Source of the DNA: Sphingomonadaceae bacterium
GTDB taxonomy: Bacteria; Pseudomonadota; Alphaproteobacteria; Sphingomonadales; Sphingomonadaceae
DNA length: 64,000 bases
Assembly: GCA_025056155.1 (NCBI GenBank)
Contig: JANWWL010000001.1
Span: 186,001 to 250,000, forward strand
Direction: 5' to 3'
The notes below the pieces were generated by a model, which was not told where the DNA came from, made no database searches, and saw only the letters and a program-made list of their open reading frames with translations. This document shows, piece after piece, positions 1 through 64,000 of this stretch. Within the stretch, counting starts at the first letter, position 1, and every line of letters begins with the position of its first letter. The position numbers were made by a program, and so were the translations under genes.

Positions 1-156
1 GATGCGGCGCTCGACCGAGCGCGAGCGCTGGGCCTCGCCCCGCCGGCACCGCGACGGGTGCGCCGGCCCGGCGTCGGCTGCGTGCGCGAGGCGCCGTTGC
101 CCGTGCCGGGGCTTGCCACGCTCATCCTCATGGAGCGGGCTCAGGGCTGCCCGTGA
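1..156 (+). CDS. C-terminal fragment of an unidentified protein (5' partial)
   Basis: An open frame runs in from the left edge and stops with TGA at 154-156. Its third codon positions are almost all G or C, as in the confident genes here, so it is probably the tail of a real gene. About 51 codons are visible, ending in the residues ERAQGCP. The segment VREAPLPVPGLATLIL is hydrophobic but matches no family I can name. The stop overlaps the GTG start of the next gene (GTGA), suggesting the same transcript as the DUF1330, cytochrome c and amine oxidase genes. Confidence 0.5.
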   Translation, partial: DAALDRARALGLAPPAPRRVRRPGVGCVREAPLPVPGLATLILMERAQGCP

Positions 157-611
157 GCGGTGCCCTCGCCATCCTGACCGCCGCGGCCTTGGTGCCCCCG
201 CCGGCGGCCGACGGGCCCCCGTACGACCCCGACCGCTGCGATGGCCGACCCGTCCTGATGGTCGTGGATGGTCGCATTCAGGATGCCCAGCGCCTGCGCA
301 CCTATGCCGAGGCGCTGCGCGCCTCGGGCCTCTACCCCGAACTCAAGGCCTATTACCTGAACGCGCCCCGCCCCATCGCCGTGTTCGAAGGCACGCCGCC
401 GCCCGAGCGCTCGATCCTGATCGTGCGGTTCCCCTGTCTGGCTCATGCGCGGGCTTTCTGGTTTTCCAAGACCTATCAGGAGCGTATCCGGCCGCTGCGC
501 TTAAACCCGTCGGCCGGCGACTTCCTGGTGACCGTGCATCCCGAATTGCCCGTGCCGGCCTACGCGCACCCGCCCGAGACCCGCACGTCGACCGGGACGG
601 CCGACCCATGA
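153..611 (+). CDS. DUF1330 family protein
   Basis: This 152-aa protein has the features of the DUF1330 family, a small ferredoxin-like alpha/beta fold of unknown function. It carries a core strand around residue 30 (VLMVVDGRIQDAQRLRTYAE), a central FEGTPPPERSILIVRFP segment, and the ARAFWFSKTYQE helix typical of the family. The start is GTG at 153, overlapping the stop of the preceding frame. Its own TGA overlaps the ATG of the cytochrome c gene, so it is likely translated in series with it. No signal peptide is evident, so a cytoplasmic location is more likely than export, unlike its two downstream partners. The biochemical role of the family is unknown. Its place in this operon suggests an accessory role in the same catabolic step, which is inference. 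Confidence 0.8.
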   Translation: MSGALAILTAAALVPPPAADGPPYDPDRCDGRPVLMVVDGRIQDAQRLRTYAEALRASGLYPELKAYYLNAPRPIAVFEGTPPPERSILIVRFPCLAHARAFWFSKTYQERIRPLRLNPSAGDFLVTVHPELPVPAYAHPPETRTSTGTADP

Positions 612-1018
612 GGCGGCTTGCGATCGCGCTGGCCGCCCTGTGGCCTGGGCTTGCGCACGCCCAGGCGATGCCGGAGGAGGACGCCGAGGTGCGGCGCGGC
701 CGCTTGCTCTTCCTGCAATGCCGCGCGTGCCATACCCTGGCCGCCGGGGAGGCGCATCGGGTGGGCCCCAACCTGTGGGGTGTGCTCGACCGGCCCGTCG
801 GTTCGGCCGCGGGCTTCGCCTATTCGCCGGCCCTGTCGCGCTGGGGCGGGCGCTGGACGCCCGAGCGCCTGGATGCCTTCCTCGCCGATCCGGCCGGCGC
901 GGTTCCCGGCACCACGATGGCCTTCGGCGGTCTGGCCCGGCCCGAGGACCGCCGCGCCCTGGCCCGCTTCCTGGCGCAGGCGACCCGGGCGGCAGGCCCA
1001 GGGCGCATTCCTCCATGA
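608..1018 (+). CDS. Periplasmic class I c-type cytochrome
   Basis: This 136-aa protein starts with a Sec signal peptide (MRRLAIALAALWPGLAHAQA) and has one heme-binding motif, CRACH, near residue 40. Downstream, VGPNLWGVLDRPVG and TTMAFGGL provide the GPNLxG segment and the axial-methionine region of small mitochondrial-type cytochromes c. It should be a soluble periplasmic electron carrier. ATG at 608 overlaps the DUF1330 stop (ATGA), and its own TGA overlaps the ATG of the flavin amine oxidase gene. In the known NicA2/CycN system a flavin amine oxidase reduces a dedicated cytochrome c instead of oxygen. The same arrangement is likely here, though the substrate is unknown. Confidence 0.9.
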   Translation: MRRLAIALAALWPGLAHAQAMPEEDAEVRRGRLLFLQCRACHTLAAGEAHRVGPNLWGVLDRPVGSAAGFAYSPALSRWGGRWTPERLDAFLADPAGAVPGTTMAFGGLARPEDRRALARFLAQATRAAGPGRIPP

Positions 1019-2490
1019 CCCAGCCCAAGCGCCTGGACGCCCTGCCCCCGCTGTCGCGCCGCGCGGTGCTGGGCGGCGGGGGACTGCTTGCGGCCTTCGC
1101 GCTGGCCGGCCGGGCGGCCCATGCCGCAGGCCCGGTGGACGTCCTGGTAGTGGGGGCGGGCCTTGCAGGGCTCCAGGCGGCCCTGCTGCTCGAGGAAGCG
1201 GGGGCGCGCGTGCGCGTCCTCGAGGGGCGGAGGCGCGCGGGGGGGCGCCTGTTCACGCTTGACCGCGTACCGGGCCAGCCCGAGGCGGGGGGGGCCGGCA
1301 TCGGACACGGCTACGCCCGCCTGATCGATCGGGCGGAGCGGCTGGGGATCCGGTTCGTGCCCCAGCGCGAGCGGACCGAGGCCCAGCCCGACAGCACGCT
1401 GGTGGCCTTGCGTGGCGCGCTCATCCGCATGGCCGACTGGCCAGGCCATGCGCTCAACCCGTTCGACGGCGAATGGCGCACCCGCCCCCCCTGGCAGGTG
1501 AGCTTCCGCGCCCTCGGCTCCCTCAATCCCCTGCCGGATGCCGCGAGCTGGCGCAAACCGGCCTTCCACCGCTTCGACCGCTCGGTGGCCGACGTTCTGG
1601 CCGACGCGGGCTGGAGCGAGCGCCAGCTGGAGCTGGCCTACGGCACCAACCCCAGTTACGGTAACTCGGCCTACGATGTCTCGGCGCTCATGTGGTGGCA
1701 CGTGGCGCGCAACCTCGAGACGATGGCCGGGCCGACGGCTGCCACGCGCGGACAGGTGCTGGCCGTGGCCGGTGGAAACCAGCGGCTGCCCGAGCGCATG
1801 GCCGAGGCCCTGCGGGGGGACGTGGCCTACGGCCGCGAGGTGGCCCTGGTGCGGCAGCACGCGGGCGCAGTCGAGGTGATCACGCGCGACGGCGCGGTGG
1901 AACGGGCCCGGGCCGTGGTGATGGCCGTGCCCGCGAGCGCGCTGCGCCTCGTGCGCTTCGACCCGCCGCTACCCGGCGACCAGTGGGCCGCCATCGAGGC
2001 CCTGCCCTACAACCGGGTCGTGCAGGCGCACTTCGTGCCCACCGAACCGTTCTGGCGGCGTGACGGTCTTCCCCCCTCGATGTGGACGGATACGCTGGCC
2101 GGCCGATTGATGGCGCTGCGCTACGGCGCGGACCCCGAGGAGGTGACCTGCTTCGTGGCGTTCGTGAACGGCCAGGCGGCCGACCGGCTGGACCGCCTGG
2201 AGCCCCGTGTGGCGATCGCGGCGATCCTCGAGGACTTGGCCCGGATCCGCCCCGCCACGCGGGGGCGGCTGAGGCCCGTCCATTTCCTAAGCTGGCAACG
2301 GGATCCCTTCGCAGGTGGCGCCTATGCCTGCTGGGCGCCCGGCCAGGTGCGCACTTTACCGCCGCTTCTCGAGCGGCCCGCCGGCCGGATCCTGTTCGCC
2401 GGTGAACACACCGCCCGGGTCGGACGCGGCATGGAAGGCGCGATGGAATCGGGCGAGCGCGCCGCGTTCGAAGCGCTCGAGCGGCTCTGA
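1015..2490 (+). CDS. Tat-exported flavin monoamine oxidase family protein
   Basis: This 491-aa protein has a twin-arginine signal (SRRAVLGGGG, then an Ala-rich stretch to AHAAG). It is followed by the FAD dinucleotide-binding motif VLVVGAGLAGLQAALLLEEA, an acidic strand end (VRVLEGRRRAGGR), and the C-terminal GRILFAGEHTARVGRGMEGA segment of the monoamine/polyamine oxidase family. It probably oxidises an amine in the periplasm with FAD as cofactor. ATG at 1015 overlaps the cytochrome c stop by 4 bases. The Tat signal and coupled cytochrome suggest it works as a dehydrogenase passing electrons to cytochrome c, as shown for nicotine oxidoreductase NicA2. The substrate cannot be predicted. Its stop lies 10 bp from the convergent DUF1838 gene. 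Confidence 0.88.
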   Translation: MTQPKRLDALPPLSRRAVLGGGGLLAAFALAGRAAHAAGPVDVLVVGAGLAGLQAALLLEEAGARVRVLEGRRRAGGRLFTLDRVPGQPEAGGAGIGHGYARLIDRAERLGIRFVPQRERTEAQPDSTLVALRGALIRMADWPGHALNPFDGEWRTRPPWQVSFRALGSLNPLPDAASWRKPAFHRFDRSVADVLADAGWSERQLELAYGTNPSYGNSAYDVSALMWWHVARNLETMAGPTAATRGQVLAVAGGNQRLPERMAEALRGDVAYGREVALVRQHAGAVEVITRDGAVERARAVVMAVPASALRLVRFDPPLPGDQWAAIEALPYNRVVQAHFVPTEPFWRRDGLPPSMWTDTLAGRLMALRYGADPEEVTCFVAFVNGQAADRLDRLEPRVAIAAILEDLARIRPATRGRLRPVHFLSWQRDPFAGGAYACWAPGQVRTLPPLLERPAGRILFAGEHTARVGRGMEGAMESGERAAFEALERL

Positions 2491-2500
2491 CGGCCTCGTT

Positions 2501-3367
2501 TCAGTCCGGGAACGGCAAGGGATCGGTCAAGATTCCCGGATGCCGGCAGTCGGCCTCGGCTCGGAACCGGTCGGGCAGGTCGGCCAGGCGGTGGAACCGA
2601 ATGCCGCTGCTGCGCCACAGCTGGGCCCCCGGCTGGCCCTCCGGCATCTCGAGCCAGGCCTGCCATTCGGTCTGGCTGGTCCAGTGATGATGGGCGGGAA
2701 GCCAGGTGAGGCGCGGATCGGCAAGGTCGGCCCGTCGGACCACCCAATCGTCCTGGGTGAACTCCGTACGGGCCCGCGCGGCGCCCCGAGGCGTCCAGCG
2801 GGTGAAGGCGTGGCGGGTGACCACGACGTGCTCGCCCAACCCGACGAACTCGAGCCGGGGCGGCCGGCCGAACACGGTCGATTCCATGGGGAAATTGGCC
2901 GTCACCTTGGGGCCGGCGAGCGTCTGCACGCTCGCTGAGATGCCACCGCGGAACGGGGGCACCTTCACCATCCGCCCCGTCAGGGGATTGCGGAACTCCT
3001 CGAGATAGGCCCCGGTCTCTGGGTCCGTATAGAACAGGAAGGTTCGGGAAACCGACTGGATGTCGCCGTTGGGGAGCCGACGCGAGCGGGTGATGCTGCC
3101 TCCTTCGAAGTCGTAAAGCCGCCACCCGGACTCGGCGAGGGGCAGGCCCGCCCCCGGCAGCACGCCGAACACGCGCCCACGGCTGTAGCCGTAGATGGGC
3201 CGACCGGACAGGTCGCCCTGGAGCCGCCCCAGCGTGAGGAGGTGGAATTGGGGATCCTCGAGCGGCAGCGCGGCCCCTCGGGCCGACGCGGCCGCCCCCG
3301 CCCAGGCGACACCGGCCAGCCCCAGCGTCGTGCGTCGATCCATGGCAGCCCAGCGCGCATCGTCCAT
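2501..3367 (-). CDS. DUF1838 family protein, Tat-type signal
   Basis: This 288-aa protein matches the DUF1838 family of proteobacteria, which has no assigned function. The N-terminus contains an RR pair in MDRRTTLGLAG followed by an Ala-rich stretch, consistent with export. The body has aromatic-rich segments such as TWLPAHHHWTSQTEWQAW typical of the family. I chose the ATG at 3367 because GGAGGA lies about 5 bases upstream; a second ATG at 3343 (MDRRTTL) is possible and would give a more usual Tat N-terminus. It converges on the amine oxidase gene. Members often occur near Rieske oxygenases and TonB receptors in catabolic regions, which fits here but does not reveal the reaction. Confidence 0.8.
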   Translation of the reverse strand: MDDARWAAMDRRTTLGLAGVAWAGAAASARGAALPLEDPQFHLLTLGRLQGDLSGRPIYGYSRGRVFGVLPGAGLPLAESGWRLYDFEGGSITRSRRLPNGDIQSVSRTFLFYTDPETGAYLEEFRNPLTGRMVKVPPFRGGISASVQTLAGPKVTANFPMESTVFGRPPRLEFVGLGEHVVVTRHAFTRWTPRGAARARTEFTQDDWVVRRADLADPRLTWLPAHHHWTSQTEWQAWLEMPEGQPGAQLWRSSGIRFHRLADLPDRFRAEADCRHPGILTDPLPFPD

Positions 3368-3576
3368 GGCGTCCTCCGTGTTTCCCCGTCACGTCTTCTA
3401 AGGCGGGGCTCGACGGTCGCTCCAACGCCGGTCTTCGAAAGCCTTACCGGCGCGGTGAACCGTGTGGCCGCGGCCGGCCGGCCCCCGGCCGCAGCGCCCG
3501 TCGGCGAGAACCCCATGGGCCTCCACCTCCAGGGATACTGGCATCGGCGGCCGAGCGGCCTTGAGGCGAGGGGCGT

Positions 3577-4323
3577 TCAGGGGCGATGCTGGCCGGGGGT
3601 GCGGGGGACGACGTCGGGCTTCAGGCGCATGTCGTCCCCGAAATCCGAGAGCGGATGGAAAAAGCGGGCCGGTGTCGCCTCGAGCGCGCGCAGGCGCTGG
3701 CACAGCCGGTCGATGTGGTCGCGCCGTTCCTCGTCGGTCATCCAGGGGGCGCCATAGGCCACGACTGCCGGCAGCACGGTGAAGCCGCACAGGGCGAGCA
3801 CGCCAGCCTCGATGGGCCAAAGGATCCGCTCGATGTCGCCGTTGCGGCCGTCGGGCGCATAGGCGCCGGCCGGCGAACCCGTGGTGATCGAGAGCATCGC
3901 GCGCTTGTCTCGCATCGGGCCTTCGTTCCACCATCGCCCGAGCCCGTAGGCGAAGCCCAGGGTCAGCACTCGGTCGACCCAGCCCTTGAGAATGGCGGGC
4001 ATCCCGAACCACCACAGGGGGAACTGGAACAGCACGAAGTCGGCCTCGGCAAGCTTCGCTTGTTCGGCCCGGATGTCCGGGGCGAGCGTGCCCGCGGCAT
4101 GGGCTCGGCCTTGTTCGCGAGCCAGGTTGAAGGGGCCCTCGGCGGGCGCGTCCAGGATGTCCCCCCGGCCGGCCACGGCCCCGAAGCCCATGGCGTAGAG
4201 GTCCGACCACGAGACGCGCGCCCCGAGGTCGGTCAGCGCGCGGGCTGCGGCGTGGGCCAGCGCGGCGTTGAACGACTGCGGATCAGGATGGGCCAAGACG
4301 ATGAGCGCGTGGCGGACGGACAT
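3577..4323 (-). CDS. NAD(P)H:quinone oxidoreductase, flavodoxin-like fold (NQO/YwrO type)
   Basis: This 248-aa protein begins with the flavodoxin-like opening strand ALIVLAHPDPQSFNAALAHA. It continues with DFVLFQFPLWWFGMPAILKG and GWVDRVLTLGFAYG, signatures of the FAD-dependent NQO/MdaB/kefF-type NAD(P)H dehydrogenases. It probably carries out two-electron reduction of quinones or related electrophiles in the cytoplasm. ATG at 4323 (MSVRHALIV) places the conserved strand at the N-terminus as in homologues; an ATG 12 bp upstream is an alternative. In this catabolic neighbourhood it may detoxify quinones formed from aromatic or polycyclic intermediates, which is inference from context. A 209-bp non-coding gap separates it from DUF1838. 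Confidence 0.88.
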   Translation of the reverse strand: MSVRHALIVLAHPDPQSFNAALAHAAARALTDLGARVSWSDLYAMGFGAVAGRGDILDAPAEGPFNLAREQGRAHAAGTLAPDIRAEQAKLAEADFVLFQFPLWWFGMPAILKGWVDRVLTLGFAYGLGRWWNEGPMRDKRAMLSITTGSPAGAYAPDGRNGDIERILWPIEAGVLALCGFTVLPAVVAYGAPWMTDEERRDHIDRLCQRLRALEATPARFFHPLSDFGDDMRLKPDVVPRTPGQHRP

Positions 4324-4564
4324 GGCAGGCCCCATCCTCCTGCCCGTCTGATGCAGAGAGGGCAAGGCCGGCGGGAAGCCGATAGCGCTGCCGACGACCC
4401 GGACCGCGGCGGTGGGAATATCCCGCCGCACAGAGGCCCCGCCCGGCAACCAACCGTATGGGGCATGGGGGATGGACGAAGGGCTTGTGTCTCTGGCCCG
4501 ACGCGTCCAAAGACACCACGGGAGAGGAGGACCGTCCGAACGCGGGCGGCGGGAGGAAACGCGG

Positions 4565-7210
4565 ATGACGCCACGAGGGGCGTCGCCCGGGGCTTCGGCG
4601 TGGGGGGTGCGGGCGTTCGCGGGGGGCGTGCGGGCGGGCGTCGCGCTGATGGCACTGCCCGCAGCCGTCGCCGCCGCGCAGACCGCCGGCGAGACCGAGC
4701 CAAGCTTCGCCGAGATCATCGTGAGCGCACGGCTGCAGGCCGAGACGCTGCAGGACGTCCCCGTCACGGTCTCGGTGCTGGGGGGTGAGGACCTTCGGCG
4801 CTACAACTACACCCAGGTGGCCCAGGTGGTGAGCCGGGTGCCCTCCCTCAACGTGCAGGTGGGGGGGTCCGGCTCGGGGGCGCAGCTCAGCCTCAGGGGG
4901 ATCGGCTCCTCCAACATTTCGGCCGCCTTCGACTCGGCCGTGGCGCTCGACTTCGACGGCGTGCTCATCTCGACCATGCGGATGCTGCAGGCGGGCTTCT
5001 TCGACGTGGGCCAGATTGAGGTGCTGCGCGGGCCACAGTCGCTTTACTTCGGCAAGAGCGCTTCGGCCGGCGTGCTTTCGATCAAGTCGGCCAACCCCAC
5101 GCCCCGGTGGGAAGCGGGCCTGTTTGGTTCCTACGAGTTCGACGAGAAAGGCTGGCTGGTGGGCGGCCATGTCGCGGGGCCGCTCACCGACACGCTCGGC
5201 ATCCGCCTGGCGGGGCAGTTCAACGACATCCGGGAATTCCAGCGCATGCAGCCTGGAACGCCCGCCGTGAACCAGACCCGGGGCCTGAAGTACGCGATGG
5301 GGCGCCTCACGGTCCAATGGGAGCCCGACCCCTCCCTGTTGGCGAACCTGAAGGTCCAGTATCTTCGCCACGAGAACGACGGGGCCATTGGCACCGCCGA
5401 AGTCTTCTGTGGGAAAAATGGCCGTGCCGATCCGATCGTGGTGCTGCAGCAGGCGATCGCCGTGCCGGCCGGCTACGACTGCCGCGCCTTCGACCAGCGC
5501 TATTTCCTGCCCGATGCCGCCATTCCGCTCGCACCGGGCGTTCCCCTGCCGTCCAAGGCGGCCGAGCGCAACGGAGTCCCCTTCGGCGAGACCGACCTCT
5601 TCATGGCGCGTCTGCGCCTCGATGCTCGCCTTTCGGACCGGCTGCTTCTGACCTCGATTTCCGGCTACGTGAACCTGGATGCGACGGATTTCGACGCCTA
5701 CAGCTATGGAGGCGTTGGCCCTGCCTTCTCGCCCATCCCCGCCCCCTCCCCCCCGTTCCCACCCGGCTCCACCCTGCCCGTGGGTGCGATCGCCCCGGCG
5801 CTGGGAGCCGTGAACGCGCCGGGCATCCCGTTGGGCCTCGGCACCAGCGATCCCACCAACAAGCTCACCCAGTTCAGCCAGGAACTGAGGCTCACGAGCG
5901 AACTCCCCAGCCCCGTCAACTTCATGCTTGGGGCCTATTACGAATGGCGCAAGTTCACCTTCGACACAGCCCAGAACGCCGTCAACATCTCTCTTATCGG
6001 CCCTGACCCCGACCGGCCGCTCTTGGGCGGCGGCATCGCCCGGGGCACGGGCTGGACCTATGACTACAACAAGATTCACGTCACCAAGACCGAGGCATTC
6101 TCGGTGTTCGGTAGCCTGACGTGGGACCTGTCGGATACTTGGCAGCTCTCGGGCGGCCTGCGTTTCACCGACGAGCGCAAGGTGCAGACCATTTCGGTGC
6201 CGTTCGTGAACAACCGGCTGGCCTATGTGCCCGCCCCTGGCGCGCCGGGCTTCTTCGTGCCCAGTCCGGCCTTCCTGCGCAGCGGGTTCTTCTCCGGTCC
6301 GATCGAGTTCGAGGACTCCAACTGGTCGCCGGAAGTGACCCTGCGCCACCAGCCTCAACCTGACTTGACCCTGTTCGCCTCGTTCAAGACCGGGTTCAAG
6401 TCGGGTGGCATCGACAATTCGGCCCTGCCCACGAACGCCCTGCTGGGGCTGGGCAGCCCCGATCCCAACGTGGTGGAAGCGACCAAGGAGGCGCTCACCT
6501 TCGATTCCGAACGCGCGATCGGCGGCGAGGTGGGCGCCAAGACCCAGCTGTTCGACCGCGCCCTTACCCTGAACGGCACCGTCTTCTACTACGTCTTCAA
6601 GGATCTCCAGGTTCAGAACTTCAACTCGATCCAGATCCAGTTCGTCACGTCGAATGCGGGCGAGGTGACCACCAAGGGCCTCGACTTGTTCGCCGGCTGG
6701 AACACGCCGATCCCCGGCCTCGTCGTGTCGTCCAACATGACCTTGTTGGGCGCCAAATACACCGCACCCTTCGTGCAGCCGGGCGACGACGGCATTCCCG
6801 GAACGGCCGACGACGTCGACCTCGAGGGCCGGCGCGCCTCGCAGTCGCCCCGGGTCTCGGGCAACGTCGCGGCCGACTGGGCGATTCCGCTGGGCCAGCG
6901 CCTGCGCCTCAACCTGGGCGCCAACGTGGCGTTCAACAGCGGCTACCTGACCGACGAGAACACCCTGAACGACGACTTCTTTCAGAAGCGCTTCGCCACC
7001 CTCGATGCCAACGTCGCGATCGGCGATGCCGAGGGGCGCTGGCAGATCGCGCTGATCGGCGTGAACGTGACCGACCGGATCTACGTCATCACCTCGGGGC
7101 CGCGCCCGTTCCTGGCCCCCGGCACGGGCCTCTTGCCCCGGGGCGACGACATCATCGTGACACAGAACCGGGGCCGGCAAGTGTTCCTGGAAGGCCGCCT
7201 GAGGTTCTGA
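4565..7210 (+). CDS. TonB-dependent outer-membrane receptor
   Basis: This 881-aa protein has a signal peptide ending near AVAAAQ and a TonB-box-like segment (FAEIIVSARLQ). The plug domain includes the QDVPVTVSVLGGEDL and VGQIEVLRGPQSLYFGKS motifs, and a long beta-barrel ends in phenylalanine (FLEGRLRF), the outer-membrane insertion signal. It imports a substrate across the outer membrane using TonB/ExbBD energy. ATG at 4565 has a good Shine-Dalgarno (GGAGGA about 8 bases upstream) and gives a sensible signal sequence. It resembles the large receptors that sphingomonads and relatives use for hydrophobic or plant-derived compounds rather than siderophores, but this is not decisive. It lies directly upstream of a Rieske oxygenase gene in the same orientation. 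Confidence 0.92.
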   Translation: MTPRGASPGASAWGVRAFAGGVRAGVALMALPAAVAAAQTAGETEPSFAEIIVSARLQAETLQDVPVTVSVLGGEDLRRYNYTQVAQVVSRVPSLNVQVGGSGSGAQLSLRGIGSSNISAAFDSAVALDFDGVLISTMRMLQAGFFDVGQIEVLRGPQSLYFGKSASAGVLSIKSANPTPRWEAGLFGSYEFDEKGWLVGGHVAGPLTDTLGIRLAGQFNDIREFQRMQPGTPAVNQTRGLKYAMGRLTVQWEPDPSLLANLKVQYLRHENDGAIGTAEVFCGKNGRADPIVVLQQAIAVPAGYDCRAFDQRYFLPDAAIPLAPGVPLPSKAAERNGVPFGETDLFMARLRLDARLSDRLLLTSISGYVNLDATDFDAYSYGGVGPAFSPIPAPSPPFPPGSTLPVGAIAPALGAVNAPGIPLGLGTSDPTNKLTQFSQELRLTSELPSPVNFMLGAYYEWRKFTFDTAQNAVNISLIGPDPDRPLLGGGIARGTGWTYDYNKIHVTKTEAFSVFGSLTWDLSDTWQLSGGLRFTDERKVQTISVPFVNNRLAYVPAPGAPGFFVPSPAFLRSGFFSGPIEFEDSNWSPEVTLRHQPQPDLTLFASFKTGFKSGGIDNSALPTNALLGLGSPDPNVVEATKEALTFDSERAIGGEVGAKTQLFDRALTLNGTVFYYVFKDLQVQNFNSIQIQFVTSNAGEVTTKGLDLFAGWNTPIPGLVVSSNMTLLGAKYTAPFVQPGDDGIPGTADDVDLEGRRASQSPRVSGNVAADWAIPLGQRLRLNLGANVAFNSGYLTDENTLNDDFFQKRFATLDANVAIGDAEGRWQIALIGVNVTDRIYVITSGPRPFLAPGTGLLPRGDDIIVTQNRGRQVFLEGRLRF

Positions 7211-7303
7211 TCCAGGCTCATGAAAGCGCGCGTTGCCGGTCCTTCGTCACTGCGCGAGGCTGAGCTTGGGCAGGGCGCCGGGCACGATGTGGGAGGCCGG
7301 TCG

Positions 7304-8569
7304 ATGATCGCAGCCGACGTGCGGGCCGAACTTCGGGCCATGCTGCGTTCGCTCGTGGACCATGGGGTCAAGGGCACGCTGGACCTTGCGCCCTCCGTGG
7401 TCGAGGTGCCCACTCCGGCCTACACCGACCCCGAGCGGTTCGCGCGCGAAAAGAAGCAGATCTTTCGCCGCCTGCCCTTGATGCTCGCCCCCTCCTGCGA
7501 GCTCCCTCATCCTGGTTGCTACAAGGCGATGGAGGTGGTGGGAGTACCGGTCCTCCTGGTACGCCAGCCCGATGGCACTGCGGCCGCCTTCCTCAACATG
7601 TGCACCCACCGGGGGAACCCCTTGGCTCGAGGTCGGGGACGCGCCCGCCGCTTCACGTGCGGCTATCATGGCTGGACCTTCGGGACCGACGGGCGCCTTC
7701 TGGCGGTGGCGGCCGCGGCCGACTTCGGCACGGTGGACAGGGCCGCCCTGTGCCTGAAGCGCCTTCCCTGCCTCGAGCGCGCCGGCTTCGTGTTCGCCAT
7801 CCTCGATCCCCAATCCAGCCTGTCCATCGACGAGGCGCTCTGCGGCTACGACCGGCTGCTGGAGGCCTTCGGCTTTCAGGATTGGGTCCTCTTCGACCAG
7901 CGGGAGCTTCCCGGCCCCAACTGGAAGACGGCCTACGACGGCTATCTCGACTTCTATCATCTGCCCGTGTTGCACGCCAACACCTTCGGCGCCGATTTCT
8001 TCAACCGGGCCAATTATTTCGCCTGGGGGCCGCACCAACGGCTGGCCAACCCGTCGCGCTTCACCCAAAAGGTGGGCTCAGACGAGCGGATCGACCTCGC
8101 CGCTCTCGACGAGGCCGACTGGCCAGACGATGCGCTTCTTCAAGGGGTCTGGACGATCTTTCCCCATGTTTCCATCGCCACCTTCTATGGGGGCGGCGTG
8201 CGGGGCGCGCTCGTGAGCCAGCTGTTTCCGGGCCGCGAGGTGGGCGAAAGCGTCACCACCCAATACTATCTTGTCGAGCGGGAGCCTGCGACCGAGGCCG
8301 AGCGCAAAGGGGCCCACGACCAGTTCGAGTTCCTGAAGCTGGTGGTGGCCGACGAGGACTATGCCACGGGCCGCCGCCAGCACGAGGCCCTGATGAGCGG
8401 TGGGCTCACCCACGTGCTGTTCGGCCGCAACGAGGGCGGCGGCCAACGCTTTCATGCGTGGGTGGAGCGGATCCTGAACGCATCCGATGCGGAACTGGGC
8501 CCCTTGTTCCGCGCGGCCCGCGCCGAAGTGGAGGAGCGCCGGGCGCGGCTTCTGGCCGAGGCCGCGTAA
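7304..8569 (+). CDS. Rieske [2Fe-2S] aromatic ring-hydroxylating oxygenase, alpha subunit type
   Basis: This 421-aa protein contains a Rieske cluster motif, C100-T-H102 and C119-G-Y-H122, followed by the mononuclear iron site in YDGYLDFYHLPVLHANT (H219, H224, bridging D216). This is the alpha-subunit architecture of ring-hydroxylating oxygenases that insert oxygen into a substrate using electrons from a reductase. No beta subunit, ferredoxin or reductase gene is nearby, so it probably belongs to a homo-oligomeric class with unlinked electron donors. I chose ATG at 7304 because GGGAGG lies about 8 bases upstream and the protein then begins like its homologues. It follows the TonB receptor in the same direction, so the receptor may import its substrate (inference). 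Confidence 0.9.
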   Translation: MIAADVRAELRAMLRSLVDHGVKGTLDLAPSVVEVPTPAYTDPERFAREKKQIFRRLPLMLAPSCELPHPGCYKAMEVVGVPVLLVRQPDGTAAAFLNMCTHRGNPLARGRGRARRFTCGYHGWTFGTDGRLLAVAAAADFGTVDRAALCLKRLPCLERAGFVFAILDPQSSLSIDEALCGYDRLLEAFGFQDWVLFDQRELPGPNWKTAYDGYLDFYHLPVLHANTFGADFFNRANYFAWGPHQRLANPSRFTQKVGSDERIDLAALDEADWPDDALLQGVWTIFPHVSIATFYGGGVRGALVSQLFPGREVGESVTTQYYLVEREPATEAERKGAHDQFEFLKLVVADEDYATGRRQHEALMSGGLTHVLFGRNEGGGQRFHAWVERILNASDAELGPLFRAARAEVEERRARLLAEAA

Positions 8570-8730
8570 CTCGCCGCCGCTCAACCCGCCGACGCCGAGC
8601 CCGGACGGCCCTCCTCGCAGTCTCGCGGGCGGTCGACGCATGAGGCCGGCACTGGATCCTGCGACGGATTCCCGATGCCCCCGCCGCGGCCCGACCTTGG
8701 GGCCGCCTCGTCCCGCCCTCTCGCTCCGCA

Positions 8731-8745
8731 AGCCCCGCCGGGGCT
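8731..8745. terminator. GC-rich hairpin between convergent genes, weak terminator candidate
   Basis: AGCCCC-GCC-GGGGCT forms a 6-bp perfect stem with a 3-base loop, placed between the ends of the convergent Rieske and NmrA-like genes. There is no T-tract on either side, so intrinsic termination is doubtful. The core GCCCCGCCGGGGCTG recurs exactly at 10421-10435, at the end of the P450 remnant. Confidence 0.3.
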
Positions 8746-8750
8746 GCGCC

Positions 8751-9698
8751 TTAGCCGAAGGGTGGGCGGGCGTTGCGCTCGCCCCAGTCCTGCCGGCGCG
8801 CCCAGGCCTCCAGCGTTTCCAGCCGGCCGGCCAGTTCCGGGAACCGCTCGTACACATAGTCCATGTTGACGGCGAACGGCCGGGTGGGGGCGGTGTTGTT
8901 GTAGACGTAGAAGTCGGCGATGGCCTTGGCGAAGCCCTCGCGCATGTCGGGAGGCATCTCGTCGCCGGCGGCGGCCACGAGGTGCCGGCCGAACTCCTCG
9001 GGCGTGCTGGGGTCGTAGCGGATGGGCCGGCCCAGCGCGCGCGACAGCGCCGCCGCCACGTCGGGCCCCCGCAGCCGTTCGGGCCCGCCGATGTTCACCC
9101 AGGCCCCTTCGAGGTCGGGCCGGCGCAACGCGACCAGCATGAAGCGCGCGACGTCGTCCAGGCTGATCCAATTGGCTTCGAGATGCGGGGCGTGCGGATA
9201 GACATAGCGGCCCTCGTTCACGATGAACGGCCTGGCCCAGTTGGTGAGCAAATTGTCCATGAACAGCACGGGGCCCAGCACGGTGGCCGGCGCGCCCGAA
9301 CGCCACAGCGCGTTCACGCCGGCCGTGTTGGCCCCGTAGGTGAAGGGGTCGCCCGGCCGGTCGGGGATCCAGCTCGAGGTGTTCCACACCACCCGCCGGA
9401 TCCCAAGCTCGGCGGCCGCCTGCCCCACCCGGCCCACCAGGGTCGCCCGCTCGGCCCGGGCCTGCAGCGGATGCGTGTAGAACACATAGTCGGCCCCTTC
9501 GAGAGCGGCGCGGTAGGTCGCGGGATCGTAAAGGTCGATGGCGCGCACCTCGACCGATTCCACCCCCTCGATGTCGGCCCCGGCGAAGGGATCCGCACGG
9601 CGCGACAGCGCCCGCACGCGGTAGCCTTCCCGCAAGGCCTGGCGCACCTGGGCCCACCCCTGCCGGCCCGAAGCGCCAATGATGGCGATCGTTTCCAT
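8751..9698 (-). CDS. NmrA-like NAD(P)-binding protein
   Basis: This 315-aa protein has an N-terminal Rossmann motif, IAIIGASGRQGWAQVRQAL, with the GxxGxxG pattern of atypical short-chain dehydrogenases. It continues with RVRALSRRADPF and GADYVFYTHPLQ, then RRVVWNTSSW where classical enzymes carry the catalytic serine. It lacks a clear YxxxK pair, as is usual for NmrA-like proteins, which may be redox sensors or isoflavone-reductase-like enzymes. ATG at 9698 has a strong Shine-Dalgarno (GGGAGG about 7 bases upstream). It is divergent from the SnoaL gene at 9787, sharing an 88-bp promoter region. Its role in the surrounding catabolic set is unknown. Confidence 0.83.
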   Translation of the reverse strand: METIAIIGASGRQGWAQVRQALREGYRVRALSRRADPFAGADIEGVESVEVRAIDLYDPATYRAALEGADYVFYTHPLQARAERATLVGRVGQAAAELGIRRVVWNTSSWIPDRPGDPFTYGANTAGVNALWRSGAPATVLGPVLFMDNLLTNWARPFIVNEGRYVYPHAPHLEANWISLDDVARFMLVALRRPDLEGAWVNIGGPERLRGPDVAAALSRALGRPIRYDPSTPEEFGRHLVAAAGDEMPPDMREGFAKAIADFYVYNNTAPTRPFAVNMDYVYERFPELAGRLETLEAWARRQDWGERNARPPFG

Positions 9699-9786
9699 GG
9701 GTCCACCTCCCTACCCACCCAGCCTAGGGTTGCGGCCAGCTGGCACCCGCCGCCCGAAACTGATAGCCTTCAGCGAGGAGGCGCAC

Positions 9787-10152
9787 ATGGCGGGTGCCGC
9801 GCGGCGGCTGATCGAAGAGTTCTGGCGGATCCAGGACGATGGCGACTATCGCCGCCTGGTACCCCTGTTCGCCGAGGATGCCGTGCTCGAGGACCCGGTG
9901 TTCGGCACCTTCCGGGGCCGGACGGCGATCGCGGACTTCATGGCCCGCATGGTCGAGGAGATGCGAACGCGCGGCGTGCACTTCACGGCCGAGGAGATCC
10001 AGGGCGACGAGCGGGTGGCCTGGGCGCGCTGGACGATGCACGGGCCGGCTGGCCCCCGCCCGGGGGTGGGCATCTACCTCGTGGAGAACGGCCGGCTCGT
10101 CTACTATCGCGATTACCTTGATCCCCCACGCCGCAGTGCGCCCGGATCTTGA
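9787..10152 (+). CDS. SnoaL/NTF2-like protein
   Basis: This 121-aa protein has the short alpha+beta cone fold of the SnoaL/NTF2 superfamily. A helical start (RRLIEEFWRIQDDGDYRRLV) leads to LFAEDAVLEDPVFGTFRGRT and ends in strands GVGIYLVENGRLVYYRDYLD. Members include polyketide cyclases, ketosteroid isomerase-like enzymes and accessory dehydratases. Catalytic residues cannot be assigned from this sequence. ATG at 9787 is preceded by GAGGAGG with about 6 bases spacing. It lies divergent from the NmrA-like gene, and its 3' end abuts the degenerate P450 sequence. It may once have shared a transcript with that P450 (inference). Confidence 0.82.
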   Translation: MAGAARRLIEEFWRIQDDGDYRRLVPLFAEDAVLEDPVFGTFRGRTAIADFMARMVEEMRTRGVHFTAEEIQGDERVAWARWTMHGPAGPRPGVGIYLVENGRLVYYRDYLDPPRRSAPGS

Positions 10153-10436
10153 GGAAACTGCCCGGCCTGTCCTTATGGTCGCCGACAAAATAGTCGCCGA
10201 TAAATGGGATGACCGGGGCCGCGACCTCGTGGAGGCGGAGGCTCCCGGAGCCCTCTCGCTGAACCGGACGGGACGCCCCGCTGGCCCGCCATGAGCCGTG
10301 GTGGGGCTTCCGTGCCGTCGTCGACCGCTTCGCGGACATGGATTTCGCCGACGGCGACGACTTCGCCTACCGTCCCTGCGTCCTTCTTCGGTCGCTGAGT
10401 CGACTGGAGATGACGTTCGTGCCCCGCCGGGGCTGA
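10148..10436 (+). pseudogene. Cytochrome P450 remnant with internal deletion
   Basis: Two stretches in different frames look like pieces of one P450. The second (10263-10436) reads APLARHEPWWGFRAVVDRF, then DFAYRPCVLLRSLSRLEMTF. This matches the canonical P450 end, where GAPLARLE follows the heme-cysteine loop and is followed by a helix ending DRFP and by YRPxxLLRGLxxLPVxF. It ends with TGA at 10434-10436. The first (10148-10262) reads VLMVADKIVADKWDDRGRDL, resembling the helix C/D region of bacterial P450s. The I-helix, ExxR region and the heme-binding cysteine itself are absent. The gene is therefore a relic that cannot bind heme. The second block is convincing, the first only suggestive. 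Confidence 0.5.
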
Positions 10437-10826
10437 CGCGGATGGCACCTTGGGCCAGGAGGCGCTTCCGCGCCAGAAGGGCTGGCCCGGGGGCCAGGGC
10501 TGCCGCCCGGCATGGCCCCTGCGGCCGTTCCCGCCAGGCCCAAGGGCGGTGCCGGCCCATGGGGAGGATGTCGCCCTCCTGCCTTGGCCACCGGGGTTCC
10601 CGCTTTCCTTGCGGCGCGCCTAAAGGCCGATCCGCTCTGGCGAACGCGCCAGCGCCCCGGCGGCCGGGGACGCGGTCCTTCGGCCGGGGAAGGCGCAGGC
10701 CATCGACGAGACCGACCCGGCGAGGCCACCGACTGCGGCATCCGGCGGTCGTCCCGACGTCTGGCACATGCGTTAGGCCGGCGCTGCCCGAGGGATGGGA
10801 TAGGATCGAACCCGAGGAGGGACAGG
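10437..10826. other. Intergenic stretch without a recognisable gene
   Basis: About 390 bp between the P450 remnant and the second Rieske oxygenase. Long open frames cross it on both strands, but they lack family resemblance and plausible ribosome binding sites, so I treat them as products of high G+C. It should contain the promoter of the downstream Rieske gene; I cannot point to convincing -35/-10 boxes. Confidence 0.5.
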
Positions 10827-12254
10827 ATGAACAAGCCCGAACCGGTGCGCCGGGCCGATCGTTGCCCGGCCATGAGCTACACCGAGATGCTGCTCGCGGA
10901 CACCCGCCCCGTCCCCGACTTCCTGCTCGAGGAATGGACCCGGCCGATGTCGACCGAGCCCATCCCGGTCGACCCCTACGTCAGCCCGGAGTTCGCCCGG
11001 CTGGAGCGCGAGCGGCTGTGGCCCAACGTCTGGCTCTTCGCCGCGCGCGAGGAGGAGCTGCCCGACCCCGGCGACACGGTGGTGTTCGACATCGCCGACC
11101 GCTCGTTCCTCCTCGTCCGGCAGGAGGACGGGTCGATCCGCGCCTTCTACAATGCCTGCCTGCACCGCGGGCGGAAGCTCCGCACGGGCCCCGGGGCGGT
11201 CAGCCAGCTGCGCTGCCCCTTCCACGGCTTCACCTGGAACGCCGACGGCACGCTCAAGGAAATCCCCTGCGCCTGGGACTTCCGGCATCTGGAAGGCCGC
11301 GACCTGCGCCTGCCCGAAGTGCGCGTGAACCGGTGGGAAGGCTTCGTGATGATCACCGAGAACCCGGACATTCCGGAATTCCCGGAATGGCTGGGGCCGG
11401 CCGCCACCCACTACGCACCCTATGATTTTCCCAACCGCTACACGGGCGTGTGGGTGAAGAAGCGCATTGCTGCCAATTGGAAGACGACGGCCGAGGCCTT
11501 CATGGAAGCCTGGCATTCGATCACCACCCACCCGCAACTTCTGCCATTCCTTGGAGATGCCAATTCGCGCTACGATCTGATCGGCGATCATTTCAATCGC
11601 GCCATCACGCCGTCGGGCGTGCTTTCCCCGCACATCACCGGGCGCGACCAGCGCTTCGTGCTGCAGAAGATGAACGAATTCTCCGGAGGCAGCAGCATGG
11701 CGGAAGGCCGGCGGCAGACGGCGAGCGACGACCCGCCCGGCTTCGACCCCGACGATCCCCTGGCGGCCCGCAAGGCCCTGGCCGAGGCGAGCCGGCAGGG
11801 CTTCGCCCGCCAGTACGGCCACGACTATTCCCACGCGTCGGACGCCGAGCTCCTCGACAATTTCACGTACAACATCTTTCCCAACTTCTCGGCCTGGATC
11901 GGTTACCTGCCGAACCTCGTCTATCGCTGGCTGCCCGGCGACACGCCGGACTGGTGCACGATGGAAATCCGGCTGCTGTTCCCCACGCCCAAGGGCCAGC
12001 CCCGGCCGCGGGCGGTGGAGTGCACCGTCATCCCCGACGACCAGCCGTTCGGCTGGGCGGCCGACCGGATGGGGGCGGCGCTGGCCCAGGTCTTCGACCA
12101 GGACCTGGCGAACCTGCCGCACGTGCAGACCGGCATGAAGGCCCTGAAGTCGGGCCGGCTGGAACTGGGCGCCTATCAGGAAAGCCGGATCCGGCACTTT
12201 CACGAAACGCTCATGAAATACATCCGGGGCGAACTGCCGGCCCGCGCCGGCTGA
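10827..12254 (+). CDS. Rieske [2Fe-2S] oxygenase, alpha subunit type
   Basis: This 475-aa protein has the Rieske motif C111-L-H113 and C130-P-F-H133 and a mononuclear iron site in TAEAFMEAWHSITTHPQ (H230, H235). A glutamate (E227) sits where many dioxygenases have the bridging aspartate, as in some amine- and carnitine-type Rieske monooxygenases. It is only distantly similar to the other Rieske protein in this window, so it is not a recent duplicate. ATG at 10827 is preceded by GAGGAGG/GACAGG. No dedicated reductase or ferredoxin gene is adjacent. It is probably a monooxygenase or dioxygenase in the same catabolic region; the substrate is unknown. Confidence 0.9.
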   Translation: MNKPEPVRRADRCPAMSYTEMLLADTRPVPDFLLEEWTRPMSTEPIPVDPYVSPEFARLERERLWPNVWLFAAREEELPDPGDTVVFDIADRSFLLVRQEDGSIRAFYNACLHRGRKLRTGPGAVSQLRCPFHGFTWNADGTLKEIPCAWDFRHLEGRDLRLPEVRVNRWEGFVMITENPDIPEFPEWLGPAATHYAPYDFPNRYTGVWVKKRIAANWKTTAEAFMEAWHSITTHPQLLPFLGDANSRYDLIGDHFNRAITPSGVLSPHITGRDQRFVLQKMNEFSGGSSMAEGRRQTASDDPPGFDPDDPLAARKALAEASRQGFARQYGHDYSHASDAELLDNFTYNIFPNFSAWIGYLPNLVYRWLPGDTPDWCTMEIRLLFPTPKGQPRPRAVECTVIPDDQPFGWAADRMGAALAQVFDQDLANLPHVQTGMKALKSGRLELGAYQESRIRHFHETLMKYIRGELPARAG

Positions 12255-12560
12255 GGGAACGCGAGCCGGCCGATCGCTCGAGGCGGCGCAACCGGCCGCA
12301 TGCCCTTGGGGTCGGGGCCCGCGCAACTTTCGCCGCTCCCAGCGGTCCTTGGGCGCCAGGTGGCCGTCTTGGGACGGGTCCAGGTCGATCACGCACGCCT
12401 CGGGGTCCGCGGGCGACGGGCCTCGCGCGCACCCGCTCCGCTGGCCGCCAAGGGCCCCCTGTCCCTGACGGCCCCAGCGGTCCGCAGGCGAAGGGCCCCA
12501 AGCGCTCGCCCCGTTGGCTGTCTCCGGCAGGCCCCGGGATCCGCGGGCGAAGGACGTGCG
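12255..12560. other. Non-coding gap between convergent genes
   Basis: About 306 bp separates the convergent Rieske and SnoaL genes. I see no ORF with family features, no RNA gene and no T-tract terminator on either strand. Confidence 0.5.
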
Positions 12561-12944
12561 TCAGGCTTCCGCGGCGACCTCGGCCGTGTCGAAATAGTGG
12601 ATGCGCAACTCTCGCAGCAGGCCGTCTTCGAAGCGACCCGCCTCGCAGACGGTCTGGGTGAACCGGCGGCCCGTGCGTTTCGAGGTCATGGTGAAGCGCA
12701 GCACCATCACCGCCCAGGTCGAGCCGCCGGCCAAGTCCAACACCTCGACTTGGGCTTCGGCCCAGGTGCCGAATACGGCTTCGGCCAACCGGCGGAACGC
12801 GTCGCGGCCGGTCCACACGCCCCCGAAGGGAAGCGAGGCGGCCTCGTGGATTTCGAGGGTGGGGTGCGAAAGGGCTTCCACGCCGGCCCAGTCGCGCGCC
12901 CGGGCCCGGGCGTAGACCTCGGCCAATCCTTCCGCAGGCGTCAT
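12561..12944 (-). CDS. SnoaL/NTF2-like protein
   Basis: This 127-aa protein of the SnoaL/NTF2-like fold has the helix LAEVYARARARDWAGVEAL, the segment HPTLEIHEAASLPFGG, WTGRDAFRRLAEAVF, and C-terminal strands ending RELRIHYFDT. It differs clearly from the SnoaL protein at 9787, so this is not a simple duplicate. The ATG at 12944 overlaps the stop of the SDR gene (ATGA), so the two are almost certainly translated together. Family members can be cyclases, dehydratases, isomerases or binding proteins. Coupling to a dehydrogenase suggests action on the SDR's product or substrate, which is inference. Confidence 0.82.
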   Translation of the reverse strand: MTPAEGLAEVYARARARDWAGVEALSHPTLEIHEAASLPFGGVWTGRDAFRRLAEAVFGTWAEAQVEVLDLAGGSTWAVMVLRFTMTSKRTGRRFTQTVCEAGRFEDGLLRELRIHYFDTAEVAAEA

Positions 12945-13738
12945 GGGGCCTCTCCTGGGCGAACGGGCGGCACCGCGCCCTGGGTGATCGATGCCGTCCG
13001 GTCGATGACGAACCGCCGACCGGAAACGAAGGCGCTCCTGTCGGAGGCGAGACAGACCGCGCGATGGGCCACGTCCTCGGGTCGGCCCAGAGGGTTGCGG
13101 CCGGCTGCATGGTCGCTCTGGGCCAGGGGTCGCGAGCCCGCGCGAGCGAGCGCCGCCCCCATCGACCGCACCACGGGGGTGTCAATCCCGGCTGGGTACA
13201 CGCTATTGGCGCGGATGGGATCGCCTCGCTGCGCGCAATAAACGGCGGTCGCCCGTGTGGAGGCTTCGACGGCACCTTTCGCCGCCGCATAGGCTGCCAC
13301 ATAGGGCTCGCCCGTGACCGATGCGATCGAGGCCATGTTGATGATCGAGCCCGAGCCGGCGCGCCGCATGGACGGCAGAGCGTGCTTGGTGCCCCACACC
13401 ACCCCTTCGAGCGAGACCGCGAGGATCCGGCGAAGGTCATCCGCTGAAACCGCTTCGGGCGTGCCCGGCGCGACCACTCCCGCGTTGTTCACGAGCACGT
13501 GCAGGGCGCCCAATTCCCGCTCGACCCGGGCGACGAGGTCCACCCAGGCGGCTTCGTCGGTCACGTCGTGGCGCACGAAGAGCCCGCCGATCGCCCGCGC
13601 CACCTCTTCGCCCTGGGGATCGATCTCGGCCACCACCACCCGGGCTCCTTCCGCGGCCGTGAGCCGGCAGTTGGCCTCGCCCAACCCCATGGCGCCGCCC
13701 TTGACGATCGCCACCTTGCCCGCAAGCCGCCCGGACAA
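12941..13738 (-). CDS. Short-chain dehydrogenase/reductase (SDR), TTG start
   Basis: This 265-aa classical SDR has the cofactor loop KGGAMGLG (normally TGGxxGxG), the NNAG motif (HVLVNNAGVV), catalytic serine in INMASIAS, and the YxxxK pair in AYAAAKGA. It should oxidise or reduce an alcohol/ketone with NAD(H) or NADP(H). I chose TTG at 13738 because GGGAGGA lies 5-6 bases upstream and MSGRLAGKVAIV is a normal SDR beginning. An upstream TTG at 13798 lacks such a site and would overlap the LysR gene. It is followed directly by the coupled SnoaL gene. The lysine at the first position of the glycine motif is unusual; all other catalytic residues are present. Confidence 0.88.
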   Translation of the reverse strand: MSGRLAGKVAIVKGGAMGLGEANCRLTAAEGARVVVAEIDPQGEEVARAIGGLFVRHDVTDEAAWVDLVARVERELGALHVLVNNAGVVAPGTPEAVSADDLRRILAVSLEGVVWGTKHALPSMRRAGSGSIINMASIASVTGEPYVAAYAAAKGAVEASTRATAVYCAQRGDPIRANSVYPAGIDTPVVRSMGAALARAGSRPLAQSDHAAGRNPLGRPEDVAHRAVCLASDRSAFVSGRRFVIDRTASITQGAVPPVRPGEAP

Positions 13739-13760
13739 CCCCGTCCTCCCGTGGCGTCCC

Positions 13761-14678
13761 TCAACTACGCGCCCTGGGCTGGGGCCAAGCTGCGACAACT
13801 GACGAGACGCTCGAGGCCCGGGCTCCCTCCTCGCTCAGGCGCGCTTCGGCGAAGCGGGCGAAGGCCTCGATCGCCGCGGTCGGGCGCGCGGTGGCCAGCA
13901 GGCCGATGGCGGCGGGTCGGAGCGCCGGCCAGCCGGGACCCAGGATCGCAAGGTCGGCCGGCACCCGGCGGCGCGGCAACACGGTGACCCCAAGGCCAGC
14001 ACGAACGGCCGCGATCTGCCCGGCCTCCGATGGCGAGGCGTAGACGACGTCGGGCCAGCATCCGGCCGCGGCCAACGCTTCGACCGCCCGGGCCCGATAG
14101 ACGCACGGGGCGGGTGCCAGCACGAGGGGCACGGGCTGGTCTTCGGGCGGAGCGGGCGAGGGGGTCGCCCCCACCCAGGCGAGCGGCTCGGGCCGCAACA
14201 GTCGGGCGCCGGGGAGCACCTGCTGCGGATCGAGCTTGATGAGGACCAGATCGAAGGCCCCGGCCTCGAATTGCTCGACGAGGTGCAGGGTCAGGTCGCA
14301 GCGCACGTGCAGCCGCACGCGCGGATGGGCGGCCACGAAGTGCGCCAGGATGGCCGGCAGATCCTCGCCCGCCACGTCTTCGGGGCAGCCCAAGCGGACG
14401 TCGCCTTCGACCTCGCCGTCGCGGAACCGCGCCAGCAAGGCGGCCGCCGCCTCGACCACGGCCCGGGCATGCGGCAAAAGCCGCTCGCCCTCGGGCGTCA
14501 AGGCGACCCGCCGCGTGGTCCGCGCGAACAGGCGAACGCCCAGCAGCTCCTCCAGCCGGCGGATCTGCGCCGAGACGGCGGACTGGGTGCGGTGCACGCG
14601 CGTGGCCGTGCGCGAGAAGCTGCCGGTCTGCGCCAGCTCGAGGAAGGTGCGCAACGTCGCGAGGTCGAGCCCGTCCAT
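13761..14678 (-). CDS. LysR-family transcriptional regulator
   Basis: This 305-aa protein has the N-terminal LysR helix-turn-helix (FLELAQTGSFSRTATRVHRT, then QSAVSAQIRRLEELLG) and a C-terminal effector-binding domain beginning near residue 90 (GDVRLGCPEDVAGEDLP). ATG at 14678 (MDGLDLATLRTFLEL) gives the normal family length. It diverges from the SbtA-type bicarbonate transporter gene, and the shared 134-bp spacer contains a perfect LysR-type site at 14723-14743. In autotrophs, LysR proteins such as CmpR and CcmR control bicarbonate transporters, so control of sbtA is the likeliest role. Control of the SDR/SnoaL pair just downstream on the same strand is also possible. Confidence 0.9.
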   Translation of the reverse strand: MDGLDLATLRTFLELAQTGSFSRTATRVHRTQSAVSAQIRRLEELLGVRLFARTTRRVALTPEGERLLPHARAVVEAAAALLARFRDGEVEGDVRLGCPEDVAGEDLPAILAHFVAAHPRVRLHVRCDLTLHLVEQFEAGAFDLVLIKLDPQQVLPGARLLRPEPLAWVGATPSPAPPEDQPVPLVLAPAPCVYRARAVEALAAAGCWPDVVYASPSEAGQIAAVRAGLGVTVLPRRRVPADLAILGPGWPALRPAAIGLLATARPTAAIEAFARFAEARLSEEGARASSVSSVVAAWPQPRARS

Positions 14679-14722
14679 GGCGCCACCCTGCCGGTGACGA
14701 CCGCCGCGGTCAACCCCATTCA

Positions 14723-14743
14723 GCAATTGAGCTTATAGATTGC
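14723..14743. promoter_or_regulatory. LysR-type operator GCAAT-N11-ATTGC
   Basis: GCAAT and ATTGC form a perfect 5-bp inverted repeat separated by exactly 11 bases, which includes the T-N11-A core of LysR-family binding sites. The spacer is AT-rich (TGAGCTTATAG), unlike its surroundings. It lies 45 bp upstream of the lysR start and 70 bp upstream of the sbtA start, the usual place for an autoregulatory and activating site. Confidence 0.7.
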
Positions 14744-14812
14744 CCCAAGACTTTTCGTTTTCGCGGGCGTCCGGGCATCGTCTATCATTTGCCTTGAACG
14801 AAGGAACCCGCC

Positions 14813-15787
14813 ATGCCCACCGCCACCCTCATCGAGAACCTGGTCTCCCCCATCACGCTCGCCTTCCTCTTGGGGGTGGTGGCCTCGCTGTTGCGCTCGG
14901 ACCTCGAGATCCCCGAACCCGTCATCCGGATCATCTCGATCTATCTCCTCTTCTCGATCGGTCTGCAGGGCGGGCGGGAGCTGGCCGACGTCACCTGGGC
15001 CGAGATCGCGGCGGGCCTTTCGGTCGTGAGCCTCCTCATCTTCCTGTTGCCGGCGGGGGCCTTTCTGGTGGCGCGCCGAGCGCTCAAGCTGTCGGTGCCC
15101 GACGCGACGGGGGTGGCGGCCCTCTATGGCTCGGTCTCCTCCGTCACCTTCCTCGTGGGCCGGACCTATGCCGACGGCATGGGCACGCCGATGGACGGGT
15201 TCGTCATCGGACTCGTCGCGCTCATGGAGCTTGCGATCCTGGTGGCCCTGTTCATCGGCCGCTGGGCGAGCGCGCGGGCGGCGGCCGCCGATGCGAACCT
15301 CGGGGCGATGTTGCTCGAGACGGTACGGGGCCGCGGCCTGCTGCTCCTAGGGGGCGGACTCCTCATGGGGGCTGCGATCGGGCCCGCCAACTTCGAGCGC
15401 ATCTCGCCCTTCTTCGTCGACCTGTTCCGCGGCGTCCTGGTGCTCTTCATCCTGGAAATGGGCATGGCGGCAGCACGCCAACTCAAGAGCTTCGGTGCCG
15501 TGGCCGGGCGGATGGCCGTGTTCGGGATCGTGGTGCCGGTGGTCCATGGGCTCGTGGCCACGGGGTTTGCGACTGCGGCGGGGCTGTCACTGGGCAGCGC
15601 GGCGGTGCTGGGCACCGTGGCGGCCTCGGCCTCCTACATCGATGCGCCGGCCGCCGTGCGCGCCACCTTCCCCGACGCCAACCCGGCCATCTGGCTCACC
15701 GCATCGCTCGGCATCACCTTCCCGTTCATGATGCTGGCGGGCGTGCCGCTGGTCTACCAGTTCGCCCGCATGTGGGCGGGGTTGTGA
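14813..15787 (+). CDS. sbtA: SbtA-type sodium-dependent bicarbonate transporter
   Basis: This 324-aa integral membrane protein with about ten hydrophobic segments resembles SbtA, the cyanobacterial sodium/bicarbonate symporter. It shows the inverted-repeat pattern of the family, with SIGLQGGRELADVTW in the first half and FILEMGMAAARQLKSFG in the second. The GSVSSVTFLVG and TVAASASYIDAPAAVRA segments correspond to the substrate-binding crossover regions. ATG at 14813 is preceded by AAGGA. It is shorter than the cyanobacterial proteins mainly in the central loop. Proteobacterial members are less studied, so bicarbonate as substrate is a family-based assignment. A LysR regulator lies divergently and a CaMKII-association-like protein gene directly downstream. 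Confidence 0.82.
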   Translation: MPTATLIENLVSPITLAFLLGVVASLLRSDLEIPEPVIRIISIYLLFSIGLQGGRELADVTWAEIAAGLSVVSLLIFLLPAGAFLVARRALKLSVPDATGVAALYGSVSSVTFLVGRTYADGMGTPMDGFVIGLVALMELAILVALFIGRWASARAAAADANLGAMLLETVRGRGLLLLGGGLLMGAAIGPANFERISPFFVDLFRGVLVLFILEMGMAAARQLKSFGAVAGRMAVFGIVVPVVHGLVATGFATAAGLSLGSAAVLGTVAASASYIDAPAAVRATFPDANPAIWLTASLGITFPFMMLAGVPLVYQFARMWAGL

Positions 15788-15816
15788 GCGTTTCTCGAGC
15801 CTTGAGGAGAAAGCCC

Positions 15817-16281
15817 ATGCGCATCGTCATCGTTCTTCTCACCACCGCTCTGGCGGCCGGCCCCGCGCTCGCCCGGACGGAAGAGTGCGACGAGATCAGC
15901 ACGGCCGAGGTCGCCCGGCTGTTCGACCGCTGGAACGCGAGCCTTGCCACCCTGGATCCCAAGCGGGTGGCGGCCAACTACGCCAAGGGGGCCGTGCTGT
16001 TGCCGACGGTTTCCAACCTGCCCCGGACCACCCCGGCGCTGATCGAAGACTATTTCGTGATGTTCCTGAAGCAGAAGCCGCAGGGGCGGATCGACGAGCG
16101 CCACATCACGATCGGCTGCGACGTCGCGACCGACGTGGGCGTCTACACCTTCACGCTGGCCAACCCCGACGGCACGACGCGGCAGGTGAAAGCCCGCTAC
16201 AGCTTCGTCTATGTGCCGGAAGGAGGCCAGTGGAAGATCCTGCACCATCACTCGAGCGCCATGCCCGAACCGGTGCGCTAG
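15817..16281 (+). CDS. Secreted SgcJ/EcaC-type (CaMKII association-like) protein
   Basis: This 154-aa protein has a Sec signal (MRIVIVLLTTALAAGPALA) and an NTF2-like domain of the SgcJ/EcaC or calcium/calmodulin-kinase association type. Visible landmarks are VARLFDRWNASLATLDP, YAKGAVLLPTVSN, DYFVMFLKQKPQG and WKILHHHSSAMPEP. Such proteins form ring-like oligomers; the reaction, if any, is unknown. ATG at 15817 has GAGGAG about 8 bases upstream and lies 29 bp after sbtA, so the two are probably one transcript. A periplasmic partner for a bicarbonate transporter is an interesting possibility, but it is inferred only from the gene order. Confidence 0.8.
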   Translation: MRIVIVLLTTALAAGPALARTEECDEISTAEVARLFDRWNASLATLDPKRVAANYAKGAVLLPTVSNLPRTTPALIEDYFVMFLKQKPQGRIDERHITIGCDVATDVGVYTFTLANPDGTTRQVKARYSFVYVPEGGQWKILHHHSSAMPEPVR

Positions 16282-16298
16282 GCGGGCTTCCCCGCCGT

Positions 16299-17120
16299 GT
16301 GGCGCTGGGGACGATGCACGCCAAGGAGCGGGCGATCGCCCCGGCGCTGGCCCGGATCGGGATCGAGGTGGTGGTGCCGTGCGGGTTCGACACCGACCGC
16401 TTCGGCACCTTCACGGGCGACATCCCGCGCGCGGGCACCATGGTGGAAGCGGCCCGGGCCAAGGCGCGAGAGGCCGCAAGAGCCCTCAAGTTGCCGGTGG
16501 GCGTGGCGAGCGAGGGCGCCTATGGCCCGCATCCCGCCATCCCCTGGGTGCCCCTGGGCCGGGAACTGCTGCTGTGGCACGAGGTCGAGACGGGGCGGGA
16601 CGTCGTCGAAATGACGGTCGACGAGGAGCCCGCCTGGGCCAGTGCCGAAGTCTCCCACGCCATCGAGGTCGAAGCGCTGCTTCAGTCGGTTGGCTTTCCT
16701 GCGACAGCCGTCGTCGTCGCACCGGCCGACGCGCCGGCCCGGCCCGTGGCCAAGGGAGTGACGGACCGGGCCTGCCTGGCGGACGCGATCGCGGCGGCGG
16801 TCGGTCGCTCCTCCGTTGGGCGCGCCCTGGTGGCGGCCGACATGCGCGCGCACCTCAACCCCCGGCGCATGCAGGTCATCGCACGGCTCGCGGCCGACTT
16901 CGCACGGCGGCTCGCGACCCCCTGCCCGGCCTGCAGCGCACCGGGCTTCGGGATGGTCGAAGCGCTGGCCGGCCTGCCCTGCGCGGCCTGTGGTACGCCC
17001 ACGGCGCTCATGCGGGCCGCGCGCCACGCGTGCACGGCCTGCGGCCATTCCGAGGAGCGCCCGCGGGCCGAAGGTCCGCGCGCGGCCGATCCCGCCCACT
17101 GCCCGCTGTGCAATCCCTGA
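16299..17120 (+). CDS. DUF6671 family protein with C-terminal zinc ribbons
   Basis: This protein of about 273 aa matches the DUF6671 family, which has no known function. The N-terminal domain has GTMHAKERAIAPAL, GFDTDRFGTFTGDIPRAGTM and GVASEGAYGPHPAIPWVPLG. The C-terminus holds four CxxC pairs (CPAC, CAAC, CTAC, CPLC), expected to bind two zinc ions. I prefer the GTG at 16299, because the conserved VALGTMHAKE block begins before the first ATG (16314). No strong Shine-Dalgarno is visible for either. It lies 17 bp after the CaMKII-like gene and converges, 4 bp apart, on the MgtC-like gene. Association with sbtA could be real or only positional. Confidence 0.78.
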   Translation: MALGTMHAKERAIAPALARIGIEVVVPCGFDTDRFGTFTGDIPRAGTMVEAARAKAREAARALKLPVGVASEGAYGPHPAIPWVPLGRELLLWHEVETGRDVVEMTVDEEPAWASAEVSHAIEVEALLQSVGFPATAVVVAPADAPARPVAKGVTDRACLADAIAAAVGRSSVGRALVAADMRAHLNPRRMQVIARLAADFARRLATPCPACSAPGFGMVEALAGLPCAACGTPTALMRAARHACTACGHSEERPRAEGPRAADPAHCPLCNP

Positions 17121-17124
17121 CGGG

Positions 17125-17820
17125 CTATTCGCCCCCGGCCGGCAACAAGCGCCAACGCGCGGCCGTCACCTGCGGTTCGAGCGAAAGCCGGCCGATGATC
17201 TGTTCGATGGAGGCGTCCCCCGGCCCAGGGCCCGCGACTTCGGCCTCGACCTCGATCCGGTCGGACCCCTCGATGTTCTGGCTGTCGAGCCGGCGCAAGC
17301 GCAGGCCCGCCGCCGACACGCCTTGCAGCAACAGCGCCCGGACGTGGGCTTCGGCCTCGCCGCGGCTGACGACGGTGACGAGATAGCTGCGGTCGCCTTC
17401 GGGGGCGGGTTGGGCCTGGATGAAGCGCAACACGGGCCGCAACGCGACGTTGACCAGGATCACGAGCGCGGCGGCGATGGCGGCCCGGTCCCAGGCGCCG
17501 GCGCCGGCCAACAGGCCGACCGCGGCCGAGCACCAGAGCGTGGCGGCCGTGTTGAGCCCCCGGACGTTCACCCCTTCGCGGAAGATGATGCCGGCTCCCA
17601 GGAAGCCGATGCCTGAGACGACCTGGGCGGCCACGCGCGTGGGGCTGGCCTCGCCGGGGAAGAGCTCGGCGAAGACGACGAAGCTCGCGGCCCCCAGCGC
17701 CACTAGCGTGTTGGTGCGCAAGCCCGCCAGGCGCTGGCGCCACTGCCGCTCGAGGCCGATGGCCGCCCCCAGCCCCAGGGCGACCCCGAGGTTGGTCGCA
17801 GCGTCCAGAAGTTCCGGCAT
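17125..17820 (-). CDS. mgtC: MgtC/SapB family inner-membrane protein
   Basis: This 231-aa protein has an MgtC-type membrane domain with the signature GLGAAIGLERQWRQRLAGLR, then TNTLVALGAASFVVF, GIGFLGAGIIFREG and NTAATLWCSAAVGLL. A C-terminal ACT-like cytoplasmic domain follows. MgtC proteins are linked to growth at low magnesium and to control of ATP synthase in Salmonella; many bacterial homologues are uncharacterised. It is the last gene of a leftward set after mgtE and a barrel protein, 58 bp downstream of the latter. The magnesium theme of the operon supports the assignment. Confidence 0.88.
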   Translation of the reverse strand: MPELLDAATNLGVALGLGAAIGLERQWRQRLAGLRTNTLVALGAASFVVFAELFPGEASPTRVAAQVVSGIGFLGAGIIFREGVNVRGLNTAATLWCSAAVGLLAGAGAWDRAAIAAALVILVNVALRPVLRFIQAQPAPEGDRSYLVTVVSRGEAEAHVRALLLQGVSAAGLRLRRLDSQNIEGSDRIEVEAEVAGPGPGDASIEQIIGRLSLEPQVTAARWRLLPAGGE

Positions 17821-17878
17821 CCTGACGGCCCCCTTGGACCTTGTCCGTGACGGGCGGTCGGGGAGAAGGCAAGCGGGC

Positions 17879-18646
17879 CTAGAAGCGCACCGCGACCCCC
17901 AGGGTCGCCCAGGTGGAGCGTTCGCCCGCCAGATTGTGGCTGGCCACCAGTTCCAGGTCGACCTGGCCCCCGGCGATCGTGGGCCTTAGGCCCAGTTGGA
18001 AACCCGGGCCGAAGCCCTGGAGGCCAAAGACCTCGGCGTGGAGCGTCAGCCGGTCGGGCACGAGCGTGGCCTCGGCCCGAGCCCCGACCGTGAGCGCCCC
18101 CCGCCCCTCGGCTCCAAGGCGCGTCCAGCCCAGGTTGCCGTGAAGCAGCAGCCGCTCGCGCACCAAGAAGCTCAGGATCCCGTTCAGGATGACGTCGTGG
18201 GCGCTGCCTCGGTCGAGGCCCAGGCGGGCGCCGGCCGAGGCGGCGAGCCCCCAGTCGCCCACCTCTTCAACCGCTGCGGAGAGCAAGAACTTTCCCTGAA
18301 GCTGGAGGCCCGTGGCCCGGGCGCCGGCATCCCGGCCCGTGTCGAAGCCCAAGGTCCACTCCGCCCAGGGCAGGCGCGGCAGCGTCGTGGCGGGCAGCAG
18401 GATCCACAGGTGGCCCCGACGGGCGAGCGACATCCAGCTTTCGACCTGCCCCGCCCCCGCGGGCGTGATGGCGGCGTCGTCCACTGCATAGGGGCCGCTG
18501 GCGCAGGCCGGTCCGGCGGCGGCCGGCGCCATGCCGACCAGCGCCATCCGGACCGCCCCAGCCGCGCGGTGGAGGTGCCGCCGGGCCGTCGCCACGGCGT
18601 GGAGGATACGGGCGGCCAGGGCCGACCTCCGACGGTCCAGCGCCAT
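17879..18646 (-). CDS. Putative outer-membrane beta-barrel protein in a magnesium operon
   Basis: This 255-aa protein has a hydrophobic N-terminal region ending near PAAAGPACASG, plausibly a signal peptide, and a body of alternating strands. Examples are WMSLARRGHLWILLPAT, TGLQLQGKFLLSAA and LLHGNLGWTRLG, ending in phenylalanine (TLGVAVRF) as outer-membrane proteins do. I do not recognise a named family; it resembles small transporter-like or phenol-degradation-MetA-type barrels. ATG at 18646 has AAGGAG about 6 bases upstream. It lies between mgtE and the mgtC-like gene, 30 bp after mgtE, so co-transcription is likely. A role in passing divalent cations through the outer membrane is inference only. 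Confidence 0.65.
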   Translation of the reverse strand: MALDRRRSALAARILHAVATARRHLHRAAGAVRMALVGMAPAAAGPACASGPYAVDDAAITPAGAGQVESWMSLARRGHLWILLPATTLPRLPWAEWTLGFDTGRDAGARATGLQLQGKFLLSAAVEEVGDWGLAASAGARLGLDRGSAHDVILNGILSFLVRERLLLHGNLGWTRLGAEGRGALTVGARAEATLVPDRLTLHAEVFGLQGFGPGFQLGLRPTIAGGQVDLELVASHNLAGERSTWATLGVAVRF

Positions 18647-18676
18647 GGCAACTCTCCTTCCCAGTGACGGACCTTG

Positions 18677-20056
18677 TCAGCCGATCAGCTGGTCGCCCAG
18701 GAAGGCGTAGGCGAAGCCGAAGTAGATGAAGACCCCCAGCAAGTCCATGACCGACGTGATGGTCGGAGCGGACAGGGTCGCCGGGTCGGCCTTGAGTGCT
18801 CGACCGATGAAGGGCAGCACCAAGCCGACGAGACTGCCGACGACGGTGACCACCAGCATCGACAGACCTACCACCAACAGCACGTCTGCGCCCGGGGCCT
18901 TGCTGAAGTGGGCGAGAACCGCTTCGAGGAGCGCGATGGTCACCCCCAGGGCGGCGGCGACCGGCAGGTCGCGCTTCAGGAGGAAGGCGAAGTCGCGCCA
19001 GCGCAGCTTCACCTGACCCAGCGCCATGGCGCGAATGACGAGGGTCGCCGACTGGCTTCCCGTGTTGCCGCCCATGTCGATGATGGGGGCCACGAACGCC
19101 GCCAGGATGATCGCCTCTTCCAACAGCGCCTCCTGGTTGGCGACGAAGGTGCTGGTGAGGATGCCGAAGAACGTGAGCAGGATGAGCCAGAAGACCCGCT
19201 TCGAGAACATCTCGCGGAAGGGTGAGCGCACGACGTCGATGTCGGGCCCGCCGAGGCTCGCCGTGCCCCCGAACTGCGTGAGCCGCCGCGCCAGCGCCGT
19301 CTGGGCCACGTCGAGCGCGTCGTCGACGGTGACGATGCCCACCAGGGCGTCCCCGCCGTTCACGACGGGAACGGCCAGCAAGTCGTATTGGGCGATCGTC
19401 TCGGCCACGGCCTCGCGCGGGTCGTCGACCCGCACGAAGACCACCTCGCGGGTCATGATGTCGGCCACCCGCCGATCGGGCGGAGCGAGCAGCAGGTCGC
19501 GCAGCGACACCACGCCCACCAGCCGCCGGTCGGCGTCGATCACGTAGGCGTCGTAGATGGTCTCGCGGTCGGGCGCCTCGGCGCGCAGTCGGTCGATGGC
19601 CTGGGCGGCGGTGAGCTCGGGCGACAGGACGGCGTAGTCCGACGACATGATCGAACCCGCCGTGCCTTCGGGATAGGAGGCGAGCCGGCGGATGTCCTCG
19701 CGCTCGGCCGCGGCCAGACCGGGCAGGATGGCGTCGCGCTCGTCCTCGGGCAGGTTCTTCCACAGGTCGGCCCGCTCGTCGTGGGGCATGTCGCGGAAGA
19801 GCTGCTGCAGGGCCACGCGCGGCAGGGCGCGTGCGATGCGCAGCTGGAGCTCGGGGTCGAAGTAGCCGAAGGCGCGCGCCGCCACGGCCGGCGGCAGGGC
19901 GGCCACGACGCGCGCGGCCTCGTCCGCCTCCAGCGCGGCCACGCTGCGGGCCAGGTCGGCCGGCGGCAGGGGTGACAGCAGGCGCTGCAGCGTCGCGAAG
20001 TCCCGACGCGCCAGCAGGGCGCCTAGATCCGTGTCGGTGACCAGGGTCGTCGTCAT
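18677..20056 (-). CDS. mgtE: Magnesium transporter MgtE
   Basis: This 459-aa protein has the full MgtE layout. An N-terminal superhelical domain (LFRDMPHDERADLWKNLPED, about residues 10-135) is followed by two CBS domains (about 140-265) and five transmembrane helices. The membrane part has the selectivity-filter region FVAPIIDMGGNTGSQSATLV and the helix-5 segment PTITSVMDLLGVFIYFGF. It is a homodimeric Mg2+ channel gated by cytosolic Mg2+ through the N and CBS domains. ATG at 20056 has AGGAG about 7 bases upstream. It heads a set followed by the barrel and mgtC-like genes. It is preceded by an unusually structured leader with a small ORF, described separately. Confidence 0.95.
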   Translation of the reverse strand: MTTTLVTDTDLGALLARRDFATLQRLLSPLPPADLARSVAALEADEAARVVAALPPAVAARAFGYFDPELQLRIARALPRVALQQLFRDMPHDERADLWKNLPEDERDAILPGLAAAEREDIRRLASYPEGTAGSIMSSDYAVLSPELTAAQAIDRLRAEAPDRETIYDAYVIDADRRLVGVVSLRDLLLAPPDRRVADIMTREVVFVRVDDPREAVAETIAQYDLLAVPVVNGGDALVGIVTVDDALDVAQTALARRLTQFGGTASLGGPDIDVVRSPFREMFSKRVFWLILLTFFGILTSTFVANQEALLEEAIILAAFVAPIIDMGGNTGSQSATLVIRAMALGQVKLRWRDFAFLLKRDLPVAAALGVTIALLEAVLAHFSKAPGADVLLVVGLSMLVVTVVGSLVGLVLPFIGRALKADPATLSAPTITSVMDLLGVFIYFGFAYAFLGDQLIG

Positions 20057-20123
20057 GCTCCGTCTCCTGAGGCTCGAGGCCCGCGGAGACGGGCCCGGCC
20101 GCCTCCGCGCCTAGCGTGGGGAC

Positions 20124-20152
20124 GCGGCCGCACCGTCGCCCGGTGCGGCCGC
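20124..20152 (-). promoter_or_regulatory. Perfect 11-bp hairpin between the small ORF and mgtE
   Basis: GCGGCCGCACC and GGTGCGGCCGC form a perfect 11-bp stem with a 7-base loop, about 68 bp upstream of the mgtE start and just after the small ORF stop. No T-tract follows on the leftward strand, so it is not a classical terminator. It could act as a Rho-related or translational control element in the mgtE leader (inference). Confidence 0.5.
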
Positions 20153-20183
20153 CCGCGTTCGACCGGGATCCATCACGCCCCCC

Positions 20184-20423
20184 TCAAGCCGCGGCCACGC
20201 GCAGCAAGGGATGCAGCGCGCCCGTCGACCGACGCGGCGCCCGCGTGGGCTCCGACCTGCGGGGCTCAGGGCGCCGGGCGGGCAGGAACCACGGTTCCGC
20301 CACCTCGCGCCAGCGGGCCTCGAGGCCGCGACCGTCGGCCGCCGGCACCCAGAAGCATTCGAGCCGGGGCCGCCGAACGACCGCCCGCGCCACACCCAGG
20401 GGGAAGCGATCGATGCGCACCAT
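20184..20423 (-). CDS. Small ORF (79 aa) in the mgtE leader, perfect Shine-Dalgarno
   Basis: A 79-aa ORF starts at ATG 20423 and is preceded, four bases away, by AAGGAGGTGA (20428-20437), a perfect match to the anti-Shine-Dalgarno. The first 40 residues are protein-like (MVRIDRFPLGVARAVVRRPR, then LECFWVPAADGRGLEARW), while the remainder is rich in Pro and Arg. I do not recognise a family. No signal peptide or membrane segment is visible. It ends 127 bp before mgtE in the same orientation, with a strong hairpin in between. It may be a genuine small protein or a regulatory leader peptide, by analogy with the MgtL and MgtP leader peptides of enterobacterial magnesium transporters. The sequences are unrelated. 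Confidence 0.55.
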   Translation of the reverse strand: MVRIDRFPLGVARAVVRRPRLECFWVPAADGRGLEARWREVAEPWFLPARRPEPRRSEPTRAPRRSTGALHPLLRVAAA

Positions 20424-20454
20424 GGGGTCACCTCCTTTCCGCTTCCGGGCGGCG

Positions 20455-20546
20455 GAGGGACCCCGCGGGGCTACGACCCGCGCGACACCCTCGACCGGCC
20501 GGAAGCGCAGGCGGGAGCCGAAGCTCCCCGGTTACTGCCGTCTTCC
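20455..20546 (-). promoter_or_regulatory. Structured 5' leader of the small ORF/mgtE transcript, two stacked stem-loops
   Basis: Read on the minus strand, the first element (20546-20501) nests GGAAG/CTTCC, GCAG/CTGC and GGGAGC/GCTCCC around a UUCG tetraloop closed by C-G, an exceptionally stable RNA loop. The second (20492-20455) pairs GAGGG/CCCTC outside CGCGGG/CCCGCG with a 7-base loop, and ends 17 bases before the perfect Shine-Dalgarno. The UUCG orientation indicates transcription leftward. It does not match the M-box or other riboswitches I know. It could be a cation-sensing leader, but no ligand can be assigned. Confidence 0.5.
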
Positions 20547-20667
20547 GTCATCCTGTCCTCAGGGTTGAACCGCCCGACGAGTCGGGCCGCGCGCAGGTGG
20601 GCCCGATCCCAGGGCTTGTCAACCCGCCGGCTGGACGGACGGACACCGGCCGCCTAACGGCGGACCC

Positions 20668-21039
20668 ATGGCGGCAGGGGGCATCCGTCGATCCCTGATC
20701 TCGTGGGCGTGGCTTGCGGCCCTGGCCCTGGGGCTCAAGGCGCTGCTGCCGTCCGGGTGGATGCCCGTGGCCGACATCCAGGGGCCGCGGCTCGTGCTCT
20801 GCACGGCCCAGGGCGCGCAGCCGCAGGACCCCGACCGGCCGGCCGGGGAGGGAACGAGAGCCCCCGACCTATGCGCCTTCGCAGGCCAGGCCGGCGCTGC
20901 GCTGCCGCCGGCAGGGGCATCTGGCCCGGACGCCGTGATGGCCGCCGCCATGCGGCCTCGCACCGCCGCCCGCGGGGGCAGGCCGCGCTCGCCCCTTCGC
21001 CGCCTGCGCCCGCCAGCTCAGGCTCCACCCGTCCGCTGA
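20668..21039 (+). CDS. DUF2946 family protein
   Basis: This 123-aa protein matches DUF2946. The N-terminal hydrophobic helix ISWAWLAALALGLKALLPSG leads into WMPVADIQGPRLVLCTAQGA, and a second cysteine follows in LCAFAG, as is usual in the family. The C-terminal third is a Pro/Arg-rich tail. Members are small exported or membrane-anchored proteins often found beside TonB receptors and copper or iron genes; their role is unknown. It lies 80 bp upstream of a TonB receptor and a PepSY protein gene in the same orientation, so they probably form one metal-uptake module. Confidence 0.72.
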   Translation: MAAGGIRRSLISWAWLAALALGLKALLPSGWMPVADIQGPRLVLCTAQGAQPQDPDRPAGEGTRAPDLCAFAGQAGAALPPAGASGPDAVMAAAMRPRTAARGGRPRSPLRRLRPPAQAPPVR

Positions 21040-21119
21040 TCGTCGCCGGGGGCCCACCCCCGGGGTCGCCGCGCCGGCCCTCGGCGTGCCGTGCCCCATG
21101 ACGCAGCGGAGGTTCCCAC

Positions 21120-23234
21120 ATGCGAAACTGGTTATGGTGCGGGGCGGCGGCGGCCGCCCTGGCGATCACCGCGCCCGCGCTGGCCCAAGGGGTCGGCAAC
21201 CGGGTGACCTTGGACGAGATCGTGGTGACGGCCCGCAAGGTCCCGTCGCGCACCGCGCTGTCGGATGCCGAAGCCCGCCGCCGGCTCGAGCAGGTGCCCG
21301 GTGCCATCGGCTTCGTCGAAGCGCGCGGCTTCGCCGACGATTTCACGCAGAGCCTGGGCGATGCCCTGCTGTGGACCCCGGGCGTGTTCGCCGACACGTC
21401 AGCCCAGCGCGAGAATCGCATCTCGATCCGGGGCTCGGGCCTCAACTCCACCTTCGAGCGCCGGGGGCTCACCGTCTTGCGCGACGGCGTGCCCATCACG
21501 CGGGCCTCGGGCTCGACCGAGTTCCAGGAATTCGAGCCGCTGACGGTGGCCCGGATCGAAGTGTTCAAGGGGGCCAACGGTCTCAGGTGGGGCGCGGCCT
21601 CGCTGGGCGGGGCCATCCACGTCGTGTCGCCTACGGGCCGTACCGAGCCGCAACGCTTGGGGCTGCGCGTGGAAGGCGGAAGCTTTGGTACCGTGCGCGG
21701 CAGCCTGCAGGCCGGCGGCCAGAGCGGCCGGGGCGACTGGTGGGTGGGGGTGACGGCGCTCAAGAGCGACGGCTACCGCGAGCACAGCACCGTCGACAGC
21801 CTCTACGGCTTCGCCAACGTCGGCCTGGACTTGTCCGACCGCGTCGAGACCCGGTGGTATCTCACGGTCCTTCAGGACAATTTCGAGTTGGCCGGCGGCC
21901 TGTCGCTGGCCGATGCCCTGGCCAATCCGCGCCAGGCCGGCCGGCCCGTCGTCGTCCGGCCGCCCGGGCGCCCGCCCATCGTGCTCGATCCCGGCCCGGT
22001 GACCGACGACTGGGATCGCAACCTGGGCGTGCTGCGGTTGGCCAACCGCACGGCGATCGACCTCGGCGGCGCGACGCTGGCCGCCGGAGGGTGGGTCGCG
22101 CACCGCGCGTTGGACCATGCCATCACCCGCTTCGCTGGCATCATCGACCAGAAGGAAGGCGAACTCGGGGTCTTCGCGGAACTCGGCAATCTGGGGTTCG
22201 CCGAGCGACGACCCCTCGAATGGGTGGTGGGCGCCTGGGCGCACGCCGCCAACAACGACGCCCGGACCTGGACCAACGTCTCCGGCCGGCGAGGGACGCT
22301 CAGGAACTGGTCGGATCAGGATTCGGCCAACGCGACCGCCTATGCTCAGTTGGACGCGGCGCTTTCCGCGCGGCTGAGGATGGTGGGCGGGCTTCAGTTC
22401 CACGCCGCCCGGCGCGCCGTGGACGCCCGGCTCAACGCCGTGTCCGGCCGGCGCACCTATCGGCAGCTCAACCCCCGCATCGGCGTGCTCTGGACGCCCG
22501 CGCCCACCGTCCAGGTCTTCGCCAACGCCGCGCGCAGCTTCGAGCCGCCTTCGATCGCGGACCTGACGGCGGGCGGGGCCTTCCCCTTCGCCCCGCTGGA
22601 ACCGCAGCGGGCTTGGACGGGGGAAGTGGGCGCCCGCGGCCAATTGGGGCCTCTCGCCTTTGACCTCGCCTACTATCGGGCCCGAGTGCGTGACGAGTTC
22701 ATCGACCTGCTGGCGCCCAACGGCCTCAACTCGTTCACGACGAACGCCCAGGGGCGCACCCTCCACCAGGGCGTGGAAGCGGGGTTCGACCTGTTCCTCG
22801 AGCGCGGCGCGTCCCGCGGCGCCGTCGATGTCGTGCTAAGGCAAGTCTACACGTTCAACGACTTCCGGTTCACGGACGATCCGCGCTTCGGCGACAAGCG
22901 CCTGGCCGGCGTGCCCCGCCACGTGCTGGCGGCCGAGGCGCGCGTGGACGGTGCCGGGGGTTGGTATGGCGGCGTCAACGTGCGCTGGGTGCCGGATGGT
23001 CCCTTCGTCGACTATGCGAACACCACCCAGGCCCCGGGGTACCATCTGTGGGGCCTGACGGCCGGCTGGCGAATCGACCGACGCTTCATGCTGTTCGCTT
23101 CGGTCGAGAACCTGTTCGACAAGGTTCACATCTCGAACGTCTCCACCACGGCCGACCAGTCGCGCGAGCGCGCCCCCGCCTTCACCCCCGGCCAGGGGCG
23201 CGCGGCGTTCGGGGGCCTGTCGGTCCGCTTCTGA
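21120..23234 (+). CDS. TonB-dependent siderophore/metal receptor
   Basis: This 704-aa protein has a signal peptide (MRNWLWCGAAAAALAITAPA, then LAQG), a TonB box (LDEIVVTARK), and a plug domain with ISIRGSGLNSTFERRG and VARIEVFKGANGLRWGAASL. A barrel follows, ending in phenylalanine (AAFGGLSVRF). Near the C-terminus, FASVENLFDKVHISNVS is a common receptor motif. It probably imports a ferric siderophore or metal chelate, because a PepSY membrane protein gene (often an iron-siderophore reductase partner) follows 12 bp downstream. The precise ligand cannot be read. ATG at 21120 gives a normal signal peptide. No Fur box is apparent upstream by eye. Confidence 0.92.
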   Translation: MRNWLWCGAAAAALAITAPALAQGVGNRVTLDEIVVTARKVPSRTALSDAEARRRLEQVPGAIGFVEARGFADDFTQSLGDALLWTPGVFADTSAQRENRISIRGSGLNSTFERRGLTVLRDGVPITRASGSTEFQEFEPLTVARIEVFKGANGLRWGAASLGGAIHVVSPTGRTEPQRLGLRVEGGSFGTVRGSLQAGGQSGRGDWWVGVTALKSDGYREHSTVDSLYGFANVGLDLSDRVETRWYLTVLQDNFELAGGLSLADALANPRQAGRPVVVRPPGRPPIVLDPGPVTDDWDRNLGVLRLANRTAIDLGGATLAAGGWVAHRALDHAITRFAGIIDQKEGELGVFAELGNLGFAERRPLEWVVGAWAHAANNDARTWTNVSGRRGTLRNWSDQDSANATAYAQLDAALSARLRMVGGLQFHAARRAVDARLNAVSGRRTYRQLNPRIGVLWTPAPTVQVFANAARSFEPPSIADLTAGGAFPFAPLEPQRAWTGEVGARGQLGPLAFDLAYYRARVRDEFIDLLAPNGLNSFTTNAQGRTLHQGVEAGFDLFLERGASRGAVDVVLRQVYTFNDFRFTDDPRFGDKRLAGVPRHVLAAEARVDGAGGWYGGVNVRWVPDGPFVDYANTTQAPGYHLWGLTAGWRIDRRFMLFASVENLFDKVHISNVSTTADQSRERAPAFTPGQGRAAFGGLSVRF

Positions 23235-23246
23235 GCGCGATCGCCC

Positions 23247-24764
23247 ATGACCCACACCCTTGCCCGACGTCGGTTGGACGGCCGGCTGCTGGCCATCCGC
23301 TGGCACCAGCGCCTGGCCTTGCTCGGCGCCCTGGCCCTGATGCTGTGGGGGGCCTCCGGCCTGCTGCACCCCGTCATGACGAGCTTCGGCCCGCAGCAGG
23401 CCGTGTTCCTGCCCCCGGCCCGGCCGATCGACCTGGGCGCCATGCGACCGGTGGCCGACATCCTGGCCGAGGCCGGCGTCACGCGGGCGCAGCTCGTCCG
23501 CATCGTGACGGGACCCCAGGGCAACCTGCTGCAGGTGACCGAGCGCGAGAGGGAGGTCCCGCGCTATTTCCGGCTGGACGACGGACGGGAGCTGCCCGGC
23601 CACGACCGAGCGCAGGCCGTCTGGCTCGCGCGGCACTACTCGGGCCTTGCCCAAACGCCCGTGGCGTCGGTCGAGCGGATCGAGGGCTTCTCGGCCCGCT
23701 ACCCGGCCGTCAACCGGCTGCTGCCTGTCTGGCGGGTCACCTTCGACCGATCCGACGGACTTTCTTACGTCGTCCACACCGAGACGAGCGCGGTCGCGGC
23801 CGTCGACGATCGCGTCAAGCAAAGGCTGCAGACCGCCTTCCAATGGGTGCACACCTTAAGCTGGCTGCCGCGTGGGGCCGAGCCTCTCCGCGTGGCCTTG
23901 ATTTCGCTGGCGGTGGGCTCGCTCGTCGTGCTTGCCATTAGCGGGATCGCGATGCTGTTCCTCATTCGCCGTCGCAGCCGGCCCACGGGCGTGCGGGGCT
24001 GGCACCGCACCGCGGCCTGGGCGCTGGCCGTGCCCCTGTTCCTGTTCGCGGGCAGCGGCCTGTTCCACCTGTTCCAGCACGCGGGCGAGGTGCCGGCCAC
24101 AAACCTCCGCCTGTCGCCGCCGGTCGACGTCGCCACGGCCGATCCCGGCCTGCCCACGCGCCTCGCCCAGCTGACGGGTGGCGGGCCCGTCAACGCCCTG
24201 TCGCTGGTGGCCGACGGGCGGGGTGTCCTGCTGTACCGTATCGAGCCGGCGCGGCCTCAGGCCACCGCGCCCGCCACCGCTGCGGCCATTCGCGCCGCAC
24301 GGTTCGCCGGCGCCCCAAGGTCCGAGCCGCCGATCTACGTCGAGGCCGCCACGGGGCGGGTGCGCCCCGACGCCGACCGGGCGCTCGCCCTCGACCTTGG
24401 CCGGCGCTTCACGGGGCTGGGGCCCGAGGCCGTCGAGCGGATGGAGCTCGTAACTCGCTTCGGCCCGCTCTACGATTTCCGCAACAAGCGCCTGCCCGTA
24501 TGGCGCCTCGACTACGGCCCACCGGTCTCGGCCACGCTGTTCGTCGACACGGCCACCGGCGTGCTGGTCGACGTCGTGGCGGACGCCGCCAAGCCCGAGC
24601 GGTTCAGCTTCAGCTTTCTCCACAAGTGGAACTTCCTGTTCCCCTTGGGCCGCGACGGGCAGAACGCGGTGGTGGCGGCCGTGGTGCTGGCGCTAATCGG
24701 GTTCATGGCGTGGCTCGGGCTCCGCATGGATCTCGCCCGCCGCGCGGCCCGACGGCGGCGCTAG
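23247..24764 (+). CDS. PepSY-associated transmembrane protein
   Basis: This 505-aa inner-membrane protein of the PepSY_TM family has four transmembrane helices. They lie near LLGALALMLWGASGLLH, ISLAVGSLVVLAISGIAMLF, WALAVPLFLFAGSGLFHLF and VVAAVVLALIGFMAWLG. Periplasmic PepSY-type domains lie between them, with paired RRFTGL/ARHYSGL-like segments. Several such proteins act as inner-membrane or periplasmic reductases of ferric siderophores (FoxB-type), passing electrons through hemes ligated by membrane histidines. Histidines are present here in RWHQRLAL and GWHRTAAW. It begins 12 bp after the TonB receptor stop and is certainly in the same unit. Confidence 0.85.
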   Translation: MTHTLARRRLDGRLLAIRWHQRLALLGALALMLWGASGLLHPVMTSFGPQQAVFLPPARPIDLGAMRPVADILAEAGVTRAQLVRIVTGPQGNLLQVTEREREVPRYFRLDDGRELPGHDRAQAVWLARHYSGLAQTPVASVERIEGFSARYPAVNRLLPVWRVTFDRSDGLSYVVHTETSAVAAVDDRVKQRLQTAFQWVHTLSWLPRGAEPLRVALISLAVGSLVVLAISGIAMLFLIRRRSRPTGVRGWHRTAAWALAVPLFLFAGSGLFHLFQHAGEVPATNLRLSPPVDVATADPGLPTRLAQLTGGGPVNALSLVADGRGVLLYRIEPARPQATAPATAAAIRAARFAGAPRSEPPIYVEAATGRVRPDADRALALDLGRRFTGLGPEAVERMELVTRFGPLYDFRNKRLPVWRLDYGPPVSATLFVDTATGVLVDVVADAAKPERFSFSFLHKWNFLFPLGRDGQNAVVAAVVLALIGFMAWLGLRMDLARRAARRRR

Positions 24765-24833
24765 CGCCTGGCGGCCTTCAGAGGGGACAACTTCTTCCTG
24801 CCCTGGCATGGGGCGTTTGAGGAGGTGACGGCG

Positions 24834-25214
24834 ATGTTCAGTCACGTGATGGTGGGGGCGAACGATCTCGAGGCCTCCAAGCGCTTCTACGACGCGGTGC
24901 TGGGCGCCCTGGGCCATCCGCCCGGCGTGGCTGACGGCAAGGGCCGCGTGTTCTGGATGACTCCGTCGGGCATCTTCGCCATCACCCGGCCCATCGACGG
25001 GCAACCCGCCTCGTGCGGGAACGGCAGCACCATCGGCTTCGCGGCCGCCTCGCCCGAACAGGTTCACGCCTTCCACGACGCCGGCGTGGCCGCCGGTGGC
25101 ACGTCGATCGAAGACCCGCCCGGCGTGCGCGAAGGGGCGGGGGTCAAGCTCTACCTCGCCTACCTGCGCGATCCGGCCGGCAACAAGATCTGTGCGCTCC
25201 ACCGCATGAGCTGA
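24834..25214 (+). CDS. VOC (glyoxalase/bleomycin-resistance fold) protein
   Basis: This 126-aa protein of the vicinal-oxygen-chelate superfamily has the opening strand FSHVMVGANDLEASKRFYDA, followed by VLGALGHPPG, GSTIGFAAASPEQVHAFHDA and AYLRDPAGNKICALHR. A histidine (residue 4) and a C-terminal acidic/His region may bind metal. I chose ATG at 24834, where GGAGG lies about 8 bases upstream; a GTG at 24825 is also possible. It lies only 5 bp before the MarR gene of the homogentisate operon. Members include glyoxalases, isomerases and thiol transferases. Whether it acts in tyrosine breakdown is unknown. Confidence 0.85.
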   Translation: MFSHVMVGANDLEASKRFYDAVLGALGHPPGVADGKGRVFWMTPSGIFAITRPIDGQPASCGNGSTIGFAAASPEQVHAFHDAGVAAGGTSIEDPPGVREGAGVKLYLAYLRDPAGNKICALHRMS

Positions 25215-25219
25215 CCGCC

Positions 25220-25687
25220 TTGACGGCGGGCCGGGTCGCCCCGTGGGATGCCGAGGTGCCCGGCCTTCGTCTCGACGACTTCCTGCCCTACCGCCTGTCG
25301 GTGGCGGCCAACCGGGTGTCGGAACGGATCGCGGGCGCCTACCGCGCGCGCTTCGGCCTCAAGATCCCGGAGTGGCGGGTGCTGGCGGTGCTGGCCGAGG
25401 AAGCAGAGACGACCCAGGCGCGCCTCGTGGCCCGCACGGCCATGGACCGCATGACCATCTCGCGCGCGGTGGCGGCCCTGAGGACGCGCGGCCTAATCGT
25501 GCTTGGGCCGGCCGCCGACCGGCGGACGCGACGCCTGTCGCTGTCGGCCGAGGGGCAGCGCCTGTATGCCGAGGTCGTGCCCGCGGCCCTGGCGCTCGAG
25601 GCGGAGGTGCTGGCGGGCCTGACGGCGGCCGAACGCGCGCAACTGATGGCGCTGCTCGCGCGGCTGGGCGGTTGCCCCGAATCGTAA
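25220..25687 (+). CDS. MarR-family transcriptional regulator
   Basis: This protein of about 155 aa has a winged helix-turn-helix, IPEWRVLAVLAEEAETTQAR, then VARTAMDRMTISRAVAALRT and the wing PAADRRTRRLSLSAEGQRLY. It is likely a dimeric repressor whose ligand is an aromatic acid. The start is uncertain: TTG at 25220 keeps it 5 bp from the VOC gene, while GTG at 25256 would also leave the domain intact. Its stop codon lies inside a 16-bp palindrome (25683-25698) in front of hppD. This suggests it controls the hppD-hmgA-fahA genes, with homogentisate or 4-hydroxyphenylpyruvate as possible effector (inference). Confidence 0.87.
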   Translation: MTAGRVAPWDAEVPGLRLDDFLPYRLSVAANRVSERIAGAYRARFGLKIPEWRVLAVLAEEAETTQARLVARTAMDRMTISRAVAALRTRGLIVLGPAADRRTRRLSLSAEGQRLYAEVVPAALALEAEVLAGLTAAERAQLMALLARLGGCPES

Positions 25688-25698
25688 CCCGTGTTACG
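25683..25698. promoter_or_regulatory. 16-bp palindrome upstream of hppD, candidate MarR operator
   Basis: CGTAAC-CCGT-GTTACG is a perfect inverted repeat with 6-bp arms and a 4-base spacer. It overlaps the marR stop codon and lies 34 bp before the hppD start. Size and symmetry suit a MarR dimer. No second copy was noticed near the other genes of the pathway, which follow without gaps. Confidence 0.55.
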
Positions 25699-25732
25699 GA
25701 TGGGTCTTGGCGCACGCGGGGAGGGAACGTCG

Positions 25733-26857
25733 ATGGCGACCGCGGCGGCCGACGGGACGGTGGCCGATAACCCCCTGGGACTCGACGGCTTCGAGTTCGT
25801 CGAGTTCACGAGCCCCGACCCGGAATCGCTCGCCCGCCTGTTCGAGCGGCTGGGGTTCACCCATGTGGCCACCCATCGCTCCAAGAATGTGCGCCGCTAT
25901 GCGCAAGGCGACATCAACTTCATCCTGAACGCGGAACCCGACGGCCAGCCGGCCGAGTTCCGCCAGCGTCACGGGCCGTCGGCCAACGCGCTGGCGTTCC
26001 GCGTGAAGGATGCAGCCCACGCCTTCCGCGAGGCCGTGCGCCGTGGGGCCGAGCCGGTGGAGGGCCGCGTGGGACCGATGGAGCTCAACATCCCGGCCAT
26101 CCGCGGCATCGGGGGTGCCTACCTCTACCTCGTCGACCGCTATGGGGCGGCGGAAATCTACGACGTCGACTTCCGGCCCGTGCCGGGCGCCACCAAGAAC
26201 GATAGGTCGGTCGGCCTCAAGACCATCGACCATCTGACCCACAACGTGGCCCAGGGCGACCTGGATCGCTGGGCCCGTTTCTACGAACGGATCTTCGGCT
26301 TTCGCGAGCTGCGCTTCTTCGACATCCGCGGCCGGGCAACAGGCCTGTTCTCGAAGGCGATGGTGGCCCCCGACGGCAAGATCCGGATCCCGCTCAACGA
26401 AAGCCAGGACGAGCATTCCCAGATCGCCGAGTTCCTGCGGCAGTACAACGGCGAGGGGATCCAGCACGTGGCACTCGCCACGGACGACATCCTGGCGACC
26501 GTCGATGCGCTGCGGGCGAACGGCGTGCGCTTCCAGGACACGCCCGACGTCTACTATGACCTTCTCGACCGGCGGCTTCCCGGCCATGGGCTGGACGTGG
26601 CAGCGCTCAAGGCCCGCCGGATCCTGGTGGACGGCGCGCCCGAGACGGGGGGTGGCCTGCTGCTCCAGATCTTCACCGAGAACATGGTGGGGCCGATCTT
26701 CTTCGAGATCATCCAGCGGATGGGCAACGACGGCTTCGGCGAGGGGAACTTCCAGGCGCTGTTCGAGAGCCTCGAGCTCGACCAGATCCGCCGGGGCGTG
26801 ATCCCCGCGGGCCTCAGCCGGGTGCCGGGGCTGCTGCCCGGGGCCAAGCGGGCATGA
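25733..26857 (+). CDS. hppD: 4-hydroxyphenylpyruvate dioxygenase
   Basis: This 374-aa protein is the enzyme converting 4-hydroxyphenylpyruvate, O2 and Fe(II) to homogentisate in tyrosine breakdown. It has two VOC-like domains. The iron ligands are visible as H167 (TIDHLTHNV), H245 (IQHVALAT) and E325 ([10 protein letters not shown]). The C-terminal helix [16 protein letters not shown] is typical. I chose ATG at 25733, with GGGAGG about 8 bases upstream. It is the first gene after the candidate MarR operator, and its stop overlaps the hmgA ATG (ATGA). Length and motifs leave little doubt. Confidence 0.97.
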
Positions 26858-28176
26858 CCGTCCAGGAGAGACGACCGGCGGAAGCGAGCTTGGCCTCCCG
26901 GGCCGGGTGGGGCGGGCTTGGCAACCACCTCGAGGCCGAGGCCATCCCCGGCGCGCTGGCCCGCGGCCGCAACTCTCCCCAACGCCCCCCCTTCGGCCTC
27001 TACGCCGAGCAGCTCTCAGGCACGGCCTTCACCACCCCGCGCGCCGACAACCGCCGCAGCTGGCTCTATCGCCTGCGGCCCTCGGCCGACCACCCCCCCT
27101 TCCGCCCCGCGGACCACCCGGGGCTTGCCGCCCCGCCCCTCGCCGAACCCCCGGCCGATCCCAACCGCCGGCGCTGGCGGCCCCTCCCCGTTCCCGACGC
27201 CCCGACCGACTTTCTCGGCGGCCTCCTCACTCTGCTCGCCAACGGATGCGTGGAGGAGGGCACGGGCGTCTCGGTGCACCTCTACGCCTGCAATCGGCCG
27301 ATGGCGGGCCGAGCGTTCGCGTCGGCCGATGGCGAAATCCTGCTCGTGCCGCAGGAGGGCCTGCTCAGCCTCGTCACCGAGTTCGGCTCGCTCGAGGTGC
27401 CGCCGGGTTTCATCGCCCTCGTGCCCCGCGGCGTACGGTTCCGGGTGGGGGTGGACGGGCCCGCGCGGGGCTGGGCCATCGAGAACCACGGGAGCCCCTT
27501 CCGCCTGCCCGAACTCGGGCCCATCGGCGCCAACGGCCTTGCCTCGCCACGGGACTTCGAAGCGCCCGCGCCCGCCTTCGAGGACGAGGACCGTCCGCAC
27601 GAGCTCGTCCTCAAGTGGGGCGGGCGCCTGTTCACGACCACCCTCGCCCACTCGCCCTTCGACGTCGTGGCCTGGCACGGGAACCTGTGGCCCTGGCGCT
27701 ACGACCTTGCCCGCTTCAACACGATGGGAACGGTGAGCTTCGACCACCCCGACCCCTCGATCCTGACGGTGCTCACCTCGCCCTCCGCCCAGCCGGGCGC
27801 GGCCAACGCGGATTTCCTGATCTTCCCGCCGCGCTGGCTGGTGGCCGAGGACACCTTCCGTCCCCCCTGGTTCCACCGCAACGTGATGAGCGAATACATG
27901 GGGCTGCTGAGCGGCACCTACGACGCCAGGGAGGGCGGGTTCGTGCCGGGCGGCGGCTCGCTCCATAACCGCCTGAGCGCCCACGGGCCGGATCTGGCCA
28001 CCTGGCGGCGGGCGAGCGCGGCCGACCTTAGGCCCGAGAAGTTCACGGGCGGCCTTGCCTTCATGGTAGAGACGGTGCGCCCCTTCCGCCTGACCCGCTT
28101 CGCCGCGGCGGGCCCCCTCGTCGAGCCCGACTACGACGGCGTGTGGGCCGGGTTTCCCAAGGCACGGATTCCGTGA
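26854..28176 (+). CDS. hmgA: Homogentisate 1,2-dioxygenase
   Basis: This 440-aa protein opens the homogentisate ring to maleylacetoacetate. Family landmarks are [58 protein letters not shown] and the active-site segment [15 protein letters not shown]. This last contains the iron-ligand histidine and a glutamate, followed by [20 protein letters not shown]. Its start overlaps the hppD stop by 4 bases and its stop overlaps the GTG of the fumarylacetoacetase gene. Co-translation of the three enzymes is therefore likely. It is cytoplasmic and Fe(II)-dependent. Confidence 0.97.
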
Positions 28177-29465
28177 GCCTTCCTCCTCTTGACGAAACGC
28201 ACGATCGCCACGCCACGTCCTGGGCACCTGGGGCGGACGGATCGGGGCCCTTCCCCGTCCAGAACCTGCCCTTCTGCTGCTTCTCCACGGGCGACCTGGG
28301 CCCGCGGGCGGGCGTGGCGGTGGGCGACGTGATCGTCGACCTGGGCGCTTGGCTTGCCGCCTGCGACTCCCCCCAAGACGCCGCCCTGGCCGACCTGTGC
28401 GAGGGGCCGCTCAATGCCCTGCTCGCGGCCGGGGCCGAGCCGCGCCGCGCCTTGCGCCGGCGCCTCTTCGCGCTCCTCACCGACCCCGGAGCGCGCGGCG
28501 AGCTCGAGCCCTTCCTGGTGCCGGCTGCGGAAGCGGAACTCCACCTGCCCTGCGAGGTGGGGGACTACACCGACTTCTACGCCGGGATCCATCACGCCCG
28601 GCGGGTGGGGCGCCTCTTCCGCCCCGACTCCCCCCTGCCGCCCAACTATCCTTGGGTGCCCCTTGCCTACCATGGCCGGGCCTCGACCGTGGTGGTCTCG
28701 GGCACGCCCGTCACGAGGCCGTGGGGTCAGATCCCGGACACGCCCGGCCCGCGCTTCGGCCCGACGGCACGGCTCGACTTCGAATTCGAGCTCGCCATCT
28801 GGATCGGCCCGGGCAACCCGCACGGGCGGCCGATCCCGATCGCAGAGGCGGCCGATCACGTGGCCGGCTTCGGCATTCTCAACGACTGGTCGGCGCGCGA
28901 CATCCAGGCCTGGGAATACCAGCCGCTGGGGCCGTTCCTGGCCAAGAGCTTCGCCACCTCCGTCTCGGCCTTCGTCGTGACGCCAGAGGCGCTCGCTCCT
29001 TTTCGCGCGGCGGCCCTCCCCCGCGGGCCCGACGATCCGCTCCCCCTGCCCTACCTCGCCGACCCGGCCGACCAGACGGCAGGCGGCCTCGATCTGGTGC
29101 TGGAAACCTATCTCTCCTCCCGCCGCATGCGCGCGGAGGGCGTGCCCGACGTCCGCATCGCGCGCACCACCTCGCGCCACCTGTGGTGGACCCCGGCCCA
29201 GCTGGTCGCCCACCACACGTCCAACGGTTGCCAGCTGCGGCCGGGCGACCTCTTGGGCACGGGCACCATTTCAGGGCCCGAGCCCGACGAAGGCGGGTCC
29301 CTCCTCGAGCTGGCCGAAGCCGGCGCGCGGCCGATCGCGCTGCCCACGGGCGAGACCCGGGCGTTCTTGGAGGACGGCGACCGCGTCCGCCTGGTGGCGT
29401 CCGCCCAGCGCCCCGGCTTCCGATCGATCGGCCTTGGCGAATGCTGGGGGGAGGTGGTGGGATGA
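28173..29465 (+). CDS. fahA: Fumarylacetoacetase
   Basis: This 430-aa protein hydrolyses fumarylacetoacetate to fumarate and acetoacetate, the last step of homogentisate breakdown. The N-terminal SH3-like part contains [16 protein letters not shown]. The catalytic domain shows [16 protein letters not shown], the [14 protein letters not shown] segment, metal-binding [10 protein letters not shown], and [22 protein letters not shown] at 28173 overlaps the hmgA stop (GTGA). No maleylacetoacetate isomerase gene (maiA) lies between or beside these genes, although the pathway requires it. It must be elsewhere or replaced. The assignment itself is secure. Confidence 0.96.
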
Positions 29466-29572
29466 CTTGCCGGCGGGCCGGCCAAGATGCACGAGCGCGT
29501 TGATTCGCCGGGGAAGCGTCGGCGTCCGCACGCGGGCCGGCACGGGAAGGCCGGCAAGGGAAGGATGGTCGG

Positions 29573-30385
29573 ATGAAATCGATCCTGCTCCACGTCGCCG
29601 ACGATCCCGGGTTCGAAGGCCGCCTGCAGGCCGCGCTCGACCTTGCCCGTGCGTTCTCGGGCCATCTCCACGGCCTGCAGCCGCGCCGCATCCCGGCCTA
29701 TTTCGGGGCGGATGCGGCCGGGTTCGGCGCGGGCGCGGCACTGGTGGCCGAACTCATCGACCAGGAGGCGAAGCTCGCCCAGGCCCTCCGCGAGCGGCTG
29801 GAGGCCCGCCTGGCGCACGAGGACGTGCCCTTCACCATCGCCGAAGCCGTGGGCGAACCGGCCGAGATGCTGATCCAGGCCGCAAGCCTTCAAGATCTTG
29901 TCGTCATGAGCCTGGCCAAGGCCGGCCACGCCCCGCAGGCCGCGGTGCCCGAGGTGGTGGTGCGCGCCGACACGCCCGTGCTGGCCATCCCGCAAGGTCA
30001 CATGGGCTTCGACCCCGGCCGGCCGGCCCTGGTGGCTTGGAAGCCCACGGTCGAAAGCGCCAAGGCCGTGCGGGCAGCCGTGCCGCTGCTCGCCCGGGCG
30101 GCCAGCGTCACGATCCTGGTGGTGGACCCGGGCGACGAAACCGACCTGCCGCCTACCGAGGCCGCCCGGTATCTCTCCCGCCACGGGGTGCGAGCCGAAA
30201 TGGCGGTGCGCCAGTCGGGATCCATGAAGGTGGCCGACACGCTGATCGCCGCCGCGCGCGAGCTGGAGGCCGGCGTGCTGGTGATGGGGGCCTACAGCCG
30301 TTCGCGCACGATCCAGTTCCTGATGGGCGGCGTGACGCGCGACTTCCTCGAGCAGGCGCCGCTGCCGCTCTTCATGGTGCACTGA
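29573..30385 (+). CDS. Tandem-domain universal stress protein
   Basis: This 270-aa protein contains two UspA-like domains. The first starts MKSILLHVADDPGFEGRLQA and contains EPAEMLIQAASLQDLVVMSL. The second starts near PALVAWKPTVESAKAVRAAV and ends with VLVMGAYSRSRTIQFLMGGV. The final segment resembles the nucleotide-binding loop GxYGHSR...GGxTR but lacks the classic G-2X-G-9X-G(S/T) pattern, so ATP binding is uncertain. USP proteins are induced by stress in many bacteria. It is a single-gene unit 107 bp downstream of fahA, preceded by AAGGGAAGGA. No link to the homogentisate genes is implied. Confidence 0.9.
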   Translation: MKSILLHVADDPGFEGRLQAALDLARAFSGHLHGLQPRRIPAYFGADAAGFGAGAALVAELIDQEAKLAQALRERLEARLAHEDVPFTIAEAVGEPAEMLIQAASLQDLVVMSLAKAGHAPQAAVPEVVVRADTPVLAIPQGHMGFDPGRPALVAWKPTVESAKAVRAAVPLLARAASVTILVVDPGDETDLPPTEAARYLSRHGVRAEMAVRQSGSMKVADTLIAAARELEAGVLVMGAYSRSRTIQFLMGGVTRDFLEQAPLPLFMVH

Positions 30386-30394
30386 CCGCCCGGC

Positions 30395-31474
30395 TCAAGG
30401 GCGAAGCGCGGCAATCCAGGCGCGCACCAGCGCGATCCCCTCGCGGTCGGGCAAGGTCCGGCCAAGCTCGGGCATCATCACGCCGGGCTCGGTCGATTCC
30501 ATCCGGTAAACGAGGATCGAGCGGTCCGGCCGGCCGGGGGCGATCGCCACTTCGTGGCCCCCGCTGCCGCGCCCTGCCGCCACCGGCCGCTTGCCGATGC
30601 CGAGGGCCGTGGGATCGGCCTCCTCCCAATCCAGGAACAGCCCGCTGTTGGATGCGCTTCCCCCCCGCCGGTGGCAGTGGCCACAGTTGGCATCCAGGTA
30701 GGCCCGGGCACGGGCGTCGAGGGGGGCGGTGGAATCGTCGGGCCGAGGGACGACCGGGCCACGATGGGCGCCCCGCACCAGACCGAGCGCCGCCAACCGG
30801 GCGAGATCGCCTGTGGCCACCAGGTTGCGCGCCTTGACCCCCAACGGTTCCAGGGCGCCGTCCCGCGCATGGCAGGTCTTGCACTGGTTCACGTTGGGGA
30901 CCTGCCAGGTAAGGCGGAGGGGATGGCCCTCGGGGCCGGGCGCCAGGACGGGCAGGCGGGCGCCCGCCCGCACGAGGCGGGCCTCGCGGCCGGACGGCTC
31001 CCACACGTAGGGCAGCGCCACCCAGCCCGAAGCCCGGCGGACGAGAAGCCGCGTCTCCATCACCTGGGCGGGCGTGGTGGCGGTGGCGGGATAGGCGAAG
31101 GTCTTGACCAGCACCGTGCCCACCGGGAGGTCGAGGAGGTCGGGACCCGAAACGGCCGCCTGCGTGCCGGACGGAAGCGCGATCGCGCGTTCCTTGGCGG
31201 CGCCGTCGGCCCACAAGGACGCCGAGGGGGCGTACCCGACGACGCCGGGGGCCAGACGACGGGTCCGAAGGTCGGCGAACAGGCCGGTGGCCGACAGCCG
31301 ATCGGGCGGGGTGTCGGACTGCAGGGCGCCGAAGGCCACCCGGGCGGGCGCCGGCGCGCCCGCCAAGGCGGCGAGCACGAACCAAGCCAGGCCGGCGGCC
31401 ATCGCCGCCCCTGCGCGGCTTGAGGTGGACCTTCCCGAGATGGCGGGAAGCGGGACCGCGCCGGCAGCCGTCAT
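30395..31474 (-). CDS. SO2930-family diheme c-type cytochrome
   Basis: This 359-aa exported protein has two heme motifs, CKTCH (in VNQCKTCHARDG) and CGHCH (in YLDANCGHCHRRGG). Between and around them are family segments such as GYAPSASLWADGAAKERAI, LPVGTVLVKTFAYP and a C-terminal PGVMMPELGRT that may supply a methionine ligand. It matches the family named after Shewanella SO_2930. A hydrophobic signal-like stretch (AAMAAGLAWFVLAALAGAPA) lies near residue 25-45. ATG at 31474 overlaps the stop of the beta-helix gene (ATGA). The two families co-occur in many proteobacteria; their joint function is undescribed. Confidence 0.88.
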   Translation of the reverse strand: MTAAGAVPLPAISGRSTSSRAGAAMAAGLAWFVLAALAGAPAPARVAFGALQSDTPPDRLSATGLFADLRTRRLAPGVVGYAPSASLWADGAAKERAIALPSGTQAAVSGPDLLDLPVGTVLVKTFAYPATATTPAQVMETRLLVRRASGWVALPYVWEPSGREARLVRAGARLPVLAPGPEGHPLRLTWQVPNVNQCKTCHARDGALEPLGVKARNLVATGDLARLAALGLVRGAHRGPVVPRPDDSTAPLDARARAYLDANCGHCHRRGGSASNSGLFLDWEEADPTALGIGKRPVAAGRGSGGHEVAIAPGRPDRSILVYRMESTEPGVMMPELGRTLPDREGIALVRAWIAALRP

Positions 31475-32691
31475 CGCCCGCCCGGCTGGTCCTCGGGCAG
31501 GATCACGGGGGCGAGGTCGGGCGGCGGCGGGTCGGCCGGGCTGGCCAGCGGGCCAGGCCGCGCGGCCTGCGGTGCTGCCCCCGCCTCGCCCAGCCCCAGG
31601 GTCATGGCCGGCGCGTCCACCCACAGGCGCACCGGTTCGGCCACGAGCGCCTCGCCTCGCCGGAAGCGCGTGACCCCGTCCCACACCACGGGCGGCAGGG
31701 TGCCCCCGACGGCGGCCGCGACGTCGGCACCACCGGGGAAGGCCGGGGCGAAGCCGTTGCGGCCCAGGCGGTTGCCCCGCACCACCACGTCGCGCGGCAG
31801 CGGGTTGTAGCGGGCGTCAGTGAAGGGGCGCGAATAGGCGATCACCATCACCGCCGCGCTGGCGTTGCCGTCCACCTCGTTGTCGACGACCTCGACCCGC
31901 CGGTTGGCCATCACCATGATGCCCGTGCCGACCGGCACTTGCGCCACGATGTTGCCTGGGGGTGCGAAGTTCGGAGTGTCGTTGGCTAGGACCCGGTTGC
32001 GGAACACGCGCGTGGAATGGCCGTCCTTCACGGGCAGGTCGGGCAGGTCGAACACCAGGATGCCGCCCGTGTTGTGCTGCACCAGGTTGTCGTGCACGTC
32101 GGCGTGCTGGCTGTTCTCGATCTCGATGCCGGCCACGTTGTACTCGGCGAGCGACCGACGCACCACGACGTGGCGCGACTGGCCGACGTAGATGCCGGTA
32201 TCGGAGGCGCCGCGCACCGTGACCCGGTCGATGAGCACGTTCGAGGATTCGACCGGGTAGACGCCGTAAGCCCCATTGGTGGACTTCGGCCCGCCCGACC
32301 AGACGACTTCGAGGTCGGTGAAGCTCACTCGGTCCGAACCCTTGGACTTGATCCCGTCGCCCCTGGGATCGCGGACGGTGAGCCCCGTGACCCACACCCG
32401 TGAGGAGGTGATGAGCAAGCCCTCGCCCGCCCCTTCCTGGCCCGAGAAGTCGAGGATCGTCCGCCCTGGCCCCGCCCCGCGCACGGTGACGCCGTCGACG
32501 TCGAGCGAAAGGCCCATCGTCAAGCGATAGGTGCCGGCCGCCAGCCGCACCGTGTCGCCCGGCCGGGCGTCGATGAGCGCCTGCTGCAACCGCGTGGTGT
32601 CGTCTCGGCCAGGCTTGAGCAGGATGGTGCGCGCTTCGAGCGCGCCCAAGCCCCCGAGCAGGCCAAGAGCCGCGATCAGGATCCTGCGCAT
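31471..32691 (-). CDS. Secreted parallel beta-helix repeat protein
   Basis: This 406-aa protein has a signal peptide (MRRILIAALGLLGGLGALEA) and a right-handed beta-helix made of repeating strands. Examples include VTVRGAGPGRTILDFSG, NVLIDRVTVRGASDTGIYV, VVVRRSLAEYNVAGIEIENS and NLVQHNTGGILVFDLPDLP. This NosD/pectin-lyase-like fold typically handles carbohydrates or copper in other families; no catalytic triad is evident here. The C-terminus is a Pro-rich tail. ATG at 32691 is preceded by GGGAGGGAAGG. It is the first gene of a two-gene unit with the diheme cytochrome and diverges from the sulfotransferase gene across 108 bp. Confidence 0.87.
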   Translation of the reverse strand: MRRILIAALGLLGGLGALEARTILLKPGRDDTTRLQQALIDARPGDTVRLAAGTYRLTMGLSLDVDGVTVRGAGPGRTILDFSGQEGAGEGLLITSSRVWVTGLTVRDPRGDGIKSKGSDRVSFTDLEVVWSGGPKSTNGAYGVYPVESSNVLIDRVTVRGASDTGIYVGQSRHVVVRRSLAEYNVAGIEIENSQHADVHDNLVQHNTGGILVFDLPDLPVKDGHSTRVFRNRVLANDTPNFAPPGNIVAQVPVGTGIMVMANRRVEVVDNEVDGNASAAVMVIAYSRPFTDARYNPLPRDVVVRGNRLGRNGFAPAFPGGADVAAAVGGTLPPVVWDGVTRFRRGEALVAEPVRLWVDAPAMTLGLGEAGAAPQAARPGPLASPADPPPPDLAPVILPEDQPGGR

Positions 32692-32799
32692 CGGCCTTCC
32701 CTCCCCGTCGCAGGGCTTGCCGGGCGCGTGGCCTCCTGTCCAGCGGGCACTGGCCAAGAGCGCCGGCGTTGGCTAGCGCCCGCATCCGAAGGCACGCCC

Positions 32800-33888
32800 A
32801 TGGCCCATCCCCTGCAAGGTGCCGACCCTCGAACGCTCTGGCGCGTCCTCAGCGAGGCGGGCGCGGGCGTAGACCTCAAGCGCCTGGTGCCGATCGCGCT
32901 CGCCGTGCTGGGGCGCCTGCCGTTCACGCTCGTCGAGCACTGGTGGGCCGAACGCGTCATCCCGCGCCTTGAAGACCTGCCGCCGCCCGTCTTCATCCTG
33001 GGCCACTGGCGCTCGGGCACGACCCATCTCTACAACCTGATGAGCCTTGGCGACTTCGCTTACGTGCCGCCCGTGGCCGTGGGTCTGCCGTGGGACATGC
33101 TGCTCCTCGGCCGGCTTTTGCGGCCGATCCTGGAACGCGCGCTGCCGCCGCACCGCTGGATCGACGCCATCCCGGTCACGCCGACGAGCCCGCAGGAAGA
33201 CGAGATCGCGCTCGCCAACATGAGCGTGCTGTCGTTCTATCATGGCATCTACTTCCCGGCGCGCTTCGAGCACTTCGTCGACCGCGGGCTGTTCCACGAC
33301 GGCGCCGAGGCCGCGGACGTCGCCCATTGGGAACGGGCCTTCACGGTGTTCCTGCGCAAGATCGCCCATCTCCAGCCTCGGCCGCTCCTCGTGAAGAACC
33401 CGGTGTACACTGCCCGGCCCGCCCAGATCCTGCGGCTCTTCCCCGGTGCCCGCTTCATCCACATCCACCGAAACCCCTTCGAGGTGTTTCTGTCGATGCG
33501 GAATTTCTGGCGCCGGCTGTTCGAGGTGATGGCCCTCCAACCCTGGGGGCACGTCGACGTCGACGCCACGATCCTGCGCATCTATCGGCGCATGATGACG
33601 GCCTTCGACGCCGAGACCGCCGGCTGGGCACCGCCCCGGCTCGTGGAGGTCGCCTACGCCGACCTCGACCACGATCCCATGGGCACCTTGGCCCACATCT
33701 ACCACGCGCTGGAATTGCCCGGGTTCGACGCGGCGGCACCCCGTTTCCGGGCCTATCTCGCGTCCGTGAAGTCCTTCGAGAAGAACCGGTTCGCCCAGGA
33801 TCCCGAGGCGATGCGCAAGGTGGCCGAAGCGCTTGCCCCCTGGATCGAGCGCTGGGGCTATCGGCTTCCGGCCCCCGCGGCTGCATGA
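32800..33888 (+). CDS. Sulfotransferase family protein coupled to hopanoid genes
   Basis: This 362-aa protein has the PAPS-dependent sulfotransferase fold. The 5'-phosphosulfate loop is FILGHWRSGTTHLYNLM (about residue 65). The conserved LVKNPVYTARPAQIL follows, then the 3'-phosphate segment FIHIHRNPFEVFLSMRNFW. It resembles bacterial sulfotransferases acting on lipids or small molecules, such as mycobacterial Stf3, more than tyrosylprotein enzymes. ATG at 32800 gives normal length. Its stop overlaps the ATG of the lipoprotein gene, which in turn overlaps hpnA, so the three are probably one translational unit. A sulfated hopanoid or other membrane lipid is a possible product (inference). It could also modify an unrelated acceptor. 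Confidence 0.85.
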   Translation: MAHPLQGADPRTLWRVLSEAGAGVDLKRLVPIALAVLGRLPFTLVEHWWAERVIPRLEDLPPPVFILGHWRSGTTHLYNLMSLGDFAYVPPVAVGLPWDMLLLGRLLRPILERALPPHRWIDAIPVTPTSPQEDEIALANMSVLSFYHGIYFPARFEHFVDRGLFHDGAEAADVAHWERAFTVFLRKIAHLQPRPLLVKNPVYTARPAQILRLFPGARFIHIHRNPFEVFLSMRNFWRRLFEVMALQPWGHVDVDATILRIYRRMMTAFDAETAGWAPPRLVEVAYADLDHDPMGTLAHIYHALELPGFDAAAPRFRAYLASVKSFEKNRFAQDPEAMRKVAEALAPWIERWGYRLPAPAAA

Positions 33889-34931
33889 GGGCGGCCCCAA
33901 GGCACGCGGCCCTCGTGGCCGGCTTGTTGCTTGTCGCCTGTTCCGAGCCCCCCTCCGGACCGCCCCGGTTCGCCTTGAGCCAGTGCCGGGTCCACGACGT
34001 GATCGACGGTGCGGCCGGGCGGCCGCTCGTGGGCATCGAAGACCTCGACCGAACGCCCAAGGGCGAGCTCGTGCTCTCGGCCTACGACCGGCCGGCCGTG
34101 GAGCAGGCGCTGGCCCGCGGCGTGCCACCGCCCGAAGGAGGGCTGCATCGGGTGGAGCTGGCCGCACTGCTCGCCGGCACGACCCGTTCCGAGCCCCTGC
34201 TGCCGGCGGGCAGCGTGACGGGGGGCCTCAGACCCCATGGCATCGCGGTGCGCGGATCCCGGCTGGCGGTGGTGAACCGCCGGGTGGATGGCCAGGGCCG
34301 GCTTGATCCCGTAGTGATGGAGGTCGACTTGCCCGCCACCGGGCCGCCCGCGGTGCGGGCCATCCACAAGGCTGGGGGCTTCTGCGCGCTCAACGACGTG
34401 GCCTTCGACGGTGACCTGGTGTTGGCCACGATCGACCGGGCGAGTTGCGATGGGCCGGGGCTGGCCGACCTTTTCCCGGGCGCGGCCACGGGCCGGCTGG
34501 TGGAGCTGTCGCGCGAAGCCATCCGCACCGTGGCCCAGGGCTTCCGCTACGCCAACGGCGTCGTGGTGCTGCCCGACGGCCGGGTAGCCGTGGCCGAGAC
34601 GCTGGGCCGCCGGCTCCGCCTGTCGGACGGGCAGGTCATCGAGCTGCCGGGCGCGCCCGACAACCTGTCGCTCGCCCCCGATGGGCGGATCGTGGTGGCC
34701 GTCCAGCCCAGCCTGTTGCGCTTCGCCCTGTGGCGGCGCGGTTGGACGCAGCGCGCAGGCTCGCGGGTGCTGGCCGTCGACCCGGTGAGCGGGGCCATCG
34801 AGACCCTGTTCGACGATCCGACGGGCCGAACCTTTGCCGGCGCCACGGCGGCCCTTTGGACGAACGAGGGCCTGGTTGCGGGTTCCGTCCTGGCGGGGGG
34901 CCTTCTCGTCTGCCGCGCGCCGGCCCGTTGA
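33885..34931 (+). CDS. Lipoprotein with SMP-30/paraoxonase-like beta-propeller
   Basis: This 348-aa protein has a lipobox (LVAGLLLVACSEPP), so it should be lipid-anchored in the periplasm. It carries a beta-propeller-like body with LRPHGIAVRGSRLAVVNR, NDVAFDGDLVLATIDRAS, YANGVVVLPDGRVAVAE and DNLSLAPDGRIVVAVQPS. These resemble arylesterase/paraoxonase and SMP-30/strictosidine-synthase-like proteins, which often bind calcium and hydrolyse esters or lactones. Catalytic residues are not obvious. ATG at 33885 overlaps the sulfotransferase stop, and its TGA overlaps the TTG start of hpnA. Coupling to hopanoid synthesis is unusual and its meaning unknown. Confidence 0.78.
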   Translation: MRAAPRHAALVAGLLLVACSEPPSGPPRFALSQCRVHDVIDGAAGRPLVGIEDLDRTPKGELVLSAYDRPAVEQALARGVPPPEGGLHRVELAALLAGTTRSEPLLPAGSVTGGLRPHGIAVRGSRLAVVNRRVDGQGRLDPVVMEVDLPATGPPAVRAIHKAGGFCALNDVAFDGDLVLATIDRASCDGPGLADLFPGAATGRLVELSREAIRTVAQGFRYANGVVVLPDGRVAVAETLGRRLRLSDGQVIELPGAPDNLSLAPDGRIVVAVQPSLLRFALWRRGWTQRAGSRVLAVDPVSGAIETLFDDPTGRTFAGATAALWTNEGLVAGSVLAGGLLVCRAPAR

Positions 34932-35908
34932 GCGGCACCCTTCTCGTCACGGGGGCGGGAGGATTCATCGGCGGGCACGTCGTGCGCCTTGCCCTCGAGC
35001 GGGGCTGGGCGGTGCGCGGCCTGGACCTCAGGTTCGGGGAAGGGTTTCCGGGCGAAGCGATCGTGGGGTCGGTCACCGACGCCGCCCTGGTGGCTGCCGC
35101 CCTCGAAGGCGCCGACGCCGTGATCCACGGGGCCGCGCTGACCTCGCTGTGGACTCGCGATCCCGCCGACTACGCGCGCGTGAACGCCGGCGGCACCCGG
35201 CTCGTGGCCCGCGCGGCCCGCGCCCGCGGCGTGCGCATGGTGCACGTCTCGTCCTTCACCGTGCTCGTCGCCGGCCCCCGCGGGGGGCCCTGGCGCCGGC
35301 TCGACGAGACGGTGGAGCATCGGCCCGAGGCCCTTCTGGGGCCCTATCCCGCCGCCAAGCGGCAGGCGGAGCTGTTCGTGCTCGAAGAGGTGGCGGCGGC
35401 AGGACTGGACGCCGTCATCGTGCTGCCATCGGCGCCCGTGGGCCCCGGTGACGTCCACGGAACGCCCCCGACCCGCCTTCTGGCCGACCTCGCCGCCGGG
35501 CGGCTGCCAGCCTTGATGGATACGGTGATGAATCTCGTGGCCGTCGAGGCGGTGGCCCATGGCGTGCTCGCCGCGCTCGAGCGCGGGGCCCGCGGGCGGC
35601 GGTATCTCCTGTCGGGGGAGGATGCCCCGCTGTCGGCGATCGCGGCCCAGGTGGCGGCGCTGGCCGGCGTCCGGCCGCCTCGCTGGCGCGTGCCCTATGC
35701 CCTCGCCTTGGGAGCTGCCGCGGTCGAGGAAGGTCTTGCCACGCTCACCGGGCGGGCGCCGCGGGCGACGCTTACTGGCGTCAGGCTGGCCGGACGCCGC
35801 GTCGGCTTCTCGAACGCCCGGGCCCGCGCCGAGCTCGGCTTCGAGCCCCCGCCGCTCGCCGAGACGCTGGCGCGGGCGGTGGCGGCCCTTCCTCAGCGTG
35901 CGGGATAG
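34928..35908 (+). CDS. hpnA: Hopanoid-associated sugar epimerase HpnA
   Basis: This 326-aa extended SDR has the Rossmann motif LLVTGAGGFIGGHVVRLALE, a catalytic-type serine in MVHVSSFTVLVAG, and the YxxxK pair in YPAAKRQAELF. Two segments typical of HpnA are GADAVIHGAALTSLW and MNLVAVEAVAHGVLAALERG. HpnA is thought to act on the sugar-derived side chain or head group of extended hopanoids. The start is TTG at 34928, overlapping the lipoprotein stop (TTGA); it places the beta strand near the N-terminus as in homologues, and no ATG is available. Its 3' end overlaps the convergent hpnB gene by 16 bp. Confidence 0.88.
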   Translation: MSGTLLVTGAGGFIGGHVVRLALERGWAVRGLDLRFGEGFPGEAIVGSVTDAALVAAALEGADAVIHGAALTSLWTRDPADYARVNAGGTRLVARAARARGVRMVHVSSFTVLVAGPRGGPWRRLDETVEHRPEALLGPYPAAKRQAELFVLEEVAAAGLDAVIVLPSAPVGPGDVHGTPPTRLLADLAAGRLPALMDTVMNLVAVEAVAHGVLAALERGARGRRYLLSGEDAPLSAIAAQVAALAGVRPPRWRVPYALALGAAAVEEGLATLTGRAPRATLTGVRLAGRRVGFSNARARAELGFEPPPLAETLARAVAALPQRAG

Positions 35909-37062
35909 ACCCTACCCTTCCATCGCGCGCCCCGCCCGCGTGCGTGGCGCAGCGCGGACAGCAGCGTGAACCCTGCGTAGCAGGCCGCCGACACCGGCAA
36001 GGCCAACCCTTGCCACCCGGGCCGGCCGTAGAGCTTGAGCGTCGGGCCGCAACTGGCGGCCATGGCAACCCACGCCCCCGCCCCCAGGGCGGCCGCGGGC
36101 GCGCTGCCGTGGAGCGGAACGCCAAGCGCCACAAGCGGCGGGACCACGAAGACAAGGCCGAGACCGAAGAGGGTCAAGAGAAGAAGCGAGGGCGAGTGCC
36201 GAAGCTGGGCGTAGGCCGTGCGGGCCACCATGTCGCGAACGCTGGCGAAGCGGCGGTTGTCGCGGTGGCTACGCGCGTCGGCGAAGCCATCGGCCAGCAC
36301 GATGCGGATGGCCCGGGGCGGTGGCCCGCGCTTTAATCGTGCCGCGAGCGCACAGTCGTCGATGAGGGCGCTGCGGATCGTGGCGAAGGCCCGGACCTCT
36401 TCGAGCGCATCCCGACGGACCAGCATCACCCCGCCCGCCGCCGCGGCCACGGGATGGCCCGGCCGGTTCGCCCAAGGAAAGGGATAGAGCATCTGAAAGA
36501 AGTAGACGAACGCCGGAATCAGGAGCGCGCCCCAGGGGCCACGGTCGTCGAGGCGGGCCATGACCGACAGGAGGGCGAGCCCTTGCGCTTCGGCCGCGGC
36601 CACCAGGCGCTTCAGAAGCTCGGGCCCGACCTCGACGTCGGCATCGGTCAACAGGAGCCAGCGCGCCCCCGGGGCGGCACGCCGCAGGTGGGCGAGGCCC
36701 GCCTCCAGCGCCCAGAGCTTGCCCGACCATCCGGCGGGCAGCGGCGGGGCCGCGATCACGTCCAGGCGGTCGCCGCCGCGGGCCTCGTCCGCCGCCCGGC
36801 GGGCGGCCTCGGCCGTGCCGTCGGTCGAATGGTCGTCCACCACGACCAGGCGACAGGCCCCGGGGTAGTCAGCGGTCAGATGCGCGCGCACCACGAGGCC
36901 GATGGTCGCCACCTCGTCGCGGGCGGGGATCAGGATGGCGACCTCGGGCCAGACGGGCGGGGCTGGGGCCGGGGCCAACCGCTGATCCGCCCGCCAGAAG
37001 CCGCCGTGACCGACCACGAGCCACGCCCAGGCAAGTGCGGAGACCAAGGCCAGCGCCAGCAC
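35893..37062 (-). CDS. hpnB: Hopanoid-associated glycosyltransferase HpnB
   Basis: This 389-aa family-2 glycosyltransferase has an N-terminal membrane helix (LALALVSALAWAWLVVGHGG). Its catalytic GT-A domain shows VAILIPARDEVATIG, VVDDHSTDGTAEAA, the nucleotide-metal motif LLTDADVEVGPELL, and DDCALAARLKRG. Several C-terminal membrane helices follow. It is assigned as HpnB from its layout and its position between hpnA and hpnC. The first usable start is GTG at 37062, giving the expected N-terminal helix; upstream alternatives have no better support. It is transcribed opposite to the rest of the cluster and diverges from hpnC across 83 bp. Confidence 0.88.
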   Translation of the reverse strand: MLALALVSALAWAWLVVGHGGFWRADQRLAPAPAPPVWPEVAILIPARDEVATIGLVVRAHLTADYPGACRLVVVDDHSTDGTAEAARRAADEARGGDRLDVIAAPPLPAGWSGKLWALEAGLAHLRRAAPGARWLLLTDADVEVGPELLKRLVAAAEAQGLALLSVMARLDDRGPWGALLIPAFVYFFQMLYPFPWANRPGHPVAAAAGGVMLVRRDALEEVRAFATIRSALIDDCALAARLKRGPPPRAIRIVLADGFADARSHRDNRRFASVRDMVARTAYAQLRHSPSLLLLTLFGLGLVFVVPPLVALGVPLHGSAPAAALGAGAWVAMAASCGPTLKLYGRPGWQGLALPVSAACYAGFTLLSALRHARGRGARWKGRVYPAR

Positions 37063-37145
37063 GGGCCGCGGCCTAGGGGCCGGACGCGCCCGCGGCAAGC
37101 GGGGCTTCCTTGCCAGGGCCAGGGCGGCCGTGCCAAGGCCCGCCC

Positions 37146-38012
37146 ATGGCCCGGTTCCGCGACGCCGACATCGAGGCGCCCTCGGGCAAGGGGGCCGCGC
37201 ACGAGAACTTCCTTGTGGGCTCGTTCCTGGTGGCCCGGCCCTTGCGCCCCCATGTGGCCACCTACTACGCCTTCGCCCGCGCCGCGGACGACATCGCCGA
37301 CTGCCCGCATCTGCCCGCCGCCGAGAAGCTGCGCCGGCTGGACGCGTTCGCGGCCGTGCTCGAAGGGCGAGCGACGGGGCTTTCGAAGCCCGAAGCGGTG
37401 CGGCGCAGCCTGCAATCGCTCCGCATCCCGCTCGACCGCGCGGGCAACCTGCTGGTCGCGTTTCGGCAAGACGCCATGAAGAGCCGCTACACAAGCGAAG
37501 ACGAACTGCTGGCCTACTGCCGGCACTCCGCCGCTCCGGTCGGTCGGTTCCTTCTGGATCTGCACGGCGAGCCCCCCGAACTCTATCCCGCGGCGGACGC
37601 GCTCTGCGCGGCCCTGCAGATCCTCAATCACCTCCAGGATCTGAAGGCCGACCGGCAAGCGCTGGACCGGGTGTACCTGCCGCTCGAGTGGCTCGACGCC
37701 GAGGGCGAGTGCGTGGAGGCTCTCGACCGGCTCCGAACTTCGCCTGGCCTTCGGCGGGTGATCGACCGGGCGCTCGAGCTTTCCGACCGCCTGCTGCGGG
37801 CGGCGGGCCCACTCGCCAGGGGGCTACGCACCCGCTCGCTTGCCGCCGAAGCGACGGCCATCCTGAACCTCGCCGGCAGGCTCGCTCGGCGTCTGCGTCA
37901 TGCCGATCCGCTGGCCGCGCGCGTGGCGCTCAGCCCCGCCGATTTCGCCTTTGCGCTCGCCAAGGGGGCTTGGCGGTCGCTGGGAGGTGGGCTCGGGCGG
38001 CGCGCGGCGTGA
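37146..38012 (+). CDS. hpnC: Squalene synthase HpnC (hydroxysqualene synthase)
   Basis: This 288-aa trans-isoprenyl diphosphate synthase relative has the first Asp-rich motif in TYYAFARAADDIADCPHLPA and the second in LQILNHLQDLKADRQALDRV. The VYLPLEWL segment is conserved in squalene/phytoene synthases. In the HpnCDE route, HpnD makes presqualene diphosphate, HpnC converts it to hydroxysqualene and HpnE reduces that to squalene. ATG at 37146 heads a run of genes that overlap by 4 bases through hpnG. It is cytoplasmic and membrane-associated. Confidence 0.93.
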   Translation: MARFRDADIEAPSGKGAAHENFLVGSFLVARPLRPHVATYYAFARAADDIADCPHLPAAEKLRRLDAFAAVLEGRATGLSKPEAVRRSLQSLRIPLDRAGNLLVAFRQDAMKSRYTSEDELLAYCRHSAAPVGRFLLDLHGEPPELYPAADALCAALQILNHLQDLKADRQALDRVYLPLEWLDAEGECVEALDRLRTSPGLRRVIDRALELSDRLLRAAGPLARGLRTRSLAAEATAILNLAGRLARRLRHADPLAARVALSPADFAFALAKGAWRSLGGGLGRRAA

Positions 38013-38932
38013 CGGAGCTTGCGCCTTCGCTCGCCCGCCTGCTGCCGTCGGCTCAGGATGGCCGCCACGACCCGATGGGCTGGGCGTCGGCGCTCACCCG
38101 CGCATCGGGCACCAGCTTCGGGCCCGGCATGGCCATCCTGCCGCGGCCCCGCCGGCAGGCGATGCACGCCGTCTACGCCTTCTGCCGACTGGTGGACGAC
38201 ATCGCCGACGGGCCCTTTCGCCCCGACGAGAAGCGCCGGGCGCTGGCGGCGTGGCGGCAGGAGATCGCCCAGCTTTACGCCGGCCGGCCGACGAGCGCCG
38301 TCGGCCGGGCGCTGGCCCCCGCGATCGAGGCCTTTGACCTGCCGCAGTCGGAATTCCTGCTGATGATCGAGGGGATGGAGATGGACGCCATGGGCCCCAT
38401 CGTCGCCCCGCTGCGCCCCACGCTCGAACGTTACACTCGCAGAGTGGCGGGTTCGGTCGGGGTGCTGTCGATGCGGATCTTCGGAGCCTGGACCGGCGGG
38501 GTCTCGCAGCGCTTCGCCGTCGCCCTGGGGCACGCGTTCCAGCTGACCAACATCCTGCGCGACATCGAAGCGGACGCCGCCCAGGGCCGGCTGTACCTGC
38601 CGGCCGAGCTTCTGGACGCCCATGGCATCGCCCCGCGCGAGCCCAGGGCGGTGGTCCGGCATCCGGCCATTCCCCGCCTCTCGGCCGAGTTGGGGGCCGA
38701 GGCTCGCGCCGCCTATGACGAGGCCCGGCGGCTCGCCCCTCATCACTCCCGCCTGCGGCTAGCCCCCGCCCTCGTGATGATGGGCGCCTATGAAGCCTAC
38801 CTCGACCGCATGGAGGCCTTGGGCTTCCGACGGCCGCTTCCCGACCCGCTGCTGCCCCGCCGCCAGAAGCTGTGGCGAGGGCTTGTCTGCGCGCTCCTGG
38901 GCCCCGGCCCGCCCCGCCCGCGCCTTCCATGA
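38009..38932 (+). CDS. hpnD: Presqualene diphosphate synthase HpnD
   Basis: This 307-aa protein condenses two farnesyl diphosphates to presqualene diphosphate. The motifs are visible: SGTSFGPGMAILPRPRRQAM near the N-terminus, first Asp-rich motif YAFCRLVDDIADGP, GVLSMRIFGAWTG, and second motif QLTNILRDIEADAAQGRLYL. GTG at 38009 overlaps the hpnC stop (GTGA), and its own TGA overlaps the hpnE ATG. Similarity to hpnC suggests an old duplication, as known for this pathway. The length is typical. Confidence 0.93.
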   Translation: MTELAPSLARLLPSAQDGRHDPMGWASALTRASGTSFGPGMAILPRPRRQAMHAVYAFCRLVDDIADGPFRPDEKRRALAAWRQEIAQLYAGRPTSAVGRALAPAIEAFDLPQSEFLLMIEGMEMDAMGPIVAPLRPTLERYTRRVAGSVGVLSMRIFGAWTGGVSQRFAVALGHAFQLTNILRDIEADAAQGRLYLPAELLDAHGIAPREPRAVVRHPAIPRLSAELGAEARAAYDEARRLAPHHSRLRLAPALVMMGAYEAYLDRMEALGFRRPLPDPLLPRRQKLWRGLVCALLGPGPPRPRLP

Positions 38933-40218
38933 CGGGCACGGTCCACGTGGTCGGGGCCGGTCTGGCCGGCCTGTCGGCCGCCCTGCGCCTGGCCGCGGCC
39001 GGCCGACGGGTCGTGGTGCACGAGGCGGCACTGCAGGCGGGCGGGCGCTGCCGCAGTTTCCACGACTCCCGCCTGGGCTGCCGGATCGACAACGGCAACC
39101 ACCTGGTGCTTTCGGGCAACCGCTCCACCCTCGCCTACCGCGCGCTGGCGGGTGCCGCCCCGGACACGCTCGTGAGCCTGCCCGAAGCGGCCTTCCCGTT
39201 CGTGGACCTGCGGTGCGGCACGCGCTGGACGGTTCGGATCAACGACGGGCCCGTGCCCTTTTGGGCGCTCGTGCCGTCGCGCCGGCCGGCCGGCGTGGGG
39301 CTGGGCGCGATGCTGGCCGCAGCGCGGATCCTGCGGGCCAAGCCCGGCCAGACGGTGGCCGATGCCGTGGGCGCGCGCGGGACGGCCCGCGAACGCTTTT
39401 GGGCCCCCATGAGCTACGCCGTCATGAACCTGCCCCCCGAGCTTGCCAGCGCACGGCTCCTTCGGGCCACCTTCCTCGAGGCCTGGCGCGACGGCCGGCG
39501 CTGTCGGCCCATGCTCGCCCCCCAGGGCCTGTCGGCGGCTCTCGTGGACCCGGCCCTTGCGGCCCTCACCCGGCTCGGGGCGGAAGTTCGGTTCAACAGT
39601 TCTGTCCGCGGCCTCGAGCGGGCCGAGGGGCGGATCAGCGCGTTGCTGGTCGCTGGGGGCGGCCGCCTGCCCCTGGGGCCCCGGGATGCCGTCGTGCTGG
39701 CGGTGCCGCCGGCCCGCCTGAAGGAGCTCTACCCCGAAGCCGGGGTGCCGCAGGACTCCTCGTCGATCCTCAACGCCCACTTCCGCGTCCCCGACCCTGC
39801 CGCGCTCCGGGACCGTCCGCCCCTCCTGGGTGTGGTGGGCGCGCGCACGCAGTGGATCTTCGTGAAGGGCGAGGTCGTCTCGCTCACCATCTCGGCCGCC
39901 CAGCACGTGGAGGGCCTGGATGCGGACGAGGAGCGGCTCGCCCCCGCCCTCTGGGCCGAAGCGGTGGCCGCCCTGGGGCTTCCCCGCTCCGCGCGCTATG
40001 CGGCGGCACGGCTCGTGCACGAACGGCGCGCCACCTTCCGGCAGACGCCCGCGGCCGTCGCCCGGCGGCCCAAGACCTTGACAGCCTTGTCCAACCTCCT
40101 GCTTGCGGGGGACGCCACCGACACGGGGTTGCCCGCCACCATCGAAGGGGCCATCCGGTCGGGAGAAATCGCGGCCCGGCACCTTCTGGCCGGAGCCGGT
40201 TCAGGGAGCGCCCGATGA
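38929..40218 (+). CDS. hpnE: Squalene-associated FAD-dependent desaturase HpnE (hydroxysqualene reductase)
   Basis: This 429-aa flavoprotein of the phytoene-desaturase/amine-oxidase superfamily has the N-terminal dinucleotide motif VHVVGAGLAGLSAALRLAAA, an acidic strand end with VVVHEAALQAGGRCRSF, and the closing motif NLLLAGDATDTGLPATIEGA. HpnE reduces hydroxysqualene to squalene in the HpnCDE pathway. ATG at 38929 overlaps the hpnD stop by 4 bases. The stop overlaps the shc ATG. Gene order and length agree with hopanoid clusters in other proteobacteria. Confidence 0.93.
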   Translation: MTGTVHVVGAGLAGLSAALRLAAAGRRVVVHEAALQAGGRCRSFHDSRLGCRIDNGNHLVLSGNRSTLAYRALAGAAPDTLVSLPEAAFPFVDLRCGTRWTVRINDGPVPFWALVPSRRPAGVGLGAMLAAARILRAKPGQTVADAVGARGTARERFWAPMSYAVMNLPPELASARLLRATFLEAWRDGRRCRPMLAPQGLSAALVDPALAALTRLGAEVRFNSSVRGLERAEGRISALLVAGGGRLPLGPRDAVVLAVPPARLKELYPEAGVPQDSSSILNAHFRVPDPAALRDRPPLLGVVGARTQWIFVKGEVVSLTISAAQHVEGLDADEERLAPALWAEAVAALGLPRSARYAAARLVHERRATFRQTPAAVARRPKTLTALSNLLLAGDATDTGLPATIEGAIRSGEIAARHLLAGAGSGSAR

Positions 40219-42155
40219 ATCTCCACGCGGCCCCGCCGATGTCCGAGCGCGATCGTCGTCGGGCCCTCATCGAGGAACAGGCCGAGCGGCTCTTCCGCTT
40301 CGCCCAGCCCGACGGCCACATCGTCTTCGACCTCGAGGCCGACACCACCATCGCGTCGGAATACGTGCTGCTGCGCCATTTCCTGGGCGACGTCGACCCG
40401 GACCTCGAGCGGCGCATCGCTCTCTACCTGCGCGCCGAGCAGTCGGAGGACGGCTCGTGGCCGCTGTTCGCCGGGGGTGCGGGGGATCTCTCGGCCACCG
40501 TCAAGGCCTATTGGGCCCTGAAGCTCATCGGCGACGACGTCGATGCCCCCCACATGGCCCGCGCCCGGGCTTGGGTGCTGGCCCATGGCGGCGCCGAAAA
40601 GGCCAACGTCTTCACGCGGCTCAGCCTGGCTCTGTTCGGCCAGATCCCGTGGCGCGGCACGCCCACCATCCCGGTCGAGGTGATGCACCTGCCGCGGTGG
40701 TTTCCGTTCCACCTGTCGAAGATCGCCTATTGGTCGCGTACGGTCCTCGTTCCCCTGCTGGTGCTGTGCGCGTTGAAGGCGCGGGCGGCCAACCCCACCG
40801 GCCGGGGCGTGCGCGAGCTGTTCCGGCAGGATCCCTGGCGGGTCCGCCGCTACCAGGTGAACCCCACGGGCCGGTTCGTGGGCGAGGTGTTCCTGATACT
40901 CGACCGCGTGCTGCGCTGGCTCGATCCCCACATGCCCAGGCGCTGGCGCCGAAGCGCCATCGCCAAGGCCGAAGCGTTCGTGCTCGAGCACCTGAACGGC
41001 GAGGACGGCCTGGGGGCCATCTATCCCGCCATGGCCAACGCGGTCATGATGTTTCGGACGCTCGGCTACCCCGACGACCATCCGGCCATGGTGGCCGCCC
41101 GCCGGGCGATCGAGCGCCTCAAGGTCGAACGAGGGCCCATGGTGTGGTTCCAGCCCTGCGTGTCGCCGGTGTGGGACACGGGGCTTTCGGCCCACGCCCT
41201 GTTGGAGTGCGGCCGCCGCGACGACCCGCGCCTGGTGGCCATGCTCGACTGGCTCAAGGAGCGGCAGATCTTGGACCATCGCGGCGATTGGAAGGTGCGC
41301 CGCCCTCACGTCCTGCCTGGCGGGTGGGCGTTCCAATACGCCAACCCCGACTATCCGGACGTCGACGACACGGCGGTCGTCGCGATGGCCATGCACCGCC
41401 AGGGCGACCCCCGCTACGCCGAGGCGATCGAGCGGGCATGCGAGTGGATCGTGGGCATGCAGTCGTCGAACGGCGGCTGGGGCGCCTTCGAGCCGGAGAA
41501 CGAGCATTTCTACCTGAATTCCATCCCCTTCGCCGACCACGGGGCGCTGCTCGACCCGCCCACCGTCGACGTCACGGCGCGGTGCGTGGGCCTGTTGGCC
41601 CAGGTGGACCGAGCGCGCTACGCCGAGCCCATCGCCCGAGCGATCGCCTGGATCCGTCGCCAGCAGGAGCCCGACGGCAGCTGGTTCGGCCGCTGGGGGG
41701 CCAACTACATCTACGGCACCTGGTCGGTACTGGTGGCGCTGAAGGCGGCTGGTGTCGACATGAACGAGCCCTGGGTCCGCCGCGCGGTCGACTGGCTCAA
41801 GCGCCAGCAGCGGGCCGACGGCGGCTGGGGCGAAGGGCTCGAGACCTACGAGCCCGGCCGCAAGGGCTATGCCACCCAATCGACCGCGTCGCAGACGGCC
41901 TGGGCGCTTCTTGCGCTGATGTCGGCCGGCGAGCTCGAGTCGCCCGAAGTGGCCCGCGGCATCGCCTGGCTGGAATCCGCCCCGCGCGAAGCCGAGGGGC
42001 CGCGCTGGGTGGAACGTCTGTACACGGGGACGGGCTTCCCCCGAGTGTTCTACCTCAAGTACCACGGCTACGCAGCCTTCTTCCCGCTGTGGGCCGTGGC
42101 TCGCTATCAGCGGCTGCAAGAGAGCAACGCGCGCGAGTCGGCGTGGGGCATGTGA
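40215..42155 (+). CDS. shc: Squalene-hopene cyclase
   Basis: This 646-aa protein has the catalytic DxDD motif in YPDVDDTAVVAM (about residue 382) and several QW repeats, such as QSEDGSWPLF, QSSNGGWGAF, QQEPDGSWFGRWG and QQRADGGWGEG. It folds squalene and protonates it to form hopene and hopanol at the inner membrane. The substrate-channel region PRWFPFHLSKIAYWSR is also visible. ATG at 40215 overlaps the hpnE stop. It ends within the GTG of hpnG. The assignment is certain; product ratio cannot be predicted. Confidence 0.97.
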   Translation: MNLHAAPPMSERDRRRALIEEQAERLFRFAQPDGHIVFDLEADTTIASEYVLLRHFLGDVDPDLERRIALYLRAEQSEDGSWPLFAGGAGDLSATVKAYWALKLIGDDVDAPHMARARAWVLAHGGAEKANVFTRLSLALFGQIPWRGTPTIPVEVMHLPRWFPFHLSKIAYWSRTVLVPLLVLCALKARAANPTGRGVRELFRQDPWRVRRYQVNPTGRFVGEVFLILDRVLRWLDPHMPRRWRRSAIAKAEAFVLEHLNGEDGLGAIYPAMANAVMMFRTLGYPDDHPAMVAARRAIERLKVERGPMVWFQPCVSPVWDTGLSAHALLECGRRDDPRLVAMLDWLKERQILDHRGDWKVRRPHVLPGGWAFQYANPDYPDVDDTAVVAMAMHRQGDPRYAEAIERACEWIVGMQSSNGGWGAFEPENEHFYLNSIPFADHGALLDPPTVDVTARCVGLLAQVDRARYAEPIARAIAWIRRQQEPDGSWFGRWGANYIYGTWSVLVALKAAGVDMNEPWVRRAVDWLKRQQRADGGWGEGLETYEPGRKGYATQSTASQTAWALLALMSAGELESPEVARGIAWLESAPREAEGPRWVERLYTGTGFPRVFYLKYHGYAAFFPLWAVARYQRLQESNARESAWGM

Positions 42156-42808
42156 GGCCGGGGATCGTCTGCGGCCTTCGCTCCGAGGCCCGGGCCTTAG
42201 GCCTGCCGGCCGCCATTCCCCTGCGGGTGGCGGGCGCACGGCCCGAAGCGGCGGAAGCGGCCGCCCGGGACCTCGCGGCCCGGGGGGTGCACGCCCTGCT
42301 GTCGGTAGGGCTCGCCGGCGGCCTCGACCCTGCGCTCGCGGCGGGCGCCCTCATCGTGCCCGAGGTGGTGGTGGATCAGTCCGGTGCGTGCCACCCCTCG
42401 AGCGCCGTGCTGGCCACCGCCTTCGGCCTGCCGCTCACCCGCCACCGGCTGCTCGGCGTCGACTCTCCCGTGACCGATCCCAAGGTCAAGCGGGCGCTGG
42501 GCGCGCGTTTCGGGGCCCATGCGGTCGACACGGAAAGCCACCGGGTGGCGGCCGTCGCCCATGCGGCGGGCCTACCGTTCCTGGCCGTCCGTGCCATCGC
42601 GGACCCGGTGCGCCACCGCCTGCCGCTCAGCGCGCTGTCGGCCATCCGCCCGGACGGCACGGTCGACGTGAAGGCCACGTGGGCACGCCTCCTCGCCCGC
42701 CCCCAGGACCTGCCGGCCCTCCTCGGCCTGGGCTGGGATTCGGCCAGAGCCCACGCCACGTTGCGACGCGTCGGGGCCCGCCTCGCCCGGGCGTTGGGGC
42801 CCGACTGA
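42152..42808 (+). CDS. hpnG: Hopanoid-associated nucleosidase HpnG
   Basis: This 218-aa member of the nucleoside phosphorylase/MTA-SAH nucleosidase family has VHALLSVGLAGGLDPALAAG, VTDPKVKRALGARFGAHAVD and the nucleobase/ribose-binding DTESHRVAAVAHAAG, followed by FLAVRAIADP. HpnG removes adenine from adenosylhopane to give ribosylhopane (phosphoribosylhopane in some descriptions), the step after HpnH. GTG at 42152 overlaps the shc stop (GTGA). It converges on hpnH with only 5 bp between the stop codons. No signal sequence is present. Confidence 0.9.
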   Translation: MRPGIVCGLRSEARALGLPAAIPLRVAGARPEAAEAAARDLAARGVHALLSVGLAGGLDPALAAGALIVPEVVVDQSGACHPSSAVLATAFGLPLTRHRLLGVDSPVTDPKVKRALGARFGAHAVDTESHRVAAVAHAAGLPFLAVRAIADPVRHRLPLSALSAIRPDGTVDVKATWARLLARPQDLPALLGLGWDSARAHATLRRVGARLARALGPD

Positions 42809-42813
42809 GGCGT

Positions 42814-43971
42814 TCACAGGTTCTCGACCAGGGCCGAGCGGCGCCGGCCGTCGGCCGCCTCGGCTGCGAGCCCCTGAAGCGCGGCCGAGACGACCCGGTC
42901 GTGGACGTCCACGGCCGGCCGGTGGCCCGACAGGTCGATCTCGGGCGCCATGGGTCCCTCGGTGCGGATGCCGCGCAGGGCGACCGCCGCCAGCTTCCAC
43001 GGCCGCGTGAAGGCGACATCGGCCGCGGTCGGCTCGTAGCCGCAGTGGGCCATGCAGTTGGCGCACTTCTCGTAGCGGCCGGTGCCGTACCGATCCCAGT
43101 CGGTCGTCTCCATGAGTTCCTGGAAGCTTCGGGCATAGCCTTCGCCCAGAAGGTAACAGGGCCGCTGCCAGCCGAAGACGTTGCGCGTGGGCATGCCCCA
43201 GGGCGTGCACAGGAACTCCTGGTTGCCGGCCAGGAAGTCGAGATAGAGCGGGGAATGCGAGAGCGACCAGCGACGGCCGCGGGCCTTCTGGATCCGAAAA
43301 AGTTCCCGAAAGAAGCGCTTCGTCTTCTGCCGGGTAAGGAAATGCTCCTGGTCGGGGGCGCGCTCGTAGGCGAAGCCGGGCGAGATCGAGATGTTGACCC
43401 CGAGGGCCGTGGCGAAGTCGAGGAAGTCGGCCAGCTCCTCGGCCGGATAGCCGTCGAAGACGGTGGCGTTCACGTTGACCTGGAAGCCCGCCTTCTGGGC
43501 GGCCCGGATGGCCGCGACCGCCCGGTCGAACACCCCCTCCCGGCACACGGAGCGGTCGTGACGCTCCTTGAGCCCGTCGAGATGGACGGAGAAGAAGAGG
43601 TAGGGCGATGGCGTGAAGCGGTGCAGGTTCTTCTCGAGCAAGAGCGCGTTCGTGCACAGCGACACGAAGCGCTTCTGAGCCACCAGGCCGGCCACGATCC
43701 GGTCGATCTCGCGATGGATAAGCGGCTCGCCGCCTGGAATGGCGACGATCGGGGCGCCGCACTCCTCGGCCGCCGCCCAGCATTCCTCGGGGGTCAGGCG
43801 CCGGTTGAGGATGGGGTCGGGATAGTCGATCTTTCCGCAACCCGCACAGGCCAGGTTGCAGCGGAACAATGGCTCCAGCATCAGGACCAGCGGATAGCGC
43901 TTGCGCCCCAGAAGCTTCTGCCGGGCGATGTAGGCCGCCACCGCCGCCTGCTGCCGCACGGGTACGGACAT
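42814..43971 (-). CDS. hpnH: Adenosyl-hopene transferase HpnH (radical SAM)
   Basis: This 385-aa radical SAM enzyme has the CxxxCxxC cluster motif in FRCNLACAGCGKID (C38, C42, C45), the SAM-binding GGE motif in VAIPGGEPLIHREI, and VNVNATVFDGYPAEEL. C-terminal cysteines (KCANCMAHCGYEP) are typical of HpnH. It adds the 5'-deoxyadenosyl radical to hopene (diploptene), giving adenosylhopane, the first committed step to extended hopanoids. ATG at 43971 has a GGGAGAGGGGA stretch just upstream. It is transcribed opposite to shc and hpnG and diverges from the desaturase-like gene at 44071. Confidence 0.95.
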   Translation of the reverse strand: MSVPVRQQAAVAAYIARQKLLGRKRYPLVLMLEPLFRCNLACAGCGKIDYPDPILNRRLTPEECWAAAEECGAPIVAIPGGEPLIHREIDRIVAGLVAQKRFVSLCTNALLLEKNLHRFTPSPYLFFSVHLDGLKERHDRSVCREGVFDRAVAAIRAAQKAGFQVNVNATVFDGYPAEELADFLDFATALGVNISISPGFAYERAPDQEHFLTRQKTKRFFRELFRIQKARGRRWSLSHSPLYLDFLAGNQEFLCTPWGMPTRNVFGWQRPCYLLGEGYARSFQELMETTDWDRYGTGRYEKCANCMAHCGYEPTAADVAFTRPWKLAAVALRGIRTEGPMAPEIDLSGHRPAVDVHDRVVSAALQGLAAEAADGRRRSALVENL

Positions 43972-44070
43972 TCCCCTCTCCCTGAAACCTGACCGAACTG
44001 GTTCGCGATCCGGCGGTCTGGACGGGCGGCCGCCGTCGGTCAAGGCTTGGGGGGCGAAGGCGGCCGAAAC

Positions 44071-45648
44071 ATGGCACGGGGCGTAAGGCGGGCCATCCTG
44101 ATTGGGGCGGGGCACAACGGGCTCGTGTGCGCGTTCGCACTCGCCCGGGCCGGCTGGCAGGTGGACGTGTTTGAGGCCCGCGACATCCCCGGGGGGGCCT
44201 GCGTCACCGAGGAGTTCCACCCGGGGTTCCGCAACTCGACGGCGGCCTACACGGTCTCGCTCCTGGCGCCCGAGGTGATCGAGGCCATGCGGCTTCGCGA
44301 ACGGGGCCTGCGCATCGTGCCCCGGCCCGAGGCCAATTTCCTGCCGACCGAAGACGGTCGATCGCTCTTGGCCGGCACGCGCACCCGGGAGGAGGTGGCG
44401 CGCTTCTCGGCCGCGGACGCCGACATCCTGCCCGGCTTCCTCGATCGGCTGGCCCGCGTGGCGGCGGCCGTGGGCCGGCTGGCCCGCACGATTCCGCCGC
44501 CCGGCCTGGCCCGCACCGCCGACGTCGTGCGCGGCTTGTGGCAGCTGCGTCGGCTCCTCCTGCCCGATCCGGCCGATCGCGCCCTGCTGGTCGACCTCCT
44601 GACCCGCTCGGTCGCCGCCATCCTCCGGGCGCATTTCGCCTCGGAGCCGCTCAAGGCCTGGCTCGCCTTCGATTCGATCGTGGGGACTTGGGCAAGCCCC
44701 GAAGAAGCCGGCACGGGGTTGGTGCTGCTGCATCACGCCTGGGGCGAGGCCACGGGCATGCGGGGGCGGTGGGGCCATGCCGTGGGCGGCATGGGCGCCA
44801 TCACGCAGGCGATGGCGGCGGCCTGTCGCGATGCGGGCGTTCGCGTGCACTTGGGCTGCCCCGTGGCCCGGGTGGAGGTGGCGGGCGGGCGTGTGCGAGG
44901 GGTGACGCTGGCCGACGGCCGGGCCGTGAGCGCCCCCGTGGTGGTGGCGGGGGTGGGGCCTAAGCTGCTGTTCGGCCGGCTGATGGACCCGCGCGACGTC
45001 CCCCCCGAGGTGGCCCGGGCGATGGCGAGCTTCCGGACGGGCTCGGCCAGCCTGCGCATGAACGTGGCGCTGTCGGGCCTGCCGCGTTTCACCGCCCGCC
45101 CCGAGCCCGGACCCCATCTCGCCTCAGGGATCGTGCTCGGGCCCTCCCTCGACTGGATGGACCGGGCGTTTCACGAATCGCGGCTGCTCGGCTGGTCGTC
45201 GGCCCCGGTGGTCGAGATGCTGATTCCCTCCCTCCTCGATCCCACGCTCGCCCCGCCGGGCGCCCACGTCGCGAGCCTGTTCGCCCAGCATTTCGCCCCC
45301 ACGCTTCCCAGCGGCGTGGCGTGGGACGACGCCCGGGACCATGCCGCCGCCAGCGTGCTCGACGTCGTGGAGCGGTTCGCCCCGGGCTTCCGCAAGTCGG
45401 TGCTGGGCGTCCAGGTCCTGACACCGGCCGACCTCGAGGCCCGCTTCGGCCTGGTCGACGGCGACATCTTCCATGGCCGGATGACGCTGGAGCAGAGCTG
45501 GGCCCTGCGCCCGTTCCAGGGGGCGGCCGCTCACCGCCTGCCCGTGCCCGGCCTGTGGCTGTGCGGTGCGGGCGCGCATCCCGGCGGCGGAGTCTCCGGC
45601 CTGCCGGGCTGGAACGCGGCCCGCGCCATCCTGCGCGCCCATCGCTGA
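44071..45648 (+). CDS. Phytoene-desaturase-like FAD-dependent oxidoreductase (PYROXD2-like)
   Basis: This 525-aa flavoprotein has an N-terminal dinucleotide motif, IGAGHNGLVCAFALARAG, then VDVFEARDIPGGACVTEEF. The interior includes HHAWGEATGMRGRWGHAVGG and the C-terminal LWLCGAGAHPGGGVSGLPGW typical of CrtI-related PYROXD2-type proteins. The substrate is unknown; family relatives desaturate carotenoids or oxidise other lipids. I chose ATG at 44071 over an upstream TTG because it starts near the conserved strand. It lies divergent from hpnH across 99 bp. A role on a hopanoid or isoprenoid is possible but rests only on position. Confidence 0.85.
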   Translation: MARGVRRAILIGAGHNGLVCAFALARAGWQVDVFEARDIPGGACVTEEFHPGFRNSTAAYTVSLLAPEVIEAMRLRERGLRIVPRPEANFLPTEDGRSLLAGTRTREEVARFSAADADILPGFLDRLARVAAAVGRLARTIPPPGLARTADVVRGLWQLRRLLLPDPADRALLVDLLTRSVAAILRAHFASEPLKAWLAFDSIVGTWASPEEAGTGLVLLHHAWGEATGMRGRWGHAVGGMGAITQAMAAACRDAGVRVHLGCPVARVEVAGGRVRGVTLADGRAVSAPVVVAGVGPKLLFGRLMDPRDVPPEVARAMASFRTGSASLRMNVALSGLPRFTARPEPGPHLASGIVLGPSLDWMDRAFHESRLLGWSSAPVVEMLIPSLLDPTLAPPGAHVASLFAQHFAPTLPSGVAWDDARDHAAASVLDVVERFAPGFRKSVLGVQVLTPADLEARFGLVDGDIFHGRMTLEQSWALRPFQGAAAHRLPVPGLWLCGAGAHPGGGVSGLPGWNAARAILRAHR

Positions 45649-45713
45649 AGGCCGGCTCCGGGCCTGTCGCCGCGCGCCAGATCGGCTATGCTGGGGATTG
45701 GAGGGAAGAGGCC

Positions 45714-46169
45714 ATGGAACGCCCCGAATCGATCGACATCCCGCTCGACACCCTCAGCTACATCATCCTCAAGGCCCGCGCGTTCGATGCCCAGGCCGGG
45801 GTGTCGGACCCGGACGAAGCGTCGAACGACACCGACGACGGGTTCGTTTCGGTGCTGGAAGGCCAGAGCGACGATCCGACCGCCGAGGAGCTCGCTGACC
45901 TCATCGACTCGCTGTCCGACGACGAGCGCGCCTCGCTGGTCGCACTCGCGTGGATCGGCCGGGGTGACTACGACCCCGAGGATTGGGAAGAGGTGCGTCA
46001 GCTCGCACGCGAGCGCCGCCAGGGTTCGACCGCCCGGTACCTCCTGGAGATGCCGATGCTGGGCGACTATCTCGAGGAGGGGGCGGCCGCCTTGGGCATC
46101 AACCTGACCGACGAGGAAACCGACGCGCTCTATCACGAGAACGGCGGCGAGGAGCCGGCACGGGATTGA
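45714..46169 (+). CDS. DUF3775 family protein
   Basis: This 151-aa acidic protein matches DUF3775, common in alphaproteobacteria. It opens with IPLDTLSYIILKARAFDAQA, has an acidic loop with DEASNDTDDGFVSVLEG, then LADLIDSLSDDERASLVALA and a C-terminal helix LEEGAAALGINLTDEETDAL. The function is unknown. ATG at 45714 has GGAGGGAAGAGG just upstream. Its stop overlaps the most probable start of the serine hydrolase (ATTGA), but the two products have no obvious relation. Confidence 0.83.
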   Translation: MERPESIDIPLDTLSYIILKARAFDAQAGVSDPDEASNDTDDGFVSVLEGQSDDPTAEELADLIDSLSDDERASLVALAWIGRGDYDPEDWEEVRQLARERRQGSTARYLLEMPMLGDYLEEGAAALGINLTDEETDALYHENGGEEPARD

Positions 46170-47670
46170 AGCGCGGGGGCCCGGGGCAGGGCCGAGGCGT
46201 GGGCTCTTCGCGCTCTTCCTCACCCTGACGCTCACCCTCCTCGCCCCGCCCGCTGCGCGCGCCGACCCGGCCGCCCTCCAGGCCGCCCTGCCCGCCCTGC
46301 GCGCCGGCTTCGCGCGCTTCCTGCGGACCGAGCGAGTCCCGGGCTTGGTGTGGGGGATCGTGAACCGCGAGGGCGCCGTGCACCTCGAGGCCATGGGGCT
46401 GGCCGACGTGGCCACGGGCCGGCCCGTGACGATCGACACGGCCTTCCGCATCGCGTCGATGACGAAGGCCTTCACCGCCCGCGTCGTCCTGGAACTGGCG
46501 GCCGAGGGGCGGCTCGACCTGGACGACCCGGCCGTGCGCTACGTGCCCGAGCTCGGCCGCTGGGCACCCGACGTGACCGTGGCCGACCTGCTGCACCACA
46601 CGGCGGGCTTCGTGACCGACGATCCCTGGGCGGACCGCCAGCAACCCCTGCCGGAGGCTGAGTTCACCCGGCTGCTGGCGGCGGGCGTGCCCTTCAACCG
46701 TCCGCCCGGCACGGCGCACGAATATTCCAATCTGGGCTACGCCATCCTGGGCCGGATCCTCACCAATCTGGAGGGCCGGCCCTACCAGGACGAAATCGCC
46801 CAGCGCATCTTACGGCCGTTGGGCATGGACTCCACCACCTTCGAGGTGCGTGCGGTGCCGGCCGACCGCCTGGCGCGCGGCTACCGGTTCGAAGACGGCC
46901 GGTGGGTCGAGGAGCCCATGATGGGCGATGGTGCGTTCGGCGCCATGGGGGGCCTGGTGACGACCGCGCGCGACTACGCCCGCTGGATGGCCTGGCTGCT
47001 GCAGGGCCTGCCCGGCGATCCGACCCGGCCCCGGAGCGCGGACGTGCGGCGCCGCATGGCCGAGGGCCGGGGCTTCGTCGTTCGGCGCCCCAGGCCCGGG
47101 CGCGACGCTCCGTCGTGCGAGCACGCGCTCATCTACGCAGGCGGCCTCAGGGCGGGTGACGATTGTCTGTTGGGCCGGTTCCTCATGCACTCGGGCGGCT
47201 ACCCCGGCTATGGCGCGCACATGGTGCTGTGGCCCGAGGCGGGGGTCGGCCTCTTCGCCTTCGCCAACCGCACCTATGCCGCACCGGTCGCCCCCGTGTG
47301 GGACGCCGCCGGGGAACTCAAGCGCCGCGGGTTTCTGAACGCGGCGCCACTGTCGGTTTCGCCGGCCCTGGCCCAGGCGATGACGGCCGTCCGCCGCATC
47401 TGGGGCCAAGGCCGGATCGACGCCGAGCCGGCCAGACTGGCACCCAACATGCCGCTCGATCGGTCGCCCAGCGCCTGGGCGGCGGAACTTGCGCGCCTGA
47501 AACGCGAACTGGGGCCCTGCGAGGTGAACGCCCCCCCAACCCCCACGGGCGCGCTGTCGGGCCGGTTCGAATGGCCCTGCCGCTTCGGCATCCTGGCCGG
47601 CGAGGTGCTGCTGGCCCCCACGCCCGAGCCAGAGATCCAGGCGCTCCGCCTGGCGATTGCCCGACCGTGA
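46165..47670 (+). CDS. Secreted serine hydrolase (class C beta-lactamase/esterase fold), non-canonical start
   Basis: This protein of about 501 aa belongs to the beta-lactamase-related serine hydrolases. The catalytic SxxK is in IASMTKAFTARVV, the YxN motif in EYSNLGYAILGRI, and the C-terminal HxG-like motif in MHSGGYPGYGAHM. A clear signal peptide (RRGLFALFLTLTLTLLAPPA, then ARAD) lies upstream of the first TTG (46345), which would cut into the domain. This frame has no ATG, GTG or TTG between 46108 and 46345. The best start is ATT at 46165, overlapping the DUF3775 stop, with GAGGAG about 10 bases upstream. A sequence error of one base is the alternative. Its stop overlaps the oxoprolinase GTG. 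The substrate is probably a peptide, ester or lactam. Confidence 0.8.
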   Translation: MEARGPGAGPRRGLFALFLTLTLTLLAPPAARADPAALQAALPALRAGFARFLRTERVPGLVWGIVNREGAVHLEAMGLADVATGRPVTIDTAFRIASMTKAFTARVVLELAAEGRLDLDDPAVRYVPELGRWAPDVTVADLLHHTAGFVTDDPWADRQQPLPEAEFTRLLAAGVPFNRPPGTAHEYSNLGYAILGRILTNLEGRPYQDEIAQRILRPLGMDSTTFEVRAVPADRLARGYRFEDGRWVEEPMMGDGAFGAMGGLVTTARDYARWMAWLLQGLPGDPTRPRSADVRRRMAEGRGFVVRRPRPGRDAPSCEHALIYAGGLRAGDDCLLGRFLMHSGGYPGYGAHMVLWPEAGVGLFAFANRTYAAPVAPVWDAAGELKRRGFLNAAPLSVSPALAQAMTAVRRIWGQGRIDAEPARLAPNMPLDRSPSAWAAELARLKRELGPCEVNAPPTPTGALSGRFEWPCRFGILAGEVLLAPTPEPEIQALRLAIARP

Positions 47671-50600
47671 GCGAACGGCCGCTCGAAGTCTGGGTCGACC
47701 GCGGGGGGACCTTCACCGACCTGCTGGCCTGGCATCCGGATGGGCGGGTCGAACGGCTCAAACTGCCCTCGCACGACCCCTCGCTCCCCACGGATGCCGC
47801 GCTGCGGGGCATCCGGCGGCTGTCCGCCGGGCATCAGGGTCCGTTGGTCGTGAAGATGGGTACGACGGTTGCCACCAACGCCCTTCTCGAACGCACGGCC
47901 GAGCCCGTGCTTTTGATGGTGACGCGCGGGTTCGAGGACCTCCCGCTCATCCGCCATCAAGCCCGCCCCGACATCTTCGCACTCAGGATCGAACGACCGG
48001 CCCCCCTGTTCACCCGGGTGGTGGGGGTGCGCGAGCGGGTGGCGGCCGACGGGACGGTGCTCGTGCCCCTGGACGACGAGGAATGCCGCGCGCTGCTGGC
48101 CGCCGCGTGGGCGGAGGGGCTTCGGTCGGTGGCGATCGTCTTGCTCCACGGCTTCCGGTTTCCGACGCACGAACGCCGCCTGGCCGAGCTTGCGCGGGCC
48201 GTGGGCTTCACCCACGTGGCGGTGGGCCACGAGGTGTTGCCGCGGCTGGGCTATCTGGCCCGCCTCGAGACGACGGTAGCGGATGCCGCGCTGGGGCCCG
48301 TCGTCCGCCGGCACGTAGACGCGCTGGCGCACGGCCTGCCACAAGGCAGCCGCCTGTTCCTCATGCAATCGAGCGGCGGCCTGGCCGAGGCGTCGGCCTT
48401 CCGGGGGTGCCAGGCGGTTCTGTCGGGACCGGCGGGAGGCGTGGTCGGCATGGGGGCGGCTGGGCGCGCGGCGGGGTTCGACCGCCTGATCGGCCTCGAC
48501 ATGGGCGGCACCTCGACCGACGTTTCGCGTTTCGCGGGCGACTTCGAGCGCCGGCCTGAAACCGAGGTGGCCGGCCTGACGCTCGGTCTGCCCATGCTCG
48601 ACGTGCACACCATCGCCGCCGGGGGCGGCTCCATCTGCCGGCTCGAGGCCGGCCGGCTGGTCGTGGGGCCGGCGTCGGCGGGGGCGGTGCCGGGCCCCGC
48701 GTGCTATGGCCGCAGCGGGCCGCTCACCGTCACCGATTGCAACTTGGCACTCGGCCGATTGGACCCCGATGCGTTTCCGGCGGTGTTCGGCCCTTCGGGC
48801 GATCGCCCGGTCGATCCCCAGGCGGCGCGCGCCGCCCTCGAGCGGCTCGCCGACGAGGTCGCGCGCGAGACCGGCGAGCGACCCGACCCCCTCGCCTTGG
48901 CCGAGGACCTGGTGGCCATCGCCGACCGGGCGATGGCCGAGGCCATTCGCCGCGTGTCGCTGGCCCGGGGGCACGATCCCGCCACCCACGCTTTGGTGGC
49001 CTTCGGCGGAGCGGGCGGGCAGCATGCCTGCGCCCTGGCCGATGCGCTCGGAATGCCCGCGGTCGTGATCCCGCCCGATGCCGGCCTCCTGTCGGCCTTC
49101 GGGATCGGCGTGGCCGACCTGGTGGCGACCGAGGAACGTCCCCTGTTGGCCCCGCTTACGCCTCAGCTCGAGCCCGTCCTGGTGGCAGAAGGCTTGTCCC
49201 TGGCCGCAGCCGCTCGGGCGGCGCTGGCCGCCCAGGGGATCCCGCTGGCCGACGTCCGGGTGGAGGTGTGCGCGCTCGTGCGGACGCAGGGTGGCGACAC
49301 GCTCTTCGCCATCCCGGCGGGCACCGCCTCGGCGATGCGCGAAGCCTTCACGGCAGCCCACCGGGCCCGGTTCGGCTTCGCCGATCCTGAGGCGGCGCTC
49401 GTCGTGGACCGTCTGGAGGCGGTGGCCACCGGTCGGCCGCCGGGCGCCCTGCACCATCGATGGCATCCTCGGCCCGGACGATCCGGCGGCCGGGAACGGC
49501 GGGTCGCGATGGTGGTGGGCGGCCGCCGCCATGCCGCCCCCGTCGTCGCGCGGGACGCGCTGATTCCAGGCGACCGGGTGGCCGGGCCGGCCCTCGTGGT
49601 CGAGGATGGAGCGACGACGGTCGTGCCACCCGGGTGGGAGGGGCGGCTCCACCCCTCAGGGTCGCTCGTGCTCTCCCGGTGCAGCGCGCAGGCGGCCCCC
49701 CGCCCCGTTCGACGAGACGCGCACGACCCCGCCCGCCTCGAGCTGATGGGGGCCCTGTTCCGCGAAATCGCAACCCGCATGGGAATCGCCCTCCAGGCCT
49801 CGGCGCGTTCCCTCAACATTCGCGAGCGCCTCGATTTCAGCTGCGCAGTCTTCGACCCTCGTGGCCGGCTGGTGGCGAACGCACCGCACATTCCCGTCCA
49901 TCTGGGGTCGATGGGGGCGAGCGTCGCCCGCGTGCTGGAGCTTTCACATATCACCCGCCGGCCGTTGGCCGATGGCGACGTCTTCGCCCTGAACGCGCCC
50001 TGGGCCGGGGGCACCCACCTGCCCGACATCACCGTCGTGCGCCCCGTGTTTCTTCCCGGTGTGGCGGGGCCGGCCGCCTTCGTGGCCGCCCGCGGCCATC
50101 ACGCCGACGTGGGCGGGATCACGCCCGGGTCGATGCCGGCCGACAGCCGCCGCATCGAAGAGGAAGGCGTGGTGCTCGACGGTCTTCTCGTGTGCGCGGC
50201 CGGCCGTTGGTGCGAGGCCGAGGTGCGGCAAGCCTTCCTGGCCGGGCCCTGGCCCGCCCGGGCCCCCGAGACCAACCTGGCCGACCTGGCCGCGCAAGTG
50301 GCCGCCTGCGCCCAGGGTGCCCGCGCCCTGGCCGAAGCCGCAGCCGAACATGGCGTGGCCGAACTGCACGCCGCGATGGCCGCGATCCAGGACAACGCGG
50401 CCGAAGCCGTGGCGCGTTTGGTGGCGCGGCTCACGGACGGGTCGGCGGAAGCGCCCATGGACGAGGGGCCCGTGGTGCGCGTCGCCATCCGCGTCGACCG
50501 TGCCCGGCGGCGCCTGGTGGTGGACTTCGCGGGCACCAGTGCGCAGCATGCGGGCAACCTGAACGCGCCACCCGCCGTCACGCGCGCGGCCCTGCTGTAT

Positions 50601-51260
50601 GTGCTGCGCTGCCTCGTCGGCCAGGACATGCCGCTCAACGACGGCTGCCTACGGCCCGTGGATCTCCGCATCCCCCGAGGCTCGCTCCTCGACCCGGCAC
50701 CGGGTGCGGCCGTGGCGGGTGGCAACGTTGAGACGAGCCAGGTGGTGACGGACGCCTTGCTCGCCGCGTTCGGGGCGCTCGCGGCCAGCGCCGGGACGAT
50801 GTCGAACCTGTCGTTCGGCCACGACCGGCACCAGTACTACGAGACGGTGGCCGGCGGCTCGGGCGCGGGGCCGGGGTTCGCCGGCACACCGGCGGTGCAG
50901 GTGCACATGACGAACAGCCGCTTGACCGACCCCGAAATGCTGGAATGGCGGCTGCCCATCCGGGTGGAGGAACATCGGATCCGGCGGGGCTCGGGTGGCG
51001 CAGGCCGCTGGCCGGGAGGCGACGGCGCCGTCCGCCGCCTCACGCTTCTCGAGCCCATGACCGTGTCGGTCCTCTCCAACCGACGGCGCACCCGCGCCTT
51101 TGGGCTCGAGGGCGGAGGAGACGGGGCGGCGGGTGCCAACCGGTGGCGGCGCGCCGATGGAACGGTGGTCGATCTGGGGCCGGCCGCCACCGTGGCGATG
51201 GCGGCGGGGGACCAGGTGGAGATCGCGACCCCCGGTGGGGGCGGCTGGGGAGCGGTGTGA
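47667..51260 (+). CDS. 5-oxoprolinase, fused HyuA/HyuB (hydantoinase) type
   Basis: This 1197-aa protein joins a HyuA-like half (to about residue 680) and a HyuB-like half. The first contains the ATPase-like opening VWVDRGGTFTDLLAWHPDGR, KMGTTVATNALLERTAEPVL, IGLDMGGTSTDVSRFAG and HTIAAGGGSICRLEAG. The second contains ARSLNIRERLDFSCAVFDPR, VHLGSMGASVARVLE, HHADVGGITPGSMP and YETVAGGSGAGPGF. Such proteins hydrolyse 5-oxoproline with ATP or act on hydantoins and related lactams. Length is normal for eukaryotic-like OplAH. GTG at 47667 overlaps the serine hydrolase stop (GTGA), hinting that the two enzymes may act in one peptide or lactam route. Confidence 0.93.
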   Translation: MSERPLEVWVDRGGTFTDLLAWHPDGRVERLKLPSHDPSLPTDAALRGIRRLSAGHQGPLVVKMGTTVATNALLERTAEPVLLMVTRGFEDLPLIRHQARPDIFALRIERPAPLFTRVVGVRERVAADGTVLVPLDDEECRALLAAAWAEGLRSVAIVLLHGFRFPTHERRLAELARAVGFTHVAVGHEVLPRLGYLARLETTVADAALGPVVRRHVDALAHGLPQGSRLFLMQSSGGLAEASAFRGCQAVLSGPAGGVVGMGAAGRAAGFDRLIGLDMGGTSTDVSRFAGDFERRPETEVAGLTLGLPMLDVHTIAAGGGSICRLEAGRLVVGPASAGAVPGPACYGRSGPLTVTDCNLALGRLDPDAFPAVFGPSGDRPVDPQAARAALERLADEVARETGERPDPLALAEDLVAIADRAMAEAIRRVSLARGHDPATHALVAFGGAGGQHACALADALGMPAVVIPPDAGLLSAFGIGVADLVATEERPLLAPLTPQLEPVLVAEGLSLAAAARAALAAQGIPLADVRVEVCALVRTQGGDTLFAIPAGTASAMREAFTAAHRARFGFADPEAALVVDRLEAVATGRPPGALHHRWHPRPGRSGGRERRVAMVVGGRRHAAPVVARDALIPGDRVAGPALVVEDGATTVVPPGWEGRLHPSGSLVLSRCSAQAAPRPVRRDAHDPARLELMGALFREIATRMGIALQASARSLNIRERLDFSCAVFDPRGRLVANAPHIPVHLGSMGASVARVLELSHITRRPLADGDVFALNAPWAGGTHLPDITVVRPVFLPGVAGPAAFVAARGHHADVGGITPGSMPADSRRIEEEGVVLDGLLVCAAGRWCEAEVRQAFLAGPWPARAPETNLADLAAQVAACAQGARALAEAAAEHGVAELHAAMAAIQDNAAEAVARLVARLTDGSAEAPMDEGPVVRVAIRVDRARRRLVVDFAGTSAQHAGNLNAPPAVTRAALLYVLRCLVGQDMPLNDGCLRPVDLRIPRGSLLDPAPGAAVAGGNVETSQVVTDALLAAFGALAASAGTMSNLSFGHDRHQYYETVAGGSGAGPGFAGTPAVQVHMTNSRLTDPEMLEWRLPIRVEEHRIRRGSGGAGRWPGGDGAVRRLTLLEPMTVSVLSNRRRTRAFGLEGGGDGAAGANRWRRADGTVVDLGPAATVAMAAGDQVEIATPGGGGWGAV

Positions 51261-51269
51261 CGCCGGGCG

Positions 51270-52124
51270 TCAGCCGCCGCCGAACGACGCGCCCGACCCT
51301 CCGACGACGCGGCACGCCTCGCCGGCGGGTGCGGGAAGTGCGGCGACGACGCGCGTCTCGCCCAGAACGCGCAGCTGGTGCTCGGTGCCCCAGCCATGCT
51401 CCACGTGGCCCAGCCCCAGCACGCCCACGGCGATCGAACCGGGAAATCGGGCGCGGGCGGCCATCAGCCCTTCCGCGAACGCGCGGTCCCACACGGTCTG
51501 GGCCTCGACGAACCGGTCGAGAGCCGCCGCCGTCGGCTCGCGGCCGTGCGCGCGCAGCACCTCCGCCAAGCGGTCGCGGTAGGCGGGCGGGGCCGGGGCC
51601 GGGCGCCCGACCGGGGCCGGCCCCGACGTTGCGGCCCGCGCGAAGCCTTCGCGCCCCACGGCGCGGACGAACGCCCGGTCGACATTCAGCGCCACCATGG
51701 GCACGCGCCGTTCGCGCCCCAGATCCAGGAGGGGTCGATAGGCCTCGAAGTCGTGGCCCCACAACTCGTCCCAACCGCTGGCACGGCGGAACTCTTCCGG
51801 CGTGAGCTCGCCGGCCACCCAGCGGTCCAGGACCGCCTGCCGATCCCGGGGCAGCTGTTCCAGCCCGATCACCACCGCCCGCCCGCGGTCGAGGAGCGCC
51901 TTCACGACCTCCGCCTGCCAGCGGTGATGCTCGGGCGTCCCGTGCCGCTCGCCGAGCAGCACAATGACCGACTGGGCCGCACGGTCCAGGAACTCTGCCG
52001 CGGGCATCGGCTGGCCCTCGCGGTCGCGCCAGACGCCCGGTGCCACGCACGCCTCCCCAGACGCCACGCCCACCGCCATGGAGGCCACAAGGGCCAGCAA
52101 GGCGAACTTCGGCCACGCGACCAT
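51270..52124 (-). CDS. ChaN family iron-regulated-type exported protein
   Basis: This 284-aa protein has an N-terminal signal (FALLALVASMAVGVASG) and ChaN-type motifs. These are SVIVLLGERHGTPEHHRWQA, VVIGLEQLPRDRQAVLDRW and WGHDFEAYRPLLDLGRERRV, with a C-terminal VGVLGLGHVEHGWG. ChaN of Campylobacter binds heme as a dimer and is a lipoprotein. Here the cysteine in GEACVAPG does not form a standard lipobox, so a soluble periplasmic form is likelier. ATG at 52124 gives the normal signal; an upstream in-frame start at 52199 is less plausible. It converges with the oxoprolinase gene (9 bp apart). Confidence 0.83.
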   Translation of the reverse strand: MVAWPKFALLALVASMAVGVASGEACVAPGVWRDREGQPMPAAEFLDRAAQSVIVLLGERHGTPEHHRWQAEVVKALLDRGRAVVIGLEQLPRDRQAVLDRWVAGELTPEEFRRASGWDELWGHDFEAYRPLLDLGRERRVPMVALNVDRAFVRAVGREGFARAATSGPAPVGRPAPAPPAYRDRLAEVLRAHGREPTAAALDRFVEAQTVWDRAFAEGLMAARARFPGSIAVGVLGLGHVEHGWGTEHQLRVLGETRVVAALPAPAGEACRVVGGSGASFGGG

Positions 52125-52176
52125 CCGGCGCGTCTTGCCACCGGGGGGCGCCCCGGGCAACGCGCCCGAGGGACAC

Positions 52177-52989
52177 ATGACCGAGCGTATCTGGCTCATT
52201 CTGGGGCTCGGCTACTCCGCCACGCGGCTGGCCCGTCACCTGAGCGACCGAGGCGTCCGGGTGATCGGGGTGCGCCGACAGGCGCTGGACGACGTCCTCG
52301 CCTTCACCGATCCCACGATCCCCGGCCTGATCGAGCGGGTGGACGTCGTCCTCTCCTCGGTGCCGCCCGATCCGTCCCACGGGCGGGATCCCGTGCTCGA
52401 TCGCTTCGCCGACCCGCTCGCCACCACACGGGCCCGGCTCGTCTACCTCTCGTCCACGGGCGTCTATGGCGACGCCGGCGGGGCGGTCGTGGACGAGACC
52501 GCACCCATCGGCCACGGACGGCGGACGGCCCGGGCGGTGGCCGACCGGGCCTGGCTGGACCTGGGGGCCCTCGTCGTCCGGCTGCCCGGCATCTACGGGC
52601 CCGGGCGCTCCGCGCTCGACCAGGTCCGCGCGGGCACCGCCCGCCGCATCGACCGGCCGGGCCACCGCTTCAACCGGATCCACGTAGACGACATCGCCGG
52701 GGGCGTGATCGCGCTCGTCGAGGCGGGTGCAGTGGGACCGTTCAACCTGGTGGACGAGTGGCCGGCCGAGCCCCGGGCTGTGACGGAAGAGGCCTGCCGG
52801 CTTTTGGGTGCCCCCCTGCCTCCGCTCGAACCCTTCGATCCCGCAACCCTGTCACCGGCGGCCCAGGGTTTCTGGGCCGAACGCCGGATCGTCGCAGGAA
52901 CGAAGCTTGCGCGGGCGACGGGCTACCGCCTGCGCCATCCCGACTATAAGGCGGGCTTGCGGGCCATTCTGGAGGAGGAGGGGCGATGA
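52177..52989 (+). CDS. YeeZ-like NAD(P)-binding epimerase-fold protein
   Basis: This 270-aa extended-SDR-like protein has IWLILGLGYSATRLARHLSD at the N-terminus, LVYLSSTGVYGDAGG in place of the catalytic serine region, and VVRLPGIYGPGRSALDQVR. The GRRTARAVADRAW stretch lacks the YxxxK pair, as in YeeZ-type members, so a classical reaction is uncertain. ATG at 52177 is preceded by GAGGG about 6 bases upstream. It diverges from ChaN and its stop overlaps the CoxL-like gene by 4 bases. A role in maturation of that enzyme is possible but unproved. Confidence 0.8.
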   Translation: MTERIWLILGLGYSATRLARHLSDRGVRVIGVRRQALDDVLAFTDPTIPGLIERVDVVLSSVPPDPSHGRDPVLDRFADPLATTRARLVYLSSTGVYGDAGGAVVDETAPIGHGRRTARAVADRAWLDLGALVVRLPGIYGPGRSALDQVRAGTARRIDRPGHRFNRIHVDDIAGGVIALVEAGAVGPFNLVDEWPAEPRAVTEEACRLLGAPLPPLEPFDPATLSPAAQGFWAERRIVAGTKLARATGYRLRHPDYKAGLRAILEEEGR

Positions 52990-55277
52990 AGTTCGGAGCG
53001 AGCCAAACCGGCGTGGGCCAGGCCGTCACCCGGGTGGAGGATGCCCGGCTGCTTACCGGCCGAGGCCGCTACACCGACGACGTGCGGCTGCCGGGGATGC
53101 TGCATGGTGTCACGCTGCGCTCGCCCTATGGCCACGCCCGGATCCGGCGGATCGACGCGTCGGCCGCGGCCGCCATGCCCGGCGTGCGCCTGATCCTCAC
53201 CAGCGCGGACGTCGCCCATCTGGGGCCCATCCCCTGCCTCGTGCCCTTATCGGCCCCGATCGAGACGCCGCGGTTCGTGCTCGCCCGCGACGTGGTGCGG
53301 TTCGTGGGCGATGCCGTGGCCTTCGTGGTGGCCGACAGTCGCGAGGAGGCCCGCGCGGCGGCCGAGGCGATCGACGTCGAGTACGAGGAGCTGCCAGCCG
53401 TGGCCACGATCGATGCGGCGATCGCCCCCGATGCCCCGCGTATCTGGCCCGAGGCGCCATCGAACGTGCTGTTCACGTGGGACGTCGGGGATGCCGCCGC
53501 GGTCGAGGCCGCGCTCGCCCGGGCTCCGCATGTCACGCGTCTTGCGCTCGTGCAGAACCGCGTGGCGCCCACCTCGATGGAAGTGCGCGCGGCGGTCGGC
53601 CAGTGGGACGAGCGCGACGGCTTCACCCTGTTCGTCGGCAGCCAGGGGGTGGCCGGCATGCGCGGCCAGCTGGCCGCGCGCGTGATGAACTGCCCGCCCG
53701 AGCGGCTCCGGATCGTGACAGGGGACGTGGGTGGCGGCTTCGGGATGAAGACCTTCATCTACCCCGAATACGCCCTCGTGCTCGAGGCCGCCCGTAGGCT
53801 GGCGCGACCGGTGAAGTGGACCGGAGACCGCAGCGATGCCTTCCAGACCGATACGCACGGCCGCGCGATGCAATCCCAGTGCGCGCTCGCCCTCGACCGC
53901 GACGGGCGGATCCTGGCGCTGAAGGTCGAAACCTGGTCGGACCTGGGCGCCTACCAGGCGCAGTTCGGGCCTGCCATCCAGACCTTCGCGGGCGGGCGAA
54001 TCCTGGGCGGCGTCTACCGGATCCCGGCCATCCACAACCGGGTGCACGGTGTCGTGACCAACACGGCACCCGTCGACGCCTATCGCGGGGCCGGCCGGCC
54101 CGAGGCCACCTACATCATCGAGCGGCTGATGGATGCGGCGGCGCGCGAGCTGGGCCTGGGCCCAGACGAGATCCGTCGGCGCAATCTCCTGAAGCCCGAG
54201 GAGCTGCCGCACGCCAACGGCCTGGGCCTCACCTTCGACGTGGGCGATTTTCCGGCGGTGCTCGAACGGGCGCTCGCCAACGCCGACTGGGCGGGATTCC
54301 CCGAGCGCAAGGCGGAGGCGGCCCGCCGGGGCCTGCGCTATGGTCGCGGGCTTGCCTACTATGTCGAGATCGCGGGCGGCGGCTCCTCGGAGGAATTCGC
54401 GGACGTGCGCGTGGGCGCCGACGGCGTGGTCGAGATCGCGGTCGGCACCCAGTCCAACGGGCAAGGCCACGAGACGGTCTACGCCCAGGTGGCGGCCGAA
54501 CGCTTGGGCATCGGGATCGAACGGGTGCGGATCGTCCAGGGCGACACCGCCCGGCTCGACCAGGGCCATGGCACCGGGGGATCGCGCTCGATGGCGTGGG
54601 GCGGGTCGGCTGCGCTCCAGGCGGCCGAGGACGTGATCGCCCGCGGCGTCGCGCTCGCCCGCGCCGACCTGGGCGACGAGGTGGACTACGCCGAAGGCCT
54701 GTTCCGCGCCCGGGGCCGCAACGCCACGCTGTCGCTGGCCGAGCTGGCCCAGCGGCACCCGGGCGCGCTCGACGGTCGGTCGCGCTATGCCCCCGCCAAC
54801 CCGCGCGCCACCTTCCCCAACGGCTGCCACGTGGCCGAAGTGGAGCTCGACCCCGCCACCGGCGTCGTGCGGGTCGTCCGCTATACGGTCGTCGACGACT
54901 TCGGCACGATCGTCAATCCCTTGCTGCTCGAGGGCCAGATCCATGGTGGCGTGGCGCAGGGCTTGGGCCAGGCGCTCCTCGAGAACGTCGTCTACGACGA
55001 GGCGGCCCAGCTGCTCACGGGAAGCCTGATGGACTATGGGATCCCCCGGGCCGACGACATGCCCCCGGCTATCGCGTTCGATTCGCTGCCCACGCCGTCG
55101 CCCACGAACCCGCTGGGGGCCAAGGGATGCGGGGAAGCGGGCACCATCGGGGCGATGCCCGCCATCATGAACGCGATCATCGACGCCCTCGACGGAACGC
55201 CCGTCGACATGCCGGCCACTCCTGAGAAGCTGTGGCGCATCGCCCGTTCGCTGGACCAGCGGCTGGCGGCCGAATGA
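52986..55277 (+). CDS. Xanthine-oxidase-family molybdoprotein large subunit, form II CoxL-like
   Basis: This 763-aa protein has the molybdenum-cofactor subunit fold of the xanthine oxidase family. Landmarks are VGQAVTRVEDARLLTGRGRY, VTGDVGGGFGMKTFIYPEYA, GTQSNGQGHETVYAQVAAER, and the catalytic glutamate in LGAKGCGEAGTIGAMPAIMN. The active-site loop reads DAYRGAGRPE, the form II signature, not the AYxCSFR of true CO dehydrogenases. It may oxidise an aldehyde, an N-heterocycle or another substrate. No small [2Fe-2S] subunit and no FAD subunit is adjacent, so its electron partners must be elsewhere. ATG at 52986 overlaps the YeeZ-like stop, and its stop overlaps the EVE gene. Confidence 0.9.
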   Translation: MKFGASQTGVGQAVTRVEDARLLTGRGRYTDDVRLPGMLHGVTLRSPYGHARIRRIDASAAAAMPGVRLILTSADVAHLGPIPCLVPLSAPIETPRFVLARDVVRFVGDAVAFVVADSREEARAAAEAIDVEYEELPAVATIDAAIAPDAPRIWPEAPSNVLFTWDVGDAAAVEAALARAPHVTRLALVQNRVAPTSMEVRAAVGQWDERDGFTLFVGSQGVAGMRGQLAARVMNCPPERLRIVTGDVGGGFGMKTFIYPEYALVLEAARRLARPVKWTGDRSDAFQTDTHGRAMQSQCALALDRDGRILALKVETWSDLGAYQAQFGPAIQTFAGGRILGGVYRIPAIHNRVHGVVTNTAPVDAYRGAGRPEATYIIERLMDAAARELGLGPDEIRRRNLLKPEELPHANGLGLTFDVGDFPAVLERALANADWAGFPERKAEAARRGLRYGRGLAYYVEIAGGGSSEEFADVRVGADGVVEIAVGTQSNGQGHETVYAQVAAERLGIGIERVRIVQGDTARLDQGHGTGGSRSMAWGGSAALQAAEDVIARGVALARADLGDEVDYAEGLFRARGRNATLSLAELAQRHPGALDGRSRYAPANPRATFPNGCHVAEVELDPATGVVRVVRYTVVDDFGTIVNPLLLEGQIHGGVAQGLGQALLENVVYDEAAQLLTGSLMDYGIPRADDMPPAIAFDSLPTPSPTNPLGAKGCGEAGTIGAMPAIMNAIIDALDGTPVDMPATPEKLWRIARSLDQRLAAE

Positions 55278-55684
55278 GGTTCTGGCTGCTCAAGTCCGAA
55301 CCTCACGTCTATTCCTGGGACGACTTGGTGCGCGACGGCGAGACGGTGTGGGACGGCGTGCGCAACCCGCAGGCCGCGGGCTACCTCAAGTCGATGCAGG
55401 TGGGCGACGAGGCCCTCTTCTATCACTCCAACGTGGGCAAGGCCGCGGTGGGCGTGTGCCGGATCACGGCCGAGGCCGGCCCGGACCCCACGGATCCGTC
55501 GGGGCGGTGGGTGGCGGTGCGGGTCGCCCCCGTCCGCGCGCTTCCCCACCCCGTCACGCTGGGCGAGATGAAGGCCACGCCCGGTCTTTCGGCGTTGCCG
55601 CTCATCCGCCAGCCGCGCCTGTCGGTCGTTCCGGTGTCATCGGCCGAATGGACGGCGATCCTGAAGCTGGCGGGCGCGGCTTGA
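55274..55684 (+). CDS. EVE domain protein
   Basis: This 136-aa protein consists of a single EVE (PUA-like) domain. Landmarks are MRFWLLKSEPHVYSWDDLVR, the VWDGVRNPQAAGYLKSMQVG segment and ALFYHSNVGKAAVGVCRI. EVE domains bind modified bases in DNA or RNA; stand-alone members are widespread and little studied. ATG at 55274 overlaps the stop of the CoxL-like gene, so it is translated with it. No functional link between the two is known. The length equals that of single-domain family members. Confidence 0.93.
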   Translation: MRFWLLKSEPHVYSWDDLVRDGETVWDGVRNPQAAGYLKSMQVGDEALFYHSNVGKAAVGVCRITAEAGPDPTDPSGRWVAVRVAPVRALPHPVTLGEMKATPGLSALPLIRQPRLSVVPVSSAEWTAILKLAGAA

Positions 55685-55773
55685 GGCCGCCCGCGGGTGG
55701 CCGGAGGGGTGCTGGGGCGCCCCGGGCCGACGCGCCCCGTCAAGCGTGGTCGACAGCGGCTCCCGGGTGGTGC

Positions 55774-56004
55774 CTACTGCGGGCGGCGCATCCCGGCGGC
55801 GGCTTGCTTGGGCGAGAGCTTCGCCGACCGGTCGTTGCCCAGCGAGCGTTCGTCGAACTCTTCCCGCTGCATCCGCTGCGCGGCCGGCCCTTGCACGCAG
55901 CGGTCGGTCACGTCCCTGGAGCAGACGGGAAGATCGGCCGCCGGCTGCTGGGCGACCGCGGGTGCCGCCATGACGGCGGCCAAGGTGGCAAGGATCGTCC
56001 GCAC
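55774..56004 (-). CDS. Small secreted protein, hypothetical
   Basis: A 76-aa ORF starts at GTG 56004 with GGGAG about 7 bases upstream. It begins with a good signal peptide (MRTILATLAAVMAAPAVAQQ). The mature part has two cysteines (VCSRDVTDRCVQG), which could form a disulfide, followed by a charged region ending SPKQAAAGMRRPQ. I do not recognise a family. It is a single gene converging on the EVE gene, 89 bp away. The signal peptide and ribosome binding site make it likely to be real. Confidence 0.6.
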   Translation of the reverse strand: MRTILATLAAVMAAPAVAQQPAADLPVCSRDVTDRCVQGPAAQRMQREEFDERSLGNDRSAKLSPKQAAAGMRRPQ

Positions 56005-56063
56005 CCTCTGTTCTCCCTTCCTCCCTGGGGGCGCCTAGGCCCGCCCTTGCGCACCCGCTAGCA

Positions 56064-56169
56064 GGCGGACGCGCAGGGGCCAAGCTCAATCCGGCCGCGC
56101 CCGTGAGGGCCGGAAAGCAGCTGTGCCCGCGGTGGCGGACGCGCAGGGGCCAAGCTCAATCCGGCCGCG
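56064..56169. repeat. 36-bp exact direct repeat, two copies 70 bp apart
   Basis: The sequence at 56064-56099 recurs exactly at 56134-56169. The right copy contains the last codons and stop of the DUF454 gene plus 22 bp downstream; the left copy is non-coding. Flanking bases differ and the 34-bp spacer is unique. It looks like a local duplication of the gene end. There is no nearby integrase or transposase. Confidence 0.85.
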
Positions 56170-56542
56170 ACCAGATCCACACGGCCACGAGCACCAGGAT
56201 GAGCCCCACGCCAGCCGCCAGCGGCAGCCCGGGGGACCGCCATCCCCACAGCACGGCATAGCCTGCCGCCATGCCGAGCGTCGCGGCGACCTTGGCCGGG
56301 CGCGGGATGGCGCGCCGGGTGCGCCAGGCCACCAGCGGCGGCCCGAGCTGCGGATGGGCCAGCAGCCAGGCCTCGAGCCGGGGGGACGAGCGCGCGAAGG
56401 CGAAGGCCGCAAGGATGAGGAAGGGCGTGGTGGGCAGGAGGGGCAGCAACGCCCCCACCAGGCCCAGTGCCAGAGCGAGGAGACCGAGGGTCAGATAGGC
56501 CAGGCGGGCCGGCGTCCAGCGGGCCGGAAGCTGGGGCCTCAT
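56156..56542 (-). CDS. DUF454 (YbaN-type) membrane protein
   Basis: This 128-aa inner-membrane protein of the DUF454/YbaN family has LAYLTLGLLALALGLVGALL, the conserved PLLPTTPFLILAAFAFARSS and RLEAWLLAHPQLGPPLVAWR, then two more hydrophobic helices. Function is unknown. ATG at 56542 overlaps the stop of the DUF302 gene (ATGA), so the two are co-translated. The last codons lie in a 36-bp duplicated segment. Length is typical. Confidence 0.85.
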   Translation of the reverse strand: MRPQLPARWTPARLAYLTLGLLALALGLVGALLPLLPTTPFLILAAFAFARSSPRLEAWLLAHPQLGPPLVAWRTRRAIPRPAKVAATLGMAAGYAVLWGWRSPGLPLAAGVGLILVLVAVWIWSRPD

Positions 56543-56946
56543 GTCGGTTGGCTGAGCGCCTGGGCCACCTGGTCCAGCCGGTGCCCGGCCTCCTCGGCCA
56601 GAGGCGTCAGCTCGGGCGAATCGGCAAGGCCGAACCCCGCGAACGTCCGGCGCGGGTGGACAATGCGGACGATCGCCCCCGGCCCGTTCTCCTCGACCGT
56701 GACGTTGCAGGGCAACAACAAGCCCACGTCGGGCCGGGCCGACAGCGCGGCGTGGGCCAGCTGCGGGTTGCAGGCCCCAAGGACGACGAAGCGGCGGAAC
56801 GCCACTCCCAGTTTTTCGGCGAAGGCCCGGTCGATGTCGATCCGCGAGATCATACCGAAGCCTTGCGTGGCGAGCGCCGCCGTCGTGCGCCGAAGCGCTT
56901 CGTCGAAGTCCACCGCCAGCCCGATCTCGCGCCCCAGTCCCGTCAT
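56539..56946 (-). CDS. DUF302 family protein
   Basis: This 135-aa protein with the DUF302 fold has FDEALRRTTAALATQGFGMI, VAFRRFVVLGACNPQLAHAA and the segment GLLLPCNVTVEENGPGAIV. These are typical of a family of unknown function often near redox or metal genes. The cysteine in LLLPCNV and the CNP motif are conserved in many members. ATG at 56946 starts the two-gene unit with DUF454. No signal peptide is present. The gene is divergent from the dienelactone hydrolase. Confidence 0.85.
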   Translation of the reverse strand: MTGLGREIGLAVDFDEALRRTTAALATQGFGMISRIDIDRAFAEKLGVAFRRFVVLGACNPQLAHAALSARPDVGLLLPCNVTVEENGPGAIVRIVHPRRTFAGFGLADSPELTPLAEEAGHRLDQVAQALSQPT

Positions 56947-57097
56947 GTCGGTCTGTCACTCCAACCCTAGGCCCCGGCAGCCCCGCCACGAGCCTACCTG
57001 GTGGTGGGATGAGACCTCACCGCGCGCAAGCCCCATGACGCCGGCTCAAGCACGCCCTATTCCGACGACAGGGGCGCGACGGAAAGGGAGGCGGGAC

Positions 57098-57952
57098 ATG
57101 CACGGGCGGACCGACGATCCCTGGGCCGATCTCATCGCACGCCGCGACCTGCTGGCCGGGGCGACGGCCATGGGCTGGGCCGCGGCGACAGGACCGTTGG
57201 CGGCCACCGCCATCGTGACCCCGGCCGACGGGCTGGACGTGGGATGGATCGAGTTTCCGGCCGATGCAGGCTTCCGCATGCGGGCCTATCGCGCCCGCCC
57301 GCGGGGGGCCCGCCAGGCCCCGGCCGTGATGGTCGCCCCCGAAATTTTCGGCCTGCACGAGTGGATCCAAGACATCGTGCGCCGGCTGGCCCTTCATGGC
57401 TTCCACGCCGCGGCCCCCGACCTTTTCCAGCGCTTCGGCGACGCGAGCCGGATCGCCGACCTGCGCACGCTGATGGACAGCGTCGTGGCCCAGGTGCCCG
57501 ATGCGCAGGTGATGGCCGACCTCGACCGCCTGGCCGACTTCCTGGCCCGCGACGGGGCCGACGTGAAGCGCCTGGGGCTCACCGGGTTCTGCTGGGGCGG
57601 ACGGATCACCTGGCTCTACGCCGCGCACACGCCCCGGTTGTTCGCTGGGGTCGCCTGGTATGGCCGGCTGGACGGAGAACGGACCAGCCGTCAGCCGCGC
57701 CACCCGATCGACGTGGCGGGCGCCCTCAAGGCCCCCATACTGGGCCTCTATGGCATGCGCGACCGCGGGATCCCCGTGGAGGACGTGAAGCGGATGAACG
57801 AACGGCTGCAGGCGGCCGGCGGCCGTTCGGTGATCCGGCTCTTCGAGGCCGACCACGGGTTCCTGGCCGATTACCGGGCGACCTATTCAGAAGCGGCGTC
57901 GAAGGCGGCTTGGCCGCTCGCCGTTCGCTGGCTCAAGACCGGCCGGGCCTGA
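57098..57952 (+). CDS. Dienelactone hydrolase family protein
   Basis: This 284-aa alpha/beta hydrolase has a Tat-like N-terminus (ARRDLLAGATAMGWAAATGP). The dienelactone hydrolase motifs are an acid-containing loop APEIFGLHEWIQDI, the nucleophilic cysteine in LTGFCWGGRITW, the aspartate in LYGMRDRGIPVED, and the histidine in FEADHGFLADYRA. It likely hydrolyses a lactone or related ester. ATG at 57098 is preceded by GGGAGG with about 7 bases spacing. Its last 70 bp overlap the 3' end of the convergent hydrolase gene, an unusually long overlap. Confidence 0.88.
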   Translation: MHGRTDDPWADLIARRDLLAGATAMGWAAATGPLAATAIVTPADGLDVGWIEFPADAGFRMRAYRARPRGARQAPAVMVAPEIFGLHEWIQDIVRRLALHGFHAAAPDLFQRFGDASRIADLRTLMDSVVAQVPDAQVMADLDRLADFLARDGADVKRLGLTGFCWGGRITWLYAAHTPRLFAGVAWYGRLDGERTSRQPRHPIDVAGALKAPILGLYGMRDRGIPVEDVKRMNERLQAAGGRSVIRLFEADHGFLADYRATYSEAASKAAWPLAVRWLKTGRA

Positions 57953-58713
57953 TTGAGGAGCGCCATCGCCCGCACCAGGGCGTGACCGAAGGCGGGCGTG
58001 GTGACGGCCGACATGTGCGTGCCGGGCACCTCGAGGAGCTCCGCCTGGGGCAACGCCTGCCGGAGGGCCGGGGCCGAGCCGTTGTCCTGGTCCTGGGTGC
58101 CGCACACCAGCACCACCGGCTGGTCGATGACGCGGAGGTCTTCGAGCCGCAGCGGCCGCAGGGCGGCGAAGAGCGGGAGGAGGCCGTCGGGCCGGGCGAC
58201 GTTGGCCTTGAGGAAGGCGGCCGCGGCGTACTCGGGCGCGCCGGGGCGGAAGCGGTCGCGCCCCATGATCACGCGCTGGAAGAAGGCGAACCGGTCCTTG
58301 CCCGCCACGAGGCCTTCGAGGCCCATGCCGGCCAGAATCGCCCCCCGCACGCCCACGCGCCCGCGCTGCAGGAGCCGGGCCGTGGTGCGCGCCCCCAGCG
58401 AATAGCCCCCCACCACCAGTTCGGGGCCCAGGGCCAAGGCGTCGATCACGGCCTCTGCATCGAGCGCGAGCACGTCGGCCGGCCACCCGTCCGGCCCATC
58501 CGGCACGCCGCTTCGGCCGTGGCCCCGCAGGTCGGGCAGGATCACGCGGTACCCGGCCTCGGCCAACCGCTGGGCCGCACCATACTTGAGCCAGTTCACC
58601 TCGGCGCTCGAGAACAGGCCGTGGAGGAGGAGGACGGGCGGGCCGTCGCCCAGCTCGGTAACGGCGAGCGGCAGCCCCCCCCAGCCGGGGACCGTGCGGC
58701 ATGTGACCGTCAC
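57883..58713 (-). CDS. Alpha/beta-fold hydrolase
   Basis: This 276-aa alpha/beta hydrolase has PPVLLLHGLFSSAEVNWLKY with the oxyanion region, VILPDLRGHGRSG, the nucleophile elbow GGYSLGARTTA, an aspartate in GTQDQDNGS, and the histidine in EVPGTHMSAV. The substrate is unknown. The start is GTG at 58713, overlapping the stop of the preceding (frameshifted) gene as GTGA. It converges on the dienelactone hydrolase gene and overlaps it by 70 bp. The catalytic triad looks complete. Confidence 0.87.
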   Translation of the reverse strand: MTVTCRTVPGWGGLPLAVTELGDGPPVLLLHGLFSSAEVNWLKYGAAQRLAEAGYRVILPDLRGHGRSGVPDGPDGWPADVLALDAEAVIDALALGPELVVGGYSLGARTTARLLQRGRVGVRGAILAGMGLEGLVAGKDRFAFFQRVIMGRDRFRPGAPEYAAAAFLKANVARPDGLLPLFAALRPLRLEDLRVIDQPVVLVCGTQDQDNGSAPALRQALPQAELLEVPGTHMSAVTTPAFGHALVRAMALLNQARPVLSQRTASGQAAFDAASE

Positions 58714-59233
58714 GCCGGTGTTCCCAAGTTGGCGCCTGCCACGATGTCGCAGGCCGGGGCCAGCACGAAGATGTGGAGGAACAACGCCGCCCGCCGCAGC
58801 CCCAGCACCGCGGGCCGCAGCACGCGCGACGGGACGACGAGGCCCGGGGACTGGACCGGCTCTTGCAGGAACCGGCCATGCGGGGAGCGCGCATCGTGGC
58901 GGTGGGCGTCCGGCAGGGCCATCACCCGGCCGGCGAGCCGCCAGGCGACGATCGACCTGAGGAGCGACGGCGCGGCCGTGTACCCGCACCCACCGCCACG
59001 AACGTCGCCACCCGCAGCTCGACCCAACAGCGGAACATGGTGCCGCATTCCGACTTGCCGGATTCGGCCCGGTGGCGGGGAAGGGCGACGTCCTGGCTCG
59101 TCGGCAGACGCCCGAGCAACAGAGCCAAGCCGAGGGCGGTGTCGAAATCCACCATCGAGGCCGCCGGCCATGGCGCCACGGGCAACGGAGCGGTCCGCAA
59201 GCCCGGGAACAGGAGCCGGAAGGTGCGGAACAA
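58710..59233 (-). pseudogene. Frameshifted hypothetical gene upstream of the hydrolase
   Basis: Two frames show strong coding character (almost every third base is G or C) and join near 58985. The first, from about TTG 59233, reads FRTFRLLFPGLRTAP and GTMFRCWVELRVATFVAVGA. The second continues YTAAPSLLRSIVAWRLAG and ends ACDIVAGANLGTPA, with TGA at 58712-58710. A single missing base in the run GTGGGTGCGGGTAC would rejoin them into about 174 aa. The stop overlaps the hydrolase GTG start, which supports the second frame as real. I do not recognise the protein. Either the gene is broken or the sequence has a one-base error. Confidence 0.55.
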
Positions 59234-59253
59234 GGTCAGGGACCAAGCGCCCG

Positions 59254-60294
59254 TCAGCCCTTGCGGAGGTGGCGCCGCCCCAGGAGTTCCGCGATCTGCA
59301 CGGCGTTGAGGGCCGCGCCCTTGCGCAGGTTGTCGGCCACCACCCAGAAGCAGAGCCCGTTGGGGACCGTGGGGTCGCGCCGCAGACGGCTGACGAACGT
59401 GGCGTCCTCGCCCGCGCACTCGGCCGGGGTCACATAGCCCCCGGGCTCGCGCCGGTCGACCAGCAGGACCCCCGGGGCCTCCCGCAGGATCTCCCGCGCC
59501 CGGGCGACCGACAGCGGCTTCTCGAGCTCGACCGACACGGCTTCGGAATGGCCGATGAACACCGGCACGCGCACGCAGGTGGCGGTGACCTGAACGTCGG
59601 GGTCGAGGATCTTGGCGGTCTCCACCGCCATCTTCCATTCTTCGCGCGTATATCCGTCGTAACCCGAATCGGGGCCCATGAACTGATCGATGTGGGGGAT
59701 CAGGTTGAAGGCAATCGACTTCGGAAAGACCTTGGCCTCGCGCGGGTCGCCCACGAACACGGCCCGCGTCTGTTCGAAGAGTTCGTCCATCGCCGCCTTG
59801 CCCGCACCCGAAACCGACTGGTAGGTCGCCACCACCACCCGACGGATCCGCGCAGCGTCATGCAGCGGCTTCAGCGCCACCACGAGCTGCGCGGTGGAGC
59901 AGTTGGGATTGGCGATGATGCGCCGCTTGACGTAGCCGTCGATCGCCTCGGGGTTCACCTCGGGCACGATCAGCGGCACGTCGGGCTCCATCCGGAACAG
60001 GGAGCTGTTGTCGATCACCACGCACCCCGCCGCGGCCGCCCGAGGGGCGTGCTCGCGCGCTGGCCCCGAGCCGGCGGCGAACAGCGCGATGTCGAATCCC
60101 GAGAAGTCGAAATGTTCCAGAGCGCGGATCCTGAGCCGACGCCCGGTCTCGCCATAGTCGACTTCCGAGCCCACGGAGCGGGAGGATGCGACCGCCACCA
60201 CTTCATCGGCCGGGAACTGGCGTTCGGCCAGGATGTTGAGCATCTCGCGGCCGACGTTGCCCGTAGCGCCCACCACGGCGATCCGGTAGCCCAC
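59254..60294 (-). CDS. asd: Aspartate-semialdehyde dehydrogenase
   Basis: This 346-aa protein reduces aspartyl phosphate to aspartate semialdehyde with NADPH, feeding lysine, threonine, methionine and diaminopimelate synthesis. The nucleotide-binding motif is IAVVGATGNVGREMLNILAE. The active-site cysteine lies in RIIANPNCSTAQLVVALKPL, and TYQSVSGAGKAAMDELFEQT, VRVPVFIGHSEAVSVE and a substrate-binding RR pair follow. The start is GTG at 60294 with GGGAGAAGGGG upstream. It is preceded by DUF502 across 137 bp and followed by the frameshifted gene. The assignment is secure. Confidence 0.97.
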   Translation of the reverse strand: MGYRIAVVGATGNVGREMLNILAERQFPADEVVAVASSRSVGSEVDYGETGRRLRIRALEHFDFSGFDIALFAAGSGPAREHAPRAAAAGCVVIDNSSLFRMEPDVPLIVPEVNPEAIDGYVKRRIIANPNCSTAQLVVALKPLHDAARIRRVVVATYQSVSGAGKAAMDELFEQTRAVFVGDPREAKVFPKSIAFNLIPHIDQFMGPDSGYDGYTREEWKMAVETAKILDPDVQVTATCVRVPVFIGHSEAVSVELEKPLSVARAREILREAPGVLLVDRREPGGYVTPAECAGEDATFVSRLRRDPTVPNGLCFWVVADNLRKGAALNAVQIAELLGRRHLRKG

Positions 60295-60431
60295 GCCCCT
60301 TCTCCCTCACCCGGCCGCGCGGCATCCCGGCGCGGCGGCACGCCCCTAGCGCTCGCTGCCGGTCCGGGAAAGAGTGGGCCCGGGTCGCCCACCCCGCGAT
60401 CGACGCCACGCGCCGCCGGGCTCCGGCCGCC

Positions 60432-61163
60432 TCAACCTGGGCGCTCCGCGCGCGCGAGAAGGGGAGGAGTCGCCCCCGCCCGGGCCAACAGCTCAGGCGG
60501 GGCGACCGTGCCCATCGTCACGTAGAATTTCGCAAGATCGTCGAACTGCAGGCCGGGCACAAGGCGCACGTTGGCTTCGGGCACGAACAGCAGCGCCCCG
60601 CCGATGGGGACAGGGGCCGTGGGGATCAGCACCAGGCGCGACGGGCCATTGCCCAGGTCGAACCGGTCGAGCGAGGCCAGCAAGCCCAACGCTTCCGCTC
60701 CGTCGCCGAAACGAATGGCCACCACCGACATCGAGGCCATCTCGTCCTTCGCCTCTCCGCCCATGGTCCGCACGAGCTGGGCGAAGGGCTGGTAGACCTT
60801 GCCGACGACGGGCAGCCGGCCCAGCAGGCCATCGAGGGTCCGCTCAAGAAAGCCGCGCGCCCCCGTCTGGACGAGCGCCCCCAAGGCCGTGATCAGGCCC
60901 ATGAGCACGACGAGGCCCAGCCAGAAGCCGGTCGTGCGGCCCGCCGTTCCCACCGTGACGAGCTGCCCGAGCGCGGCGATCAGGCCGCCCAGGAAGGTGT
61001 CGGGGCCGAAGACGGCGCCCAGCTGCCCCAAGACCCACGCGAGCGCCACGACGGTGAGCACGAGCGGCAGGATGAAGACGAGGCCGGTGGCGAACAGGCC
61101 CAGAAGGCGCCGGACGAACCGGGCCGGCGACTGGCGCAGCAGCGAAAGGAGGCCCGGGGTCAT
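60432..61163 (-). CDS. DUF502 family membrane protein
   Basis: This 243-aa inner-membrane protein of the DUF502 family has two N-terminal helices (LLGLFATGLVFILPLVLTVV and GFWLGLVVLMGLITALGALV). A soluble domain follows with RLPVVGKVYQPFAQLVRTM and VLIPTAPVPIGGALLFVPE. Plant COV-like relatives affect vascular patterning; bacterial function is unknown. ATG at 61163 overlaps the leuB stop (ATGA). Co-translation with leuB is likely, yet no metabolic link is known. Confidence 0.87.
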   Translation of the reverse strand: MTPGLLSLLRQSPARFVRRLLGLFATGLVFILPLVLTVVALAWVLGQLGAVFGPDTFLGGLIAALGQLVTVGTAGRTTGFWLGLVVLMGLITALGALVQTGARGFLERTLDGLLGRLPVVGKVYQPFAQLVRTMGGEAKDEMASMSVVAIRFGDGAEALGLLASLDRFDLGNGPSRLVLIPTAPVPIGGALLFVPEANVRLVPGLQFDDLAKFYVTMGTVAPPELLARAGATPPLLARAERPG

Positions 61164-62227
61164 GCGCGCCCGAGCTCTTCCAGGATGGCATCGCCCATGG
61201 CCCGGGTCGTGAGGCTTCCGCCCAGGTCGGGGGTGCGCGCTCCCTTCTCGAGCGCTCGCTCCACCGCACGTTCCACCCGATCGGCTGCTGCCGGCGCGTC
61301 CAGCGAATGGCGCAGCGCGAGCGCCAGGCTCAGCACGGCGGCACAGGGGTTGGCGATGCCCCGTCCGGCGATGTCCGGAGCGGAACCGTGGATGGGTTCA
61401 TAAAGGCCGGGTCGTCCGGCCTCGCCCAAGGCCGCCGAGGGCAGGAGGCCGAGCGAGCCCGTGAGCTGCCCCGCAAGGTCGGACAGCAGGTCGCCGAAGA
61501 GGTTGTCGGTCAGGATCACGTCGAAGCGGGTTGGCCGCCGCACGAGTTCCATGGCGCACGAGTCCGCCAGCTGGTGCTCGAGCGCCACGTCGGGGAACTC
61601 GGTCCGGCCGAGCGCGTCGACCGTCTCGCGCCAGAGCCGACCGGATTCCATCACGTTGGCCTTGTCGACCGAGGTAACGCGCCCCCGCCGGCATCGCGCG
61701 AGCGTGAAGGCCACGCGCGCCACGCGACGGATCTCGCCTTCGCTGTAGCGCTGGGTGTTGAGGCCCACCCGCTCGCCCGAGGGCAGCCGGTCGATCCCAC
61801 GGGGCTCCCCGAAGTAGATCCCCCCCACGAGCTCGCGCACGACAAGAAGGTCGAGGCCCTCCACGATCTCGGCCTTCAGCGGCGCGCGGTCGATGAGCGC
61901 GGGCAGGAGGCGCGCCGGCCGCAGGTTGGCGAACACCCCCATGGCCTGGCGCAGCTCGAGGAGACCCGCTTCGGGGCGCCGGTCGAAGGGCTGGTCGGTC
62001 CACTGGGGTCCGCCCACGGCCCCCATCAGCACGGCGTCCGCGGCGAGCGCTCGTTCCTTGACTTCAGGAGCGAGCGGGCGGCCAAAGCGGTCGATGGCGG
62101 CCCCGCCGAAAGGGGCCTCGTCGATCACCAGGTCGGCGAGGCCCAGGGCTTCGGCCACGCGCCGCGCTTCGGCCATGACCTCAGGGCCGATGCCGTCGCC
62201 CGGCAGCAACAGCAGTATCCGCGCCAT
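61160..62227 (-). CDS. leuB: 3-isopropylmalate dehydrogenase
   Basis: This 355-aa enzyme of leucine synthesis oxidatively decarboxylates 3-isopropylmalate with NAD and Mg2+. Visible signatures are LLLPGDGIGPEVMAEARRVA, LLVVRELVGGIYFGEPRG, VTSVDKANVMESGRLWRETV with the catalytic lysine, LTDNLFGDLLSDLAGQLTGS with the metal-binding aspartates, and YEPIHGSAPDIAGRGIANP. ATG at 62227 is the natural start. It lies 54 bp downstream of the UrcA gene in the same direction, with leuD beyond it. Confidence 0.97.
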   Translation of the reverse strand: MARILLLLPGDGIGPEVMAEARRVAEALGLADLVIDEAPFGGAAIDRFGRPLAPEVKERALAADAVLMGAVGGPQWTDQPFDRRPEAGLLELRQAMGVFANLRPARLLPALIDRAPLKAEIVEGLDLLVVRELVGGIYFGEPRGIDRLPSGERVGLNTQRYSEGEIRRVARVAFTLARCRRGRVTSVDKANVMESGRLWRETVDALGRTEFPDVALEHQLADSCAMELVRRPTRFDVILTDNLFGDLLSDLAGQLTGSLGLLPSAALGEAGRPGLYEPIHGSAPDIAGRGIANPCAAVLSLALALRHSLDAPAAADRVERAVERALEKGARTPDLGGSLTTRAMGDAILEELGRA

Positions 62228-62281
62228 GGGGCGCGCCCATGAGCGCGGCGGAGCCCGGCCGCAAGGGGCCGTGCGCGCGAC

Positions 62282-62617
62282 TCAGTTGGCGGCGGTGCCG
62301 GTCGACTGCGGAAGGCCCGCCACCCGGGCCCCGCCGCGCGCGGTGGCGATCGCGGCCTCGCGCCGGGCGGCGACGGCCGCCAGCGCCCGGGCCTGGCAAT
62401 TCCGTTCGACCCGTTGGTCCCACACGGTCTTCAGCCCCGCCTTCTCGCAGGCGCGGGAAGCCGCCCGTGCCAGTCGGCGGTCGAGCTCGGCCACGCCGGC
62501 CGGCGTCGACAGGTCGAGGTCGCGAAGCACGACCCGTTCGGAGCGGAGCGGGATGTCCTCGGCGGCCAGCGGCGAGGCGACGAGGGCAAGGGCGGCAAGG
62601 GCAAGAGTTCGGACCAT
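62282..62617 (-). CDS. UrcA family protein
   Basis: This 111-aa exported protein has a signal peptide (MVRTLALAALALVASPLAAE) and the UrcA core VVLRDLDLSTPAGVAELDRR. Two cysteines (ASRACEKAG and ERNCQARAL) presumably form a disulfide, as in the family. UrcA proteins are common in alphaproteobacteria, especially sphingomonads and caulobacters, and their function is unknown. ATG at 62617 has GGGAG about 7 bases upstream; an earlier in-frame start (62650) would spoil the signal. It lies between leuD and leuB. Confidence 0.85.
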   Translation of the reverse strand: MVRTLALAALALVASPLAAEDIPLRSERVVLRDLDLSTPAGVAELDRRLARAASRACEKAGLKTVWDQRVERNCQARALAAVAARREAAIATARGGARVAGLPQSTGTAAN

Positions 62618-62713
62618 GGACGGTCTCCCTGCGTTTGTTGCGGTGCACACTTTTGAGCCAGACTTTGCTGCAACGCAACGGGGACCTCGAGGGACGGAAT
62701 GTCGCAGCCGCGC

Positions 62714-63316
62714 CTAGCCGCGGCGGGCCGCTCCCGGCACCCAGGGCCACGTGGCCGCCAGCCGGGCCTCGAAGGCGGCGATCGCACCTTCCTCGCGCTC
62801 GGTGAGGGCGATCTCGTCCAATCCTTCCAAAAGACAGGTCCGGCGAAACGGATCCATCGCGAAGGACAAGCACCGACCGTCCTCGGTCGAGACGGTCGAG
62901 GCGCCAAGGTCGATCGTGATCGTCTCGCCGGCTTCCGCCCGGTCCATGAGGTCCGCCACGTCGGCTTCCGGCAGGCTCACGGTCAACAGCCCGTTGCGGA
63001 AGGCGTTGCCGGCGAAGATGTCGGCGAAGGACGGGGCAATGACGGCGCGGATACCGAGGTCGATGAGCGCCCAGGGCGCGTGCTCGCGCGAGGAGCCGCA
63101 GCCGAAGTTGGGCCCGGCCACCAGGATGCGCGCCCCCCGGGCCAGGCCTTCGTCGATGGGGTTGGGCCCGCCCTCGCGCAGGGCGGCGAAGGCGCCTCGG
63201 CCCAGCCCGGCGCGCGTCACGGTCTTGAGGAACCGGCCGGGGATGATGAGGTCGGTGTCGATGTTGGCGCGCCTCAGCGCGATCGCCGGGGCGCGTAGGG
63301 TCGTGAACGGTGTCAT
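62714..63316 (-). CDS. leuD: 3-isopropylmalate dehydratase small subunit
   Basis: This 200-aa protein is the swivelling domain of isopropylmalate isomerase, working with LeuC. Signatures are [60 protein letters not shown] and [20 protein letters not shown] at 63316 overlaps the stop of the 3-hydroxyacyl-CoA dehydrogenase gene (ATGA). Usually leuC lies directly before leuD; here it is not next to it, so LeuC must be encoded elsewhere. The family call is firm, and leuB in the same orientation supports a leucine role. Confidence 0.94.
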
Positions 63317-64000
63317 GCCGTTCGAACCGGCCAGGCGGGCACCGGTTTCGGTCCCGACCAGTCGTAGAAACCCAGACCCGACTTGCGGCCCGTCCGCCCG
63401 GCCTCGACCAATTTCACCAGCAGCGGCGCCGGCCGGTACTTGGAATCGCCCGTCGAGGCCTGGAGGACCCGCATGATGGCGAGCAGCGTGTCGAGGCCCA
63501 CGAAGTCGGCCAACTCCAACGGCCCCATCGGATGGTTGGCCCCCAGTTTCATGCCCCGGTCGATGTCCTCGACCGAGCCCACCCCTTCGCCCAGCGCGAA
63601 GATTGCCTCGTTCAGCATGGGACACAGCATGCGGTTGACGATGAACGCCGGGGCGCCGGCGGCCAGGATCGCCGTCTTGCCGAGCCCTTCGACGAACGCG
63701 CGGGCCGCCGCGACCGTCTCGGGTGCGGTGGCCAGGCCGGGGATGACTTCGACGAGCGCCATCAACGGCACCGGGTTGAAGAAGTGCAGCCCCAGGAACC
63801 GCGCCGGCCGGTCGGTGGCGGCGGCCAGCCGCGTGATGGGGATGGAGGAGGTGTTGGTGGCGAGGATGGCCTGGGGGGCGAAGCGCAGGCCCGTGAAGAT
63901 CCGGCGCTTGATCTCCTCGTCCTCGGTCGCGGCCTCGATCACCAGGTCACAGGCCGCATGCGCCTCGGGTCCCTCGGCCGGCTGGATGCGCGCCAGCAGG
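63313..64000 (-). CDS. 3-hydroxyacyl-CoA (3-hydroxybutyryl-CoA) dehydrogenase, 5' partial
   Basis: The visible 229 residues cover the end of the NAD domain and the whole C-terminal domain. Features are [36 protein letters not shown], the catalytic histidine in [20 protein letters not shown], the [20 protein letters not shown] segment and [20 protein letters not shown]. The end [11 protein letters not shown] is typical of the Hbd/PaaH single-domain enzymes. It oxidises 3-hydroxybutyryl-CoA to acetoacetyl-CoA or the reverse. The 5' end lies beyond the window. Its stop overlaps the leuD start. Confidence 0.95.

Follow-up and report, generated by a model that had tools for sequence, protein, structure and literature searches.

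What kind of control acts on mgtE in this Sphingomonadaceae genome? The gene encodes a magnesium transporter and lies on the minus strand of the window, the 64-kb stretch of DNA that was analysed as a whole, downstream of a leader with several stem-loops in which a first-pass annotation had proposed a new cation-sensing element. In this work, we found that the leader appears to consist of tiny genes whose translation probably gates the mgtE ribosome-binding site, and not of a metal-binding RNA. We give a probability of about two in three to the reading that two leader peptides (uORFs) in tandem act here as an attenuator for the translation of mgtE. From 5′ to 3′, the leader contains a TTGACA box, uORF1, a hairpin masking a Shine-Dalgarno sequence (SD), ORF2, uORF3, and two mutually exclusive hairpins ahead of mgtE:

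20594-20622, minus strand: promoter-like element, with -35 TTGACA at 20622-20617, a 17-nt spacer, and a weak -10 CACCTG at 20599-20594
20471-20551, minus strand: uORF1, 26 codons, MTEDGSNRGASAPACASGRSRVSRGS and stop, starting MTEDGSNRG (direct reading)
20501-20546, minus strand: nested stem-loops in uORF1, inner loop C(UUCG)G at 20513-20528 (direct reading and folding)
20424-20464, minus strand: hairpin GGGGUC-CCUCC...GGAGG-UGACCCC over the SD of ORF2, -29.0 kcal/mol
20184-20423, minus strand: ORF2, 79 aa, an Arg/Pro-rich small protein or long leader (ORF calls)
20111-20173, minus strand: uORF3, 20 codons, MDPGRTRAAAPGDGAAASPR and stop, the leader ORF adjoining mgtE, starting MDPGRTR (direct reading)
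20124-20152, minus strand: 12-bp perfect hairpin GCGGCCGCACCG-ggcga-CGGUGCGGCCGC in uORF3 (direct reading)
20082-20109, minus strand: antisequester, CGCGGAGGCGG (20109-20099) with CCGUCUCCGCG (20092-20082), 11 bp, -21.0 kcal/mol
20057-20094, minus strand: sequester, CCGUCUCC (20092-20085) with GGAGACGG (20067-20060), -23.5 kcal/mol
18677-20056, minus strand: mgtE, magnesium transporter (TIGR00400, PF01769, PF03448, CBS)

The identity of mgtE is given by TIGR00400, matched at 329 bits versus a cut-off of 233. Reading the minus strand directly gave three small ORFs upstream of it (uORF1, ORF2, and uORF3). The first-pass annotation had described a single one; ORF2 is indeed present, and two more were found, namely, uORF1, which holds the UUCG hairpin, and uORF3, which holds the perfect hairpin before mgtE. 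The latter hairpin is at 20152-20124 and has 12 bp by our own count instead of the 11 reported; a terminator scan found no intrinsic terminator, and this hairpin is without a T run. The nested stem-loops with the inner C(UUCG)G were confirmed on the minus strand at 20546-20501, where the outer stem GGAAG/CUUCC (20546-20542 / 20505-20501) encloses GGGAGC-UUCG-GCUCCC (20528-20513). The strong SD (AGGAGG) that had been noted ahead of the small ORF was also found as described, preceding ORF2, and the SD of uORF1 is weak (gaggacagg).

The sequester hairpin masks the mgtE SD (AGGAG, 20068-20064), and its 5′ arm can pair instead with the segment past the uORF3 stop (-21.0 vs. -23.5 kcal/mol). This alternative arm, 20109-20099, begins directly past the stop codon, and the antisequester duplex has a z of -2.1 at the window locus. 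By bare folding energy (-96.3 kcal/mol over 20600-20420; z -1.79, with 7 of 200 shuffles equally good), the leader differs only slightly from what DNA this rich in GC would give. The window leader rises above chance because the same layout with diverged sequence is found in Thermaurantiacus and, partly, in others.

Among the matches listed, the nearest named relative is Thermaurantiacus tibetensis (Sphingosinicellaceae; locus L059), with an mgtE that is 69% identical. This locus has counterparts of uORF1, ORF2, and uORF3 although the DNA scarcely aligns: 12 of 25 aligned residues are identical to the window in the uORF1 counterpart (MDEGSSLGAEAP...), 35 of 72 in that of ORF2, and 12 of 20 in uORF3 (MDPGPARPAALPFGAAGALTQPRRDG, MDPGPARPAA...). 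Its uORF1 holds a GGGCGC-GGAA-GCGCCC hairpin at a position matching the UUCG hairpin, and its uORF3 holds GGCCGCGC...GCGCGGCC where the window has the 12-bp hairpin. Between the two ORF2 sequences, base differences by codon position are 28/28/40, a mild coding constraint by which ORF2 is possibly a genuine small protein; no match to it was found in Pfam or NCBIfam. The pattern RLE..W...RW.EVA.PWF.P is common to ORF2 and its Thermaurantiacus counterpart.

Besides the leader itself, a DNA similarity search returned short weak matches only (best E 5e-4). One of the weak matches is a true counterpart, the SD region of the Thermaurantiacus locus, and since it reached only E 0.003, the DNA search alone was insufficient to find that counterpart. 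A protein search with the small ORFs over 59 genomes gave matches in seven genomes at E ≤ 0.01, of which one is a convincing counterpart (G002, the genome that also gave the DNA match at E 0.003) and the others were mostly judged from the table. Two small-ORF matches (L023 and L024) were rejected on inspection, as neither is an ORF of this type. None of the related loci was found in viral contigs, or in plasmids at E ≤ 1e-60.

A third genome of the genus (L031) has a uORF1 of similar style (MDDQSRG...) followed, by eye, by an SD-masking hairpin, and the same order was seen in three loci of Geminicoccaceae (MGSHGRSRPG in L060, MDSHSRSRPG in L063, and MDSHGRSRPG in L064). In these Geminicoccaceae relatives, uORF1 and ORF2 are present and the acidic uORF3 is absent. 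The arms of the hairpin over the ORF2 SD, also compared by eye, are GGCCACC/GGUGGCC in L059, CUCGGGUC/GACCCGAG in L060, and CACCUCC/GGAGGUG in L067 (Rubritepida). All seven sequences examined (the window, L059, L060, L063, L064, L031, and L067) have a TTGACA or near box 71-77 nt upstream of uORF1, the variants being TTGACC in L031 and TTGATC in L067; a generic sigma-70 scan did not detect the promoter-like box of the window. Judging from this box in the window and six relatives, transcription probably starts upstream of 20551 rather than downstream of 20455; the first-pass annotation had named a start at the latter place as one that would refute its leader.

Downstream of mgtE, the run continues with two genes:

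17879-18646, minus strand: 255-aa protein without Pfam or NCBIfam match
17125-17820, minus strand: MgtC/SapB-family protein (PF02308 and PF21770 over cut-off; NF011912 at 204 bits, below its cut-off of 255)

Because the run contains mgtE plus an MgtC/SapB-family protein, at least two of its genes are Mg2+-related by their family matches. The 255-aa protein apparently lies beside mgtE in Thermaurantiacus too, where the gene after mgtE encodes 222 aa with a comparable stretch (ASGPYA.DD...TPAG); by eye, the 255-aa protein looks exported. Divergent to the mgtE run, 21120-24764 holds a gene for a TonB-dependent siderophore-receptor-like protein (TIGR01783, below cut-off) and then one for a 505-aa protein that has no NCBIfam match and that we take, by eye, to be PepSY-like.

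Similar Asp/Pro/Ser-rich ORF starts precede mgtE in part of the alpha-, beta-, gamma-, and deltaproteobacterial relatives. Examples include MEDGSSRL (Phyllobacterium), MDEGSSPA (Rubritepida), MDPDPGRS (Pseudomonas sp. 8O), MDPDPGACTGD (Aeromonas), MDVPSSRP (a Gammaproteobacteria MAG), MDLPSSRP (Alishewanella), MDPIPSPR (Ferrimonas), and MDDEGGSP (Desulfotignum). To quantify this pattern, a profile scored the first residues of each 9- to 60-codon ORF lying within 600 nt upstream of mgtE in 93 regions, which comprise 78 of 80 loci from the best 80 of 372 relatives, loci of further genomes, and the window; L084 (8 bases upstream only) and L127 (near-duplicate) were left out. In a cleaned test with two-fold cross-validation, for which strands were corrected, near-duplicates taken out, and seeds drawn only from the training half, 23 of 89 mgtE regions scored at least 8. 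Among the controls, this score was reached by 0 of 89 antisense regions, 1 of 445 Markov sequences, and 2 of 84 downstream regions. At a score of at least 10, the counts were 18 of 89 versus 0 antisense, 0 Markov, and 1 downstream. An earlier and less clean run, which took its seeds from both halves, gave 30 of 93 at the threshold of 8 (0 of 92 antisense, 6 of 459 Markov, and 2 of 85 downstream). The later profile-based calls for the structure, codon, residue-count, ATPase, and further-locus sets use this first-run profile, not retrained, with a family cut of 6.5. The near-duplicate pairs L060/L139, L063/L142, L064/L143, and L100/L146 remain in the structure, codon, cross-clade, and residue-count sets.

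When the profile of one clade was applied to the other, 4 of 33 alphaproteobacterial and 8 of 60 other regions reached 8, versus 1 of 222 other genes in each case; at 10, the counts were 4 of 33 and, with the alpha-trained profile, 0 of 60. Of 47 leaders, 39 carry Asp or Glu as the second residue, and the window ORFs start MTED (uORF1) and MDPG (uORF3). With a score of 5.5, the window uORF3 is below the cut, and its place in the class is suggested by its Thermaurantiacus counterpart, which scores 10.5, and by the layout. The leader start lies at -95 to -210 from mgtE in 47 of 54 cases, lengths are about 10-46 codons, and the four leaders more than 430 nt away (L064, L124, L143, and L144) were set aside as probable false hits. 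The leaders of L144, L145, and L149 score 6.6, 15.4, and 17.4. As a side observation, L145 and L149 (G466, contig 16) are two same-strand mgtE copies about 0.8 kb apart, with their own acidic leaders MDDPSRRS and MDDDPSSP.

An even draw of 398 Pseudomonadota genomes gave 9 more mgtE loci, of which only 2 have the leader profile, and among the ordinary, distant mgtE genes of the window's order it was found in 1 of 26 scanned, weakly (L058, 7.8). For this reason, the leader is, as far as these sequences tell, a companion of one branch of mgtE genes, with a patchy distribution inside that branch. A whole-leader codon test on 10 close, partly overlapping pairs gave 75/73/68 changes at positions 3/2/1. 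There is no third-position excess, and any selection on the peptide must therefore be limited to the first few codons.

The folding of these loci is consistent with a masked mgtE SD. In leader loci, the SD has a median unpaired probability of 0.19 (n = 54) versus 0.37 in 357 other genes from these loci (p 5e-7), and mgtE loci without a called leader, among which the window was placed owing to its score, lie in between (0.31, n = 39). For a structure set of 48 loci (the 47 leaders at -90 to -215 plus the window), the SD is inside a local hairpin in 43, which form the complementarity set. Complementarity between the final 45 nt of the leader and the anti-SD arm exceeds expectation (mean z -0.93, 8 of 43 below -1.65); the mean is -0.27 when arms are taken from other loci (p 6e-5) and -0.20 when DNA preceding the leader is used (p 3e-4). 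In 26 of 43 loci, a gap of 0-10 nt separates the leader stop from the 5′ arm of the SD hairpin, and a local hairpin tends to follow the conserved start, with a mean z of -0.58 (s.e. 0.10, n = 48) for the 40-nt segment at +10. Under equilibrium folding of the 48 loci, a simulated ribosome had no consistent effect on SD exposure, whether placed early in the leader, midway along it, or at its stop. The rival hairpins are predicted to be near-isoenergetic; kinetics would have to decide between them, and these models do not establish a switch on thermodynamic grounds alone.

Compensatory changes were looked for with RNAalifold in six groups of related leaders, run without a shuffle control. Two-sided changes were found in 5 of 28 pairs in Rheinheimera/Alishewanella (two in the rival pairing; 7 of the pairs broken in at least one sequence), 7 of 29 in a deltaproteobacterial group (three in the SD hairpin and inner stem; 15 broken), and 5 of 48 in the Desulfotignum group (two in the SD hairpin and inner stem; 14 broken). 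The Ferrimonas consensus, which is without the SD hairpin, has one of 17, outside that hairpin (8 broken). None was found in L102/L107 (0 of 33; 0 broken) or in uORF1-ORF2 of the Geminicoccaceae (0 of 45; 14 broken), where the consensus is the rival pairing. Compensatory changes, whose absence the first-pass annotation had named as a refutation, thus occur in helices of some related groups and not in all. That the hairpins belong to a regulatory leader of mgtE is supported by these comparisons of sequences.

Leaders of this type were also found ahead of mgtA-type genes. We scored 28 upstream regions of P-type Mg ATPases (from 30 TIGR01524 matches over cut-off), and the mgtE-trained profile picked out the MgtL-like MDPDPTPHPRWSNLSFR and MEPDPSPDPVMTGIIR (13.3 and 10.5); the genomes carrying them, counted as one family, are probably enterobacterial by peptide. 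Scores of at least 8 were reached in 3 of 28 regions, in none of the 28 antisense ones, and in 1 of 280 Markov sequences, the third match (L167, TTG start) being doubtful. MDEASSRF, which scores 7.0, starts a 43-codon ORF ahead of an mgtA-type ATPase (L152/L156, G580, family f199) and has an internal hairpin of -19.6 and an SD hairpin of -27.9 kcal/mol. The pattern ATGGACNNNNNNAGTAGTCG has 3 matches in 398 genomes, this ORF among them, and its reversed control has 16 by our own count. This pattern itself is not enriched, and the context alone makes the MDEASSRF match convincing. Two other matches of the pattern scan (L151 and L153) were judged to be chance.

A further feature of the class is the choice of serine codon. 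In codons 2-10 of 50 leaders, 58 of 88 serine codons are AGT, where the way in which the adjacent mgtE genes encode serine would predict 7.3 (s.d. 2.4). AGT is present in 38 of 47 leaders, first at codon 5-7 in 37 of the 38, and the preference holds even in GC-rich genomes (e.g., L067, L079, and L129). The window uORF1 has AGT at codon 6 (20536-20534), and the window uORF3 is without it. Since the arginine that follows is written CGN or AGR, the peptide seems to matter too. Slow wobble decoding is one guess for the bias, and a base-level motif is another. We put forward, as a tentative and rather improbable proposal, that a family of mgtE leader peptides extends across several proteobacterial classes and Desulfo- lineages, also reaching some mgtA genes, with AGU-serine decoding as part of the Mg2+ sensor. 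Under this proposal, the AGU would stand 5-7 codons in, after Asp/Pro and before a hairpin, and the ribosome would sense Mg2+ through codon-anticodon stability together with the acidic nascent chain.

What we observed for the tandem attenuator are the uORFs, a uORF class ahead of a subset of mgtE genes, and an SD hairpin with a rival pairing. From these we infer that the uORFs are translated, that Mg2+ is the signal, and that drop-off is the cause; by analogy with mgtQ and mgtL, the system would be ON at low Mg2+. In this mechanism, uORF1 would control the masked SD of ORF2, and uORF3 that of mgtE. From its footprint size, a ribosome positioned at the stop of uORF3 would cover 20109-20099, such that completion of uORF3 would let the sequester hairpin form and turn mgtE off. 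At low Mg2+, the acidic/Pro start of the nascent leader peptide would destabilise the ribosome and lead to early drop-off, with the downstream hairpin possibly aiding as a roadblock. Drop-off would then free 20109-20099 for pairing with the anti-SD arm, and mgtE would be translated.

Among known systems, Salmonella mgtQ, located between mgtC and mgtB, is an acidic uORF of 8 aa, and its abortion lets an alternative stem form that frees the mgtB ribosome-binding site (PMC8092293). Like mgtQ, the present leaders have a short ORF, with a start that is acidic in most of the class, rival stem-loops, and the ribosome-binding site of a Mg2+ transporter gene masked in the last of these (PMC8092293). 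Unlike mgtQ, which is described as lying within its operon and acting on a P-type ATPase, they have about 10-46 codons and stand ahead of mgtE, and the window differs further by its tandem leaders, the AGT signature of the class, and a second small ORF. In the class, the N-terminal Asp/Glu-Pro motif just past the start resembles that of mgtL ahead of mgtA in E. coli and Salmonella, where the EPDP motif is reported to cause drop-off at low Mg2+ and so to spare mgtA from Rho (PMC11282234). However, mgtL is described as working through a Rho-dependent terminator (PMC11282234), whereas the visible output here is the SD hairpin. The tandem attenuators mgtM and mgtP of Salmonella mgtCBR (PMC3641672; PMC8092293) likewise have two short ORFs in series in the leader of one Mg2+ operon (PMC3641672); as described, those act on transcription elongation, and the likeness is one of layout. 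By design, the leader would work like mgtQ or mgtL, and we assign it to neither, knowing it here from sequence alone. A literature search, mostly outside subscription papers, did not find mgtE leader peptides in Proteobacteria described in the accessible texts; the nearest description was that of the Thioalkalivibrio "mgtE motif" (PMC11109978).

The alternative that survives best is a leader-peptide attenuator with another signal or the opposite polarity, e.g., a ribosome at the uORF stop melting the SD hairpin (translational coupling), or a stall on Ser/Pro tRNA charging or another cue. The short distance from leader stop to SD hairpin in 26 of 43 loci means that a terminating ribosome could open this hairpin, and the excess of AGT hints at a decoding signal. 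We nevertheless regard this alternative as considerably less probable, given that the targets are mgtE and mgtA-type Mg2+ transporters, that the acidic/Pro starts match mgtQ and mgtL, where abortion is described as switching the transporter on, and that the 3′ ends of the leaders show complementarity to the anti-SD arm.

The M-box (ykoK) riboswitch is a Mg2+-responsive leader of Mg2+ transporter genes. A riboswitch for Mg2+ or another ligand, with its own aptamer, would likewise account for a structured leader, an SD in a switchable hairpin, and a Mg2+ transporter as target. Also, the Thioalkalivibrio "mgtE motif" is described, in the accessible text, as a riboswitch candidate ahead of mgtE with SD and AUG in a large stem (PMC11109978), a likeness to the present leaders (position upstream of mgtE, SD in a stem) that we compared by description. 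However, unlike the M-box, neither the window nor the 20 related loci matched a riboswitch model: the Rfam 15 covariance models gave 0 matches at gathering score in the 64-kb window and two tRNAs only over the related loci, in agreement with the earlier remark that this leader is unlike known Mg2+ leaders. Moreover, the part that loci have in common is a start codon with a few codons after it, heading an ORF, and no long conserved unpaired core was seen in the six group alignments. A riboswitch is therefore very improbable, and the cation-sensing element first proposed is disfavoured, with small-ORF starts and no aptamer as the conserved core and a design that matches mgtQ and mgtL. That nothing here is regulatory, the hairpins and short ORFs being chance products of GC-rich DNA and ORF2 a small operon gene, would fit the fold z-score of only -1.79, the weak score of the window's own leader peptide, and the coding constraint on ORF2, but it is just as improbable in view of the same ORFs with diverged sequence in Thermaurantiacus, the 71-77 nt spacing from box to uORF1 in all seven sequences, and the signal of the family, which stands out from the antisense, Markov, downstream, and other-gene controls.

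The design of the proposed tandem leader-peptide attenuator resembles the Salmonella magnesium leader peptides and, from the sequences compared, also seems to recur upstream of mgtE in quite a few other bacteria. If this reading is true, ribosome abortion on acidic leaders would control Mg2+ uptake beyond the enterobacterial P-type ATPases, and would be a recurrent device ahead of one mgtE branch across Proteobacteria. Structured mgtE leaders that have been regarded as riboswitch candidates may then be leader-peptide attenuators. The family would also provide natural variants for testing what lets a nascent chain destabilise the ribosome, including why one synonymous serine codon persists.
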